This document shows, one piece after another, positions 1 through 64,000 of a DNA stretch of 64,000 bases (position 1 is the stretch's first letter; the number at the start of each line of letters is the position of its first letter). A model generated the notes under the pieces. That model was not told where the DNA came from, ran no database searches, and saw only the letters and a list, made by a program, of their open reading frames with translations. Both the position numbers and the translations under genes were made by a program. Origin of the DNA: Campylobacterales bacterium (GTDB lineage Bacteria > Campylobacterota > Campylobacteria > Campylobacterales > QNZT01); NCBI GenBank assembly GCA_024278835.1, contig JAJRSK010000033.1:1-64000 (forward strand). Reading direction: 5' to 3'.

Positions 1-1212
1 ATAGTCCCATACAAGGTGTTTTTCACCTGCACCAAAGAAGATAGCATCACCCACTTTAAGATCTGAAACTTTGATAATTTCTTCTAAATCAGCCTCAGAG
101 AAAAACTTCGCCAATGGCCCTTTAAGCCCATCTTCTTTCATCTGTAAATACCCCAGTCCAGATGCACCAAACTTTCTCACATAATCCTCAAAACCTTTCA
201 TCTGTCGTTTTGAAAAGATAGTATCACCATTAGGAACTTTGAGCGCTTTGACACGGTTTTTCTTCGTATCTTTTGCGATATTTGAAAAGATTTCATTTTC
301 ACAACGCGCAAAGATATCTATCATGTCCACCATCGCTAAGTCATAACTAAGATCTGGCTTATCAGAACCATACTTCTCCATCGCTTCGCTATACGATATA
401 CGGTTAAATGGTATATTTATTTCATGTCCACAAGCAGCAAAAACTTGTTTTAACATATCTTCACTCACCGCGATAACCTCTTCTTGCCCACAAAAACTCA
501 TCTCCAAGTCTATCTGCGTAAATTCAGGTTGTCTATCTGCTCTTAAATCTTCATCTCTAAAACATTTAGCGATTTGAAAATATCTATCAAATCCACCTAC
601 CATCAGCAACTGTTTAAAAAGCTGAGGAGACTGTGGCAATGCATAAAACTCTCCACCATGCACACGGCTAGGCACGAGATAATCTCGCGCTCCCTCAGGT
701 GTAGACTTCGTTAAAACCGGTGTTTCTACTTCTAGAAATCCTTGTGCATCAAGCGCATTTCTCGCGGCTATCGTCGCTTTTGAACGGAGTTTAAATGTCT
801 CATATGACTTTGGTTTTCGTAAATCAAGATAACGGTACTTTAAAAGTGTCTCTTCCCCTACTTTGTCATCATTGATAACAAATGGCAAAACTTCACTTTT
901 ATTCTCAACGATAAGCTCATCAACAACGATTTCGATTTTCCCCGTTTTAAGGTTTTTGTTTTCAAGACCTTCACCACGAAGACGCACTTTTCCTTTAGCG
1001 ATAAGTACAAACTCATCTCTCACATCACTCGCTACTTTATGTGCGGATTCGCTATCAGCGGGATCACAGACAAGTTGCACCAAACCACTTTTGTCGCGTA
1101 AATCGATAAAGATAACACCACCGTGATCTCTATAGGAGTTTACCCAACCGCATAAGGAGACTTCTTCTCCTACATTTTCTTCATTTACTTCTGTACAGTA
1201 TTGACTTCTCAA
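1..1212 (-). CDS. aspS: Aspartyl-tRNA synthetase, N-terminal part (runs off left edge), TTG start
   Basis: Reverse-strand translation begins (M/L)[50 protein letters not shown], a typical AspRS anticodon-binding N-terminus; open to the window edge. Confidence 0.9.
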
Positions 1213-1289
1213 ATTTATTCCTAGACTTAATATTTCGTGATTGTATCTAATCTTGGGTTAAAAGCAAAAAATATACCACAATAGCTATC

Positions 1290-3257
1290 ATGATAATAAA
1301 CACATCCACCGATTTGTCGATATTACTCATAGCCAACTTATCAGGGAGTCAAATGAAAAATTTATCTATCAAAACAAAGCTTATCATCTTTACCACCCTT
1401 TCCGTGCTAGGATTAAGTGCATTGGCCATGCTTTTAAATAGTTCTCTTAACAATTTAAACCAATTTAATATGGCACAAACAAAAGTGCAAGAGTTAAAGT
1501 CTGATATGCTGATGCTACGAAGAAATGAAAAAGATTTCCTACTACGAAAAGATATGAAATATAAAGAGAAGTTTTCTAAAAACACCCTCACCTTACACCA
1601 AAATGTCTCATCCTTGGAAGGGATTTTGGATAACTATAGGATTGATACAAAAAAAGTTGAAGAATTTGACTCTATCATACGCACATATCAAAATGTTTTT
1701 TTCTCACTTATAGCAAAACAAAAAGAGATAGGTCTAAATCCTAAGGATGGGCTATATGGTAGTTTAAGGGAGTCTGTTCATCAAGTGCAAGCCTATGCAA
1801 AATCATCTCAAAACAATCAATTACTCGCACAGGTATATGACCTACGAAAACAAGAAAAAGACTTTATGTTACGAAGGGACATGAAGTATAAAGAGAAGTT
1901 TGAGAGTAAAATCATCACCCTTTTAGAAGCTTCCACGCAGGAGATACGCAGTCCTCTAGAAGCATACCAGAAGGATTTTCTAGCACTCGTTCAAGCAGAA
2001 CAAGAGATAGGACTAAGCAGTAGAGATGGCATACAGGGAAATATGAGAAATATCGTACATACAAGTGAAACTTTACTAAAAACCATGGCAAAAGAGGTAG
2101 AAGTTTCTGCGCTTGAAGAGATAAGCACTATGAAAACCCAAAGCTTTGCTATCACTATCACGGTAATACTACTCATGCTACTATTTGGTCGACTCTTTTC
2201 AACGAGTATCAATATCTCTATCAATAGATTCCAAGGGGGATTAGTCAACTTTTTTTCTTATCTTAACGGAGAAAAATCAGACGTCGTTTTACTACAAGAG
2301 ACAGAGGATGAGATAGGAGCTATGACCAAGGTTGTCAATAAAAACATCCTTCAAATCAAAGAGATGATGGAGCAAGATGCCGCCTTAATCGCAGAAGGGC
2401 AAGAAGTAATGAAAAGAGCGCAACATGGCTGCTATGCAAAATACATTGAAAAGTCAACTTCTAACGAGGCATTAGATAAGTTTAAAGACAATGTCAATGA
2501 AATGATAAAAGAGACAAAAGATAATTTTATCCATATCAATCAACATTTAGAATCATATTCACAACATAAATACACAAAAGAGCTGAGTATGCCACATATT
2601 GAACAAGGTGGCGTATTTGACATCTTGATTCATAACATCCATTCACTACGCAGTGCTATCGTAGATATGTTACAAAACTCTTCTGATAGTTCCAATGAGC
2701 TTTTGGTCAAAGCAGATTTTTTACAAACACAGATGCAAGCACTCAATGCTTCTACAAAAGAACAATCAGCCAGTATAGAAGAGACCGCATCTGCGATGGA
2801 GCAAATGACGCACTCTATCGAATCCACTTCAGATAAAACCAAAGATGTCATAAACCAATCAAACGATATCAAATCTGTCGTCAGTATCATTGGAGACATC
2901 GCAGAACAGACAAATTTACTAGCACTTAACGCAGCCATCGAGGCAGCAAGAGCCGGAGAGCATGGACGCGGATTTGCCGTCGTAGCAGATGAAGTCCGTC
3001 AGCTTGCTGAACGCACACAAAAGTCTCTCTCAGAAATTGATGTTAGTGTCAACGTCCTGACGCAATCTATCACAGAGATTGGTGTGAGTATCGATGAACA
3101 AAGTAGTGGCATCTCACAAATCAACACATCTATCACACAGATAGACCAAACAACACAATCCAATGCACACACGGCCAGTGAAGTCAATGTTGTTGCCAAT
3201 GAGGTCAAACAGATGGCATCCTCCATCTTAGAAGAGGTAGAAGAGAAAAGCTTTTAA
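1290..3257 (+). CDS. Methyl-accepting chemotaxis protein (true start possibly the internal [10 protein letters not shown])
   Basis: Signalling hairpin [39 protein letters not shown]-terminal TM and helical sensor with repeated [20 protein letters not shown]. Confidence 0.92.
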
Positions 3258-3303
3258 CAAGGGTTTTTCTTATTTTTAATCACAAAGAAGCTAGAATATC
3301 CGC

Positions 3304-4203
3304 ATGCACTTTATATTTAATGATGAGAAACTTGATTCTATTAAAACCGTCGGCTTAGTGATACGCCCAGACTCTAAGCACCTTCTCCCCTACTATCATA
3401 CCCTAAAATCAGCATTAGATAAACATAATGTCACCCTACTTATCGCGCAAAATTCTGCTGATATGATAGGTATTGAGGGTGGCATCTCACGGGAAGAGAT
3501 GTTTGAAAAAAGTGATATGCTTATCGCATTTGGAGGAGATGGCACTTTACTCTCTTTAAGTCGTCGCTCTTACCATCATGATAAGCCCATTCTAGGTATC
3601 AATGCTGGGAATCTTGGCTTTCTTACCGATGTCCAACTAGATGAAATAGAGGGCTTTATCAATAAGATATTTGCGGGTGAATACCGTATAGACCACCGGA
3701 TGGTTTTAGAGGTAGAACTACACGCAACTACAGGCATCAAAAAACTTATCGCAGTAAATGATGTCGTACTCTCACGTCCTTCTATCGAAGGGATGATTAA
3801 CGTAGATGCCTATGTCACTAGTAAAAATGCAGGCATGAGCGAAAAACACCTTAACCGCTACCGTGGTGATGGACTCATCATCTCAACACCTACAGGTTCT
3901 ACCGCCTACAATCTCTCTGCTGGTGGTCCTATACTCTTTCCCCTCACCGAAGCGATGATTTTGACACCTATCTGTCCACACTCTCTTACTGAACGTCCTA
4001 TGGTGTTGCCAGCTGATTTTGATGTCACTTTTAAAAGTGAAGATGAGACTATTATCGTAGTAGATGGACAAGATATCTACAATTTAAAATTTTTCGATTT
4101 TATCCGTATCAAGATAGCCTCACGCTCAGTACGTATGATTCACCGCGTAGAGCGAAACTACTTTGATGTACTCAAACAAAAACTCAACTGGGGAAGCAAT
4201 TGA
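3304..4203 (+). CDS. nadK: NAD kinase
   Basis: AFGGDGTLL, NAGNLGFLTD, GDGLIISTPTGSTAYNLSAGGPI motifs. Confidence 0.93.
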   Translation: MHFIFNDEKLDSIKTVGLVIRPDSKHLLPYYHTLKSALDKHNVTLLIAQNSADMIGIEGGISREEMFEKSDMLIAFGGDGTLLSLSRRSYHHDKPILGINAGNLGFLTDVQLDEIEGFINKIFAGEYRIDHRMVLEVELHATTGIKKLIAVNDVVLSRPSIEGMINVDAYVTSKNAGMSEKHLNRYRGDGLIISTPTGSTAYNLSAGGPILFPLTEAMILTPICPHSLTERPMVLPADFDVTFKSEDETIIVVDGQDIYNLKFFDFIRIKIASRSVRMIHRVERNYFDVLKQKLNWGSN

Positions 4204-5726
4204 TAGAGCGATTTTATCTCAAAAATCATCTCTCATTTAAAGAGATTGATTTAGAATTTAATGAAAATTTAGTCATATTTACAGGACCTTCGGGTGCCGG
4301 TAAGTCAATCCTCATGGAATCACTTCTCACCCTATTTGGTCTCAAAGATTGTGATGCCAAAGCGATAGAAGCTACCCTTCCTTCCAAGATAGATTTCAAA
4401 GAGAGTGGTATTGAAGCGGATGAACCTAACATCTTTAGATATACCAAAGAAAAATCTGCCCGATATTTTATCAACAACCAACAAATCAGCAAAAAAAATC
4501 TTAAAAATATCACGACACATTTCATCAACTATCTCACACTACGTGAATTTAAAGAGTTTGAAAATGACAACCTCCTCACACTACTAGACAGCATTGCTAC
4601 ACAAAAAAACAGTCATCATGATAAGAGTTTACAAACATTTAAAAGTACTTACAAAATCTTACAAGCCACACAAAAAACCTTAGAAGATATAAAAGAACAA
4701 GAGAGACAAGTCACGGAACTAAAAGAGTTCGCCCTCTTTGAAATCCAAAAGATAGAGTCGATTAATCCTTCAGAGGAAGAGTATGAAGAGTTACTCATAC
4801 AAAAAAAAGAACTCTCCAAAAAAGAGAAGTTAGAAACAGCCCTCTCTTTGGCGATGGAGATATTTCACTTTGAAGGAAAGGTAAATGATGCACTTACCAT
4901 ACTAGAAGCACCTAGCGAACAGTTTGATGATGCGATGAACGAGCTGAAAGTCACCCTTGAAAGTGCCCACGAAAGGCTCTCTGCGCTTGATGACTTAAAC
5001 ATAGAAGAGATGCTTGACAGGCTAGAAAAACTCTCCTCTTTAAAGACAAAGTATGGCTCATTAGAAGAGAGTTTGCACTATCTTGAAAAGAAAAAAGAAG
5101 AATTATCTCGTTACGAAAATATCGCTTTTGAAAAGAGTAATTTAGAAAAAGAAGTAAAAGATCTCCAAGAGAAAGTAGCCACTTTAGCACAAGCACTTTC
5201 CAAGGGGCGTAAAAAAGCACTCAACACTTTATCCGGTCGGGTTTCACACTACCTCACACTCTTGCATCTTGAAAACCTTGACTTTCATTTTACCCAAGGA
5301 GAACTGCACCCACTAGGTCATGATTTTCTCAGCATCAGCTTAAAATCCACTCCCCTAGAGAAGGTCAGTTCGGGAGAGCTAAACCGTATCCGCCTAGCAC
5401 AGCTTGCAGCTTCAAGTGAGTTTATACAAAGTGATGGTGGCGTACTCATCCTTGATGAAATCGATGCCAATTTAAGTGGTAAAGAGTCTATGAGTATCGC
5501 ACTTGTTCTTGAAGTACTTGCCAAGCATTATCAGATATTTGCCATCTCTCATCAGCCACAACTCTCTTCCAAGGCAGGTATGCACTTTCTAGTCCACAAA
5601 GAAGATGGGGAAAGCCGCGTAAAACTACTGGGAAAAGAGGAGCGGATAAACGAACTTTCACGTATGATTTCAGGAGATGAAATCACCCAAGAAGCAGTAC
5701 AGTTTGCTACAAGTTTATTATCATGA
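4200..5726 (+). CDS. recN: DNA repair protein RecN (short epsilonproteobacterial form)
   Basis: Walker A GPSGAGKSILMESL, signature SSGELNRIRLA, Walker B GVLILDEIDANLSG, coiled coil. Confidence 0.88.
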   Translation: MIERFYLKNHLSFKEIDLEFNENLVIFTGPSGAGKSILMESLLTLFGLKDCDAKAIEATLPSKIDFKESGIEADEPNIFRYTKEKSARYFINNQQISKKNLKNITTHFINYLTLREFKEFENDNLLTLLDSIATQKNSHHDKSLQTFKSTYKILQATQKTLEDIKEQERQVTELKEFALFEIQKIESINPSEEEYEELLIQKKELSKKEKLETALSLAMEIFHFEGKVNDALTILEAPSEQFDDAMNELKVTLESAHERLSALDDLNIEEMLDRLEKLSSLKTKYGSLEESLHYLEKKKEELSRYENIAFEKSNLEKEVKDLQEKVATLAQALSKGRKKALNTLSGRVSHYLTLLHLENLDFHFTQGELHPLGHDFLSISLKSTPLEKVSSGELNRIRLAQLAASSEFIQSDGGVLILDEIDANLSGKESMSIALVLEVLAKHYQIFAISHQPQLSSKAGMHFLVHKEDGESRVKLLGKEERINELSRMISGDEITQEAVQFATSLLS

Positions 5727-7997
5727 TAGAGGAAATTTAATAGTAAATAAAGCGCCGTTTTTACTATTTTTTACACGTAATTCCCCTTTACAATGCTCTT
5801 CGATAATTGTCTTAGACATATAAAGTCCTAAGCCCGTACCATTCTTCTCTTTTGTAGAAAAGTATGGGTCAAATATCTGCCCCATATACGCTGTATCAAT
5901 CCCTTTAGCATTATCCTCTATCTCTATAAAGAGACTTTTTCCTCGCACATAAGTACCTATCATGATAGAAGGATTACTTACCTTTTTTTCCACAAGCGCA
6001 TCTTTGGCATTATTTAAGATATTTAAAACGACTTGTTTAATCTCATTTTCATATGAGACAATCTTTTCACTTGTTTGATAAGCTCGCTCTACCACAATTC
6101 TTTTTGATTCTAAGGTAGGATTTATCAATTCAATCGTCTCATCTAAAAGCTTATTTGCCATAAAGGTTTTTTTCTCTTTTTGTGGCTTAAAAAAGTTTCT
6201 AAAATCCTCAATGGTCGTAGCAAGATACTGGACATATTTTTCTATACGTTTTGTACGCTCTAAGATAAATGCGTCACTTTTTTGTGATGCCTCTTCACTA
6301 TCTCTCAGTAATTTTCCTGTTTGTATTTTGACCTCCAAGTTCATCACCACCATGGCAATAGAACTTAATGGCTGTCTCCATTGATGAGAAATCATACTTA
6401 ACATTTCACCCATCTGTGCCATACGAGATTGTTGTAAAAGTTGATTCATCTGTTCTTTGTTCTGCTGTTCTAGGATTTTTCTTTTTGTGATATCTTGGGT
6501 GATGATTTGTACCACTTTTTCATCATTGAGAGTGATGATTTTAGAGACTATTTCCATCCACATCAAGGCACCATCTCTTCTGATACCTCGCCACTCCCAC
6601 GTATAGTCACCATTTTTGATCAACTCTCTTTGAAAATGACGTCCTGCGCGTAGAGAAGTTTTACCACCTTCTTGCAAAGGGGGTGCAAACTCTAATATAT
6701 AATGCCCTATCAAACTCTCTTTGGAACCAACCCCTAGCATCTGCACAAAAGCATTGTTACACTCTACTATCTTGGCATCTTTAAGGATACAAATCCCAGA
6801 ACCTGCCCTTTCAAAAAGTGTCTCATAGCTTGATTTTTGTATCTCTAGCTCTGCTACTTTTTCTTTTACCTTCTCCTCAAGGGTATTATTTAAATGCTCC
6901 AACTCTTTTTGTGTAGAGATGATTCTCGCAATCAACACTTTACCAAATAACATAAATATAAAGATAAGTATCCCAGGAAGCACCTTAAAAAAAACTGCTT
7001 TATATAGATTATATTTGTTAAAATAGTAGATAAAATCCCAGGGGGCATTTGCTAAGCTTTTTTTATAGAAAAAATAATCTCCTACTGCGATAAAGTCCTC
7101 TTCTGTACCTTCTGACGCTAACATCTCTTGTGAAAGTACTGTTTTTAAATCAATAATTTTATCATTTAAAAAACCTTTGATACCTTGCATTGCTAAAATT
7201 TGATGCTGCGCATTGGCAATGAGAGAAGTACCCTGGCTATCTTTGAAACCTTCTAGTAAAGCACCTAAATGTTCTAAGGTCATATCTAGTGCAACAACCC
7301 CTTTAAACTCTCTATTATGATAGACTGGTTTACCAATACTTGTCATCAATCCTAGCCCACCTGCATCTACATACAGAGGTGTCCAAAACAGTGATTTATC
7401 AGGATTTAGCGCAGGTGTACCATAGGTAAAACACTCTTTATCCATATCTTCTTTTCTCAAACGAAATATATCAGAGTGTACATAAGGGAAAAGATTGATA
7501 AATCCACTTTTAGAGGTATAATAAATCCATGCAGAATCCTTGATATGATTTCCGATGGTACTTAAAAGAGGATTTAAAGAGAGTGCCATACAAAGCTCAT
7601 TTTTATCTATATCAGAACTATGTAAATCCCCATACCCAGTGATCTTGGTTCTATCTGTAATATCCAACAATTTATGATAAGCATCATCAAGCGTAAAATA
7701 GTTCCCTTCTCTAGCCTGATGTACCATAGTAACCATACTTTGACATTTCGAATAAGGAGAATAAAGGAAAAGTTCTGCTGCACTTTCTAAATAAGAGATA
7801 GCTTCTATCTTCTCTTTTAAAGAAAAATCCAACTCCTTTGTAAAACTCTCTAAAGTTTTAAATCGTTCATGCTTGAGCTCAAGATTATGTAGATTGATTT
7901 TATACAGCAGCATAGCAATTAAAAAAAGAAATAACAATATAAAAAGAATATTGATATACCTCGCCACACCAAAATATTCTATAATTCTTTTTATCAA
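5721..7997 (-). CDS. Membrane sensor histidine kinase with periplasmic cache-like domain and PAS domain
   Basis: PAS region, MLSMISHQWRQPLSSIAMVVMNLEVKIQ H-box, NILNNAKDAL N-box, GTGLGLYMSKTIIEEH G-box. Confidence 0.9.
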   Translation of the reverse strand: MIKRIIEYFGVARYINILFILLFLFLIAMLLYKINLHNLELKHERFKTLESFTKELDFSLKEKIEAISYLESAAELFLYSPYSKCQSMVTMVHQAREGNYFTLDDAYHKLLDITDRTKITGYGDLHSSDIDKNELCMALSLNPLLSTIGNHIKDSAWIYYTSKSGFINLFPYVHSDIFRLRKEDMDKECFTYGTPALNPDKSLFWTPLYVDAGGLGLMTSIGKPVYHNREFKGVVALDMTLEHLGALLEGFKDSQGTSLIANAQHQILAMQGIKGFLNDKIIDLKTVLSQEMLASEGTEEDFIAVGDYFFYKKSLANAPWDFIYYFNKYNLYKAVFFKVLPGILIFIFMLFGKVLIARIISTQKELEHLNNTLEEKVKEKVAELEIQKSSYETLFERAGSGICILKDAKIVECNNAFVQMLGVGSKESLIGHYILEFAPPLQEGGKTSLRAGRHFQRELIKNGDYTWEWRGIRRDGALMWMEIVSKIITLNDEKVVQIITQDITKRKILEQQNKEQMNQLLQQSRMAQMGEMLSMISHQWRQPLSSIAMVVMNLEVKIQTGKLLRDSEEASQKSDAFILERTKRIEKYVQYLATTIEDFRNFFKPQKEKKTFMANKLLDETIELINPTLESKRIVVERAYQTSEKIVSYENEIKQVVLNILNNAKDALVEKKVSNPSIMIGTYVRGKSLFIEIEDNAKGIDTAYMGQIFDPYFSTKEKNGTGLGLYMSKTIIEEHCKGELRVKNSKNGALFTIKFPLS

Positions 7998-8118
7998 ACC
8001 TATTTCCCCTTTTTAAATATCTTAAATAAAAAGCACAAGTTATGCCAATAATTAATATATTTGAATAAATAGCATAAAAAGAGTATAATTAGGTGAAAAT
8101 AAAAGAAGGGAATTAATT

Positions 8119-8322
8119 ATGGCAAAAGTCGTTAAAGTTATCGAGGTTCTATCTCAATCAGACAAAAGTTGGGAAGATGCAGCGCAAGGTGCTATCACAG
8201 AGGCAGCAAAATCAATCAAAAACATCAAGTCTATCTACATCCAAGACAAGAGCGCGAAAGTAGTGAATAATAAGATTACTAAGTATAGAATTACCGCGAA
8301 AATCTCTTTTGTGATAGAATAA
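8119..8322 (+). CDS. Dodecin family protein
   Basis: 67 aa MAKVVKVIEVLSQSDKSWEDAAQGAITEAAKSIKNIKSIYIQD, dodecin-like. Confidence 0.9.
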   Translation: MAKVVKVIEVLSQSDKSWEDAAQGAITEAAKSIKNIKSIYIQDKSAKVVNNKITKYRITAKISFVIE

Positions 8323-8326
8323 GCAT

Positions 8327-8347
8327 AATCCCCAGATAGTGGGGATT
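8327..8347. terminator. Hairpin AATCCCC-AGATAGT-GGGGATT downstream of dodecin
   Basis: Perfect 7-bp inverted repeat just after the dodecin stop; weak U-tract. Confidence 0.45.
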
Positions 8348-8372
8348 AATATCTCTTGGGTATAATATTTTT

Positions 8373-9449
8373 ATGAAGATACTATTTTTATATACAAAGT
8401 TTGATTCTGCCCTTAAGGAAAAAATCAAACTATTAAAAGAGCACAATGCTGAAGTCTCCGCACTTTCCCTGCTAGAGTATAAACTCACAGAAGATGACGA
8501 TATTACCCAGATGGAACCCCCAAGTAGATTAGAGTTTCTAGAGAAAAATAGTGCAAAGCTCAGGGTTATTAACCGTATATTCAAGCGTAAATCCCTACTC
8601 TCTTCTCTTGATGACTATGATATTATTGATGTCTATAAATGTGAAAAGTCTGCTCTTTTTATTGTAGATGAAATCAGCGAAAAATGTTATGATTTTTTTG
8701 TAACCGTCAGTTCTGAAGAACATGCACCCAATATCTTAACCAAACAATTTTATAAATACCTCTATCAAAAAGCACGTTTTTTACTTTTTAGCAGTAGCGA
8801 AATCAAAAATAGTTTTAGCTATATAGATGAAGAGAAAAGTCGTCTTATCTATGAGGGAATGCCCCTTTTAGAAGAGTTAGCTAAGATTTCGGAGGAAGAG
8901 ATTTTTAAAGCCTCCTATGCGATGGGATTTGACCTTGAAAAGGATATCATCTACTGTGATATGAGTGGTGCATTACGAACGCAGATGCGCTTTATCGATG
9001 ATTTACTCACACTTCCTATACAAAGACTACGCCAAAGCACTTTTATCTTTCATCTCAATGCACACACTTTAGATGAGCGAAAGGCACTCAAAGCACATTT
9101 GGAAGAGAAAAATTTTGATTATCTACTCATTGAGGCTCTCATCACACCCAAACAGAGTGCACTTTTATATAAAATCGCAGATAAATCACTCATCCTTTCT
9201 GACTCTTCATCCCTTGTTCTCTCCCTTTATAGCAAAAATCACACCTACCTTTATGGGGATATCATGATAGATGATATTTATCAAAAAGAGTCACTATTTA
9301 TCGATACATTTGACCACTTTACAAGTAAAAAAGAAGAAGACAATGTCATCATCAATGACTTATTGGAAGACAATAAACAAAAAATTCAAATGATTTTTTC
9401 TCCTGATGAGAGCATCAATCGCTATATAGAGGTACTAAAAGAAGTATGA
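8373..9449 (+). CDS. Glycosyltransferase-like protein of uncertain family
   Basis: Long ORF translationally coupled to tatD; weak GT-B-like composition only. Confidence 0.45.
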   Translation: MKILFLYTKFDSALKEKIKLLKEHNAEVSALSLLEYKLTEDDDITQMEPPSRLEFLEKNSAKLRVINRIFKRKSLLSSLDDYDIIDVYKCEKSALFIVDEISEKCYDFFVTVSSEEHAPNILTKQFYKYLYQKARFLLFSSSEIKNSFSYIDEEKSRLIYEGMPLLEELAKISEEEIFKASYAMGFDLEKDIIYCDMSGALRTQMRFIDDLLTLPIQRLRQSTFIFHLNAHTLDERKALKAHLEEKNFDYLLIEALITPKQSALLYKIADKSLILSDSSSLVLSLYSKNHTYLYGDIMIDDIYQKESLFIDTFDHFTSKKEEDNVIINDLLEDNKQKIQMIFSPDESINRYIEVLKEV

Positions 9450-10234
9450 TTATAGACACACACTGTCATCTCAATGACAAACAATATTTTGACGACTTAG
9501 AAGAAGTCTTGGCACGCTCACGAGAACATCAAGTTATCGCGACTATTATCCCTGGTGCAGACCCTAGAGAGTTACCTCGCGCAATAGCACTATGCGAAGA
9601 ACATAAAGAACTCTTTTTTGCCGTAGGTGTGCACCCTTATGACAAAGAGTTATATGATGAAGCACTTTTAAGAGAGCATGCCTCCCATCCAAAATGTATC
9701 GCCATTGGAGAGTGTGGACTAGATTACTTTCGCTTGCCTGAAGATCAAAAAGAGAAAGAGCTCGAGAAAGAGGAACAAAAAAAAGTTTTTATCGCACAAA
9801 TCAAACTGGCCATAGAGCTAGATAAACCCCTCATTATTCATATACGTGAAGCATCGGCAGATAGTAAAGCTATTTTGATAGAAGAAGAGGCAAAAAAAGT
9901 GGGTGGTATCTTACATTGTTTTAACGCTAGTGAGACTCTTTTGGAGTTAGATAAACACAATTTTTATTTTGGTATCGGAGGTGTTGTTACCTTTAAAAAT
10001 GCCAAAAAATTGGTTGAAATCCTCCCCCTTATCCCTCGCGACAAACTCTTGATAGAGACAGATGGCCCTTATCTGACCCCTCATCCCCATCGAGGGAGTA
10101 GAAATGAACCCTACTACACCACCCTTATCGCGGCAAAGATGGCTGAGATTTTAGATATTTCGCAAAATGAATTAGAAGCGTTAATGATATCAAATACTAA
10201 TAGGTTGTTTAAAGATGTATTTAAGTATATCTAA
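9446..10234 (+). CDS. tatD: TatD family metal-dependent hydrolase
   Basis: IDTHCHLND, IGECGLDYFR, HIREA, ETDGPYLTP. Confidence 0.93.
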   Translation: MIIDTHCHLNDKQYFDDLEEVLARSREHQVIATIIPGADPRELPRAIALCEEHKELFFAVGVHPYDKELYDEALLREHASHPKCIAIGECGLDYFRLPEDQKEKELEKEEQKKVFIAQIKLAIELDKPLIIHIREASADSKAILIEEEAKKVGGILHCFNASETLLELDKHNFYFGIGGVVTFKNAKKLVEILPLIPRDKLLIETDGPYLTPHPHRGSRNEPYYTTLIAAKMAEILDISQNELEALMISNTNRLFKDVFKYI

Positions 10235-10278
10235 TATAGTATATTTAGGTTAAAATTTATATAACAAAAAGGTTTCCT

Positions 10279-11697
10279 ATTACTTCCAAATTTTTCCTAC
10301 TCTTTATCCTTTTTGGCTCTGGCCTCTATGCTTTTGACTTTCAACACGTCGCGTCCAGTTTTCATGAAGAAGATGAGATAGCTGTTTTAAAGTCTCTTGA
10401 TATAGATGCAAACTTTATCGGCGATGCCGAATATGAAAATATGAAAACAAAAATTGATAAAGTAGATATACTCTACTTTGCAAGAACCCTCAAAAGTGGT
10501 CAAGTTATCATCGAAACACTAAAAGAGATGATAAATAAAACAAACGTGCCTGATACCTTTCTCTATATGGCGATGGTTGAGTCAAAATTTTTGACTACTG
10601 CCAAGTCTAAAAAATCAGCTGCAGGTCTTTGGCAATTGATGCCTCGTACGGCCAAACACCTGAAACTCACCATCAATAGTAAAATAGATGAGAGACTCGA
10701 TCCCATCAAGTCAACCCAAGTAGCTATAAAATACTTACAATACTTGTATAGTCGATTTGGTAAATGGTATCTTGTTGCCTTTGCCTATAACGGAGGTGAG
10801 ACCCGATTGGCTAAAGCCATCAAAAAAAGTGGTACAGATAATATTTTTGCACTATTAGATACAGATTATGCCTACTTACCTAAAGAGACAAGAAAATATT
10901 TACGAAAACTCATTGTTGCTTCACTCATAGCCCATAGTGATACTATTTTACGAGAAGTACAGAAGATAGAAAGTGAAGGGAAAAAAACAAAACTAAAAAC
11001 ATTGAATGTTAAAGAAGGAACTAGTCTGGAAAAGATTGCCTATTCCTACAGCATTCCCGTTAAAACACTTAAAAAATATAACGCTCATATCTTAAAAGGT
11101 GTGACGCCTAGAGGAAAAAAGAACTATTGTATCTATATCCCTGAAGATAAGGTAAACAAAGAAAAGTCCATTTGTAGCAGCAACGAAAATATCTTTACTT
11201 ATACAGTCAAAGAGGGAGATACGCTCTTTTTAATTTCCAAGCGCTTTAACAATAAAATTTCTGCTATTAAAGAGCTCAATCATTATCTTCCTAAAACACT
11301 CTCCATAGGCAAAAAACTTGCCCTCATTGGTAAGCAAAAAGAGACATTAAAAATAAAAAATATTGCATTTACTCCTGCAGTAAAAGAAGAGACAACCAGA
11401 TTGAGTTTTGATAGGAAGCGTATCAAAGAAAAACATGTTCCGATAAAAGAGATTCAAAAAAGTGTCAAAAAAAGAGCACTTTATGATAACAATAAGTCAA
11501 AAATAACTAAGATACAAGATAAGCAACCTAAAGATTCAAAAAACAAAGAAGAGACATTTACCTATACTGTTCGTAAAGGGGATACCCTTTTTCTCATCAG
11601 TAAAAAGTTTAACAATCGCATCATGACCTTAGAAAGGCTCAATGGTACTTTTCCTTCAAGATTAAAAGTAGGTAGCACACTCATCATAAAAAGGTAA
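10279..11697 (+). CDS. mltD: MltD-like lytic transglycosylase with LysM repeats; start apparently ATT at 10279 (track shows the internal ATG at 10441)
   Basis: SLT motifs MVESKFLTTAKSKKSAAGLWQLMPRTAK, AFAYNGGETR; LysM YTVKEGDTLFLISKRFNN and YTVRKGDTLFLISKKFNN; signal-peptide-like SKFFLLFILFGSGLYAFDF lies upstream of the annotated ATG in the same frame. Confidence 0.85.
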   Translation: MTSKFFLLFILFGSGLYAFDFQHVASSFHEEDEIAVLKSLDIDANFIGDAEYENMKTKIDKVDILYFARTLKSGQVIIETLKEMINKTNVPDTFLYMAMVESKFLTTAKSKKSAAGLWQLMPRTAKHLKLTINSKIDERLDPIKSTQVAIKYLQYLYSRFGKWYLVAFAYNGGETRLAKAIKKSGTDNIFALLDTDYAYLPKETRKYLRKLIVASLIAHSDTILREVQKIESEGKKTKLKTLNVKEGTSLEKIAYSYSIPVKTLKKYNAHILKGVTPRGKKNYCIYIPEDKVNKEKSICSSNENIFTYTVKEGDTLFLISKRFNNKISAIKELNHYLPKTLSIGKKLALIGKQKETLKIKNIAFTPAVKEETTRLSFDRKRIKEKHVPIKEIQKSVKKRALYDNNKSKITKIQDKQPKDSKNKEETFTYTVRKGDTLFLISKKFNNRIMTLERLNGTFPSRLKVGSTLIIKR

Positions 11698-11700
11698 CAT

Positions 11701-12549
11701 GTGAAATTACTCACCCTACTACTAAGCAGTCTACTCATCCCTTTTTTCTTTAGTGCTTGTGCACTTTATAATCCCTTTATGCCTTATGGTGCACAAGATG
11801 TCACCTATGATACCAGCACGCCCTGCCCCACAGAACCCATCAAAACCAAAGCAATGTACCGTGCCACCATGAAACCTTATACTGTCGCGGGGGTGAGATA
11901 CTGTCCTATCGTACCTAAAGTTGGACAAATTTTTAAAGGCACAGCTTCTTGGTATGGACCAAATTTTCATGGTAATCAAACCTCTAATGGAGAGTATTAT
12001 GATATGCATGCTGCTACTGCTGCCCATAAAACACTCCCCATCAACACACTGCTAGAAGTAACCAACTTAGAAAATGGCTTAAGTACTATTGTGCGAGTCA
12101 ATGACCGAGGTCCTTTTGTCAAAAACCGCATCATCGATCTCTCACATCAAGCAGCCCAAGAGATAGATATGATTAAAAAAGGAACTGCCAAAGTCACGAT
12201 AGAAGTGCTTGATTTTGATGCTAGTGCCTCAGCCTATAAACATAAAGAAGCACCTATTTGGAAAAAAAAGCGCATCACGCCAGTGGCACAAGCAAGTACA
12301 ACACAAAGTGCAAACCATCCCCTTGTCTACAAAGTCCAAATTGTCTCAACACAAAGCCAAGAAAAAGCCAAAGCACTTGTCCAAAAATATGCTATAATAG
12401 ATGAAAAATACAGCGCCAGTTTAAAAACAAAAACATTTTGGCAACGTACTTACTATAAAGTACTCATCGGTGATTTTAAAAATGCAGATAAGGCACAAAA
12501 TTTTATAGCCGAGCACTACTTTGATGGTGCATTTGTCGTGAAGGATTAA
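11701..12549 (+). CDS. rlpA: Septal ring lytic transglycosylase RlpA family lipoprotein with SPOR-like C-terminus (GTG start)
   Basis: GTASWYGPNFHGNQTSNGEYYDMHAATAAHKTLPINTLLEVTNLENG, VRVNDRGPF; lipobox FFSAC. Confidence 0.9.
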   Translation: MKLLTLLLSSLLIPFFFSACALYNPFMPYGAQDVTYDTSTPCPTEPIKTKAMYRATMKPYTVAGVRYCPIVPKVGQIFKGTASWYGPNFHGNQTSNGEYYDMHAATAAHKTLPINTLLEVTNLENGLSTIVRVNDRGPFVKNRIIDLSHQAAQEIDMIKKGTAKVTIEVLDFDASASAYKHKEAPIWKKKRITPVAQASTTQSANHPLVYKVQIVSTQSQEKAKALVQKYAIIDEKYSASLKTKTFWQRTYYKVLIGDFKNADKAQNFIAEHYFDGAFVVKD

Positions 12550-12553
12550 AACA

Positions 12554-13126
12554 ATGATAGAGATAAAAAGAGATACCAAAGAGACAAAGATAGAAGCAAG
12601 TCTAGAACTTTATGGGAAGGGAAAGAGCCATATCCAAACCGGTATAGGCTTTTTTGACCATATGTTAGAATCATTTACCAAGCATGGTCTTTTAAACTTG
12701 ACACTACAATGTGAGGGTGATATCCATGTCGATTTTCACCATACCGTGGAAGATGTGGGAATTGTCATCGGTCAAGCCTTAAGAAAAGAGATTTTTCCTA
12801 TAGAAAATGTCGAGAGATTTGGGGAAGCGACCGTCGTTATGGATGAAGCCAGCGTAAACACCGCACTTGATTTAAGTAACCGTCCCTTTTTACACTATGA
12901 AGTAGCAGTAAGTGACAAGGTGGGAGAGTTTGACACAGAGCTTGTCGAAGAGTTTTTTCGCGCACTCTGTTTTAACGCAGGGCTCACCACCCATATCGTC
13001 TGCTTACGTGGCAAAAACAAGCACCATATCATCGAAGCCGTCTTTAAATCATTTGCCGTAGCACTTAGACGCGCGGTAAGTGAAAACAGACGTGTGGGCG
13101 TACCAAGTACCAAGGGTATTTTGTGA
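12554..13126 (+). CDS. hisB: Imidazoleglycerol-phosphate dehydratase
   Basis: GIGFFDHMLESFTKHGL, DFHHTVEDVGI, GKNKHHIIEAVFKS. Confidence 0.95.
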   Translation: MIEIKRDTKETKIEASLELYGKGKSHIQTGIGFFDHMLESFTKHGLLNLTLQCEGDIHVDFHHTVEDVGIVIGQALRKEIFPIENVERFGEATVVMDEASVNTALDLSNRPFLHYEVAVSDKVGEFDTELVEEFFRALCFNAGLTTHIVCLRGKNKHHIIEAVFKSFAVALRRAVSENRRVGVPSTKGIL

Positions 13127-13617
13127 TAGAACTTTTAGTCCTTGATGTCGATGGATGTTTAACCGATGGTAGTATCACCTACACACAAAACGGTGACGAG
13201 ATAAAAACTTTTTCTGTCAAAGATGGCTTAGCCATTGCCACATGGATAAAGATGGGAAAAAAAGTTGCTATCATCACAGGACGAAACTCTTCTATCGTGA
13301 CACGACGTGCCAAAGAGCTCAAGATTTCTTATATCTACCAAGGCATTGAAGATAAAAAAACAAAACTAGAAGCCATTTTAGAAGATGCCCATCTTTCTTA
13401 TGAAAACGTCGCAGCTATTGGAGATGACCTCAATGACTATCACATGCTAAAAAATTCTAAGCTATCCTTTACCCCTAAAAATGGCGTAAAACATATCCAA
13501 GAACTTGTTGATATTATCTTAACAAAAGAGGGAGGGGATGGCGCCGTACGTGAAATGATAGAAATCATCCTAGAAAAAGAGGGATTAACCCAGAGGTTTT
13601 TAAATCAGTGGGTTTAA
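13123..13617 (+). CDS. kdsC: KDO-8-phosphate phosphatase (HAD, KdsC)
   Basis: LDVDGCLTDGSI, KDGLAI, AIITGR, AIGDDLNDYHML. Confidence 0.92.
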   Translation: MIELLVLDVDGCLTDGSITYTQNGDEIKTFSVKDGLAIATWIKMGKKVAIITGRNSSIVTRRAKELKISYIYQGIEDKKTKLEAILEDAHLSYENVAAIGDDLNDYHMLKNSKLSFTPKNGVKHIQELVDIILTKEGGDGAVREMIEIILEKEGLTQRFLNQWV

Positions 13618-14132
13618 AGATATTTACCATCCTTCTTATCCTTTTTATCGCAGAGATAACCTTCCTCTCTACCAAAGAGCCAAAGGTACTTAAAACGTCT
13701 AAAAAAGATATCAACTATTCCACGATAGAGTTTACAGGTTTGCAGGGTTGTAGCATCGATGAAGATGGTATCTCTGAGCGTATTGTCGCCTCAAAAGCAC
13801 TAAAGTTTAAAACCCACGATGAACTCTATGATTTAAACACTAGCTTTCAAAAAAAAGATATCACACATCACTTGAGTGCCTTGCAGGCTCGCTATAAAAA
13901 TGACCATTTATATCTCAAAGGCAATGTTCTCTATGAAAACAATCAAAGCTTACATATAAAAAGCGAAGAATTAGAGTATAATGTCAAAACAAAAATAGTC
14001 AAGGGTTCCTCTGCTTTTACGCTGACTTCCAACAAAGGTATCATGATAGGGGACTCTTTTGAGTATGATATGAATAATGAAGCGTTAAAAGGAGAAAAGA
14101 TGCACTATCAATTTGAGGTAAAAGAAAAATGA
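13608..14132 (+). CDS. lptC: LPS export protein LptC-like
   Basis: Position between kdsC and lptA; N-terminal TM, LptC-like beta repeats. Confidence 0.75.
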   Translation: MGLKIFTILLILFIAEITFLSTKEPKVLKTSKKDINYSTIEFTGLQGCSIDEDGISERIVASKALKFKTHDELYDLNTSFQKKDITHHLSALQARYKNDHLYLKGNVLYENNQSLHIKSEELEYNVKTKIVKGSSAFTLTSNKGIMIGDSFEYDMNNEALKGEKMHYQFEVKEK

Positions 14133-14584
14133 AAATTTCATCTTTACTCTTTTTGTTATTGACGTTTTTACAAGCCCAACAAGTCGAAATCAGTGCTGAT
14201 CATTTTGAGGCTGATGAAAAGAAAATGCTCTCTGTTTTAACAGGCCATGTCCTACTGAAAAAAGGGGCAGATGAAGTACATGCGAAAAAACTCACGATTT
14301 TTTTTGACAAAAAAAATAGACCTACAGAGTATCTAGCAGAAGGCAATATCAACTTTATCATCAACACAAATAATCAAAGCTTTGAAGGTCGTGCACAAAA
14401 ACTTCTTTACAATCCTAGCACACAAAAATATGAAATATCAGGCAATGCCTTTATCCATGAGAAGAAACTCAACAGAAAACTCTATGGGGAGACTATCATG
14501 ATAGACAGAATCTCTGGAAAATCTACCATCAACGGCTCCAAAAAAAGACCCGTCAAATTTATCTTTGAAGTGAAAGAACAATAA
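14129..14584 (+). CDS. lptA: LptA-like periplasmic LPS transport protein
   Basis: Signal peptide, ISADHFEADEKKMLSVLTGHVLLKKGADEVHAKKLTIFFDKKN. Confidence 0.82.
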   Translation: MKISSLLFLLLTFLQAQQVEISADHFEADEKKMLSVLTGHVLLKKGADEVHAKKLTIFFDKKNRPTEYLAEGNINFIINTNNQSFEGRAQKLLYNPSTQKYEISGNAFIHEKKLNRKLYGETIMIDRISGKSTINGSKKRPVKFIFEVKEQ

Positions 14585-15189
14585 TGCCACGACTCATACA
14601 AGCAGAATTTATCGTATCCGCACCAGACATCTCCCTTGCCCTCCCAGCAGACATGAGTGAGATAGCCATCATGGGACGCAGTAATGTGGGTAAAAGTTCT
14701 TTTATCAACTCACTCACCAACCGAAAAAACTTAGCCAAGAGTTCCTCAACACCAGGGAAAACAAGACTCATTAACTTCTTTGACATCACCTATCTTTGCG
14801 GTGAGGATAGAATGTATGCCAGACTAGTTGATTTACCAGGGTTTGGTTATGCACGGGTTTCAAAAACAGAAAAAGTAGCCTGGCAAAAAAGCCTCAATAT
14901 TTTTATCAAAGATAGAAGTTCTATCCGTGTTTTTATCCATCTACTTGATGCCAGACACCCCCATATGCCCATAGATCAAGAAGTTCGTGAATACCTCCAA
15001 CACATCAAACGTGGCGATCAAGAAATCATTGAGATTTTTACCAAGAGTGATAAACTCAAACAAAAAGATTTGGCAAGACTCAGAAAAGATTATCCTGATG
15101 CACTACTTGTTTCTAACCTCAAAAGAAAAGGGATAGAAGCAGCAAATGCCACTATATTTGAAAAACTTTTTCAGACTAAATGCCCATGA
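14584..15189 (+). CDS. engB: Ribosome biogenesis GTP-binding protein EngB/YsxC
   Basis: GRSNVGKSSFINSLT, TPGKTRLINFF, DLPGFGYA, TKSDK. Confidence 0.95.
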   Translation: MPRLIQAEFIVSAPDISLALPADMSEIAIMGRSNVGKSSFINSLTNRKNLAKSSSTPGKTRLINFFDITYLCGEDRMYARLVDLPGFGYARVSKTEKVAWQKSLNIFIKDRSSIRVFIHLLDARHPHMPIDQEVREYLQHIKRGDQEIIEIFTKSDKLKQKDLARLRKDYPDALLVSNLKRKGIEAANATIFEKLFQTKCP

Positions 15190-15647
15190 GTATCACTTAC
15201 ACCAAAGCCAAACTCAGCGATATAAAAGCGATGCAAGCAATGGTTTTGCCCGAAGTGATGTCGGGTGTTATCCTCTTTAGAAGTGATGATGAAGTCGCTA
15301 CAAACATACGTTCTTATATTTTGGCTAAAGATGAAGATAAAGTGGTAGGATTTGTCGCACTTCATATCCATGCCCCTGATTTAGCGGAAGTGAGAAGTCT
15401 TATCGTAGATAGTGACTACCGTGGCAAAAAAATAGGCGCGTCTTTAGTAAAACAGACAATAAAAGATGGCAAAGAGTTAGGGATAAAACAGCTTTTCACC
15501 CTCACCTATCAAAAAGATTTTTTTGAAAAACTTCACTTTAGAGAAATTCCAAAAGAGTCCCTACCAGAACATAAAATATGGGCAGACTGTGTCAAATGTA
15601 AACACTTTCCAATATGCGACGAAATAGCACTTATCATAGAACCCTAG
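15180..15647 (+). CDS. ArgA-like N-acetyltransferase (GNAT)
   Basis: MSITYTKAKLSDIKAMQAMV..., AEVRSLIVDSDYRGKKIGASLVKQTI. Confidence 0.82.
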   Translation: MPMSITYTKAKLSDIKAMQAMVLPEVMSGVILFRSDDEVATNIRSYILAKDEDKVVGFVALHIHAPDLAEVRSLIVDSDYRGKKIGASLVKQTIKDGKELGIKQLFTLTYQKDFFEKLHFREIPKESLPEHKIWADCVKCKHFPICDEIALIIEP

Positions 15648-16072
15648 CTCCCTACATCTTTTTTGTAGTTGCCATTCTTTACGAATCTTTGGCGTCCATG
15701 ACACTTTTTATGAGCCCACTTTTAGGGGTGGGCTTTTATTATATCGTGCAACATATCAACGAGGAGAGACGTTACAGAGATTTTATCTTGATATTTATTT
15801 ATGCCCTTTACGTTGAGATAGACAGAGGCATGATACCACTATCCTTTCTCTTCTTTACGCTCATCTTTTATAAATTTCTTTTTCGCTCCTTTAAAGAGTA
15901 TGTACATTGTCAAAACTGTCTTGTGATTTTATATGTGAGTGTTGGCTATCTTGGGTATTTTCTTTTTAATCTATTTCTAGACTATATTTTCAATATACCC
16001 CTCGCCCATTTTTCTAGTGATTATTTTATCTATATACTCACAGATATACTCTTTATACTGGTCTTGCTATGA
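15614..16072 (+). CDS. Integral membrane protein, MreD-like, preceding mrdA
   Basis: Multiple TM helices; operonic with PBP2. Confidence 0.55.
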   Translation: MRRNSTYHRTLAPYIFFVVAILYESLASMTLFMSPLLGVGFYYIVQHINEERRYRDFILIFIYALYVEIDRGMIPLSFLFFTLIFYKFLFRSFKEYVHCQNCLVILYVSVGYLGYFLFNLFLDYIFNIPLAHFSSDYFIYILTDILFILVLL

Positions 16073-17922
16073 AAAGACGCATCCATTTTATACTAGCATT
16101 TTTTGCGATTACAGGAATTATTTTACTCTCTAGGCTCTATTTTTTATCGATTAAATCAAACACTTATTATGAAAAACTAGCCCAACAAAATCTTATCAAG
16201 ACAGAGTATTTTACAACAACAAGAGGAGAGATAAGAGATAGCAAGGGTCTACCTTTAGCCATCAATAAACTTGGATTCTCCCTCTCTTTGGCACCTCACT
16301 TAAAAAAAGAGCAACTCCAAAAAAACTTAGCTTTTTTAACAAAAGAATTGCCAGAATTCAACCTTACAAAACTACGTAAAATCTATCAAAAAAAATCCAG
16401 TCCCTATAACCATAAACCTATCATGATACTCCCTTTTATCCCTTATGATGACTTTATCTCAAAATTTATACTTTTTTCAAATAATAAGTCCTTTATCATC
16501 ACTCCCTCTTCTAGGCGTTATTATCCACAAGGTGAACGCATGGCACATATCATAGGGTATGTAGCCAAAGCCAATGAAAAAGAGATAAAAGCAAGTAAGG
16601 TAACAAACCTCATAGGTCTAGTAGGTAAAAGTGGGATAGAACGCTACTATAACACCCTACTACAAGGTACCCTGGGTGAAAAGAAGATTAAAGTCACAGC
16701 ACTTAATGAACCACTAGGCATCATAGATGAAAAACGACCAACAAGTTCACAACTCACTCTTACCGTCGATGTCAAAGTACAAAATTATCTCAAAGAGTTA
16801 TTTGAAGAACGTAGTGGTGCTATCATCGTCATGGAGGCAAAAACTGGTGCTCTTTTAGCCGCTGCAAGCTATCCTGAGTATGATAACAATGAGTTTATCC
16901 ATGGTATCTCTAAAGATGACTGGGCACTCATGATAAAAGATTTTAATCATCCCTTCACCAACAAGTTTATCCATGGACTCTACCCTCCAGGTTCTTCAAC
17001 AAAACCACAAGTACTACTCAGTTTTTTATCTTCTAAGCTAGTAGGGGAAAAAGAATCATTGCTTTGTGAAGGAACATTAAGTCTAGGAAAAAGAAATTTT
17101 AGATGCTGGAATCAAGCAGGACATGGTGCCGTTGATGCCAAAAGATCTTTGCGGGAGAGTTGTGATGTCTACTACTACAAAGGTGCCCTTCGGGTGGGGA
17201 TTAATACTATTTCCACAGATTTAAAACAATTTGGGTTTGGGAAAAAAACAGGCATCGATATGCCTTCAGAATTCATCGGTACTGTACCAAATCGTAACTG
17301 GAAAATAGAAAAATTTGGGGAGAGTTGGTATAAGGGGGAAACACTTAACACCGTTATCGGACAAGGTGATTTTCTTGTCACCCCTTTACAAGTGGCCACT
17401 GCCACCGCACTCATCGCTACAGGAAAGCAGATAGTACCCCATTTTATCAAAGCAGTTGATGAAACCAATATCACCTTTGATACTATGAACATCTTAAACA
17501 AAGAGCAAAAATCCCACCTACCCCTTATCAGAAAAGGGATGTATGAAGTGTGTAATCATAAAAGAGGTACTGCGTTTAGATACAACCACGCTTGGATAGA
17601 GATGGCGGGAAAAACAGGTACCTCACAAGTCGTTGGCATCCCCCAAGAAGAGATAGAACGCATGAGTGAAGATGACCTTGCCTACTTTAAAAAATCCCAC
17701 GCTTGGTTTACGACCTATGCCCCCTATCATGACCCAAAATACATCGTGACTGTTATCGTTGAACATGGGGGACATGGAGGAAAGGCAGCAGGTGAAATCG
17801 TCTCAAAGATTTATAACTTCCTCGTCAAAGAAGGTTATATCTCTAAAAAATATGTCAAAAAAAAGTTTCTACCACTTTTGGAAAATAACAACTCTAAAAA
17901 GCTAAATCAAACAAGACCCTAA
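16069..17922 (+). CDS. mrdA: Penicillin-binding protein 2
   Basis: YPPGSSTKP active site, SCDVYYY, AGKTGTSQV. Confidence 0.95.
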   Translation: MKRRIHFILAFFAITGIILLSRLYFLSIKSNTYYEKLAQQNLIKTEYFTTTRGEIRDSKGLPLAINKLGFSLSLAPHLKKEQLQKNLAFLTKELPEFNLTKLRKIYQKKSSPYNHKPIMILPFIPYDDFISKFILFSNNKSFIITPSSRRYYPQGERMAHIIGYVAKANEKEIKASKVTNLIGLVGKSGIERYYNTLLQGTLGEKKIKVTALNEPLGIIDEKRPTSSQLTLTVDVKVQNYLKELFEERSGAIIVMEAKTGALLAAASYPEYDNNEFIHGISKDDWALMIKDFNHPFTNKFIHGLYPPGSSTKPQVLLSFLSSKLVGEKESLLCEGTLSLGKRNFRCWNQAGHGAVDAKRSLRESCDVYYYKGALRVGINTISTDLKQFGFGKKTGIDMPSEFIGTVPNRNWKIEKFGESWYKGETLNTVIGQGDFLVTPLQVATATALIATGKQIVPHFIKAVDETNITFDTMNILNKEQKSHLPLIRKGMYEVCNHKRGTAFRYNHAWIEMAGKTGTSQVVGIPQEEIERMSEDDLAYFKKSHAWFTTYAPYHDPKYIVTVIVEHGGHGGKAAGEIVSKIYNFLVKEGYISKKYVKKKFLPLLENNNSKKLNQTRP

Positions 17923-20521
17923 AAGTATTGGCATCCGCTAAATCTTCATTGATAATATACTCAAGACTTAGAGGAAGAGCTAAAGAATTAAAATAAAGCA
18001 AGTCAGCCTTCACCCCTAGCGTCACTTCATGAAAATCAGCCTCTTTGTCGTTTAAAAACTGCATCTTATAGTAGTTATACTTGGCATAGAGTGCTTCTCG
18101 CCTCAAGGAAACTGGAAAGGAAAAAAAGTACTTATCTATATCAAAGACCTTATGAAGGGAGAGACCAGCATTTAGCAGTGATTCTACATAGATATCATAG
18201 GCGAGACTAGGCATCTCAAAGTTGAGTGCATCTGAAAAACGGGTTTGATACTGTTGTAGCTTAATCCCATGTTTTTTACCACTCCCTTGCACATCAGCAT
18301 AAGCACCTCTAAGATCAAATCCCCCATAAAGTTGATTACCTAAAGAATGCGCGTAGTGATACCTTCCACCAATAGCTTTATCTTCCCTATCTAGACCTAA
18401 GGAGAGTTGAAAGTCATTGGCTGCGTTGAGATACATACTTTGTCCAAAATGTTTATGGTTAGTATAATCTAAGCTCAAAGTCAAAGGCTCTTTCTCATCT
18501 CTCTCCCAGTCCAAAAGATAAGAGAGTTTTAGATTCATCTTTTCATAGGTGTTTTGCATCAGCGGATAAGAGAGATAAAGATAGGTTCCAAATCCCCGTG
18601 AACTTTCATTTTTATCATGATTAATCACCCCAAACAAAGAAGCTCCAAAGTTTAAGCGATAGGCAGAAGAAGCATAACCTGCCCCAGCCAACACATCATC
18701 AGCCACTTTTGACGAAAATATCCTCACAGAATTCTGGGAGAGCGGATCTGTAAAGTTTGCAGCGATATCAAAATCTACCTCATCACCTGTACTTATGATG
18801 GATTGGGAAAGCGATGAATAGTGTAAATTTGACAAAGGGGCATAAGCTTCACTTTGTACTGCTTGTCTATCAAAATGCAAGGCGTTAAATCGCTTGTCAT
18901 TTTCAAAGAAATAGCTAACTTCTTCTACAGATGCTATCTGGCTATGGAGGCTAACCTCTCTAAATTTCATACCATCAGCACCTATTGTCTCAAGCAGAGC
19001 CCTATCAGCGCTTAATAGTCTAGCATCCACGATATCATCTGCCACACTCATGCGTGAAATCAACCCGCTCGCGTAACGATAGAGTCCACTCCCATTTTTT
19101 GTGTTAGCAATGAAATAGAGACCATTTTCATCTTTGTCACAAACAAAACCATACCAACCTTGATATGAAAAAAGTGCCCTTTTATTTTCATAAAGGGTAC
19201 GCGTTTTACCCTCTTGTACAAAATAATAGTGCTTATCATGAGAGGTAAAAACCGAAGAGTTCACCTGTGCGTAAAAGTCCCCATTGACATACATCTGAGG
19301 TTCATCAAAAGAGTTAGGGATATCAAAATAAACCATCTCCCCCTCTGCTGAAAGTGACTGCATCGCCTTTGATGCACTTTCTTTTAAAAGTAGACCTTCT
19401 TCATCATATAGCCCAACTTCTATACGCTCAGGCGAGGTATGCGCAGAACTAAGAGCATAATATCTCCCTGATTTTTTAAATACCTTTCCCATGCGATGAT
19501 TGGTTTTTTTCTTCTTTATCTTGCCTGTTTTTTTATCTATCATGATAAGAGTTGGTTGAGAGAGATGATTTGAAGTTAAAAAGTAAATCTCTTCATCATC
19601 ACTATTTAATTTCACTGCACTTTTAGAAGAAAAAAGCAGTCTGCCTTGGCTTGGCTGAAAGCCGCTGTATTTGCCTAATAACCAACTATTATATGCTTTG
19701 AGCAACGTTTCAAAATCTTGACCAAAAGTCTCTTTAAAAACATGATTGGTAAAGAGTGGAATCCACTGTCCTGAAAAGTTATAAAAATAGCTATTGACCT
19801 TGTCGATGCCATATTTTTGTGACAAAAAAAGTTGAAAAAATCCGCCAACGATATAATGATGTGTGCCATAAGGAAAATAGAGATGGTCATTATAGGTTCG
19901 CTCAGGCGTGATATATCCTGCACGTGCTTGGGTGATAGCCATGGCTAAGAGCGCTCCACTATAAAGCCGTCCTCCATTATTATGCCAAGACTCATTTAAC
20001 ACGGCATTGCCTTCTAGCACAAATGAGGATTCTGCTAAGTTAGGAGCTGGGAAAACTGGTACAAAAAGTAGCATCGTAAAAAAGCTATTTTTCACCACTT
20101 TATGGCTGTAGTACGAAAGTAGGTTTTTCTTAGGATTTAACTGAAAATTATGGGCACTCTCATGTAAAAGAAGTGTCTTTATCCAACTTGTCGAAGCAAA
20201 ATAATCTACCACCAGTGAGCCAGCTGGAAAATTCATCTGAAGATTGAGAGGAATTTGCGTGGAGTAAGCATTTGCTACTTGGTTATGCGAGGAGAGTAAC
20301 CCAACATACTGCTTGTCATCTAGTGAAAAACCATAAGAGTCACTATAGAGTCCTATCACTCCTTCTTCATAATCCAAGACTTTTTTAGAGAGTGCTTCAT
20401 ACTCATCAGCATAAAGTACCTCTAGCTTTTCATGAGAGATCTTTTTATACCTATCTCCTGTTACCGAGACATTAGCAGAAAGTGAGATAACAAAAGAAAA
20501 AAGTAGTAAAAAACGTATCAT
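17894..20521 (-). CDS. Large outer-membrane-type protein with HExxH (HESAH) peptidase-like N-terminus and C-terminal beta-barrel-like region
   Basis: Signal peptide; LLLHESAHNFQLNPKK; alternating beta pattern ending ...FRVLFDLAF with terminal Phe. Confidence 0.65.
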   Translation of the reverse strand: MIRFLLLFSFVISLSANVSVTGDRYKKISHEKLEVLYADEYEALSKKVLDYEEGVIGLYSDSYGFSLDDKQYVGLLSSHNQVANAYSTQIPLNLQMNFPAGSLVVDYFASTSWIKTLLLHESAHNFQLNPKKNLLSYYSHKVVKNSFFTMLLFVPVFPAPNLAESSFVLEGNAVLNESWHNNGGRLYSGALLAMAITQARAGYITPERTYNDHLYFPYGTHHYIVGGFFQLFLSQKYGIDKVNSYFYNFSGQWIPLFTNHVFKETFGQDFETLLKAYNSWLLGKYSGFQPSQGRLLFSSKSAVKLNSDDEEIYFLTSNHLSQPTLIMIDKKTGKIKKKKTNHRMGKVFKKSGRYYALSSAHTSPERIEVGLYDEEGLLLKESASKAMQSLSAEGEMVYFDIPNSFDEPQMYVNGDFYAQVNSSVFTSHDKHYYFVQEGKTRTLYENKRALFSYQGWYGFVCDKDENGLYFIANTKNGSGLYRYASGLISRMSVADDIVDARLLSADRALLETIGADGMKFREVSLHSQIASVEEVSYFFENDKRFNALHFDRQAVQSEAYAPLSNLHYSSLSQSIISTGDEVDFDIAANFTDPLSQNSVRIFSSKVADDVLAGAGYASSAYRLNFGASLFGVINHDKNESSRGFGTYLYLSYPLMQNTYEKMNLKLSYLLDWERDEKEPLTLSLDYTNHKHFGQSMYLNAANDFQLSLGLDREDKAIGGRYHYAHSLGNQLYGGFDLRGAYADVQGSGKKHGIKLQQYQTRFSDALNFEMPSLAYDIYVESLLNAGLSLHKVFDIDKYFFSFPVSLRREALYAKYNYYKMQFLNDKEADFHEVTLGVKADLLYFNSLALPLSLEYIINEDLADANTFRVLFDLAF

Positions 20522-20530
20522 GATAAGCCC

Positions 20531-21463
20531 TTACATCTGTGTAACACTATGCTCTATCACCAAAGCCATCATGATAAGCAAGACCAAGCCTGCTGATTTG
20601 TTATAAAGCTTATTCGCAGATATAAAGACAAGCATAATAGAGATGATCAAGACAGCCACGATATCAAAAGCATTTTTACTTAAATCTATCATGATAGGAT
20701 TGACCAAGGCAGCGGCGCCCAAAGCCACGGTAAAGTTAGCTACATTAGAACCGATAATATTGCCAATAATCATATCAGAATTACCTTTCTTCGCTGCGGA
20801 GATACTCACCATCAACTCTGGTAAACTCGTCCCAAATGCTATCAGCAACAGCCCGATAATCCACTCACTCACACCAAAACTTTTGGCAATTCCTGTAGCT
20901 GACTCTATCGTAAAATTTGCCCCCACAATCACCATCACGAACCCAGCACCCAGATAAAGTCCTGTACGTTTCCAATCAAACTTCTCTTTGACTAAGGCAT
21001 CATCTATCTCGCTATCCAAGGCATCATCATTATTGACAAGAAAGAGCAGATAAGCCCCCATCATCATGATAAACATAAATCCCTCAAAACGAGAGATAAT
21101 CCCATCAAAACTAATCAAGATAAACGTCATCACAGGAAACAATCCCCAAGCAGAATCTTTGGCAAATATATCCCGTGAAGGCATCATATTTTTAGAAAAT
21201 AAAAAGACTAAGCCAAGAACAAGAGATATATTGATGATATTACTTCCAATGATATTAGAAACAGCGATGTCACCTTTACCCGCACCACTCGCCATCATAG
21301 ACGCTGCCATCTCCGGCAAAGATGTCCCCAACGCTACCAATGTCGCCCCAATCACAAAATGGGAGATATTGTAATAAAGTGCGACTCTCTCAGATTCATC
21401 AATCACAAAATCCGCACCCTTGATAAGCACTGCCATTGCAATGATAAATACAATATAATCCAT
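20531..21463 (-). CDS. Calcium/sodium antiporter (CaCA family, YrbG-like)
   Basis: Duplicated GATLVALGTSLPEMAASMMA / LIAFGTSLPELMVSISAA and GNIIGSN motifs. Confidence 0.92.
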   Translation of the reverse strand: MDYIVFIIAMAVLIKGADFVIDESERVALYYNISHFVIGATLVALGTSLPEMAASMMASGAGKGDIAVSNIIGSNIINISLVLGLVFLFSKNMMPSRDIFAKDSAWGLFPVMTFILISFDGIISRFEGFMFIMMMGAYLLFLVNNDDALDSEIDDALVKEKFDWKRTGLYLGAGFVMVIVGANFTIESATGIAKSFGVSEWIIGLLLIAFGTSLPELMVSISAAKKGNSDMIIGNIIGSNVANFTVALGAAALVNPIMIDLSKNAFDIVAVLIISIMLVFISANKLYNKSAGLVLLIMMALVIEHSVTQM

Positions 21464-21879
21464 TAGCCATTCCTCACTATCAAACTTTTTGGTAATGCAA
21501 AGTGTTGCATCACTTCTTGCTCTTTTTCTCGCATCTCACCAGTATCTTCTTCATGGTCATATCCCAAAAGATGCAACATCCCATGGGTGAAAAGAAGGGC
21601 AATCTCATCATCATGACTGTGTCCCAATGTCTCCGCCACTTCTTTTGCTCTATCCACGCTTATCATGATGGAGCCTAAAGGAAAAGAAGGTAGTGGTTGA
21701 AGTGGAAAGCTAAGGACATCAGTTGCTTTATCAATGCCACGTTCAGAATAGTTAATCTGGGCAATTTCTTTGTCGTCCGTCAGGATAAGCTCTACCTCTT
21801 TATCACTAAGATAAAGAGATATTTGCTCAAGTAAATCGCCATTAAAGGCTAGGTCTGTTCTATTGTCATATGCTATCAT
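21463..21879 (-). CDS. ybeY: Endoribonuclease YbeY
   Basis: [26 protein letters not shown]. Confidence 0.95.
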
Positions 21880-21958
21880 AAATACCCTCTTTTAAAGTGC
21901 GATATTTTATCCAAAATATTTTACAAAGAAATTGAATCCTCTAAATAAGGCTAGGGTA

Positions 21959-22366
21959 CTATTGAATAAATTTCACAGGTACCTTGATAATCAGGTGATT
22001 GAGCGAGAAAAAAGACTCTCTGTCATTTTCTAAATCTTCTTTATAGAGATTCAACTGATCACTCACTAAAATCAACCAATTGATAAGCTCTTCACTCCCT
22101 CTTCCTTCTACCAAACGGCACTCTTCAAGTGTCTCCTCTGCTAAAGTTACCAGTTTGTTGATAGGTGCAATCTTCAGATAGCCCGTAGCAGACTTGATAT
22201 TGTGACAGATGCGAAAAAGTTCATTGATATTTGCCAAGTATCTCTCCTCGTCCGCAAGCCCAATAATAAGCTTTTCCATCGCCTCACTCATGAATGCATA
22301 GTGCGAAAAAAACTCTTCTACTATCTCATAATCAAACTCAGCTTCTATACTCGCAAAAACACCCAT
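21959..22366 (-). CDS. Hpt (histidine phosphotransfer) domain protein
   Basis: FRICHNIKSATGYL Hpt-like motif in a helical 135-aa protein. Confidence 0.7.
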   Translation of the reverse strand: MGVFASIEAEFDYEIVEEFFSHYAFMSEAMEKLIIGLADEERYLANINELFRICHNIKSATGYLKIAPINKLVTLAEETLEECRLVEGRGSEELINWLILVSDQLNLYKEDLENDRESFFSLNHLIIKVPVKFIQ

Positions 22367-23333
22367 GCACTTTTCCTTTTCTTGTGCTATAATTATAACA
22401 TATTTTGAAGAGGACTTTTATGAGGAAATTGGTGAGATTTTGAAAAGCGAAAGATTTAAAACTTTTTTTACCCATGTCCCTTATTTAGAGATGGAAGAAC
22501 TCATCTCTAATTTTGCAGTTTTTGACGGATTTTCTGACTTGTCTCTTCTAAAAAATCACGAGAACCTTATGCAAAATATCGAGCATAATATCCTCCAGCA
22601 CTACCACAGTCAAAAAAAACATTTTCTCTTTTCATCCAACACCCAACTACAAGAGGATATAGAAAGCACCCTACACCGCCTTGCCATAGGGACACGAAAA
22701 CACTACTCTATCTACAAAGATGTCTCTCAAGCCAGAGGACGAGAAATCTATAAAATCCTCTACGACACAGACATCATCACCAAAGAATACACCCGTGAAA
22801 AACTACTCCTCAAACATCTAGGCCCTTTAAAAAAGGAGTTTCGTGGCTACAAACGAGAAGATAAAATACGATTTTCAAAAGAGTATTACCGTTTTTGGTA
22901 TACCTTTATCTATCCTCACTATAGCGATTTAGAGAAAAATGAGTATAATCAAACCTTAAGTGAGATTGCTGAAAATTTAGGCTATTTTATCAGTAGTTAT
23001 TTTGAAGAATTATCCAACACGCTACTAGCAGACATCTATAAAGATGAGATAAAAGAGTCAGGTGGATACTGGGATAAAAATGTTGAGATAGACTTATTAG
23101 TCAAGCTTAAAGACGGCACACAAATCACAGGCGAGTGCAAGTGGACAAACCACAAAATCAGTAAAAACATACTCAATAAGCTCAAAAAAGTGACGCAAAA
23201 AGCACAAATACGTGCTGATTTTTATGCGCTCTTTTCCAAAAATGGGTTTAGCAAAGAGTTAGAAAAAAGGGAAGATAACAAGTGCTTTTATATGACTTAC
23301 ATGCTTTTAAAAGGCTCCTATCATGATAGATAA
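22365..23333 (+). CDS. DUF234-type protein (C-terminal part of archaeal-type AAA ATPases), no visible Walker motifs; start uncertain
   Basis: DKIRFSKEYYRFWYTFIYPHYSDLEKNEY, VEIDLLVKLKDGTQITGECKWTNHKIS. Confidence 0.6.
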   Translation: MHFSFSCAIIITYFEEDFYEEIGEILKSERFKTFFTHVPYLEMEELISNFAVFDGFSDLSLLKNHENLMQNIEHNILQHYHSQKKHFLFSSNTQLQEDIESTLHRLAIGTRKHYSIYKDVSQARGREIYKILYDTDIITKEYTREKLLLKHLGPLKKEFRGYKREDKIRFSKEYYRFWYTFIYPHYSDLEKNEYNQTLSEIAENLGYFISSYFEELSNTLLADIYKDEIKESGGYWDKNVEIDLLVKLKDGTQITGECKWTNHKISKNILNKLKKVTQKAQIRADFYALFSKNGFSKELEKREDNKCFYMTYMLLKGSYHDR

Positions 23334-24351
23334 AAATCTTCTTGATAGCTTAAATGACAAAGACAAAGAGAACTTCAAAAACACCCTAGACACGCTCATA
23401 TCCCAAACCTATGTGGTGGAAAATGAGTACAAATCCCTCAACGAATCCTACCAAACACTGCAACATATCATCAAACAAATCATTGAATCTCTCCCCAATG
23501 CTATCTGGGTCTTAGCTGAGGATTATTCGATATTTTTACAAAACTCTAAAGCCAAAGAGGTCGCCGATATGATAGACTTTATCGATATCGAAAAACCAAA
23601 GTTTGAATTAGAATTCAGACAAAAAATCTATCTGGTCAATATCCATAAAAGTGATGAAAAAACCGTCATCTCAGCCACGGATATCACCGAGCAAAAGAGA
23701 AGCGAAAGGCTCGCTTCCATGGGAAAAGTAGCCGCACACTTAGCCCATGAGATACGTAATCCCATCGGTGCCATCTCCATCCTATCTTCTGCGCTGTTAA
23801 AGCGCGTCACCTTGCAAAATAAACCCCTAGTCCTTGAAATCAAAAAATCCCTCTACCGCGTAGAGCGCATCATCAAATCCACCCTACTGTTTACCAAAGG
23901 GGTGCAGATAAAAAGAGAAACACTCTCCTTATCTGCATTACAAGAAGAGATAGAGGATGCCTTTGAAAACTATGGATACACTAAGGATATAACACTCCAT
24001 GTAGACTTCTTAGATAAAGAGATATTTGGAGATTTAGATACACTCTCCATGGTTATGCAAAATTTTCTCTACAATAGTGTCGATGCTATCGAAGAAGATG
24101 AAAAGGAAGAAGGAAAAGTCTCTTTTTCCTATAAAGAAGAGGAAAATTTTGATATCATAACGGTCAAAGATTCTGGTGTGGCAATCAAAGATGAGAACAT
24201 ACTTTATGAACCATTTCAAACCACCAAAACAAAAGGTCACGGACTCGGACTCGCACTTTCACTAGAGATTATCAAAGCCCACCAGGGCAAAATAGTACTT
24301 TTAGAGCAAGAAAAAGGGTTTGAGATATACATCAAAAAGGGAGTATCATGA
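23323..24351 (+). CDS. Sensor histidine kinase, soluble
   Basis: AAHLAHEIRNPIGAISILSS, NFLYNSVDAIEE, GHGLGLALSLEIIKAHQG. Confidence 0.9.
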   Translation: MIDKNLLDSLNDKDKENFKNTLDTLISQTYVVENEYKSLNESYQTLQHIIKQIIESLPNAIWVLAEDYSIFLQNSKAKEVADMIDFIDIEKPKFELEFRQKIYLVNIHKSDEKTVISATDITEQKRSERLASMGKVAAHLAHEIRNPIGAISILSSALLKRVTLQNKPLVLEIKKSLYRVERIIKSTLLFTKGVQIKRETLSLSALQEEIEDAFENYGYTKDITLHVDFLDKEIFGDLDTLSMVMQNFLYNSVDAIEEDEKEEGKVSFSYKEEENFDIITVKDSGVAIKDENILYEPFQTTKTKGHGLGLALSLEIIKAHQGKIVLLEQEKGFEIYIKKGVS

Positions 24352-25301
24352 CAGCAGAGAAAAAAGCCATCGTATTTTTAAATATGGGTGCTCCTAGAAA
24401 TCTTGATGAAGTCAGCATCTTTCTAAAAAACATGTTCAATGATAAAAATATTATTACAGTTAAAAAGAAAGTGATTCGAAAAATCATCGCCACTTCTATC
24501 GTCGCTTCCAGGGGAAAAGAAGCCAAAGAAAACTACAAAAAACTAGGCGGATTTTCACCGCTAGTGACAGAGACAGAGAAGTTACTAAAAGCAGTTCAAG
24601 AAGAGTTTCCCCATCATATCGTACTCAATATCATGCGCTACACTCCCCCTTTTGCCGAAAAAGAGATTCGTTGGTTAAAAGCCAAAGGCATTGATGATAT
24701 CGTCCTTTTTCCACTCTATCCACACTACTCTACAACCACAGTAAAATCCTCTTTGGAAGATTTTTATGAAGCCTGTGAAAAAGTAGACTACACACCAACG
24801 ATAAAAGAGATAGCCCCTTTTTATACCAACCCACTCTATAACCGTGCTATACTAGAAACAATAAAAGCAAAAGTTTGCCTAGAGAGAGATGACCTCTCCC
24901 AAATGGATATCATCTTCTCCGCCCATTCACTCCCTAAAAAAATCATTTGTGATGGTGATTGCTATAAAGAACAGGTAGAGAGGCACGCCAAGATGCTTAA
25001 ACGCATGCTTAGAAATGAAGGATTGCGCTTTAAAGAGTATCACTTGGCTTACCAGTCTAAGCTAGGTCCCGTAGAGTGGCTCTCCCCTTCCCTTGGTGAA
25101 AAATTAGAAGAGTTGCAGAGCAAACGTGTACTCATAGTCCCTATCTCTTTTGTCTTAGATAACTCAGAAACCGAGTTTGAACTCGATCTTGAGTACCGCA
25201 TAGAGGCCAAAGAGATGTTTTTCCAAGATTATCGTGTGGCAAAATGTCCCAATGACTCCCCAGAATTTATAAAAACAGTTAAAGAGTTGGTAGAAAAATG
25301 A
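24348..25301 (+). CDS. hemH: Ferrochelatase
   Basis: VFLNMGAPRNLDEVSIFLKNMF, FPLYPHYSTTTVKSS, FSAHSLPKKI, ETEFELDLEY. Confidence 0.94.
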   Translation: MTAEKKAIVFLNMGAPRNLDEVSIFLKNMFNDKNIITVKKKVIRKIIATSIVASRGKEAKENYKKLGGFSPLVTETEKLLKAVQEEFPHHIVLNIMRYTPPFAEKEIRWLKAKGIDDIVLFPLYPHYSTTTVKSSLEDFYEACEKVDYTPTIKEIAPFYTNPLYNRAILETIKAKVCLERDDLSQMDIIFSAHSLPKKIICDGDCYKEQVERHAKMLKRMLRNEGLRFKEYHLAYQSKLGPVEWLSPSLGEKLEELQSKRVLIVPISFVLDNSETEFELDLEYRIEAKEMFFQDYRVAKCPNDSPEFIKTVKELVEK

Positions 25302-26137
25302 ATCATACACTAAGCATCGGCACCGTAAACACGCTCATCGTCAACAGATAGACAGCCAACGGCTTATATCTCATCACGGGGGGTAATGACACCGAAGTAC
25401 TTTTACCCAACATCTATGTCACAGATGCAATGCAGTTTGGAGATAGTATCGACGTTTTTGTCTATACAGATTCCGAAGATAGACCCGTAGCCACAACACT
25501 TACACCCAAAGCGATGCTGGGAGATTTTGCTTTTTTAAAAGTAGTCGATACTAATAAATTTGGCGTTTTTTTAGATTGGGGATTGCCTAAAGATCTTTTT
25601 GTGCCTCTACGTGAACAGAAAAATCTCAACAAGGGAGACAAACGACTCTTTTACCTCACCTTAGATGAACAGACAGATCGTCTCATTGCTTCTCAAAAGA
25701 TAGGTAAGTATCTGGGTGGTGATATCAAAGCGCTCTCTAAAAATCAAAAAGTCTCTCTACTCATTATGGCACCTACCCCTCTGGGATATAAAACCCTCAT
25801 TGATGAACAGTATGAAGGCATGCTATATAAAAATGAGATATTTGAAGATATTCACATTGGAGATAAAAAAGAGGGCTTTATTAAAGAGCTTCGTCCAGAT
25901 GGCAAAATAGACGTTTCTTTACAAGCCATAGGAAAAGATGCGACAGATAACGCCACAGACAAAATAGAAGTCCTTTTAGAGCAACACGGTGGCACACTAG
26001 CCTTTAATTATAAGAGTGACGCTACAGAGATACAAAAAGTATTTGGTCTTAGTAAAAAAGCGTATAAACGGGCACTCACTACACTCATCGATGCAAAAAA
26101 GATTATTATCGATGCAAAAGGCATGAAAAAGCTCTAA
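25298..26137 (+). pseudogene. cvfB: CvfB-like S1 RNA-binding protein with in-frame TAG at 25349-25351 (codon 18); intact downstream ORF 25430-26137
   Basis: ATG at 25298 overlaps the hemH stop; MNHTLSIGTVNTLIVNR*TANGLYLITGGNDTEVLLPNIYVTDAMQFGDSIDVFVYTDSEDR continues in frame; 840 nt in total, divisible by 3. Confidence 0.7.
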
Positions 26138-26155
26138 TTTTGCCGATATAGAATT

Positions 26156-26422
26156 ATGCAAAAAAAGTTTAAAATTGAGAAAAGAAGTTATTCACTTCTT
26201 AAACCTTTTCTTTATCTGACACTTCAAATCATTCTCATCTGGGAATTTTTCTGGATACTCACAGGGGAAGCTGACTTGGTTTCTTGGAACTACTTTGAAC
26301 TCTCACTTTGTGCTATCATGATAAGTTACTTTTTTACTAAAAGTATGAGGATTTTTAAACGCACCCCAAAGAAAAACCAATGGACTAACACCATAGAAGC
26401 TGACAAGTTTTTACATACGTAA
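26156..26422 (+). CDS. Small membrane protein
   Basis: Two TM segments, 88 aa. Confidence 0.5.
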   Translation: MQKKFKIEKRSYSLLKPFLYLTLQIILIWEFFWILTGEADLVSWNYFELSLCAIMISYFFTKSMRIFKRTPKKNQWTNTIEADKFLHT

Positions 26423-27166
26423 CTTCTCAGCATCAAAAAATGTACTCTCATGGATATGCTCAAAAGCTGCTTTGATAGAGACAAACAGTTGTTTGTTATT
26501 TTTCTCCATCTCATGTAAGAGGCGTTTCGTTTCAGCCCTAGCATGTGGTACCTTTGCCTGAAAATTAAATCCAGGACAAGCTTCATCTCCGATAGTTGGC
26601 ATAGCATTGTTAAAGGCGGCATCGATAAGCTGACGCTCACGCACATGAATCAAAGGACGAATCACCAACAGCCCATTGGCTGCTTTATAGATAGGTGGCA
26701 TAGAACGAAGTGCACCATTATAAAGGAAATTCATAAAAAAACTCTCCACCGCGTCATCCAAGTGATGCCCTAAAGCCAATTTTCCATAGCCCTTATCTAG
26801 TGCCACTTGATAGAGTGCACCCCGACGCATACGTGAAAAATAACTACAATAGGATGAATTTTCACGAATGGTATCTTTTGCCACTTCATAGATATTGGTT
26901 TTATGTACGATATGCGGTATCTCATGTTCTTTACAGTGTGCACTTAACGCAGAGAAATCTGTTCCATCCCCATAATCTACCGTGACTGCCAAAAAGTCAA
27001 AGTCAAAAGGCACCACCCGACGACGATGATTTAACGCATGCGCTAAAGTAAGAGAGTCCTTACCCCCACTTAAGCCCAAAAGCACTCTATCGCCTTCATT
27101 CATTAGCTGATATTTGGCATTGGTGCGCCCCACAACACTTAAAAGTTTTTTAGAAAGTTTTACCAT
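26411..27166 (-). CDS. ttcA: tRNA 2-thiocytidine biosynthesis protein TtcA
   Basis: LLGLSGGKDSLTLAHAL PP-loop, CSYFSRMRRGALYQ, LGHHLDDAVESFFMN. Confidence 0.92.
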   Translation of the reverse strand: MVKLSKKLLSVVGRTNAKYQLMNEGDRVLLGLSGGKDSLTLAHALNHRRRVVPFDFDFLAVTVDYGDGTDFSALSAHCKEHEIPHIVHKTNIYEVAKDTIRENSSYCSYFSRMRRGALYQVALDKGYGKLALGHHLDDAVESFFMNFLYNGALRSMPPIYKAANGLLVIRPLIHVRERQLIDAAFNNAMPTIGDEACPGFNFQAKVPHARAETKRLLHEMEKNNKQLFVSIKAAFEHIHESTFFDAEKLRM

Positions 27167-27861
27167 TAAACCGCGAGTTTATCCAGCATCTTAATGATAA
27201 AAGTCGCACTCTCTTTGGCAGAACTCTCTAAAAATTTATCAAAGTTAAACCCAGCATCCATGTCTGCCGTGTCACTAATAGCCCGAAGGATAAAAAATGG
27301 TACATCAAGTGCGTCACATACAACGGCCACAGAAGCACCCTCCATCTCCAAAGCATCTGCAGCAAAAGTATCAGCAATCCAATTTTTACGCTTCAGATCT
27401 GCTACAAACTGATCCCCTGTCGCGATAACACCCTCTAAAAGATTTTTATCCATCTGGGACGCAACTTCTTTAGCGATAACAAGCAGTGCATCATCACTCT
27501 TGATAAAAAGTTTTCCCTCAGGTATAAAGCCATCTGGATGACCAAAGGCAGTAATATCAACATCGTGTTGACAAAGTGAGGTAGCCGCTATTAAATCCCC
27601 TATCTTGAGCCTAGGATTGATTCCCCCCGCCACACCAGAAAAGAGTAGTTTCTCCGCCCCAAACTTCTCTATCATTGTAGCTGCTGTCAAGGTTGAAAAA
27701 ACCTTTCCTATCTTAGAATAAGCAATCACCAACTCAAGCCCTTTATACTCTACTTCATAATAAACATTGCCTGCATATTCTGTTTTTCTGTGCGTACCTA
27801 ACGCTTCAAGTAGTGGTGTTATCTCCTCTACCATTGCCCCCATTATCGCTATCTTCATCAA
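27166..27861 (-). CDS. mtnN: 5'-methylthioadenosine/S-adenosylhomocysteine (aminofutalosine) nucleosidase
   Basis: MKIAIMGAMVEEITPLLE, SGVAGGI, DALEMEGASVAVVC, RAISDTAD. Confidence 0.93.
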   Translation of the reverse strand: MMKIAIMGAMVEEITPLLEALGTHRKTEYAGNVYYEVEYKGLELVIAYSKIGKVFSTLTAATMIEKFGAEKLLFSGVAGGINPRLKIGDLIAATSLCQHDVDITAFGHPDGFIPEGKLFIKSDDALLVIAKEVASQMDKNLLEGVIATGDQFVADLKRKNWIADTFAADALEMEGASVAVVCDALDVPFFILRAISDTADMDAGFNFDKFLESSAKESATFIIKMLDKLAV

Positions 27862-28619
27862 CTTGTCCTTAGTAAATATTTTTGCACACTTGAGAGGTTT
27901 CTATCTATCTTTGCCACCAAGAGTTCTCTCTCAAAGAGTTTTGCTTCTTGTGCTATCTTGCCGTTGGCTGCAATGATTTTACTACCACCCCAAAATCCCA
28001 AACCATCTTCAAATCCCACACGATTTGAAAAAACAACATGCGCCCCTGAGAGTATCGCGGTTGTGGAGAGCAGTCTCGTCCATTGCTTTTCGATGCCAAG
28101 CATCCCCTCATCAAAATCTCTTGCCGGAGAGTTGGCGATAACATAGACAATATCAGGTTTTTCATTGGCAATAAAATCAATCGTAGAAGAGCGCCACAAG
28201 TCTTCACATACTATCATGATAGCCCGACCATGCTCAGTATCAAAAGTCTTGATACCCTCCCCTGCAAAAAAGAAACGTGCTTCTTGAAACATGCCATAAT
28301 TGGGAAGGTTATTTTTGTGATGCACACTTAAAAGTTTCCCTTTAGAAAAATAGAGTGCTGAGTTATAAATCTTATGAAACTCTTTCGTCACCGCACCAAT
28401 GATGATATCAATCTCGCCACTCATCTGTGAGAAAATATTTAACTCATTTAAATCAAAAGCATCTTCATATACGGAGTCCATCAGAGTATACCCATTCATA
28501 GAGAGTTCAGGAAAGAGGATGATATCTGCTTCCTCTTTCACTTTGTTTATCTCTTCGATATGTAAGTCAAAGTTATCTCGACTTAGCTTTGGTGAGATTT
28601 GTGAAATAGCAACTATCAT
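27858..28619 (-). CDS. Carbon-nitrogen hydrolase (nitrilase superfamily)
   Basis: DIILFPELSMNGY, HHKNNLPNYG, AIMIVCEDLWRSS (Glu-Lys-Cys triad). Confidence 0.88.
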   Translation of the reverse strand: MIVAISQISPKLSRDNFDLHIEEINKVKEEADIILFPELSMNGYTLMDSVYEDAFDLNELNIFSQMSGEIDIIIGAVTKEFHKIYNSALYFSKGKLLSVHHKNNLPNYGMFQEARFFFAGEGIKTFDTEHGRAIMIVCEDLWRSSTIDFIANEKPDIVYVIANSPARDFDEGMLGIEKQWTRLLSTTAILSGAHVVFSNRVGFEDGLGFWGGSKIIAANGKIAQEAKLFERELLVAKIDRNLSSVQKYLLRTS

Positions 28620-29542
28620 GATAGCTCAGAAAATGCACTCTCTAAACTTTGCATATCTGTGATAGAAATCGTAGGATTTTTCACGCCTCTTCTATTAAGC
28701 CCTTTTAAAATAGAACCACCAAATTCGATATGTAACGCTATCTCATCTTCGTAAGCCTTGATAGATTGTTTGTATTTTACAGGCATCGTTAACTGCTGCG
28801 CTAAAAGGTCTATCGCTTCTGCTTTTGATGCATACTTTTTAGCCGTCACATTGGAAACAACTGGCGCTAAAAACTCATTACGTAAATACGTTTCTAAACT
28901 CACTTTCAGTGGCGCAGCAGCAGACTCTAAAAGAGGACAATGACTCGCGATAGACATGTTAAGTACAATGGCTCTTTTAGCCCCCGCCTCCTTAAAAGCC
29001 TCTACCGTCGCCACTAAGTCTGGCTTAGCCCCCGCTACGACTATCTGCCCATCACTATTGTAGTTGGCTGCCCAAATCTTTTTGCCATTTTCTCTCTCTT
29101 TAGCTGTAAACGCTTCTACATCTTCATCACTTAAACCAAGAATTGCCATCATGCCTACATCTACACCTTTACATGCTTCTGCCATCAATTGTCCCCGCTG
29201 ATGTACCAAGGTAACACCATCAAGATAATCTAGCGCACCCACACTCACCAAAGCAGAAAACTCACCCAAAGAGTGTCCAAGTGCAAAAATAGGCTTGACA
29301 CTCATCTCATTTTCAAAAAGTTGATGTGCGATAGAGGAAACGAGTAAAATAGCCGGCTGTGTAAACTCTGTCTTCTCCAAGTTGTCATTTTCTTCAAACA
29401 TCAAAGCTTTAAAATCAAATCCAACTCTATCACTAGCCGCTTCTACCATCTCCTTAGCAACATCTGAAGAGTCATAAAAGTCTTTACCCATACCAAAAGA
29501 TTGAGAGCCCTGTCCGGGAAATATTGATGCGATTTTTTTCAT
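28616..29542 (-). CDS. fabD: Malonyl CoA-acyl carrier protein transacylase
   Basis: FPGQGSQSFGMGKDF, GHSLGEFSALV. Confidence 0.95.
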   Translation of the reverse strand: MKKIASIFPGQGSQSFGMGKDFYDSSDVAKEMVEAASDRVGFDFKALMFEENDNLEKTEFTQPAILLVSSIAHQLFENEMSVKPIFALGHSLGEFSALVSVGALDYLDGVTLVHQRGQLMAEACKGVDVGMMAILGLSDEDVEAFTAKERENGKKIWAANYNSDGQIVVAGAKPDLVATVEAFKEAGAKRAIVLNMSIASHCPLLESAAAPLKVSLETYLRNEFLAPVVSNVTAKKYASKAEAIDLLAQQLTMPVKYKQSIKAYEDEIALHIEFGGSILKGLNRRGVKNPTISITDMQSLESAFSELS

Positions 29543-29661
29543 AGAAGTATCCTTTTGTAATATGAGGATATTGTAGCAGTTTAATAGTAAAAAAAGGAAG
29601 AAATTAAGAAGTTAATTGTCATCAAAGAGCGCAGCCTTGGATGTCAGACAATAAAGAGAAG

Positions 29662-29690
29662 TATATAAAGGAGCAATGCTCCTTTATATA
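29662..29690. terminator. 13-bp perfect inverted repeat TATATAAAGGAGC-AAT-GCTCCTTTATATA
   Basis: Intergenic between slyD (-) and fabD (-); read directly. Confidence 0.6.
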
Positions 29691-29704
29691 TGGTAAACTG
29701 CTGG

Positions 29705-30232
29705 TTAGTTACAACCACATCCTCCACCACCTTCATGAGAACCACAGCTTCCACCTGCTGCTTGTGCACCACCAACTTGACCTGAAAGTACTTCATCATC
29801 AGTCGCATCTCTAACATCAAGAACTGTCACAGAGAACATTAAATCTTTACCAGCTAAAGGATGGTTATAATCAATAGTCACTGTTTCATCATTGAATGCT
29901 TTAACAACAACTTGAATCGTTTCACCATTTTCACCTTGACCAAAAAGTGGTAAACCCTCTTGAAGCTCTAAACCTGCAAATTGCTCTCTTGGCACATCAT
30001 CTATCGCTTCAGGGTTATGTTCACCATACGCATCTGCTGCAGGAACCATAATATCCGCTTTCTCACCTTTTGTAAGTGCTGAAAGTTGTTTTTCAAGACC
30101 TGGGATGATGTGTGATTTACCTGTGATATACTCTAAAGGTGCTTGACCGATATTTGAATCCAATACTTCACTTCCGCCTACTTCTTTTAATTCGTACTCT
30201 ATTGCGACTACTTGGTTATTTTCAATTGCCAT
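29705..30232 (-). CDS. slyD: FKBP-type peptidyl-prolyl isomerase SlyD
   Basis: VAIEYELKEVGG..., AYGEHNPEAIDDVPREQF, Gly/Cys/His-rich tail GGSCGSHEGGGGCGCN. Confidence 0.92.
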   Translation of the reverse strand: MAIENNQVVAIEYELKEVGGSEVLDSNIGQAPLEYITGKSHIIPGLEKQLSALTKGEKADIMVPAADAYGEHNPEAIDDVPREQFAGLELQEGLPLFGQGENGETIQVVVKAFNDETVTIDYNHPLAGKDLMFSVTVLDVRDATDDEVLSGQVGGAQAAGGSCGSHEGGGGCGCN

Positions 30233-30318
30233 TATGTTTCCCTATATATTATAAATTTTATTTCGCGCCTATTTTATCTAAAAAAAGTTAAACCGTCAAA
30301 TCCACTATCATGATAGAA

Positions 30319-31149
30319 TCAATTGAGATATTTTTCAGCGATATTTGCCTGTGCACTTTCTGGGTAAGAAGAGAGAACCGTATCAAAAAAACGTTGGGCA
30401 TTAGCCTCATCCCCTGTTTTTTGAAAACTAAGTGCCGTATGCAGCAATAGTGTAGGCATATAACTAGCTTGGTCATAATAACCTACAGATTTTTTATAGT
30501 GATAAATCGCCTCTTCATAATTTTTTCTATAATAAGCGATTTCACCTAGATAATAATTTGTTTGGGCAGGTTTATAGTTTTTATCTGCCAAAGTGTTAAA
30601 CGCTTCTTTGGCTTTTGTAAAACGTTTAGCACGATAATCACTCACCGCAGATTTAATGAGCTGAGCACTACTTTTAGTGATTTTTTTCTTCGATTTTACT
30701 ACTTTTTTACTATTTTTTTTTTGAGGTGTTCCTATCACTTTGGTCAACTTTTTGAGTGCTCTATCGATTTTAAGGTAGTTATTTTCACTACTTTTTTTCA
30801 GTGCATCAAGTTGAGATTGTAAGTGAGCCATATCTTCACTACTCGCTTTTCCACTTTGAGCAGAGATTTCATTGAGCCGTTGACCTGTTTTGCCTATTTT
30901 ACCACTTATAGACTCAACAACAGAGCGAAGTCCTTCTACGGTTTCCTCTAAGTGATCAATCTTCAATGCCATTTGTCGAATAAGCTTTTTATTAGAAAGA
31001 GAGACTTGTCTATTCTCAACGATAGATCTTTCACTCTCTGTTAAACCATAAGGGTTAGAACTATCAAGCGCCCCTGCCCCAAAGGCAGAAGGCTCTGCCG
31101 CCTGTAAAAAGGAGAGTGTTAGTGCTGAAACTAAAAGAAGTTTTTTCAT
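30319..31149 (-). CDS. ybgF: Tol-Pal system protein YbgF/CpoB-like (TPR)
   Basis: Coiled coil plus TPR C-terminus; adjacent to pal-tolB. Confidence 0.8.
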   Translation of the reverse strand: MKKLLLVSALTLSFLQAAEPSAFGAGALDSSNPYGLTESERSIVENRQVSLSNKKLIRQMALKIDHLEETVEGLRSVVESISGKIGKTGQRLNEISAQSGKASSEDMAHLQSQLDALKKSSENNYLKIDRALKKLTKVIGTPQKKNSKKVVKSKKKITKSSAQLIKSAVSDYRAKRFTKAKEAFNTLADKNYKPAQTNYYLGEIAYYRKNYEEAIYHYKKSVGYYDQASYMPTLLLHTALSFQKTGDEANAQRFFDTVLSSYPESAQANIAEKYLN

Positions 31150-31161
31150 CTATTTGCTACA

Positions 31162-31770
31162 CTATGGCAACATGATTTTAGCATCTGCACGTCTGTTTTG
31201 CTGCCAACATTCAGCGTTGTGATCAAAACACAGTGGCTTACTCTCACCAAAGGAGATAATAGAGAGTCTATTACTCTCAACACCGGCTGCCATGAGTGAA
31301 TCTTTCATCGCTTTTGCTCTTTTTAAACCAAGTGCATAGTTGTACTCATCCGTACCCCATTCATCACAGTTACCTTCAATATTTACCGAAAGGTCACTTG
31401 CCAAAGAGCCATTTAAGACATTGGCATCTAAGTCTATTTTCTCACTCTCAGTGACTGAGATATCATAACGATCAGTCCCAAAATAGATAGGTTGTAACTC
31501 ATTTTCGATAGCAGATATTCTCTCATCTTCACTAGCATAAGAGATAGAAGAGCTATCCATACCAGCCATTTTATCGATATTACTATCCACACCAGTATTG
31601 GTATTGACATCATCTAAACCCGCATTCACGATATCTGTATCAATCTCCGGTACCTTTTGTGAACAACCACTCATCAAAGCAACACAAATCGCCATACTAA
31701 AAATTATACTTTTTTTCATACTTCTTCTCCTATTTATCTCGATTTTAACATATTTGATATTAAATCGCAC
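31162..31770 (-). CDS. pal: Peptidoglycan-associated lipoprotein Pal
   Basis: Lipobox MSGCS; NIEGNCDEWGTDEYNYALGLKRAKAMKDSL OmpA-like domain. Confidence 0.92.
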   Translation of the reverse strand: MRFNIKYVKIEINRRRSMKKSIIFSMAICVALMSGCSQKVPEIDTDIVNAGLDDVNTNTGVDSNIDKMAGMDSSSISYASEDERISAIENELQPIYFGTDRYDISVTESEKIDLDANVLNGSLASDLSVNIEGNCDEWGTDEYNYALGLKRAKAMKDSLMAAGVESNRLSIISFGESKPLCFDHNAECWQQNRRADAKIMLP

Positions 31771-31804
31771 TCTTACAATATACTATCATGATAAAGGTAA
31801 CACT

Positions 31805-33073
31805 CTACCAATCAATCGACTGAATCTTCCCTGCTGAGAGTGGAAAGAGAAAGCTTCTATTGGCATTTAGTCTTAGCACTCCTAATGAACTTGTTCTACC
31901 TGTATCCTTTATAAAAAGTACCGTTTCACCATCACTTGCAAAACGAGGGAACATATTTTTACCATTGCTTGTTAACTTCCGGATAAAGTCTGTTTGCGTA
32001 GAGATAAGATAGAGATTAAAAACACTTTTTCCAAAAGAGTTTTGTTTTTCACGACTTGAATAGACGATATATTTACCACTAGTGGTACAAGAACTATTGT
32101 TTTTACCATGATACACCATCTGCTCTACCCTACCACCAGAAATCTCTTTATGAAATATATTGGGATAGCCCAATCTCTCAGAGATAAACACAACGCCCGT
32201 ATCATTATCCACAAAACTACCACTCACATCGATACCACGATATTTTGTGATACGTTTTTTACTTCCAGAACTTCTGTCATACAAGTAGATATCAGGCTGG
32301 TCGTTTGGTGCCATCGTTAAAAGGAGTTTTGTGCCATCATCACTCACATCTGAACAAACCATCATCCCTGAACTACTCGCGATTTTACTCTTTTGACCAG
32401 AATAAAGATTAAGTAAAAAAAGTGTTGGTTTACCATAATTATAAGAGGTGTAATAGATAGAGTCTTGCTGATCATTTGCCCATTTTGGAAAGATATTGAG
32501 TCCACCACTCACCAATGTCTTTTTAAAAGAGAGGGTATAATCTGAAACGATGATAGAACTTTTACCCGCAGCTGTATACTTCGAAAAAACGATATATTTA
32601 TTCATCCAGCCTATAGGTGAACCAGCAAAATATTTATTGATATCTATGGCCACATTGTGTGCTAAAAAGGGATATCTATTTTTTTTAGAAATCATGTAGG
32701 CTTTTTCATACACTAAAAGACCATTTTGTGCATTAATAAGCTTTATTTTAGCGTGCAACTTCCCACTGGCATCATTTTCAAGTTTACACTTGACCAAAAG
32801 TTCTGTCTTATCACGGACGAGTTCACTTAAGAGATTTGAACCATCAAAGGGTGCATTGATATAATTTTCAACAACCTTGAAATTGGAACTCACCTTTAAA
32901 TCACCAATAACTAACTTTAAAAATTTTCTGTTAATAACAGCATCAACTGAATTTTCACTGGCATTCGCGACTACAATGGTCGGATTTTTTTTGATTTTTT
33001 TGGTGATTTTTATCGTGGCATCTGCCTGCAGAAAGGTTGCAGCAAAGAGCACTATCATGATAAGCATACGCAT
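31805..33073 (-). CDS. tolB: Tol-Pal system beta-propeller protein TolB
   Basis: Signal peptide, repeated propeller blades (SSGSKKRITKYRGIDVSGSFVDND...), gene order. Confidence 0.88.
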   Translation of the reverse strand: MRMLIMIVLFAATFLQADATIKITKKIKKNPTIVVANASENSVDAVINRKFLKLVIGDLKVSSNFKVVENYINAPFDGSNLLSELVRDKTELLVKCKLENDASGKLHAKIKLINAQNGLLVYEKAYMISKKNRYPFLAHNVAIDINKYFAGSPIGWMNKYIVFSKYTAAGKSSIIVSDYTLSFKKTLVSGGLNIFPKWANDQQDSIYYTSYNYGKPTLFLLNLYSGQKSKIASSSGMMVCSDVSDDGTKLLLTMAPNDQPDIYLYDRSSGSKKRITKYRGIDVSGSFVDNDTGVVFISERLGYPNIFHKEISGGRVEQMVYHGKNNSSCTTSGKYIVYSSREKQNSFGKSVFNLYLISTQTDFIRKLTSNGKNMFPRFASDGETVLFIKDTGRTSSLGVLRLNANRSFLFPLSAGKIQSIDW

Positions 33074-33141
33074 TTATATCTCTCCTATTAAAATAACTAT
33101 AAACATTATATAGATAATTTAATAATATAAAGGTAATGCCC

Positions 33142-34005
33142 TTAAAAGTCTTCTTTATCTTCAAGTTCCAAGAGTTTAGAAGTCGATGCACCACCACGAT
33201 ATTTTGGGAAACTCTCATACTCTAAGTTTTGTAAAAATATCTGTAACTTTTTATCAAAAAGACTGTTATTGGATAATCGTTTTATTTGATATCTGAGTCG
33301 TCCTTTGTTGTCAATAGTAATCCTTACATCAGCACTAAGACCATTTTGTGTCTGAATCGTTCGTTGCCATAAAGCAGTAATACGATTTGCTACAGGGCTC
33401 CAAAAAGCATCTTCAGTACCACTTTTTTTATGCGAGGCAGCAGAAGCATCTTCTATATCTTGCATTGCAGCTCTCGCCTCAGCCAAAGCTTTTTCTCTAG
33501 CTTTTCTCTTTTTTCTCTCATCTGCTTTTTTACGTGCTTGCTCAGCTTTTTGCTTTTTTAAACGACTGGCTCTAGAGGCGTCTTGTTTTCTTCGCTCTTC
33601 CATCACTTTATCATACTTATCCGTACGCACCGTTGAAAAAAGATCTTTAGCACTTTTAGCCACTTTGTCCCGACTCTCTTTAGCTTCCTGTACAGGTTCT
33701 TCTATCACTTCTTTCACCTCTTTTATAGGTTCTGGATCAGGAGGAAGGATGATAGGAGGAACCACATATTTTGGTACAGGTTTAGGTTTTGGAGTAGGAA
33801 TGGGTTTTTCTATCTCTTTTTTAATAGGATTTTTATTTTCTGGAGCAGCAATCTCTACCACAATGGCTTCATCAACATTGTATCCAAAGTCTTGCATGAT
33901 TTTTTGATTATTTTTAACAAAATCAACTAGGGCATAGACAAAAAAGAGATAGATAAATATTGCACCAAAGGTAGCAATAAATTTGTAGAGTCTTTTTTCA
34001 ACCAT
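33142..34005 (-). CDS. TonB/TolA-like protein
   Basis: N-terminal TM, Pro/Lys-rich linker, C-terminal TonB-like domain; order tolQ-tolR-tolA-tolB. Confidence 0.8.
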   Translation of the reverse strand: MVEKRLYKFIATFGAIFIYLFFVYALVDFVKNNQKIMQDFGYNVDEAIVVEIAAPENKNPIKKEIEKPIPTPKPKPVPKYVVPPIILPPDPEPIKEVKEVIEEPVQEAKESRDKVAKSAKDLFSTVRTDKYDKVMEERRKQDASRASRLKKQKAEQARKKADERKKRKAREKALAEARAAMQDIEDASAASHKKSGTEDAFWSPVANRITALWQRTIQTQNGLSADVRITIDNKGRLRYQIKRLSNNSLFDKKLQIFLQNLEYESFPKYRGGASTSKLLELEDKEDF

Positions 34006-34390
34006 TTGTTACAAGTGAGACTTTTGAAAAACCAGACTCTTTTATCACTTTGAGTAAAAACATCACGCTGTCATACTGTAAGCTTTTATCCGCCTTGATA
34101 TAAACGACTGTCTCTTTTGGAAATTTGGTCGATAAAAGATTAAAATCATCTGCAAATGTTTTGATAGAAAATGATTCACCTTTGATATGAATCCGCTTAC
34201 TTGCATCCATACTTACCGTTAAATCAGGAATTTTTTGCATAGATTTAGATTTAGAACCTTGAGGAAGTTTAATATTTTCTTGATACTCCATCACGGGTGC
34301 AGTCACCATCAAAATAGCCATTAAAACCAACATGATATCAACAAGTGGCGTGATATTTAAATCAGGTGCTTCATCCCAATCAAAATTCAT
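33998..34390 (-). CDS. tolR: ExbD/TolR family protein
   Basis: DEAPDLNITPLVDIMLVLMAILMVTAP. Confidence 0.9.
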   Translation of the reverse strand: MNFDWDEAPDLNITPLVDIMLVLMAILMVTAPVMEYQENIKLPQGSKSKSMQKIPDLTVSMDASKRIHIKGESFSIKTFADDFNLLSTKFPKETVVYIKADKSLQYDSVMFLLKVIKESGFSKVSLVTNG

Positions 34391-34979
34391 ATTTCTTCTT
34401 ACTCTCTACAGATTCAGTAGGGGATGCAACATGGAGTAAATCAATCTCTCGTTGTATAACACTCAAAACTTCATACGCTTTACGCTTCACAAATATATGT
34501 GCACTATACGCTGGTATAGCCACAAAAATACCAGCCGCAGTTGCCACAAGTGCTTCAGAGATGGCAGGCGCGATAACGCTTAAAGAGGCGGTTTCAGCAC
34601 TACCAAGCTTTGAAAAAGTATCTAATATACCAACAACTGTACCAAAAAGACCGATAAATGGGGAGGTCGATGCGATAACAGATAACATCGAAAGATAAGA
34701 AGTTGCCTTTTTTTCAGCAACACTTTTACAGACACTAAGTGTCGCGATATTGTGTTCACGAGATCCTACACATTTACTTAGAATTGAGTTTCTTTTTATT
34801 TTAGCAACACCTTTTAAAAGTGATTCCAAAGAAGACTTCTCTACCTTTTCCCAGTTTGCAAGGGTTAAGCTTCTCGAGATATAAATCCACATTGTGATGA
34901 TAAAATAAACAGAAAGCCAAACTAACACAATGGTGGATATAAATCCACCCTGCGTAAGATATGTAAAAAATATATCCAT
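34380..34979 (-). CDS. tolQ: MotA/TolQ/ExbB proton channel family protein
   Basis: IASTSPFIGLFGTVVGILDTF, ISEALVATAAGIFVAIPAY. Confidence 0.92.
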   Translation of the reverse strand: MDIFFTYLTQGGFISTIVLVWLSVYFIITMWIYISRSLTLANWEKVEKSSLESLLKGVAKIKRNSILSKCVGSREHNIATLSVCKSVAEKKATSYLSMLSVIASTSPFIGLFGTVVGILDTFSKLGSAETASLSVIAPAISEALVATAAGIFVAIPAYSAHIFVKRKAYEVLSVIQREIDLLHVASPTESVESKKKYEF

Positions 34980-34991
34980 CTTTTTCTTATC

Positions 34992-35363
34992 CTATAACGC
35001 TTTAGCAGCGCTTTCAAGTTTTGCAGTTGCAGTTGCAATAGCAGAATCTGAATCACTCATACTTTTAACAAGTTCTTTCGCTTCTTCTAAAGATGCAGCG
35101 ATATCAGAACCAGAGATAGAGACAGCACCATCAGCAAGTATCGTTACCTTATGTTCTTCAACTTTAGCAGTTCCCCAGTTGATAGCCACTACTTCTTTAG
35201 AACCATCTTCTTTTTCAATCTCAATAACACCAGCATTCAGTAAAGTTACCGTCCCTGCATGTTCATCAAGTACACCAAATTCACCCTCTGCACCTGGCAA
35301 AGTAGCTGATTTGATTTCACCTTCAAAGATTGCACCATTCGGTGTGATTAATTCAAGTTTCAT
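34992..35363 (-). CDS. atpC: ATP synthase epsilon subunit
   Basis: MKLELITPNGAIFEGEIKSATLPGAEGEFGVLDEHAGTVTLL. Confidence 0.93.
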   Translation of the reverse strand: MKLELITPNGAIFEGEIKSATLPGAEGEFGVLDEHAGTVTLLNAGVIEIEKEDGSKEVVAINWGTAKVEEHKVTILADGAVSISGSDIAASLEEAKELVKSMSDSDSAIATATAKLESAAKAL

Positions 35364-35420
35364 TATAATTTCCTTAAATCAAAAGAGAAAGTTACCTCTC
35401 TCTTTTTCATATACCAAAGC

Positions 35421-36845
<1,425 letters not shown>

Positions 36846-36852
36846 TTATTTA

Positions 36853-37737
36853 TTATTTCAATGCTTCCATACCGGAGATGATTTCAATCAACTCTGTGGT
36901 AATAGATTCTTGTCTTGCTTTATTATATTTTACAGTTAACTGATTAACTTTTTCTTTTGCATTATTAGTTGCAGCATCCATCGCTTGCATACGAGCAGAA
37001 TGCTCAGCAGCCAATGAATCAATCAAAGCATAATACATATTGTACTCAAAATATTTTTTTACAAGCTCATCTAGCATCTTCTCTTCATCTTCTGCTTCAA
37101 TCTCCATCATAGAGGTAGAATCATCTGCACACTCTACATGCATATCAACAGGGATAAGATTATTTTGTCTCACTTCTTGTGTAATCATATTTTGGTAACC
37201 ATTGTGTACTAAAACGATTTTATCACATTCTCCAGCAACAAAATCATCCACTGCTTTAGTAATCACTTCTTGTGCTTTTTCATACGTTGGAGCCGATGAA
37301 ATACCAATATCTTTTTCAAGTAAGTCCATGCCTTGGAAGGAAAAAAAGTCTACACCCTTTCGTCCAACAGCACGAAGTCTTACATTAGCACCTTTAGCTT
37401 TGTACTCAGCAATAAGCGCATTAACACGCTTAATAGTCTGAATATTAAAACCACCACAAAGACCTTTATCAGCTGTCACAAAAAGAATGTCAACCACTTT
37501 AGGATTTTCTACTTCATTAAAAAACTTAGAGCTAGAACCACCAACTTTAAATTTATTTATCTTTGCAGACATCTCGTGTAACATTTCATTTAACTTCACT
37601 GCATAAGTACGAGATCTTTTAGCCGCCTCTTCTGCCCGCTTTAGCTTTGCAGTAGAGACAAGCTTCATAGCCCGTGTTGTCTTTTGCGTGTTTTGAACAC
37701 TTTTTATATTTCTTTTAATCTCTTTTAGATTTGCCAT
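36853..37737 (-). CDS. atpG: ATP synthase gamma subunit
   Basis: [35 protein letters not shown]. Confidence 0.96.
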
Positions 37738-37748
37738 TTTATGAAACC

Positions 37749-39266
37749 TTATTTAACAACAAATGTTGCTTTAAATTCTTCCAATACAGTTTTTAACAAT
37801 GCGTCAGTATCATCAGTGATTTTTTTATCAGTTCTGATTGCTTCTAAAAGTCCAGCATGTTTCGCTTCGATAAAAGGAATAAATTCTGCCTCAAACTTTA
37901 CAACATCTTCAGCAGGAATATCATCTAAATAACCATTTGCACCTGCATAAATTATAGCAACTTGTTTTTCAATAGCCACTGGCGCATATGGTCCTTGTTT
38001 TAACACTTCTACCATTCTCTGTCCACGTTCAAGTTGATTTCTACTAGTCTCATCAAGATCTGATGCAAACTGAGCAAATGCTTGAAGTTCTCTATACTGA
38101 GCCAAATCAAGTCTCAGTGTACCAGCAACTTGTTTAGTTGCTTTGATTTGCGCAGCACCACCAACACGAGAAACTGATAAACCAACGTTGATAGCCGGTC
38201 TAATTCCTGAGTTAAAAAGGTCAGTTTCAAGGAAAATTTGACCATCCGTGATAGAGATAACATTTGTTGGGATATAAGCCGCAACATCTCCCGCTTGTGT
38301 TTCAATGATAGGAAGTGCAGTCATAGAACCGGCACCTAATTCATCAGAAAGTTTCGCAGCACGCTCTAACAATCTTGAGTGTAGATAGAAAACATCACCA
38401 GGGTATGCTTCACGACCTGGAGGACGACGAAGAATAAGTGACATCTCACGATAAGCCACCGCATGTTTAGATAAATCATCATACACGATTAGTGCATGTT
38501 TACCATTGTCTCTAAAGTATTCACCCATAGTAACACCCGTGTATGGTGCTAAAAACTGTAATGCTGAAGAGTCAGATGCTGCGGCATTAACAACGATAGT
38601 ATACTCCATTGCACCGCTCTCTTCAAGTCTTTTAACCACTTGTGCAACATTTGATTGTTTTTGACCAATCGCTACATAGATACAGGTAACATCTTGACCT
38701 TTTTGATTGATTATTGCATCAAGAGCAACCGTTGTCTTACCAGTTTGTCTATCACCAATGATAAGCTCTCTTTGTCCACGACCTATCGGTACTAGTGCAT
38801 CAATTGCTTTGATACCAGTTTGAAGTGGTTCATGTACTGATTTTCTAGCCATGATACCAGGTGCTTTTTCTTCAACAAACTTATACTCAGTTCCTTCGAT
38901 TTCACCTTTACCATCGATTGGCTCACCAAGTCCATTAACAACACGCCCAACAAGCGCATCACCAACAGGTACTTTAAGTAGACGTCCAAGTCTTTTAACT
39001 GATGAACCTTCATGGATCTTCGCACCTTTACCAAGAACAACAATACCTACGCTTGTCTCTTCAAGATTCAGAACCATACCTCTTTCACCATCTTCAAATT
39101 CAACCATCTCACCAGACATAACATTGTTTAAACCATAAACACTTGCTATACCGTCAGCATATTGAACAACCTTACCCGTCTCTTCGATATCTACATTTAG
39201 TTCGAAGTTTTCAATTCTCTCTTGAATCAGAGAACTTATTTCATCAGCTCTTACTTTTGCACTCAA
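37749..39266 (-). CDS. atpA: ATP synthase alpha subunit
   Basis: [62 protein letters not shown]. Confidence 0.97.
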
Positions 39267-39285
39267 CTCTATCTCCTTTAAATTT

Positions 39286-39816
39286 TTATAATGATTTTAA
39301 TATATGTTCTACAAGTTGGGCTTTAACGCGCGCTGTAGATAAACCTACTTCAACGCCTAAATCCTCAATCTCTACTTTTAGTCCAGGATAATCACTTACC
39401 TGATTCTCTAACTTGATTGTAGAACCTAACTTAGTACTTAAATTTTTCTCTATATCTGCAATTTGCTCGCTATCAACCTCAAAATTACTAATCAAAACAC
39501 CATGGTACTCATTATTTTTTATAGCGATTTGTTTTTGGAGTTCTTTAGACATTGCTGGGATATCAGATAATCTTCCATTTTCTACTAGTAGTTTGATAAA
39601 GTTTGTTAATTTTGCATCAGGCTTTTCAAGCATAGAGAGTATAAAAGTTTCTTTATCCTTCTTTTTAATATCTGATGATAAAATCACATTATTAAACTTT
39701 ACACTTGAAAACGCCGATGAGAGAGATGTCAACGCACTATTTAGCGGAGTTAAATCTTTCTCCCCTACAGAAGCTATTAACGCTTTAATATATTTTTTTC
39801 CAATTGCTTCGCTCAT
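39286..39816 (-). CDS. atpH: ATP synthase delta subunit
   Basis: Position and AtpH-like sequence. Confidence 0.9.
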
Positions 39817-40340
39817 TATGCAACCTTCTTTTTAATGATATTTAACAAATCATCGTTAGAGATAGTAGCGCTATCACTTGCAAACATCTCTTCAAGAACT
39901 TCGTTAACAACTTCTTTTTTCATCTTTTTGGCTTCTATCTCGATTCTATCAGCATAGCTTTTTTCTAACTGAGCCTTATCATGGGCAAGTGCTTCATTAA
40001 TTTTAACAGTCATTAAATCTGCTTCTTTTTTCGCAGCATCTATCAACTCAGAAGCTGTACCTTCAGCATCTTTTGCTTTTTGGGACGCTGCTTCTTTTTC
40101 AACTTTTGCCTCTTTTAACTTCTCTTCAACTTCAGACAAACGTCCAGCAATCCCCTCTTCTCTACCTTTGAAATATGCTTTTATCTTATCTGCTAAGAGA
40201 TAATAAAGTATTCCAAAGAAAATAAGAAAGTTGATTAATCTCCAGAAGATATCAGTCTCACCAGACTCACTTCCTTCTGCACTACCAGAAGCAAATGCAA
40301 ATACTGGTAAAAGTAAAAGTGCTAAATATTTACTGTTCAT
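39816..40340 (-). CDS. atpF: ATP synthase b subunit
   Basis: TM followed by charged amphipathic helix; order. Confidence 0.9.
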   Translation of the reverse strand: MNSKYLALLLLPVFAFASGSAEGSESGETDIFWRLINFLIFFGILYYLLADKIKAYFKGREEGIAGRLSEVEEKLKEAKVEKEAASQKAKDAEGTASELIDAAKKEADLMTVKINEALAHDKAQLEKSYADRIEIEAKKMKKEVVNEVLEEMFASDSATISNDDLLNIIKKKVA

Positions 40341-40353
40341 TTACTCTCCTTAC

Positions 40354-40776
40354 CTATATATTTTTCAATTTTGATTGTAAAGAATTTTGGTAAGTTGAAA
40401 GATTAGACACTAACTCTTTTTTAAGTCCTGTTCTTTCCCCACTTAATTCTTTTACAAATGCATCATACTTCTCTTCAATAACACTTTGTGCAATCTCCAA
40501 TTCTTTAGCTGCAGCATCTTTTGCTTTAGTCACCGCACTCTCTCTAATTTTAGCAGCTTCACCTTTCGCCTCGGAAATGAGCGAATTAGCTTTATTTAAA
40601 GAGTTTGCAACATCACCACTATCCTGTGCGATATTTCCTAAATCACTTTTGATTAAATCTTCTCTCTTTTGTATGAAACCCAATAGAGGTTGATACAAAA
40701 TAGAATTAAGGAGATAAATCAAAGCGAAGAAAACAACTGCCGTAAAAATGAGTAAACCTAGATTTATGTCTAACAT
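40354..40776 (-). CDS. ATP synthase b' subunit
   Basis: N-terminal TM plus long helix, FIQKREDLIKSDLGNIAQDSGD. Confidence 0.88.
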   Translation of the reverse strand: MLDINLGLLIFTAVVFFALIYLLNSILYQPLLGFIQKREDLIKSDLGNIAQDSGDVANSLNKANSLISEAKGEAAKIRESAVTKAKDAAAKELEIAQSVIEEKYDAFVKELSGERTGLKKELVSNLSTYQNSLQSKLKNI

Positions 40777-40902
40777 TCATAGCCTTGTAGTAAATTTTTA
40801 TCTATAAGCATAACAGAGAGTTATGCCTACTATAAAAGTGGTAGGATTCTACCATAAAAAGACTAAATTATTATTTAAAGATGCCAAATACTTTTTGAAA
40901 GG

Positions 40903-41769
40903 TTATTTCAACATCTCTAAAAAGCGTTCAACATCACTTTCATCAGAGAAATCTATGATAAGCTTATGTGTAGATTTTTTGACTTTAAAGCCAGCATTTA
41001 GGAGTTCTTGCACGGCTATCATGATAGCTATACTCTCCTCTTTTTTACCCTGTACAGGTGTGGCGTCAAATACTTTTTCATCACTCTCTTTTAAGTTTTT
41101 TACAAGTTCCTCACTATCACGAACTGAGAGTTTTTGCCCAACAATTGTATCAGCAATAAGTTGTTGTTTTTTTTCATCAAGACCTATCAAAACCCTAGCA
41201 TGTCCTTGTGTTATCTTCGCATCAGTCAATAACTTCTGGGTATAAGCACTTAATTTTAACAGTCGAATCGTATTGGTGATTTGTGTTCTACTTTTGTGGA
41301 TGATATCGCTTAATTCTTCTTGTGTGATACCATATTGTTCTATCAACTCTTTATAGGAGTTTGCTAATTCTATGGCGTTTAAATTTTCTCTTTGGATGTT
41401 TTCGATGAGTGCTAATTCACGTAGATTCTCTTCTGCAAAGTCTGCTACAACAGCTTTTATCATATCCAAGTCTGCTAACTTAGAAGCACGTAAACGTCTT
41501 TCACCCGCGATAAGCATATAACCATCATCTTTGGCAACTACCACAATAGGTTGCAAAAGCCCATGTTTGAGGATAGAGTGAGAGAGATCTCTTAAGGCTT
41601 CTTCCTCAAAAAATTTTCTTGGCTGATAAGGATTTGGACGGATATCATCAAGAGGAATCTCTTTGACCAAAGTTGTTGATTTATTTTCATCTAAATCTTG
41701 TTTGTACGCATCTTCTACATCTTCCAAGATTGCAGAAAGCCCTTTTCCTAATCCACTTTTTTTTGCCAT
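40903..41769 (-). CDS. parB: Chromosome partitioning protein ParB
   Basis: RPNPYQPRKFFEEEALRDLSHSILKHGLLQPIVV, LIAGERRLRASKLA. Confidence 0.95.
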   Translation of the reverse strand: MAKKSGLGKGLSAILEDVEDAYKQDLDENKSTTLVKEIPLDDIRPNPYQPRKFFEEEALRDLSHSILKHGLLQPIVVVAKDDGYMLIAGERRLRASKLADLDMIKAVVADFAEENLRELALIENIQRENLNAIELANSYKELIEQYGITQEELSDIIHKSRTQITNTIRLLKLSAYTQKLLTDAKITQGHARVLIGLDEKKQQLIADTIVGQKLSVRDSEELVKNLKESDEKVFDATPVQGKKEESIAIMIAVQELLNAGFKVKKSTHKLIIDFSDESDVERFLEMLK

Positions 41770-41779
41770 GTTAACCCTT

Positions 41780-42565
41780 TTATGCTGTTGCTAGTATAGA
41801 CTGTGCGAGATGTTGATAGGCGACTGAACCCTTTGATTTGATATCATAAAGAATAATTGGTTTACCAAAACTTGGACTCTCAGCCAATTTAATATTTCTA
41901 GGTATAACAATACAGGCATCATTTTTGTCCTCAAATAATTTACTCTTAAAATGCTGTTGTAAATCCAACAAAACTTGTTTGGAAAGATTATTTTGAGGTG
42001 AGTACATGGTCGGCAAGAAGCCTTTAATACGAAGTTTTGGATTAATCGTTTTTTTGATAAGTTTGACAGTATTTAATAGTTGCGCCAAGCCTTCAAGTGC
42101 ATAAAACTCACATTGTATAGGGATGATAACAGAATGTGCAGCCGAGAGTGCATTCACCGTAATAGGGCCTAAAGCAGGCGGTGAGTCAATGATGATATAG
42201 TCATAGTTAGACTTTACTTCAGCTAATTTTTTCTTAAGTATTAACTCTTTACCTTTTGTCGTATCATCATAAAAAGCTTTCTCAATACCAACCAACCCTA
42301 TGTTGGACGGTACCAAGTCAAGTGTTTTTAACTCAGTATTTAAAATTACTTCCGAGAGAGCTTTTCTACCTATCATGACATGATAAATATTGTATTCATA
42401 GTCACTTCGTGAAAAACCCAAACCAATCGTAGCATTTGCCTGAGGATCAGCATCAACTAACAACACACGCTTCTCCGCAGCTGCCAAAGAGGCAGCTAGA
42501 TTTACCGCAGTTGTCGTCTTACCCACACCACCTTTTTGATTTGCTATTGCTATTATTTCACTCAT
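41780..42565 (-). CDS. parA: Chromosome partitioning ATPase ParA/Soj
   Basis: IANQKGGVGKTTTAVNLAASLA, LLVDADPQANAT. Confidence 0.96.
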   Translation of the reverse strand: MSEIIAIANQKGGVGKTTTAVNLAASLAAAEKRVLLVDADPQANATIGLGFSRSDYEYNIYHVMIGRKALSEVILNTELKTLDLVPSNIGLVGIEKAFYDDTTKGKELILKKKLAEVKSNYDYIIIDSPPALGPITVNALSAAHSVIIPIQCEFYALEGLAQLLNTVKLIKKTINPKLRIKGFLPTMYSPQNNLSKQVLLDLQQHFKSKLFEDKNDACIVIPRNIKLAESPSFGKPIILYDIKSKGSVAYQHLAQSILATA

Positions 42566-43224
42566 CGTAGACTATATATCCTTCTGTTTTCTATCATGAT
42601 AGAGCCATCCTCTAAAAGGGAGGCCTTTCGTAATGATACTTTTCTCCCAGATAGACTATCTGTATAGAAAAAAGACCTCGATTTCTCAAATTCTATCTCA
42701 TATTGTCTAAATATATCCTTCCAAAAAATAACTTGTTTTAGTTTTAAAAAGTACTTTTCAATTAGCACATTTTTTTCTATATTTACGTCAATTATTTCAA
42801 AGTCTTCAGGGGCATTTTTCAGGTTTATTCCCATCGAGCACAGTACAGACTCACCAGAGATAAGCGAGGTGATAGTGCCACCAATCTTTTTATCTTTAAG
42901 ATAAAAGTCATTAGGCCATTTAAGCCACACATGGGAACCAAATTCTCTAAGCACCGCTATCATGATAGAAGAAAAGTATATAGAAGTAGACGCCTGAGGT
43001 AGGTCAGAAGGTAACCTACCTCTAGAAAGACAAAAAGATAAAAAAAGGTTACCCTCTAATCCTTTCCAAACATTGCCTCTCGAACCCACCCCTTCAGTTT
43101 GACGTTCAGAAACGATAGCTAGAGGAGGAATTAGTTTCTTACCTCTAAGTCCCTCTTCTAAAAAACGATGTGTAGAAGGCAAGCTATCATGATAGACTAT
43201 CTCCAATACCCAACCTTTTTCCAC
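42562..43224 (-). CDS. birA: Biotin-[acetyl-CoA-carboxylase] ligase
   Basis: SERQTEGVGSRGNVWKGLEGNLFLS, VWLKWPNDFYLKDKKIGGT. Confidence 0.9.
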   Translation of the reverse strand: MEKGWVLEIVYHDSLPSTHRFLEEGLRGKKLIPPLAIVSERQTEGVGSRGNVWKGLEGNLFLSFCLSRGRLPSDLPQASTSIYFSSIMIAVLREFGSHVWLKWPNDFYLKDKKIGGTITSLISGESVLCSMGINLKNAPEDFEIIDVNIEKNVLIEKYFLKLKQVIFWKDIFRQYEIEFEKSRSFFYTDSLSGRKVSLRKASLLEDGSIMIENRRIYSLR

Positions 43225-44101
43225 GTAGATAAGAGGCGATATCTACCTCTTTTTTTGAGGGGGCTTGTACGCGTGTTATTTTGATAGCACCCTTTTTGCA
43301 GCCGATAATGGCATAATCATCAAAAACTTCAAGTATCTCACCCCGCTTATAGCTCCCATCACTTTTATAAAGTGTCAATGCTTTTAACTTCAAACCACTT
43401 TCACAGAAGATTCCTGGCCAATATATAAAAGCACGGTACTTTGCATCTAGCACTTTTGCATCCAAAAAGTCAACCAAGCCATCCTCTTTTTTTATCTTTT
43501 TAGCATACGACGTGTCCGCATCATTTTGTTTGATAGGAGCTATCTCTAGGTAGCTTTTTAATGTTCTTAATGTCAAAGAAGCTGCCAAGTCAGAAAGTGT
43601 AGCAAAAAGTTCAATAGCATTGAGTTTTTCGATATTAAGATAAGTAAAAGCCAAAATATCTCCCGTATCTAAGCCAACATCCATTTTCATCGCTGTCACT
43701 CCCGAAAACTTCTCTTGTGAAAGTATGGCATCTTGTATAGGACTTGCCCCTCGAAATGCTGGAAGTATAGAGGCATGCAGATTGATACAAGGTGCGATAT
43801 CCAATATATTTTTGGGCAGTATCTGTCCAAATGCCGCTACCACGATAAAGTCTGGATGAAAACTATTTATAAAGTTATAAGCTTCTTCATTTTTAAGATT
43901 TTGAGGCTGCAATATAGGAATACTACTAGCCACTTCTTGCAGAAATTTTTTGGTATGCGGTGGTGTTAAAACTTGCTTGCGTCCTACGGGTTTGTCAGGC
44001 TGGGTCACTAAGGCACAAACTTCAACCTCAGAATCTTCAACTAAAACTTTTAATATAGCTGTCGCATAATCTGGCGTACCCATAAAAAGTACGCGTATCA
44101 T
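43187..44101 (-). CDS. fmt: Methionyl-tRNA formyltransferase
   Basis: [44 protein letters not shown]. Confidence 0.95.
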
Positions 44102-44862
44102 GATAGTACTCTTTTAAAAAGTGTACCACCCTCATGTCTACCCTCAAGTAAAAATGCACGTACATCAGCCAAATCAAATCCACTTGCCAAAAACATTTCT
44201 CTATCATGAGAGAGTAAAAAAGAGGCAGCCTTTAACTTTGTGACGATGCCTCCTGTAGCGAACTCATTGTTGGGAGTATGTGTCATCGCCAAGTCTTCTT
44301 TTGAGATATCATGCACGATACTTAACATTTCAGCATCTGGATTCTGATGCGGGTCATCGTCATAATAGCCATCAATATCAGATAAAATAACTAGTAAATC
44401 TGCATCAAAACGGTGGGCTGCGTGGGCGGAGAGTTGGTCGTTGTCTCCAAATACTAACTCTTCTATGCTCGTCACATCATTTTCATTGATGATTGGTAAA
44501 ACGCCATTTTCCAACAAGGTATCCACAGCTTTTTTGGCATGTTTGGTATGTCGTCGTGAGTCAAAGTCATCTGATCCAAGTAAGAGTTGAGCAACGATGA
44601 TGCCATTTTTTTCAAAAATATCTTGATAGACGGAGATAAGATAAGGTTGACCTACCGCAGCAATAGCCTGTTTATTTCCTAGTAGTGTCTTATCTAATTT
44701 TAACTTCGTATGTCCAGCAGCAACCGCACCGGAAGAGACCAAAATGACTTCGTGATTCACCATCAAATCCGCTAAAAATGCACACAAGTTTTCTATACGC
44801 CTCATCGCTAACTTACCATCTTGGTTCAATACATGAGAACCGACTTTTATGACAATTCGCAT
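44098..44862 (-). CDS. proB: Glutamate 5-kinase
   Basis: [50 protein letters not shown]. Confidence 0.95.
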
Positions 44863-44864
44863 CG

Positions 44865-45968
44865 TTAGTCCTCTTGAGATTCTTTCACATGATTAACCAC
44901 TTCTAAAAGTGCATACTTAAACGGATCAATATTGAGACGAACCACAGAAGAGATAGGTGCTATAAAAAAGGGCTCTGCACTATCGTAGTCATCGATATCT
45001 TGTATATGCATAGGATACTTGTCTAAAAATTTATAAATATTGTCTTTCTTATCAACTTTTTTATCCAAACTTTTAATAAATTCTTCAATTCGTTCATCTA
45101 CATCATCTACACTCGCTGCATCTACCCTCGTTAAAGCAATAGCATAGTTTCTATCTTTAAGCCTATCTGAAAATTTTGCTATCTCCTCTTTTAAGACACG
45201 GTACTGTTCTTCAAGCGGACGATAATTTGCCATATCTAACATGAAAAGTAAAAACTTTGTTCGCTCGATATGTTTTAAAAACTCTAAACCAAGTCCACGT
45301 CCATCACTAGCCCCTTAGATAATCCCCGGGATATCTGCCATCACAAACGAAGCAAAATCATCTGTACTTACCACACCAAGTTTTGGCGTAAGCGTTGTAA
45401 ACTCATAGTTTGCTATCTCAGGTCGGGCATTGGATATCGTAGAAATAAGCGTTGATTTACCGACATTTGGCACACCAACTAAACCCACATCTGCGATGAG
45501 TTTTAACTCTAACCTTACCGTACGCACTTCTCCTGGAAGTCCCGGTTGTGAATAAGAAGGTCTTTGATTGGTTGAACTTCTAAAGTGCCAGTTTCCTAGC
45601 CCCCCTTTTCCACCCTCAAGAAACTTTACACGGTACCCATCATCTACCAAATCAAGCAATACATCACCAGTCAATACATCGATGACCTGTGTACCTGGTG
45701 GCACAACCACATCTATAGACTGACCTTTTTTACCAGATTTTTTACGCCCCTCACCCGGTGCACCATTTTTGGCTTTCATATGGTGACGTCCTCGAAATGA
45801 GGAGAGTGTATGAGAGTTTTTATCTACGACAAAGTACACATCACCACCACGTCCGCCATCCCCTCCGTCAGGACCGCCTTTTAAAACAAATTTTTCTTGA
45901 CGAAATGACGTAGCCCCTGGGCCACCTTTTCCTGAACTGAGTTGTATCTCTGCGTTATCGATGAACAT
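44865..45968 (-). pseudogene. obg: GTPase Obg/CgtA, full-length frame interrupted by one in-frame TAA (45315-45317)
   Basis: Upstream part (45315-45968) ends ...[10 protein letters not shown]; the same frame continues GASDGRGLGLEFLKHIERTKFLLFMLDMANYRPLEEQ; the span is 1104 nt (368 codons). Confidence 0.85.
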
Positions 45969-46083
45969 GCGTATAAGCCTTAATATAGTTAATAGTGTAT
46001 TTTATAGAAGTATGGGTAAATATATGCTTGGAGTATTAAATCAACACCTGAGGCATATACCCAAGTGTTGATAGGTGTGTCAC

Positions 46084-46389
46084 TTAGCTAATCTTAGCGA
46101 CTTTGACTCTTGTGTATTCTCTTCTAAAACCTTTTTTAAGTTTAGAATCTTTTCTTCTTCTCTTTTTCCAGATAATTACTTTTTTATCCTTTCCATGAGT
46201 GACTACTTCAAGCTCAACTTTTGCACCTTTTACAAATGGTGTACCAATAGTAAGTTCTCCGTTATTAACTGCGAGTACTTCTTCGATAACGATTTTGTCT
46301 TTCGGCGAAGCGTCAAGTTTATCGAGATTTAAATAATCCCCTTCTTGAACTTTATATTGCTTTCCACCGTTTTTAATGATAGCGTACAT
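46084..46389 (-). CDS. rplU: 50S ribosomal protein L21
   Basis: [25 protein letters not shown]. Confidence 0.96.
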
Positions 46390-46499
46390 TTTATGTCCTT
46401 ATTTAATTTAGGGGCGGATGATATCTTTTTTATCATTAAAAGTTTATTAAAATTTTAAACTTATTAATGTTCATAGCCCTATACATATACCTCGCCTCA

Positions 46500-46889
46500 T
46501 TAAAAGGAGTAGCTATGCTCAGCTATCGCAATAGCATCAATCTCTACATCAACATTTTTAGGCAACGTTTTCACTGCCACCGTGGTACGCGCAGGATACG
46601 AACCTGAGAAATACTCCCCATAGACTGTATTTACTGCAATAAAATCATCCATATCCGTCAAATAAATAGTCGTTTTGATAATCTGCTGTAAACTGCTTCC
46701 AGCTGCTTCTAAAACTTGTTCTAAGTTATTTAATATCTGTCTTACCTGATCATGAATATCCCCCGAAACTAACTCCCCTTCTGCTGTCATCGGAATTTGA
46801 CCTGAGGTATAAACCATATTTCCAACTTTCACCGCTTGTGAGTATGGGCCAATGGCTGCTGGTGCTTTATCTGTCTGTATTCTTTGCAT
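46500..46889 (-). CDS. ridA: RidA family reactive intermediate/imine deaminase
   Basis: APAAIGPYSQAVKVGNMVYTSGQIP, YFSGSYPARTTVAVKTLPKNVDVEIDAIA. Confidence 0.94.
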   Translation of the reverse strand: MQRIQTDKAPAAIGPYSQAVKVGNMVYTSGQIPMTAEGELVSGDIHDQVRQILNNLEQVLEAAGSSLQQIIKTTIYLTDMDDFIAVNTVYGEYFSGSYPARTTVAVKTLPKNVDVEIDAIAIAEHSYSF

Positions 46890-46996
46890 TTATACTTCCT
46901 TTTAGTTAATAGTTCGAAATTATACCAAAAAATTTTGAATTAAAAGTTATCTTAAAGTTTTTATTATATAATTGACTTAGAATTTAGGAGTTATAT

Positions 46997-47539
46997 ATGA
47001 AAAAATTATTAACCGCATCACTATTAACTGTATCGCTAGCGACCGCATCATATGCGGAGAGTTTTTTGGACTACTTGGGGTTTGGTCTTGCTTTACAAGA
47101 TGTCACTAGCCCAAACTTTGACAATGGAACAGCGCTTGTTATCAACGGTGGTAAGTCGCTCTATCAAGGAATTGGTCTAGAGTTTGAAGGTACCGCGAGT
47201 ATCCAAAAGATGGAAGGTACGTTTAATGGTATCACAGACGAGGTAGACTTTTGGTCTATCGGTATGTATAGTACATATATCTGGAAACTTGGTAATCTTA
47301 GTATCAAACCAAGATTGGGTTTAGTGTATGATAGTATCAAGTCTGATGTCGATATCAACTCTCCAAAAGTGGCTGTGCCAGGTACAATTTATACAGGTAG
47401 TGATAAAAGTGGCGTTGGCTTAAGTGCTGGTATTGGTTTAGCATATCAGTTAAGTGAAAGTTACAATGTCTATACAAATTATACAAGAATGGAAGATGAC
47501 ATAGATCACTTGACATTTGGTGCTGAATTTAGATTTTAA
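46997..47539 (+). CDS. Outer membrane beta-barrel protein
   Basis: Signal peptide, alternating beta strands, C-terminal FGAEFRF. Confidence 0.75.
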   Translation: MKKLLTASLLTVSLATASYAESFLDYLGFGLALQDVTSPNFDNGTALVINGGKSLYQGIGLEFEGTASIQKMEGTFNGITDEVDFWSIGMYSTYIWKLGNLSIKPRLGLVYDSIKSDVDINSPKVAVPGTIYTGSDKSGVGLSAGIGLAYQLSESYNVYTNYTRMEDDIDHLTFGAEFRF

Positions 47540-47550
47540 TCCTAAACTAA

Positions 47551-47588
47551 AAAAGCCCTAGCACTTTGAAAGTGCTAGGGCTTTTTTT
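47551..47588. terminator. Bidirectional intrinsic terminator AAAAGCCCTAGCACTT-TGA-AAGTGCTAGGGCTTTT
   Basis: 16-bp perfect stem with A-tract/T-tract flanks between convergent genes. Confidence 0.95.
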
Positions 47589-47614
47589 ATGCTCTTTTTA
47601 AAAGGAGGAAGTAT

Positions 47615-48445
47615 CTACTTCTCTTCTTCTAAATTATATAGATGATTTGTCGCTTCAACATACCCTTCAACAGAACCACAATCAAAACGTGTCCCCTTAA
47701 ATTTATAAGCCAACACCATCCCTTTCTCTGCAAGATGCAATAATGCATCTGTGATTTGAATCTCACCATTTTTTCCAGGTTTCGTCTGCCTGATGGCATC
47801 AAAGATATCTGGTGTTAAGATATACCGACCGATAATTGCTAAGTTCGTTGGTGCTTCATCTGGTTCTGGCTTTTCCACCATACCTGTAACACGATAGACA
47901 CCATCCTCCATTTCTTTACCTTCAATCACACCATACTTATAAGTTTGATCTTCAGGTACTTCCATGATAGCAACAACAGAACAGCGATATTTTTCATTCA
48001 AAGCTATCATCTGCTTCAATACACCATCACCATCAGGATTGATACATAAATCATCTGCTAACACTACACCAAACGGTTCACGCCCGATAAGTGCTTGCCC
48101 TTTTAAGATTGCGTCACCCAAACCCTTCATCTCTACTTGTCTCGTGTAAGTAAAAGTACACTGTGTGATAAGTGCTCTGATTTCTGACAAAAGGTGCTCT
48201 TTTGAAGTTCCTTTGATTTGGGTTTCAAGTTCATAGGAGATATCAAAGTGATCTTCGATGGCACGCTTACCACGCCCCGTGATAATTGCCATCGTTTTCA
48301 TACCTGCTTCAACAGCCTCTTCAACACCATATTGAATGAGTGGCTTTGTTAAAATTGGTAGCATCTCTTTAGGCATCGCCTTTGTTACTGGTAAAAATCT
48401 TGTCCCATAGCCTGCTGCTGGAAATAAACACTTCGTTATTTTCAT
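47615..48445 (-). CDS. galU: UTP-glucose-1-phosphate uridylyltransferase
   Basis: LFPAAGYGTRFLPVTKAMPKEMLPILTKPLIQYGVEEA. Confidence 0.95.
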   Translation of the reverse strand: MKITKCLFPAAGYGTRFLPVTKAMPKEMLPILTKPLIQYGVEEAVEAGMKTMAIITGRGKRAIEDHFDISYELETQIKGTSKEHLLSEIRALITQCTFTYTRQVEMKGLGDAILKGQALIGREPFGVVLADDLCINPDGDGVLKQMIALNEKYRCSVVAIMEVPEDQTYKYGVIEGKEMEDGVYRVTGMVEKPEPDEAPTNLAIIGRYILTPDIFDAIRQTKPGKNGEIQITDALLHLAEKGMVLAYKFKGTRFDCGSVEGYVEATNHLYNLEEEK

Positions 48446-50169
48446 TTCATTCCTTTGTCAAATTTAATCCACATAGTTTGATATGCTTCAATTTTTCTAC
48501 TATTAGTTAAAATAATTTTATTCTTTAATAATTCTATCGCATCCTCTTTAATATAAGAAGGCAACTGGAAGCATATCGGCTGATTTGTAAAATTATTTAT
48601 AGAAAGAATATCAAATTTACCCTCTTTTGTCACTCTTTTGAGCACAAAAAGCCCCTCTGCCAAAGATAAAACCTCAAACTCCCCATAAGGGTCAAAAGCA
48701 GATTCTTCCTTTCGCAAAGTCAAAAGATGTTTATATTCTCCATATATCATTGCCCGTAAAGAGTCTTTATCAGCCAACTCTTCTTTTAAGATATCATAGT
48801 TTAATTTCTCACGATTGATAGAGCGAAGCACTCCTGTGCGCCTCACACCATCTTTGTCACTCGTCGAACCCACCAAAGAATGAAAGTAAACCCCTGGTAC
48901 TCCCGGCATCGCTAATTTCACCGCTTGTACTAACATAAACTTTTTCGCCCGCAACGCCAAATCATCATGCTCTGAAGAGATAATATCGATAAAAGAGGCA
49001 TTAAGTTCATAAGGTGCTTTACTCCCATCACTCATATCACGATAGGATACATGACCACCATTGGCTTCCACGTTCTCGATAATGCGTTCTAGTTCATTGG
49101 CTGAAAGCAAGTCTGCCACAGGGCGCACTCCACAGCCATCATGACTAGCGATAAAGTTAAAAAAGCAAACTTTATCAGAAGGCAAAGTAAGAGATTTTGC
49201 CCACTTGTTTAACGCTGTTGTATCTCCTGAGAGAATCGTATGTGCCACGAGAGGTGGCAAGGCAAAGTTATAGACCATTTGTGCTTCATCATCCCCTGAA
49301 CCAAAATAAGAGATATTCTCATCATGAGGCACATTGGTTTCTGTGATGATGACCACTTCAGGCGCGACTTTATGAATCACTTCTCGCATCAACTGTATCG
49401 CTTCATGCGTTTGAGGCAAGTGGATACAATCCGTCCCCAACTCTTTCCAAAGAAAAGCAATAGCATCCAAACGAATCAACTTTGCCCCCTTTTGCACATA
49501 AAATAAAAGCACATCAAGCACCGCTATCATGACAGCATAATTGGCATAATTTAAATCCACTTGATCCTTAGAAAAAGTCGTCCAGATAAAACGGCTCTTA
49601 TCATCTATATCTTTATATTCATGAAGCAGTGGCAATGCCCGTGGACGTACCACTTTTGAAAGGTCAACACTAGGGTCTACTTCTACAAAAAAGTTGGCAT
49701 ATTTAGGGTTATTTTCTAAAAAGCTTTTAAACCAATACGAATACTGAGAGATATGATTTATCACACCATCAAACATGAGGTTATAGTGTTCACTCAAAGC
49801 TTCGATATCATCCCAAGAACCCATGCGCGGCGAAACATCTTTATAATCAATCACCGAAAACCCATCATCCGAAGAGTAAGGATAAAATGGCAAAATATGG
49901 ACCGTGTTGATAATACCTTTGATATTCTCGTCCAAGAACTTCCCAAGCGTTTGCAATGGCTCTACACCTGGCTTAATCACTTGGTCACCATACGTAATCA
50001 AGATAACATCTTCTTGTGTCAATTTATAAGGTTTAGATACTATTTTTTCTTGATATTTCTCGACTAGCTTTGCTATCATGATAGCCGCTTTCTTAGCATC
50101 CTCTACGTTATAAAGTGCTAATAACCTTTCTTGAATATCTTTCTTTTTATACAACAAATTACTCGCCAT
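48442..50169 (-). CDS. GH13 sucrose-phosphorylase-like enzyme; candidate glucosylglycerate phosphorylase
   Basis: HILPFYPYSSDDGFSVIDYKDV, LIRLDAIAFLWKELGT, ITETNVPHDENISYFG; gene context with glycerate kinase and GpgS-like GT. Confidence 0.8.
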   Translation of the reverse strand: MASNLLYKKKDIQERLLALYNVEDAKKAAIMIAKLVEKYQEKIVSKPYKLTQEDVILITYGDQVIKPGVEPLQTLGKFLDENIKGIINTVHILPFYPYSSDDGFSVIDYKDVSPRMGSWDDIEALSEHYNLMFDGVINHISQYSYWFKSFLENNPKYANFFVEVDPSVDLSKVVRPRALPLLHEYKDIDDKSRFIWTTFSKDQVDLNYANYAVMIAVLDVLLFYVQKGAKLIRLDAIAFLWKELGTDCIHLPQTHEAIQLMREVIHKVAPEVVIITETNVPHDENISYFGSGDDEAQMVYNFALPPLVAHTILSGDTTALNKWAKSLTLPSDKVCFFNFIASHDGCGVRPVADLLSANELERIIENVEANGGHVSYRDMSDGSKAPYELNASFIDIISSEHDDLALRAKKFMLVQAVKLAMPGVPGVYFHSLVGSTSDKDGVRRTGVLRSINREKLNYDILKEELADKDSLRAMIYGEYKHLLTLRKEESAFDPYGEFEVLSLAEGLFVLKRVTKEGKFDILSINNFTNQPICFQLPSYIKEDAIELLKNKIILTNSRKIEAYQTMWIKFDKGMK

Positions 50170-51370
50170 TGTCAGCTTTCACAGCTTCGTTGTAACGATA
50201 CGTAAAGTTTGGCAATACCGACCGGACATTTGTCCAAGCAGCAAGAGATGGCACACCCATAGGATCCTTATTAAAGTCCTCATTGGCAAGGCGTAAAGAC
50301 TCTGTAAATGTCTCTATCGCTGCTAATTCATTTTTACGGTTATACTTCAAGCCATTGACCTCTGAGATAGCCGAATACTGATCAATAGCACGTCGTGACT
50401 CTTCAAAATAAGTCGTCAAAAGCGCATTAAACTTAGATCCAGAAAATGCCACGCCACTTTGAGACATAATCCGAAAAATCGTCTCTGCTATCTCTTTAGT
50501 CATCTTCGCCACACCACCACCAGCTTCTGCGCCTAGTTCTTGATGCTTGTGCTCATAACTCTCCATGATTTCAGATTGACAAATCCTCTTTTTTGAAGTG
50601 TTGTTATAGACTTCTGAAAGTGTAGAAACTTCTAAACCCCAAGTAGGAGAGATACGGATACCTCTTGCAAGGGAACGGATAAATGCAAACTCTCCCGAAA
50701 GACCATAACGAAATGACGACATATAATCCAAATAACGGCTATTGCCAAAGTTGCGCTCTAAGGACTTTAAAAGTGGCGTGTAAAAAAGCCGTGTTGCGCG
50801 CCCATGAAGCTTGTCTGTAACACGAGAGTAGTACCCCTTATTAAACTCAAAGTCAAAGGCAGGATGCACGATAGGGTAAAAAAGCCGCGCTGGAATTTCA
50901 CGGGTATAATTGACGATATCACAATCATGCAGCGCTATGGCATAGGCATTGGAATCAGAGAGGATATACCCCATCATCATCCAGACATTGAGCCCTTTTC
51001 CTTTCACATCCGTACTTTGAAATCCTGCGTCATCCAACTCAGCCTTCAGCGCCATCACACGAGGACCATCATTCCAGATAACATCAACAGGTGTCGGAAT
51101 GACCGACATGATTTTTTTCACCTCTTCAAACTGCTCTTTTGTAGCAGCATCAAGCCCCAAAACAATACGATAGAGATAGTTGACATGTTTGAGTTCTTCG
51201 ATGATATTGTGCATCGCTTCTGTCTCAAACTCAGAGTAAAGCGCGGGGAGAATCAAAACCATATTGCGTCTTTTTGAGAGCTTTTTTAACTCCTCTTCCA
51301 TCTCTTCTACACTTCTAGCACCAAGGCGTGGAATCGTCGTTATCACACCATTTTGAAAAAAATCTGACAT
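50159..51370 (-). CDS. GT81-like glycosyltransferase; candidate glucosyl-3-phosphoglycerate synthase
   Basis: LDAATKEQFEEVKKIM, GKGLNVWMMMGYILSDSNAYAIALHDCDIVNYTREIPARLFYPI, RYGLSGEFAF. Confidence 0.75.
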   Translation of the reverse strand: MSDFFQNGVITTIPRLGARSVEEMEEELKKLSKRRNMVLILPALYSEFETEAMHNIIEELKHVNYLYRIVLGLDAATKEQFEEVKKIMSVIPTPVDVIWNDGPRVMALKAELDDAGFQSTDVKGKGLNVWMMMGYILSDSNAYAIALHDCDIVNYTREIPARLFYPIVHPAFDFEFNKGYYSRVTDKLHGRATRLFYTPLLKSLERNFGNSRYLDYMSSFRYGLSGEFAFIRSLARGIRISPTWGLEVSTLSEVYNNTSKKRICQSEIMESYEHKHQELGAEAGGGVAKMTKEIAETIFRIMSQSGVAFSGSKFNALLTTYFEESRRAIDQYSAISEVNGLKYNRKNELAAIETFTESLRLANEDFNKDPMGVPSLAAWTNVRSVLPNFTYRYNEAVKADNGE

Positions 51371-51445
51371 TATTTATCCTTTGATTGTTACACGTGTTTT
51401 ATCATCCAGTTCTTCGAGGGCAAATCCTCCCTCTGGTCTGAGCCT

Positions 51446-52699
51446 CTACGACTTGGATGATAAAACACTTTTTATTACTATCATGATATCCATGACATTG
51501 GTACCACTCTCACCTGTCATGATAAGCGCATTGTTGCTCTGTAAAAAGTGGTAAGAGTCATTATCTTCAAGAAACGCAATCACGCTATCATGATAATCAC
51601 CCTTACAGACAACTGCCCCAGCTGCATCACTATTTCCATCTATGCCATCCGTTCCAGCAGAGAGAAACGTGAAATCTTTTTTCGCTTTTAACACCCACAA
51701 ACAGAGTTCTTGATTTCTTCCACCGTTTCCATTTCCAGTCACTTGTACGGTTGGCTCACCACCAAATAAAAGCACCGATTCTCTCTCTTTGTCTGCCCTC
51801 TCAACGATGAAATCTGCTACCTCTTTGACATCACCTTCCAAGGTGTCTGTGATGATTTGAACACTTAATCCCATCTCACTAGCAACTTTTTTTGCTCGAC
51901 TGAGTGCAATCGCATTGGAAGCGATGAGAAAATGAGGAAAAACTTGCCCATGCTTCTTGGAAGTACTATCGTCACTTTCTATCAATAATTTTACACTATT
52001 TGGCAATAAATGTAAAATATTATATTTATCTACTATTTTTTTCACATCTTCAAGACTAGAGTTGTCCCTCAAAAGTGGCGCTGACCCGATGGCTTGTAAA
52101 TCATCACCTATCACATCACTCACGACCAAAACAATCCCTTTAGCTTTGGTTTTAGATGCCAGTCCTCCCCCTTTTATCTGGGAGAGGTTTTTGCGAATCG
52201 TGTTGATTTCATCGATAGAGAGCCCTTGGTGTAAAAGCACCTTGGTCGTCTCCACAAAATCCTCCAAACTCACCCCCGATACAGGTTTTTCTATGAGCGC
52301 AGAAGAGCCACCAGAGAGTAGATAGATGAAAAAGTCTTCTTCCTCCAACGCCTCAAACTCCGCTATCAGCCTCTCCCCAGCATCGATACTCTTTTGAGAG
52401 GGCAAAGGGTGCGTGCTCTCTATCACCTCTATGCCATCACTGCTATCATGATAGTTTGAGACAACAATATTTTTAGTAATTCTCTCTTTTAAGAGTGCTT
52501 GCATCGCCTTTGCCATCTCGACAGAGGCTTTTCCCGAACCAAAAACAAAAATATTTTTATACGCATTTAAATCATAGCTTTGGTTTTCAATAGTGAGGAT
52601 ATTATCATGATAGCCTAGTGCCAAAGGAATCAGATTTTTAGGCATGACAGAAGAAAGTGCCTTTAGATATATCACTTTTGCTTGTTCTTTTTCACACAT
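51446..52699 (-). CDS. Glycerate 2-kinase (MOFRL family)
   Basis: FVFGSGKASVEMAKAM, LLSGGSSALIEKPV, LSAGTDGIDGNSDAAGAVV. Confidence 0.9.
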   Translation of the reverse strand: MCEKEQAKVIYLKALSSVMPKNLIPLALGYHDNILTIENQSYDLNAYKNIFVFGSGKASVEMAKAMQALLKERITKNIVVSNYHDSSDGIEVIESTHPLPSQKSIDAGERLIAEFEALEEEDFFIYLLSGGSSALIEKPVSGVSLEDFVETTKVLLHQGLSIDEINTIRKNLSQIKGGGLASKTKAKGIVLVVSDVIGDDLQAIGSAPLLRDNSSLEDVKKIVDKYNILHLLPNSVKLLIESDDSTSKKHGQVFPHFLIASNAIALSRAKKVASEMGLSVQIITDTLEGDVKEVADFIVERADKERESVLLFGGEPTVQVTGNGNGGRNQELCLWVLKAKKDFTFLSAGTDGIDGNSDAAGAVVCKGDYHDSVIAFLEDNDSYHFLQSNNALIMTGESGTNVMDIMIVIKSVLSSKS

Positions 52700-53441
52700 C
52701 TTTTAAAATCTTTTTTAGTGTTTCATTCCAACCAAGGCTCCCTTTGTGGAGTGCTTTGATGAGATTTGGTATCTCTACATCGATGTACTTTCCCTCATGA
52801 TGGGGAATCAAGATAGGGGTATCAACCACACGCAACATATCGACATCATTATAGTTATCGCCTAGACCTATGGAGTAGCTATCATGATAGTGCTCCAAGA
52901 CCTTAGAGACCGCTTTTCCCTTATCTTGGTTTATCCCCACACAGTGATAAAAACGTCCTCCTTTGAGGATTTTCATCCCCTGCGCTTCTGCTAGCTTCTC
53001 TAAAGCCGTCAATTTCCGCTCATCATGAATCAAAAAAGGTTCTGAAAAATCCCGCCTCTTTGCCATACTTGCCAAGTCATAGGAAAAGTCTGTATGCTCC
53101 ATCACCGCTTCCACAGACATATCTGAAAAAGCATTGATAGCAAAAGCCTCTTTGACACTATCCATAAACGCTCTTATCTTGGAGTAGTGTAGCCCCAGCT
53201 GAACATCACCACCTTTCAGTCCAAAGATACACGCACCATTCTCTACGATAAACGGGACATCTAAACCTATCTTCTCTTGGAGAATTTCACACTCCTCTTT
53301 AGTTTTGCTGGTAGTAAAAATGAGAGGGATTTTGTGCGCCTTGATGAAGCTGAGCATCTCCAAAGCTTCATCAAAACTATAATCTTCGTGGTTTAAAAGT
53401 GTGCCATCAAGGTCTGTGAAAATAATCGTCTTATTTTTCAA
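52692..53441 (-). CDS. Mannosyl/glucosyl-3-phosphoglycerate phosphatase (HAD)
   Basis: IFTDLDGTLLNHEDYSFDEALEML, IFTTSKTKEECEILQEKIGLDVPFIVENGACIF, IGLGDNYNDVDML. Confidence 0.85.
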   Translation of the reverse strand: MKNKTIIFTDLDGTLLNHEDYSFDEALEMLSFIKAHKIPLIFTTSKTKEECEILQEKIGLDVPFIVENGACIFGLKGGDVQLGLHYSKIRAFMDSVKEAFAINAFSDMSVEAVMEHTDFSYDLASMAKRRDFSEPFLIHDERKLTALEKLAEAQGMKILKGGRFYHCVGINQDKGKAVSKVLEHYHDSYSIGLGDNYNDVDMLRVVDTPILIPHHEGKYIDVEIPNLIKALHKGSLGWNETLKKILKDV

Positions 53442-54678
53442 ACTTCTCTTTCAAGATAACCTTTCCAAGCTCCACACCTGGCTGGTCGTAGGTATTGACA
53501 TTGAGAAAATATCCTGTGATGGAAGTTAAAAGTTCATAGTACATAATCATCCCTCCAGCTGTATGTTCATCAAGACGCGGTAAAGTTATGCTATCTACAT
53601 CCACACCTTGGTCTTTGATACTCTGCATCGTCGCGTCACATTGGGCATTGATGAGGGTGTTGAAGCTGTGATTGTTGATAAAATTTGTCTTTTCAAGGTG
53701 AGGAATCGTCACATCAGGAATCATCATCTCATTTTCAAAATCTTCTACTTTTATCATGGTGACGGTTTTATTTTGCGGTCCTTCGATGATGAGTTGCAAG
53801 AACGAATGCTGATCCACAGAACCCACAATGCCGATAGGCGTCAAGCCCACTCTATTGCCATCACGATTGATTTTGCCTAGCGACTCACCCCAAAGCTGTA
53901 CATACCAGTCATTGAAGTACTTAAATGATGAACTATAGCTAAAAAGCACATTGATAGGCAATCGCTCTTGATTGTTAGCATAATAGTACGCTTTTTGTAT
54001 CATCGTATCTTCGTGTTTGTCGAAAAATGACTTTTTTAGCTCCCTAGCCCCCTGCAACAACTTATCTACATCATATCCCAAAATCCTCAAAGGCAAGAGA
54101 CCAACCGGCGTAAATATAGAAAATCTTCCACCCACATTTAAAGGCAAATGAAAAGTCGTCAAGGCAAAATCTTTGGCAAATTTATCCAAAGGAGAAAGAG
54201 GGTCTGTGATAATAGCAAAGTGCTTGACAAAGGCAGCATCCTCAAAAGAGATACCATACTTATCTACGATATATTTCACATGGGAAGTGGTCTCTATAGT
54301 CCCGCCAGATTTGCTTATCATGATAAAGAAACTCTCTTCAAACTTGACATCTTTGAGGTTTCTCTCTATCTCATTTGGATCGACATTTTCCATAAAGATA
54401 AGATTTTTGTCATTTCTGTTTTCTGTGTGAGAAAGCATATGGTCTATCGCTTTTGTCCCTAGTGATGAACCACCGATACCAATAACCACAACATTTTTAA
54501 TCGCTTCAAAGTCATAGTTTGCACAAAAGTCTTTGATTTCATTTAATGTCGCCATATCTTCAGGTAGGGTATAGTATCCGATATCCCCACTACTTGACTC
54601 TTCGATTATCGCCTCATACGCACCATAAATGTCACTCTCTATAATACCACTTTTAAAAAAATGTTCCACGCTACTCAT
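53431..54678 (-). CDS. pgi: Glucose-6-phosphate isomerase
   Basis: VVIGIGGSSLGTKAI, ISKSGGTIETTSH, GGRFSIFTPVGLLPL. Confidence 0.94.
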   Translation of the reverse strand: MSSVEHFFKSGIIESDIYGAYEAIIEESSSGDIGYYTLPEDMATLNEIKDFCANYDFEAIKNVVVIGIGGSSLGTKAIDHMLSHTENRNDKNLIFMENVDPNEIERNLKDVKFEESFFIMISKSGGTIETTSHVKYIVDKYGISFEDAAFVKHFAIITDPLSPLDKFAKDFALTTFHLPLNVGGRFSIFTPVGLLPLRILGYDVDKLLQGARELKKSFFDKHEDTMIQKAYYYANNQERLPINVLFSYSSSFKYFNDWYVQLWGESLGKINRDGNRVGLTPIGIVGSVDQHSFLQLIIEGPQNKTVTMIKVEDFENEMMIPDVTIPHLEKTNFINNHSFNTLINAQCDATMQSIKDQGVDVDSITLPRLDEHTAGGMIMYYELLTSITGYFLNVNTYDQPGVELGKVILKEKFEK

Positions 54679-54691
54679 CCTTACCTTCTTT

Positions 54692-55789
54692 TTAAGAGAA
54701 TTTCTCTATCACCCTCGCAAACACACGCGCTAAATCTTCGACTTCCTTCACAGAAGTGCGTTCATTTGGGGCATGGATAGTGTCATTAATCACACCAAAC
54801 TCCACCGTATCTATCCCAAACTCCCCAAAAAATCTCGCATCGCTCGTGCCACCAGCCGTCGATAGCTTTGGAGTAATATCGACAATATCTTCAATCGCTT
54901 CAACCATTACCTCAACCACCCTAGAATCACGGTTGGTAACAAAAGGCTTTGCTGACTGATTTAAAATCAATGTATAATCCATATCCTTAAAGTATCTATC
55001 CACAAATGCCGCGATACTCTCCTTGTCTGTTTTGGTAGAGTTTCGGACATTGAACATCATCTTGAGTTTACCCGGTGTCACATTGGTCACTTCCATACCC
55101 GCACGGATATCGGTGATAACAAATTGACTCGGAGCAAAATCCTCATCCCCTTCATCGAGATTTACACCCGCCATATATGGCAAAATCTGCGCTACTTTAT
55201 GGATAGGGTTTTTCGCCTTTTCTGGATAAGCCGCATGCCCCTGTCGCCCCATCTTTTCGATAACACCATTGATAGAGCCACGACGCCCTATCTTGATAGC
55301 ATCACCAAAGACTTTTTCACAAGTAGGCTCTGCCACGATGGCAAAATCTGGCAAAAACCCGATAAACCTGAGATGCTCCAACATGATAACCGTCCCATAG
55401 GTCGCATCGCCCTCTTCATCACTCGTCAAAAGCAGAGAGAGTGTTCCCTTAAATTCTCTAGTATCGCCTACTGCTTTTAAAAAAGCAGACAAGCCACTCT
55501 TCATATCCTGAGCCCCACGCGCATAGATATAACCATCTTTATGAGAAGGCTCAAAAGGATCACCATCCCAAACATCACCCGCTGGCACCACATCGATATG
55601 CCCAGCAAAACAGAGATGCGGTCCTTCAGAGAACTTCTTGTATAAAAAGCGGTTTTTCACCCCCTCTTTATCCAGAGAAATCACCTTAAAATCAGAGAGG
55701 TACCCCTCGATAAAGTCAAATGCCCCATCATCATCAGGCGTCAGCGACTTAAAGCGTAAAAGCTTCTCAAAAAGTGGTATAATCTCCAT
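54692..55789 (-). CDS. dapE: Succinyl-diaminopimelate desuccinylase
   Basis: LCFAGHIDVVPAGD, ARGAQDMKSGLSAFL, TSDEEGDATYGT. Confidence 0.93.
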   Translation of the reverse strand: MEIIPLFEKLLRFKSLTPDDDGAFDFIEGYLSDFKVISLDKEGVKNRFLYKKFSEGPHLCFAGHIDVVPAGDVWDGDPFEPSHKDGYIYARGAQDMKSGLSAFLKAVGDTREFKGTLSLLLTSDEEGDATYGTVIMLEHLRFIGFLPDFAIVAEPTCEKVFGDAIKIGRRGSINGVIEKMGRQGHAAYPEKAKNPIHKVAQILPYMAGVNLDEGDEDFAPSQFVITDIRAGMEVTNVTPGKLKMMFNVRNSTKTDKESIAAFVDRYFKDMDYTLILNQSAKPFVTNRDSRVVEVMVEAIEDIVDITPKLSTAGGTSDARFFGEFGIDTVEFGVINDTIHAPNERTSVKEVEDLARVFARVIEKFS

Positions 55790-56137
55790 CTATTTGTGTG
55801 GCGCTTCATAAAAGATATAAGAGGTAGAATAGTCCGAAAACTCAAAATAGACCCGTTTTTCACCCTTGTTTGCCACACCATCAAGATTTTCATCCAAGAT
55901 ACCATATCCATAACGATACGGACGATTGGCATCACCATCTGTACTCACAGCCGTAGAAAGCTTATCAATCTTCATAAAACGCTTGACGAGTTTATCCCCC
56001 GCATAGACTTCTAAAACCCCATCTGTCCCTGTCCAGTTTTGGATAGCACGCCCAAATTTATTTTGTGTCTCTTGCGTACAACCTAGCAATGTCAACATAG
56101 CGATAGTCGATACAAATATGATTGATTTTTTCATCAT
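55790..56137 (-). CDS. Small lipoprotein
   Basis: Lipobox MLTLLGC; 115 aa. Confidence 0.7.
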   Translation of the reverse strand: MMKKSIIFVSTIAMLTLLGCTQETQNKFGRAIQNWTGTDGVLEVYAGDKLVKRFMKIDKLSTAVSTDGDANRPYRYGYGILDENLDGVANKGEKRVYFEFSDYSTSYIFYEAPHK

Positions 56138-56329
56138 GATAACTCCCTTGTTTTTTTGTTTAGGATATTTTAGCGAAATATTTGAAAAAGTGGGTTATGA
56201 GGGGTTGGTTTTGGAAGGTGCAACAGAAGATAGTTATTATGATAGGAGATAACACTTGACTAGCGTCAACAACAGTGAAAGTGAAGAAATTACTAGTTAG
56301 ACCTTAAAATCATACAAAAGACTAGCATG

Positions 56330-58219
56330 TTTCTAAGCTACCTACTCGGCAGTTTACATGTGTGCCTTGTGGCTTGTAAGCTTTTGTATTTTCTAAGCTA
56401 CCTACTCGGCAGTTTACGGCTTTTTTAAGTTTCGCGGGGGGTAGTATATTTTCTAAGCTACCTACTCGGCAGTTTACTACGCGTACACCCCTTGTAGCTG
56501 TAGCCCCTATTTCTAAGCTACCTACTCGGCAGTTTACTTTTATGACCTTGTAAAGGGGTCAAAATGATCTTTCTAAGCTACCTACTCGGCAGTTTACGTT
56601 GACCCCCCTAACGTTTTTAATTATTAGTTTTTCTAAGCTACCTACTCGGCAGTTTACTGGTAATGCGTGTGTATAGTGTTGATGATGATTTTCTAAGCTA
56701 CCTACTCGGCAGTTTACATAGTTACTCTTTTATCATAGAAGGTCTCTCATTTCTAAGCTACCTACTCGGCAGTTTACTCTCAGGTGGAGACAAGGGGAAA
56801 AAGTATAGCGTTTCTAAGCTACCTACTCGGCAGTTTACTATACGAGGTTAGTCGGTGGGCGGGTACCTATTTTCTAAGCTACCTACTCGGCAGTTTACAA
56901 TATATTAATAGGGGATGGGATTTCAAAGACTTTCTAAGCTACCTACTCGGCAGTTTACCTACTGCTACTGTTGGAGTTGTCTCTACTGTTTTTCTAAGCT
57001 ACCTACTCGGCAGTTTACTTTACAGCGGTCACGGCTATCGCTCCAGACAATTTCTAAGCTACCTACTCGGCAGTTTACGCGTCAATGATAGCCCGTGCTT
57101 TGTCATCTTTTTTCTAAGCTACCTACTCGGCAGTTTACAGTATCTTCAAAAAATCCAGACATTGAAGCGTTTTCTAAGCTACCTACTCGGCAGTTTACTG
57201 ATAGGCGTGTATTCTACGTGCTTTGTTGCTTTCTAAGCTACCTACTCGGCAGTTTACAAAATGTGTGAAGTATGTGGAGAAGAAATAGCTTTCTAAGCTA
57301 CCTACTCGGCAGTTTACAGTAAACAATACACAGCAGATAACACAAATCAATTTCTAAGCTACCTACTCGGCAGTTTACATCTTCACCTCTATCTTTTTAT
57401 ATATTATATGTTTCTAAGCTACCTACTCGGCAGTTTACTTTTTCTTCCATATCCTTGATAAGTTTTTCCATTTCTAAGCTACCTACTCGGCAGTTTACTT
57501 TGCAAAAGGGTACAAAAATCTTTTAGTAGATTTCTAAGCTACCTACTCGGCAGTTTACAAAAAATCAAAATAGGCATCCCTTTTAAAAAGTTTTCTAAGC
57601 TACCTACTCGGCAGTTTACTAAAGGATTTTGGTTTTAGTCTAAAGTGTGATTTTCTAAGCTACCTACTCGGCAGTTTACCAGCTACTTCGAAATAAAAGC
57701 AAGTGAGATAATTTCTAAGCTACCTACTCGGCAGTTTACTAGCCATAGGCGATAGAGTTATTAAAGTACAATTTCTAAGCTACCTACTCGGCAGTTTACT
57801 AAACAATAGAAAGCTAGCAAGGCTCGTGCAGTTTCTAAGCTACCTACTCGGCAGTTTACTTTTGGTTTTTTCTTTTCTTTTTTGTTCACTATTTCTAAGC
57901 TACCTACTCGGCAGTTTACACGTGGGAAAAGATATGCGTATTTGAGGGAGATTTCTAAGCTACCTACTCGGCAGTTTACAGTCATAGAGGGGATATAATG
58001 CCTAAAGTATGTTTCTAAGCTACCTACTCGGCAGTTTACAGCATTGCTTCATTTGTAGGCTCAATTCCGTATTTCTAAGCTACCTACTCGGCAGTTTACT
58101 TCGCTTGAATTTCTTTTTTACTCTTTATTTTTTTCTAAGCTACCTACTCGGCAGTTTACCTGGTGCTTTGAGGCTTATAAAAGACTTGGATTTTCTAAGC
58201 TACCTACTCGGCAGTTTAC
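56330..58219 (-). CRISPR. Type I-F CRISPR array: 32 repeats of 28 bp, 31 spacers (31-33 nt); transcribed-strand repeat GTAAACTGCCGAGTAGGTAGCTTAGAAA
   Basis: Repeat TTTCTAAGCTACCTACTCGGCAGTTTAC at 56330, 56390 ... 58192, read as identical throughout; I-F-type stem CTGCC-GAGTA-GGTAG; cas genes on the same (minus) strand. Confidence 0.99.
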
Positions 58220-58363
58220 AGCAAAATTACACCCTAAAATGAAGCTATAACAGCATCTAATAGGACTTTTACCAATTATACCATTATTTTTTATCAAAAA
58301 AAAGAGACCTATTTTATGGGCTTTTAAGAGGTGTGTTAAAAATAATGGTGTTTTTTATATAAA
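58220..58363 (-). promoter_or_regulatory. Putative CRISPR leader (A/T-rich)
   Basis: AT-rich segment between the leader-proximal repeat and the first upstream gene. Confidence 0.6.
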
Positions 58364-58798
58364 TCAGATTCTATCTTGCATCTTTTTGTATATCTCTTTT
58401 AAATTTTCATAAACTTCTATAGCAAGTACGATAGATTCTATCATCTCATCTTCATTGTCTGGGTATTCATGTGTGAGTGTATTTCTTAGTTTTCTATAAT
58501 CTATCCATGTATCACTACTATCTAACAACTCTAATTTTTCTAGCTTATGTAACACATCTATCAAAGACATGCTACTTTTATACTCTTGTAACTCTTTTAG
58601 TACGAAGGGGAAGAACTTCTCTCCCATCTTATCTTGAATCTTGGTAAATCGATAGATAAAAAAATCAATAGTTTTAATCTTTTCAATCTCTTGAAAATCA
58701 CTTTCATGCAAAGGAAGATAACTTTTAAGCTCTGGCAAAATCGCATCAATCCTATCAAAATGTACATCAAGCTCTTTTCTAACTTGTTCAAGTGTCAT
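58364..58798 (-). CDS. HEPN domain protein (HepT-like toxin)
   Basis: 144 aa with WIDYRKLRNTLTHEYPDNEDEMIE (RxxxxH HEPN motif), overlapping the MNT gene. Confidence 0.85.
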   Translation of the reverse strand: MTLEQVRKELDVHFDRIDAILPELKSYLPLHESDFQEIEKIKTIDFFIYRFTKIQDKMGEKFFPFVLKELQEYKSSMSLIDVLHKLEKLELLDSSDTWIDYRKLRNTLTHEYPDNEDEMIESIVLAIEVYENLKEIYKKMQDRI

Positions 58799-59091
58799 AG
58801 TACAATACCCTCTTTTTTAGCAATTTCAAATATCTCTTTACTCTTTGTGCCATTATCCACAAGCAAATCAACCTTTTGCTCACCAAAAAGCTTCTCAAAC
58901 TCTCTTAAAAAAACTATCTTAGCGTTTAAAATCCCCTCTTTTTTATCTGTTTGGATATAAATGTCTATATCTCCACCCTTTTGAGTAACATCAGCACGAG
59001 AACCAAATATCATCACCTTAGAACTATTAAAAAGTTCCTTTGCAAGGTGCTTTATAGTCTGCTGTTGTTGCTCTTTTAATCGTATCATCAT
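58795..59091 (-). CDS. MNT-type nucleotidyltransferase (MntA-like antitoxin)
   Basis: KVMIFGSRADVTQKGGDIDIYIQTD (GSx10DxD minimal NTase). Confidence 0.88.
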   Translation of the reverse strand: MMIRLKEQQQQTIKHLAKELFNSSKVMIFGSRADVTQKGGDIDIYIQTDKKEGILNAKIVFLREFEKLFGEQKVDLLVDNGTKSKEIFEIAKKEGIVL

Positions 59092-59125
59092 AAGCCCATT
59101 ATACTCAACTTCAACTTATCTAGGT

Positions 59126-59701
59126 TTAAAACCATGGAACGGTTGCAGTTTTGCTAAGACCGTATGTTGAAAATTTACCATCTTTAAACTCGCTTTTTAT
59201 AGTTTTCTCTATAAAAATTTTCATCTGATTACCTGTTGACATACTCTCCATCATGATAAAAGGTAGTTTTGTTTCAGCTTCTTTAAAATTTTCATAATTT
59301 TTTAAAGCTTCTTCAAAACTGATACCTTTTCTTTTTGCTTGTCGTCGTGCTAGCCTTTCTACATTTGTTTTAAATTGTTTTCTGCTAAAAGTTACATACT
59401 CTGATATATCACACGGAACATTTTGTATCTCTGAAATTATCAAATAATCTACTATTTTACCTAACCAATGGCTTAATTTTAAATCTTCTAAATCCTCCTT
59501 TGTAAAACCAAAGAGCCTAAGTGTATCTCCCAAAAATCTATCACTAGAATATTTTGGGAATGATACTCCTATAGAGACTAAATTGTCCTCATTTTTGACT
59601 TCAACCAAAGCCAAATGAATTTGTTTATAAAGTTTTTTCCAGAGAAAACCTAGTGCTATCTCACTATCTGGCATGAGTTTTATCTCTATATAATATTTCA
59701 T
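59126..59701 (-). CDS. cas6f: CRISPR endoribonuclease Cas6f/Csy4
   Basis: MKYYIEIKLMPDSEIALGFLWKKLYKQIHLALV, VSFPKYSSDRFLGDTLRLFG; position last in csy operon. Confidence 0.93.
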   Translation of the reverse strand: MKYYIEIKLMPDSEIALGFLWKKLYKQIHLALVEVKNEDNLVSIGVSFPKYSSDRFLGDTLRLFGFTKEDLEDLKLSHWLGKIVDYLIISEIQNVPCDISEYVTFSRKQFKTNVERLARRQAKRKGISFEEALKNYENFKEAETKLPFIMMESMSTGNQMKIFIEKTIKSEFKDGKFSTYGLSKTATVPWF

Positions 59702-59707
59702 AATCTA

Positions 59708-60736
59708 CTACTTATCACTCTCACCAAATACACCACCACGAACAAGCACAGCCATCACATAATGTTCATCTTCAACACAATCTAGTTGTTCTCCTTTTGC
59801 AAACTTATCAAAAAAAGTATAAAAATCTTTTTTATCTTTAGGAGTTCTGTAAGCTTTACCCATGTTAGTAACAGCACCGTAAGGCTCTATTGCTATAGCA
59901 CCTACACCTGATGGTGAATCAAACTCAGGATACCATGTATCTATACTTCTTAAAGCATTGCCTATCTTTTGTGAGTGCATTGCAGCAATATTGTTTACAT
60001 GGTACAAAATCTTACTTTTTTTACTCTGTCCCTTATCTAACACAAGCTCTTCGCTAGGATAAACTTCTTGTGCTTTTCCAACTTTTGCAAAACAAGTGAT
60101 TTCCAACATCAAAAAATCATCTTCACTAGCCAGAGCATCTGCGATTTTTTCTCCCAAATCTATAACATTTTTATCATCACTTTTCATAGATCTTATATTG
60201 AAACTTTTTGAATCAAAAACAAAAATTTTATCTGACAATAAATCTTTAACACGCACTTCAATCGACTCAGCACCTACTCTATTTCGCCATAAAAATCGTG
60301 CATTTGCAATATTTAAAGCATATCTTAAACCCAATTCTTTAAACTGCTCTTTTTCTATATATCCACTAACCGCTTCTTGATAAGTTTCTAAAAACGCCGC
60401 ACTGTTACAAGCTGAAGGTTTTTTAATACCACCCAATACTTTTAGTGTAAACTGCAATACTAAAGTATCATGTTCAGGTGACAAAGCACAACTATCTACT
60501 GTCTGAGGGTTTGCTTTTTCTACTTCTGCGTTAAGTTTTACAGGGTCATTTTTGATAGCTGGTTTTAAGCGATTTGATATTGTTCCCCTTACTGATTTTT
60601 CTACCAACTTTAAAGCTATTTTACTATCTTTTTTGTTATCCCATGTAGTTCCATACATATATCCATCAGAAGGTACTAATTTTTTTTCAAATGCTAAAAC
60701 TGATGCTACTTTATTGCTATTTTTCTCTTTTGCCAT
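59708..60736 (-). CDS. csy3: Type I-F Cas7f (Csy3)
   Basis: SVLAFEKKLVPSDGYMYGTTWDNK, LNIANARFLWRNRVGAESIEV. Confidence 0.95.
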   Translation of the reverse strand: MAKEKNSNKVASVLAFEKKLVPSDGYMYGTTWDNKKDSKIALKLVEKSVRGTISNRLKPAIKNDPVKLNAEVEKANPQTVDSCALSPEHDTLVLQFTLKVLGGIKKPSACNSAAFLETYQEAVSGYIEKEQFKELGLRYALNIANARFLWRNRVGAESIEVRVKDLLSDKIFVFDSKSFNIRSMKSDDKNVIDLGEKIADALASEDDFLMLEITCFAKVGKAQEVYPSEELVLDKGQSKKSKILYHVNNIAAMHSQKIGNALRSIDTWYPEFDSPSGVGAIAIEPYGAVTNMGKAYRTPKDKKDFYTFFDKFAKGEQLDCVEDEHYVMAVLVRGGVFGESDK

Positions 60737-60747
60737 AATATTTCCTT

Positions 60748-61635
60748 TTATCTATTTTTATTTTGTTCGCATAGGTATAATCCATGCTTTTTGTCTGCAT
60801 TATAATGCCACAGTATCTCGTCTAAAGATTCTATTTTATATGGCATGATAAATTCTCCCAAAGTTACCACACTCTCTGCGAAACGGTGTGGCACATCTGG
60901 ATCTCTTTGATTTTTTGCTTTTCCTAACCCAGAAATAGCTTGAAAACCTGTGGCTATTGGCACTATCCAACCTGCTGTTTTTCGTTTGCTTGTCCATAAC
61001 ACTTTATCTTCATCATCTTTTTCACAAGAATGGTTAATTGTCACATATTCCAAAAGAGCATCCATAGCATCCAAACCTCTATCCATAGCTTCCATCATAA
61101 GATCTCTTCGCTCCACAATGGCATAACCAGGCATAAGTTTTCGACGAACACGAGCTATGTCATCCTCTTCTTCATCTTCAACTCTTTCTATGAACGGTTT
61201 TCTCAGTTTGAAAATATCTCCACCTGCTATCTTCATTCTTGACTTTAGATGATATGCCACTCTTTCTAGTAACTTTTCTTCATCGCGTTTATGAAGTTCT
61301 GAAAATTCAATAACCAAAGAAATATCAAGATGTATTCTAGCTTCCTCTATAAAGGCAGGTCGTTTGCCATCTTTGTCTACAGGATTACTTGTGCCAATAA
61401 TAGAGTTTACATAATCTCCAACTCCTTTATGCACTTGTAAATCAGCCTTATGACTCACAACACCTATCGCATTAAACTTCAAATTTGACAAACCATCACT
61501 ATTAAGCTTCCGTTGTAGAGCATGGACAGCACCTAACCATGCAGTCATGGCAGGAAATCCTATAGTAAAAGAACTAGAAAGTGCATTTGCATTGTGTACC
61601 TCTATATGAGGTATTATCAAAATCATCTTTATCAT
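60748..61635 (-). CDS. csy2: Type I-F Cas5f (Csy2)
   Basis: IIPHIEVHNANALSSSFTIGFPAMTAWLGAVHALQRKL. Confidence 0.94.
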   Translation of the reverse strand: MIKMILIIPHIEVHNANALSSSFTIGFPAMTAWLGAVHALQRKLNSDGLSNLKFNAIGVVSHKADLQVHKGVGDYVNSIIGTSNPVDKDGKRPAFIEEARIHLDISLVIEFSELHKRDEEKLLERVAYHLKSRMKIAGGDIFKLRKPFIERVEDEEEDDIARVRRKLMPGYAIVERRDLMMEAMDRGLDAMDALLEYVTINHSCEKDDEDKVLWTSKRKTAGWIVPIATGFQAISGLGKAKNQRDPDVPHRFAESVVTLGEFIMPYKIESLDEILWHYNADKKHGLYLCEQNKNR

Positions 61636-62915
61636 CGTAGTACCTCCTTATATTTTTCAAGAAGTGCCAACAGATGCAAATATTCAGATTTTCCAAATTT
61701 AATATACTCTTTCTTCCCTATAACTTTTTTATACCCCACATCAATGATCCATCGTGCTATCTCTTTCATTATCTTATCTAGCCATTCATCATCTTTTTCT
61801 CTCTCCATCTGATAATGTTCATTATCAATCAACCATACTTTTTGATGATATTTTAGTTTGGAGTTTTTCTCATAATACTGTTCTTTAGAAACACTTCGTA
61901 TCGCCCACATTTTATCAATGATTCTATCTATGATTTCCCCATAACGATAATCTCTGCCCTCTCGGATATTAATATTGTTATAATTTGTTTTATAGATGTT
62001 ATCCAAAGCAAAAAAAGTCTCTTTAAACTCCCAAATAGATATGGAATTTTTAAAAAAGTCTATTTTGGGAAAATGAATTTCTCTTTTCTCTAAAGTAGGT
62101 GGCATAGAATAAATAAGTTGTGCTTTCCCTCCATTTCGGGAGTTTAATACAGAGATATTTTGAGGTTTAGTTCCTCCATAGCCGATGGTAGTGAGATTAA
62201 AAATCTCTCGATACCCATCCTCTGAAAATTTATTATTTTTTTTGCTATTTCGTAATGTTTTTAAATGTTCTTTCTCCTCTTCATCTTCTCCAAATCGTAT
62301 CTTATTGAGTCGTTTTCTTAGCTCAAAAAGCATCCCCGAATTTGTCAAAATAGAGAGTTGATGGTAACTATCTTCCACAGGAAAATAGACCTGCTTTATC
62401 TTTGAGCTTGTTACCATCTCATTAGAAGTTGAAATCATTGCCAAAAACTCATCTCGCAATACATCATAAGGCTTAGTACTTATTGTCAAAAGAGAGATTG
62501 CTAATGGAGTCTCTTTTTGTATGTGCTCTATCAACTGTTGACCATCAGGCATAAGTAGTGTTAAAAATTTATGCACATCTAACGCTGCAGCATTACCCAA
62601 AGCATCACTAGGAACTCTTACATTTCCAGTTCGTAAAAAGCCATCATCACTTTGCTCCACCTTCGCTATAATGGAAGTGACATAACCATTTTTATTTTTT
62701 CTAGCACTTGGATGAGAAAAAGTACAAGGATGTGTTGCTATTGAGATTTGCTTAGCTCTTTTTGAAGCATTGGGCAACCAAATTTCTCTTGAAAACTCTC
62801 TAACAGCCTTTTGATGTAACTCTAAAATCTCCTCCTCATTCATTGAAGATTTACGATTCTTTTTTATCCAAGCCTCTTTTCTTTCATCAAAAAACTTGGA
62901 TATTATCTCATTCAT
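61632..62915 (-). CDS. csy1: Type I-F Cas8f (Csy1); start placed at internal ATG (MNEIISKFFDERKEAW), track ORF begins at 62966
   Basis: ATHPCTFSHPSARKNKNGYVTSIIAKVEQSDDGFLRTGNVRVPSDALGNAAALDVHKFLTLLMPDG; SD AAGGGAGAA precedes the internal ATG. Confidence 0.92.
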   Translation of the reverse strand: MNEIISKFFDERKEAWIKKNRKSSMNEEEILELHQKAVREFSREIWLPNASKRAKQISIATHPCTFSHPSARKNKNGYVTSIIAKVEQSDDGFLRTGNVRVPSDALGNAAALDVHKFLTLLMPDGQQLIEHIQKETPLAISLLTISTKPYDVLRDEFLAMISTSNEMVTSSKIKQVYFPVEDSYHQLSILTNSGMLFELRKRLNKIRFGEDEEEKEHLKTLRNSKKNNKFSEDGYREIFNLTTIGYGGTKPQNISVLNSRNGGKAQLIYSMPPTLEKREIHFPKIDFFKNSISIWEFKETFFALDNIYKTNYNNINIREGRDYRYGEIIDRIIDKMWAIRSVSKEQYYEKNSKLKYHQKVWLIDNEHYQMEREKDDEWLDKIMKEIARWIIDVGYKKVIGKKEYIKFGKSEYLHLLALLEKYKEVLR

Positions 62916-63076
62916 ACTTATTGTTCTCCCTTTGACATATTTTGAATTATATGGTATAATAGCCATGACAGAGTTATCTCTGCAACTAAAACCATCGGAG
63001 TTCGTTTCGGACGTTAAGCTAGGGATTATCTAGGTAAAGCATTAGCAAACACCCGTAAAATTGAGTAGTTTTTGGT

Positions 63077-63490
63077 CTACTCATCTTTCTCAAAAATCGT
63101 TTTTAACTCTAATCTTTTATCCTTATAAATTCTTAGTTTTACCAGCTTGATAGTCTTGTTATCATACTTTTTATAAAATTCCAAACTTACCAAACTAGCC
63201 CCAGTTTTACTATCTTTTGTGATATTTTTCCTGACATCTAAAAAACTCTCTATAATCTCTGGTATCTCACAAATATAAAAAATATCATTAGGATGTCCTC
63301 TCCTTACATGTCTAACACTATGACTACTTATAACACCCAAATAACCACCTAAGTTTATATGTAATCTTTTTTGCACTCTTTGGATAGTTATTTCAGAGAT
63401 TAAAAAAGACAACTCTTCGTTGAACTGTCTATTTTCTATAGAGGTCTTAACAAAAAGACAAATCTCTTCTCGTTTTAACTTTGATGACAA
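63077..63490 (-). CDS. 137-aa candidate BECR-fold (PBECR-like) RNase toxin, TTG start
   Basis: GVISSHSVRHVRRGHPNDIFYICEIPEIIESF resembles the phage Barnase/EndoU/colicin/RelE-like nuclease core (His...IPEII); SD AAGGAG followed by TAAC then TTG. Confidence 0.55.
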   Translation of the reverse strand: MSSKLKREEICLFVKTSIENRQFNEELSFLISEITIQRVQKRLHINLGGYLGVISSHSVRHVRRGHPNDIFYICEIPEIIESFLDVRKNITKDSKTGASLVSLEFYKKYDNKTIKLVKLRIYKDKRLELKTIFEKDE

Positions 63491-63502
63491 GTTACTCCTT
63501 TT

Positions 63503-63578
63503 ACTTTACGCTACCTATTCGACAGTTTACCTCTAATAACCATTTAAACCTTTCTAAGATACTTATTCAGCATTAATA
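63503..63578 (-). CRISPR. Degenerate two-repeat mini-CRISPR (psi-repeat 63551-63578, 20-nt spacer 63531-63550, psi-repeat 63503-63530)
   Basis: By hand alignment 19/28 and 22/28 identities to the array repeat; same orientation; both stems still pair. Confidence 0.85.
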
Positions 63579-63590
63579 ACCATTTAAACA
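63571..63590 (-). repeat. Self-protospacer for the mini-spacer, preceded by CC PAM (63591-63592)
   Basis: TGTTTAAATGGTTATTAATG vs spacer GGTTTAAATGGTTATTAGAG (17/20). Confidence 0.75.
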
Positions 63591-63597
63591 GGATAAT

Positions 63598-63603
63598 ATT
63601 ATA
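63598..63603 (-). promoter_or_regulatory. -10 element TATAAT upstream of mini-CRISPR/toxin
   Basis: Perfect TATAAT on the minus strand, predicted start site about 63591; no convincing -35. Confidence 0.6.
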
Positions 63604-63608
63604 TAATC

Positions 63609-64000
63609 TTAAACCTTAACTATTCCAAACTGATCACTATACTCATACGAACTATCTTCATAGTAGCCAAAACTCAACTCCCCATACTTTATAGAAATAG
63701 CTCTTTTAGATTTATCGAACTTTTCTACCAAAGTATTATAGTCTCGTTTCAACCATAACCCTTTTTCCACCTCATCATCAATCTCTATCTTATTTATCTG
63801 TAAAATCTCTTCTCTTTTTATGATATTATCATATCCCTCTATTTCACAAAACGAATAGGCTTTATCATCTTCATCATAAACCAAAAAAACTTTTTGTGTT
63901 GGTTCACTCTCTCTAAAAGGGTGTAAGTATTGTGGGTGTGCTGTCAAAAACCAATTCTCATCTAAGTAGCCTTGCAAACCTGTTGCTCCCTTTTTATCAT
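63609..64000 (-). CDS. C-terminal part of a longer protein open to the right edge; probably Cas2-3 (type I-F Cas3)
   Basis: Frame is open upstream of the track TTG (…DKKGATGLQGYLDENWFLTAHPQYLHPFRESEPTQKVFLVYDEDD…); assigned mainly from conserved order cas1-cas2/3-csy1. Confidence 0.5.
   Translation of the reverse strand, partial: DKKGATGLQGYLDENWFLTAHPQYLHPFRESEPTQKVFLVYDEDDKAYSFCEIEGYDNIIKREEILQINKIEIDDEVEKGLWLKRDYNTLVEKFDKSKRAISIKYGELSFGYYEDSSYEYSDQFGIVKV

What the first reader, a model, noticed from the sequence alone, without database searches (positions are those of the whole stretch)
63503..63578. Psi-repeats diverge in sequence but keep the Cas6f stem by compensatory change
Array stem is CTGCC-GAGTA-GGTAG. 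Psi-repeat 1 is CTGTC-GAATA-GGTAG: C to T gives U-G wobble, all 5 pairs kept. Psi-repeat 2 is ATGCT-GAATA-AGTAT: C-G becomes A-U at one end and U-A at the other, all 5 pairs kept. Both share the altered loop GAATA. Psi-repeat 2 keeps the exact 8-nt handle CTTAGAAA that would start a crRNA, while the handle of psi-repeat 1, not needed downstream, has decayed to CGTAAAGT. This asymmetry is what selection for one functional mini-crRNA predicts.
Basis: seen in the sequence. Interest (0 to 1): 0.82.

Follow-up and report, generated by a model that had tools for sequence, protein, structure and literature searches.

The report
CRISPR-guided switch on RNase toxin gene
A bacterium appears to use a tiny, worn-down CRISPR unit inside its own immune locus to keep a likely RNA-cutting toxin gene switched off, and that toxin also travels with its own conserved small RNA, which looks like a second safety catch.

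Summary
Two degenerate repeats (63503-63530 and 63551-63578, minus strand) flank a 20-nt pseudo-spacer between cas2-3 and csy1 of a complete type I-F1 locus, and both keep all five stem pairs. The pseudo-spacer matches (17/20, CC PAM) a site just past a predicted -10, upstream of its own first repeat. The gene directly downstream is a PBECR3 (BECR-type RNase) toxin, not a cas gene. This is CreA/CreP-like anatomy: the Csy complex would repress a protein toxin. In 26 other I-F loci, mismatches between such guides and targets fall at positions 6, 12 and 18 (p=4e-22), so the element class is real. One inference fails. Pseudo-repeat 2 swaps the C6-G20 pair for A6-U20; all 26 comparators keep G20, and a published pair-preserving swap there abolishes Cas6f binding, so 'stem kept' does not mean 'Cas6f site kept'. 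A second case with unrelated guide and target lies in a type I-F2 locus. Every testable PBECR3 domain found (18/18) has a conserved pseudoknot RNA on the opposite strand, absent from Rfam and probably its antitoxin. Repeat asymmetry is already known for CreA genes; the combination is a new variant. Nothing was tested experimentally.

The parts
   Evidence: 19/28 to array repeat, handle 8/8, stem 5/5; G20 kept in 26/26 comparators
63531..63550 (-). psi-spacer GGTTTAAATGGTTATTAGAG, 20 nt
   Evidence: 18-20 nt in 15 of 26 comparators
   Evidence: 22/28, stem 5/5
63571..63590 (-). predicted target (protospacer) of the psi-crRNA, overlapping the first 8 nt of psiR1; 17/20 identical, mismatches at 1, 18, 19
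   Evidence: best match in 5000 shuffles was 16/20 (once)
63591..63592 (-). CC, the type I-F PAM, next to the target
   Evidence: CC PAM of I-F per PMC10097628
63598..63603 (-). TATAAT, putative -10 of the mini-CRISPR/toxin transcript (no clear -35; prediction only)
   Evidence: sequence; not reported by the 9-of-12 promoter scan
63077..63490 (-). PBECR3 toxin gene (137 aa, TTG start, RBS AAAAGGAG at 63495-63502); invariant H61, H66, T131
   Evidence: Pfam PF18812 E 6.7e-7, 29.7 bits vs cut-off 30; three CRISPR-linked homologues exceed the cut-off; alignment A1
62987..63083 (+). conserved pseudoknotted RNA, convergent to the toxin gene; candidate RNA antitoxin
   Evidence: model R1, 111 bits; 18/18 testable PBECR3 matches have it
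62932..62960 (+). promoter of that RNA, TTGACA-17-TATAAT, 12/12 with TG before the -10
63062..63083 (+). terminal hairpin (TGAGTAG-TTTTTGGT-CTACTCA) whose loop pairs with ACCA near the RNA's 5' end
63609..64000 (-). 3' end of cas2-3, which continues beyond the window; cas1 follows upstream
   Evidence: L003 ORFs
61632..62915 (-). csy1 (cas8f)
   Evidence: PF09611 E 1e-109
60748..61635 (-). csy2 (cas5f)
   Evidence: PF09614
59708..60736 (-). csy3 (cas7f)
   Evidence: PF09615
59126..59701 (-). cas6f (csy4); R107/Q109 align with P. aeruginosa R102/Q104
   Evidence: PF09618
56330..58219 (-). CRISPR array, 32 exact repeats

Best explanation
The two pseudo-repeats and the 20-nt pseudo-spacer form a creA-type guide gene that belongs to a CRISPR-repressed toxin module. 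A transcript starting near 63591 would carry psiR1, psi-spacer, psiR2 and then the PBECR3 toxin mRNA. Cas6f would process it to an about 48-nt crRNA-like RNA. The Csy complex loaded with it would bind the CC-flanked site at the transcript's own start and block transcription of the mini-CRISPR and the toxin (negative feedback). Loss or inhibition of Cas proteins would release the toxin. A conserved pseudoknot RNA made from the opposite strand is inferred to be a second, Cas-independent antitoxin. Shown by sequence: the parts, register, PAM, target match, toxin domain, conserved RNA, and a second CRISPR-linked case. Inferred: processing, repression, toxicity, antitoxin action. Because psiR1 has lost G20, present-day processing in this strain may be weak.
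For: 17/20 match at a CC PAM in the right register; best of 5000 shuffles 16/20; the only perfect site in the genome. Same anatomy (cas3-csy1 gap, 20-nt psi-spacer, CC PAM, psiR asymmetry) as the tested Acinetobacter I-F CreTA, where positions 2-5, 7-9 and 13-17 are essential and position 1 only partly so (PMC10097628); all of those essential positions match here. 26 I-F comparators show 6-nt-periodic mismatches, 15/26 at 6, 16/26 at 12, 18/24 at 18, and 0-1 at every other position up to 15, the footprint expected of guide-DNA pairing in Cascade. Second case: G415, type I-F2 (Cas1fv, Cas3fv, Cas7fv, Cas5fv, Cas6f), has cas1, mini-CRISPR (48-nt spacing, 20-nt psi-spacer, handle CTTGGAAA close to its local repeat's CTTGGAAG), PBECR3, RNA, cas2-3; its unrelated guide matches a CC-flanked promoter site at 12 of 15 paired positions, with positions 6 and 12 mismatched. 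The four CRISPR-linked toxins form one clade, 91/90.
Against: psiR1 has U20 where 26/26 comparators have G20, and a pair-preserving swap there abolishes Cas6f binding (PMC10651486). Position 1 of the guide is mismatched, unlike 26/26 comparators. The promoter has no clear -35. Toxicity and antitoxin action are unproven. PBECR3 is just under Pfam's cut-off for the window copy, and the single-sequence structure model was too poor to help. No RNA data.
Confidence: 0.7

Rival explanations
1. Relic: a former creA whose first repeat has lost the Cas6f-read G20, so no mature guide is made today; the toxin is kept in check only by the pseudoknot RNA.
For: U20 in psiR1 against 26/26 G20; the C6-G20 pair is essential in RacrIF1 (PMC10651486); toxin and RNA persist in two genomes whose cas loci are nearly gone, so CRISPR control is dispensable there (G506, G402).
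Against: The exact handle, five stem pairs, the register and a 16-nt contiguous target match are all still present. An A-U swap has not been tested in what I read, only C-G to G-C.
Confidence: 0.2
2. CreR: the guide regulates the cas operon, as in neighbouring I-F loci, and the toxin gene is only a passenger.
For: CreR-like mini-CRISPRs sit in the same cas3-csy1 gap in many I-F loci, with targets at the csy1 promoter.
Against: Here the target is upstream of the mini-CRISPR and the first gene downstream is the toxin; csy1 lies behind the toxin, a hairpin and a convergent strong promoter. In G415 a mini-CRISPR again directly precedes PBECR3 at a different place in a different subtype. Effects on both toxin and cas genes cannot be excluded.
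Confidence: 0.12
3. Racr-like decoy: psiR1 is not cut, psiR2 is, and the 5'-extended RNA traps Cas6f and Cas7f.
For: psiR2 keeps C6-G20, psiR1 does not; RacrIF1 behaves this way (PMC10651486).
Against: It does not explain the PAM-flanked target match or the preserved handle.
Confidence: 0.04
4. Chance or local duplication with no function.
For: The 16-nt motif is a direct repeat around psiR1, which slippage could produce.
Against: Repeat and target statistics, the comparator footprint, and the independent G415 case.
Confidence: 0.01

Closest known systems
CreTA of type I-F, Acinetobacter sp. WCHA45 (PMC10097628)
   Same: Same cas3-csy1 gap; two degenerate repeats, 20-nt psi-spacer, CC-flanked partial target, toxin repressed by the Csy complex
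   Different: Its toxin is a small RNA and is divergent from creA; here a 137-aa protein gene lies co-directionally downstream
CrePA (Shu et al. 2025, Nat Chem Biol; read only through the reviews PMC12737573 and PMC13131331)
   Same: Protein toxin of phage-type origin repressed by Cascade with a CreA guide
   Different: CreP is described as carrying a KilA-N domain and acting on cell division; here a BECR-fold RNase domain with an additional conserved RNA partner
CreR (Liu et al. 2023, Cell Host Microbe; read only through reviews)
   Same: Mini-CRISPR between cas genes with a PAM-flanked partial target at a promoter
   Different: CreR represses cas genes and is generally not coupled to a toxin; here the first gene downstream is a toxin
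Type III toxin-antitoxin (ToxIN; PMC8860590 and PMC5772629, abstracts only)
   Same: Endoribonuclease toxin beside a pseudoknot RNA
   Different: ToxI is a repeated RNA co-transcribed with its toxin; here a single, convergent RNA and a BECR-fold domain; inhibition untested
PBECR domains of polyvalent proteins (PMC5512222)
   Same: Same Pfam family; His in a helix plus a C-terminal Thr
   Different: The passages read do not describe an accompanying RNA or CRISPR control; the authors speculated that some PBECRs attack CRISPR RNAs

Membership tests
creA / CRISPR-repressed toxin module (CreTA/CrePA) | Two degenerate repeats around a spacer-like sequence in or beside a cas locus | tested here: met
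creA / CRISPR-repressed toxin module (CreTA/CrePA) | PAM-flanked partial complementarity to the toxin gene's promoter or leader | tested here: met
   17/20, CC PAM; G415 12 of 15 paired positions
creA / CRISPR-repressed toxin module (CreTA/CrePA) | psiR1 keeps the 5' handle, psiR2 keeps the 3' half | tested here: met
   8/8 vs 4/8 and 11/20 vs 18/20
creA / CRISPR-repressed toxin module (CreTA/CrePA) | Both repeats remain Cas6 substrates | tested here: inconclusive
   Stems 5/5, but U20 in psiR1; needs biochemistry
creA / CRISPR-repressed toxin module (CreTA/CrePA) | Downstream product is toxic and repressed by Cascade | not testable with these tools
   Only domain homology
CrePA | Toxin carries a KilA-N domain | tested here: not met
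   Only PBECR3 is found
CreR | Target at the promoter of the cas operon with no toxin gene in between | tested here: not met
   Target and toxin gene precede csy1
PBECR3 (PF18812) | Profile match and His / C-terminal Thr-Ser active site | tested here: met
   Window E 6.7e-7, just under the cut-off; homologues above it; H61, H66, T131 invariant
Type III toxin-antitoxin | RNA pseudoknot encoded next to the toxin | tested here: met
   ACCR-YGGU pseudoknot with compensatory ACCG/CGGU in two rows
Type III toxin-antitoxin | Antitoxin RNA is a tandem repeat co-transcribed with the toxin | tested here: not met
   Single convergent RNA downstream
Type I-F1 CRISPR-Cas | cas1, cas2-3, csy1-4 and an I-F repeat array | tested here: met

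The most novel reading that the evidence does not exclude
PBECR3 and its pseudoknot RNA form a previously undescribed RNA-antitoxin system that CRISPR-Cas loci (I-F1 and I-F2) have captured and placed under a second, Cas-dependent lock, so that loss or inhibition of Cas arms an RNase toxin whose release also depends on the small RNA.
Probability: 0.4. Interest if true: 0.82.

Novelty: new variant of a known kind. Interest (0 to 1): 0.68.

Why it matters
If true, it adds an RNase protein toxin to the short list of CRISPR-repressed toxins, shows the arrangement in two I-F subtypes with unrelated guides, and links it to a conserved RNA partner, giving a testable two-lock model of how immune loci make themselves hard to lose or to disable with anti-CRISPRs. 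The 6-nt mismatch footprint is a simple statistical test for calling such guide genes, and the G20 point shows that stem covariation alone does not establish a Cas6f site.

Tried and rejected
Rfam: only the array repeats, below threshold; no family for the antisense RNA. PADLOC and PHROGs: no match to the window toxin. PDB profile search of the toxin: no credible match. AlphaFold on the single sequence: pLDDT 40, not used for fold search. Viral contigs, three queries: no relatives; phage collection: none; plasmids: one decayed copy in Arcobacter cloacae. Same genus: the locus is absent in the one other genome searched; Csy1 is absent from the 21 other family genomes searched. PBECR3 by BLAST and the RNA by model are absent from the 80 other I-F loci fetched. 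An integron attC reading of the RNA was considered and dropped: conservation is far beyond short core sites and a strong promoter precedes most copies. The first alignment of all eight RNAs (A3) misaligned two rows, so the model was built from five (A4).

Full report
WHAT IS THERE. The finding lies between cas2-3 (stop at 63609) and csy1 of a complete type I-F1 locus read on the minus strand: cas1, cas2-3, [mini-CRISPR, PBECR3 gene], csy1, csy2, csy3, cas6f, a nucleotidyltransferase/HEPN-like pair, and an array of 32 exact repeats. In literature order, psiR1 (63551-63578) keeps 8/8 of the handle and 11/20 of the rest; psiR2 (63503-63530) keeps 4/8 and 18/20; 20 nt lie between them. They are the two best repeat matches in 64 kb outside the array.

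THE TARGET. The 16-mer GTTTAAATGGTTATTA occurs exactly twice in the window: in the pseudo-spacer at positions 2-17, and upstream of psiR1 in the same register behind CC, the I-F PAM. Over 20 nt the match is 17, with mismatches at 1, 18 and 19. In 5000 dinucleotide shuffles of the upstream 300 nt the best CC-flanked match was 16, once. It is the only perfect site in the genome. The target covers the presumed transcript start just downstream of TATAAT (63598-63603) and overlaps the first 8 nt of psiR1. No convincing -35 was found.

THE GENE. Directly after psiR2 comes AAAAGGAG and a TTG-started 137-aa ORF matching PBECR3 (PF18812, E 6.7e-7), a BECR-fold RNase family with a helix histidine and a C-terminal Thr/Ser (PMC5512222). 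H61, H66 and T131 are invariant across the window protein and seven homologues of 31-40% identity to it.

COMPARATORS. A scan by Csy3 gave 80 named I-F loci. Twenty-six have, in the cas3-csy1 gap, two degenerate repeats around a guide with a CC-flanked target. Mismatches between guide and target fall at 6 (15/26), 12 (16/26) and 18 (18/24), and at most 1 of 26 at every other position up to 15 (Fisher p 4e-22). That is the pattern expected if every sixth nucleotide of a Cascade-bound guide is unpaired, and it indicates that the element class works through crRNA-like pairing. Selection of these loci required a match of at least 11 of positions 1-17 but did not favour any position. The 26 also show the handle asymmetry (7.7 vs 4.1 of 8), which is published for creA genes (PMC8501985, PMC9458426). 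The nearest tested relative is the Acinetobacter I-F CreTA, with the same gap, a 20-nt psi-spacer, CC PAM, essential positions 2-5, 7-9, 13-17, and position 1 only partly needed (PMC10097628).

COVARIATION AND ITS LIMIT. On 22 psiR1s the stem is paired in 98.2% of cells (0/500 shuffles reach this) with compensatory change at pairs 8-18 and 10-16. Pair 6-20, at the cut, is changed on both sides only in this window, C-G to A-U. G20 is present in 26/26 comparators. In RacrIF1 a pair-preserving C6G/G20C change abolishes Cas6f binding (PMC10651486), and the window's Cas6f keeps R107/Q109, aligned with P. aeruginosa R102/Q104 (that these residues read G20/A19 is from my own knowledge). This is the main reason my confidence is 0.7 and not higher.

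A SECOND CASE. A profile search of 399 genomes of the order found three more PBECR3 genes at cas loci. G415 is type I-F2 (Cas1fv, Cas3fv, Cas7fv, Cas5fv, Cas6f). There, cas1 is followed by psiR1 (CAATACTACTGAGCAAGTAGCTTGGAAA), a 20-nt guide, psiR2, PBECR3, the RNA and cas2-3. Its handle CTTGGAAA resembles its local repeat's CTTGGAAG, not the window's. Its unrelated guide matches a CC-flanked site on the opposite strand next to TATAAT at 12 of 15 paired positions, with 6 and 12 mismatched (4/5000 shuffles as good). In G506 the toxin and RNA sit between cas1 and a cas2-3 stub of about 18 codons; in G402 they sit next to a similar stub with no cas1 on the short contig, and neither shows a mini-CRISPR. 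The four toxins form one clade (91/90). The window's psiR2 matches G415's array repeat at 19 of its first 20 nt against 18/20 for its own array, which may explain the shared GAATA loop.

THE RNA PARTNER. Convergent to the toxin gene is a 97-nt RNA (62987-63083, +) behind a 12/12 sigma-70 promoter. All 18 PBECR3 matches whose downstream sequence is in hand have this RNA on the opposite strand close behind the domain (E 2e-19 to 8e-4), including four long multidomain ORFs (665-1760 aa) in which it lies antisense inside the ORF. The nineteenth match is cut by a contig end. In two loci the toxin is decayed and the RNA intact (L122; L163). Some RNAs occur without a nearby PBECR3. It has a covarying terminal stem and a pseudoknot between ACCR near the 5' end and YGGU in the terminal loop, ACCA/UGGU in most and ACCG/CGGU in two. 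Single-sequence folding energies are mostly unremarkable, so the case rests on conservation and covariation. It has no Rfam match. Antitoxin function is inferred from obligate linkage, persistence beside decayed toxins, and analogy to type III systems.

WHAT IT MOST LIKELY DOES. The mini-CRISPR is a creA-type guide gene in a CRISPR-repressed toxin module; the Csy complex represses the leader shared by guide and toxin. The RNA is probably a second lock. The topology (target at its own leader, toxin co-directional) fits self-repression as reported for H. hubeiense CreA. Processing, repression, toxicity and antitoxicity remain untested.

NOVELTY. The repeat asymmetry and stem retention are known features of creA genes. 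New here, as far as the library searched shows, are the RNase-type protein toxin, its recurrence in I-F1 and I-F2, and its conserved RNA partner. The CrePA and CreR primary papers were not in the library and were read only through reviews, so overlap with their supplementary lists cannot be excluded.

Noticed in passing
window 62987-63083 (+); L122, L145-L161, L163: Conserved pseudoknot RNA always antisense and adjacent to PBECR3 domains in Campylobacterales, no Rfam family; sometimes orphan (L128-L131, L135, L136).
   Followed up: partly
L158, L159, L160, L161: In long multidomain ORFs carrying a PBECR3 domain the RNA gene lies antisense inside the ORF just after the domain.
   Followed up: partly
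L164 (G506), L165 (G402): cas loci reduced to remnants (cas1 and a cas2-3 stub, or a stub alone) still carry an intact PBECR3 gene and RNA.
   Followed up: yes
L111, cas3-csy1 gap: A mini-CRISPR is followed on the same strand by a small ORF and a ParE-like toxin gene (PF24732), a possible further CRISPR-repressed toxin.
   Followed up: partly
L108, cas3-csy1 gap: HicB-family antitoxin gene (PF05534, E 5e-19) between cas2-3 and csy1.
   Followed up: no
L077, L094, L104, L105, cas3-csy1 gap: A conserved ORF of about 65-75 aa (M..KYV..ET.T) between mini-CRISPR and csy1; no Pfam match for the one tested.
   Followed up: no
window 58364-58798 and 58795-59091 (-): Nucleotidyltransferase/HEPN-like gene pair (possible toxin-antitoxin) between cas6f and the array; another nucleotidyltransferase gene upstream of cas1 (L003 12142-12453).
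   Followed up: no
L016, L018: Two non-CRISPR PBECR3-RNA cassettes follow a tyrosine-recombinase-like ORF (judged by eye), hinting at mobility.
   Followed up: no
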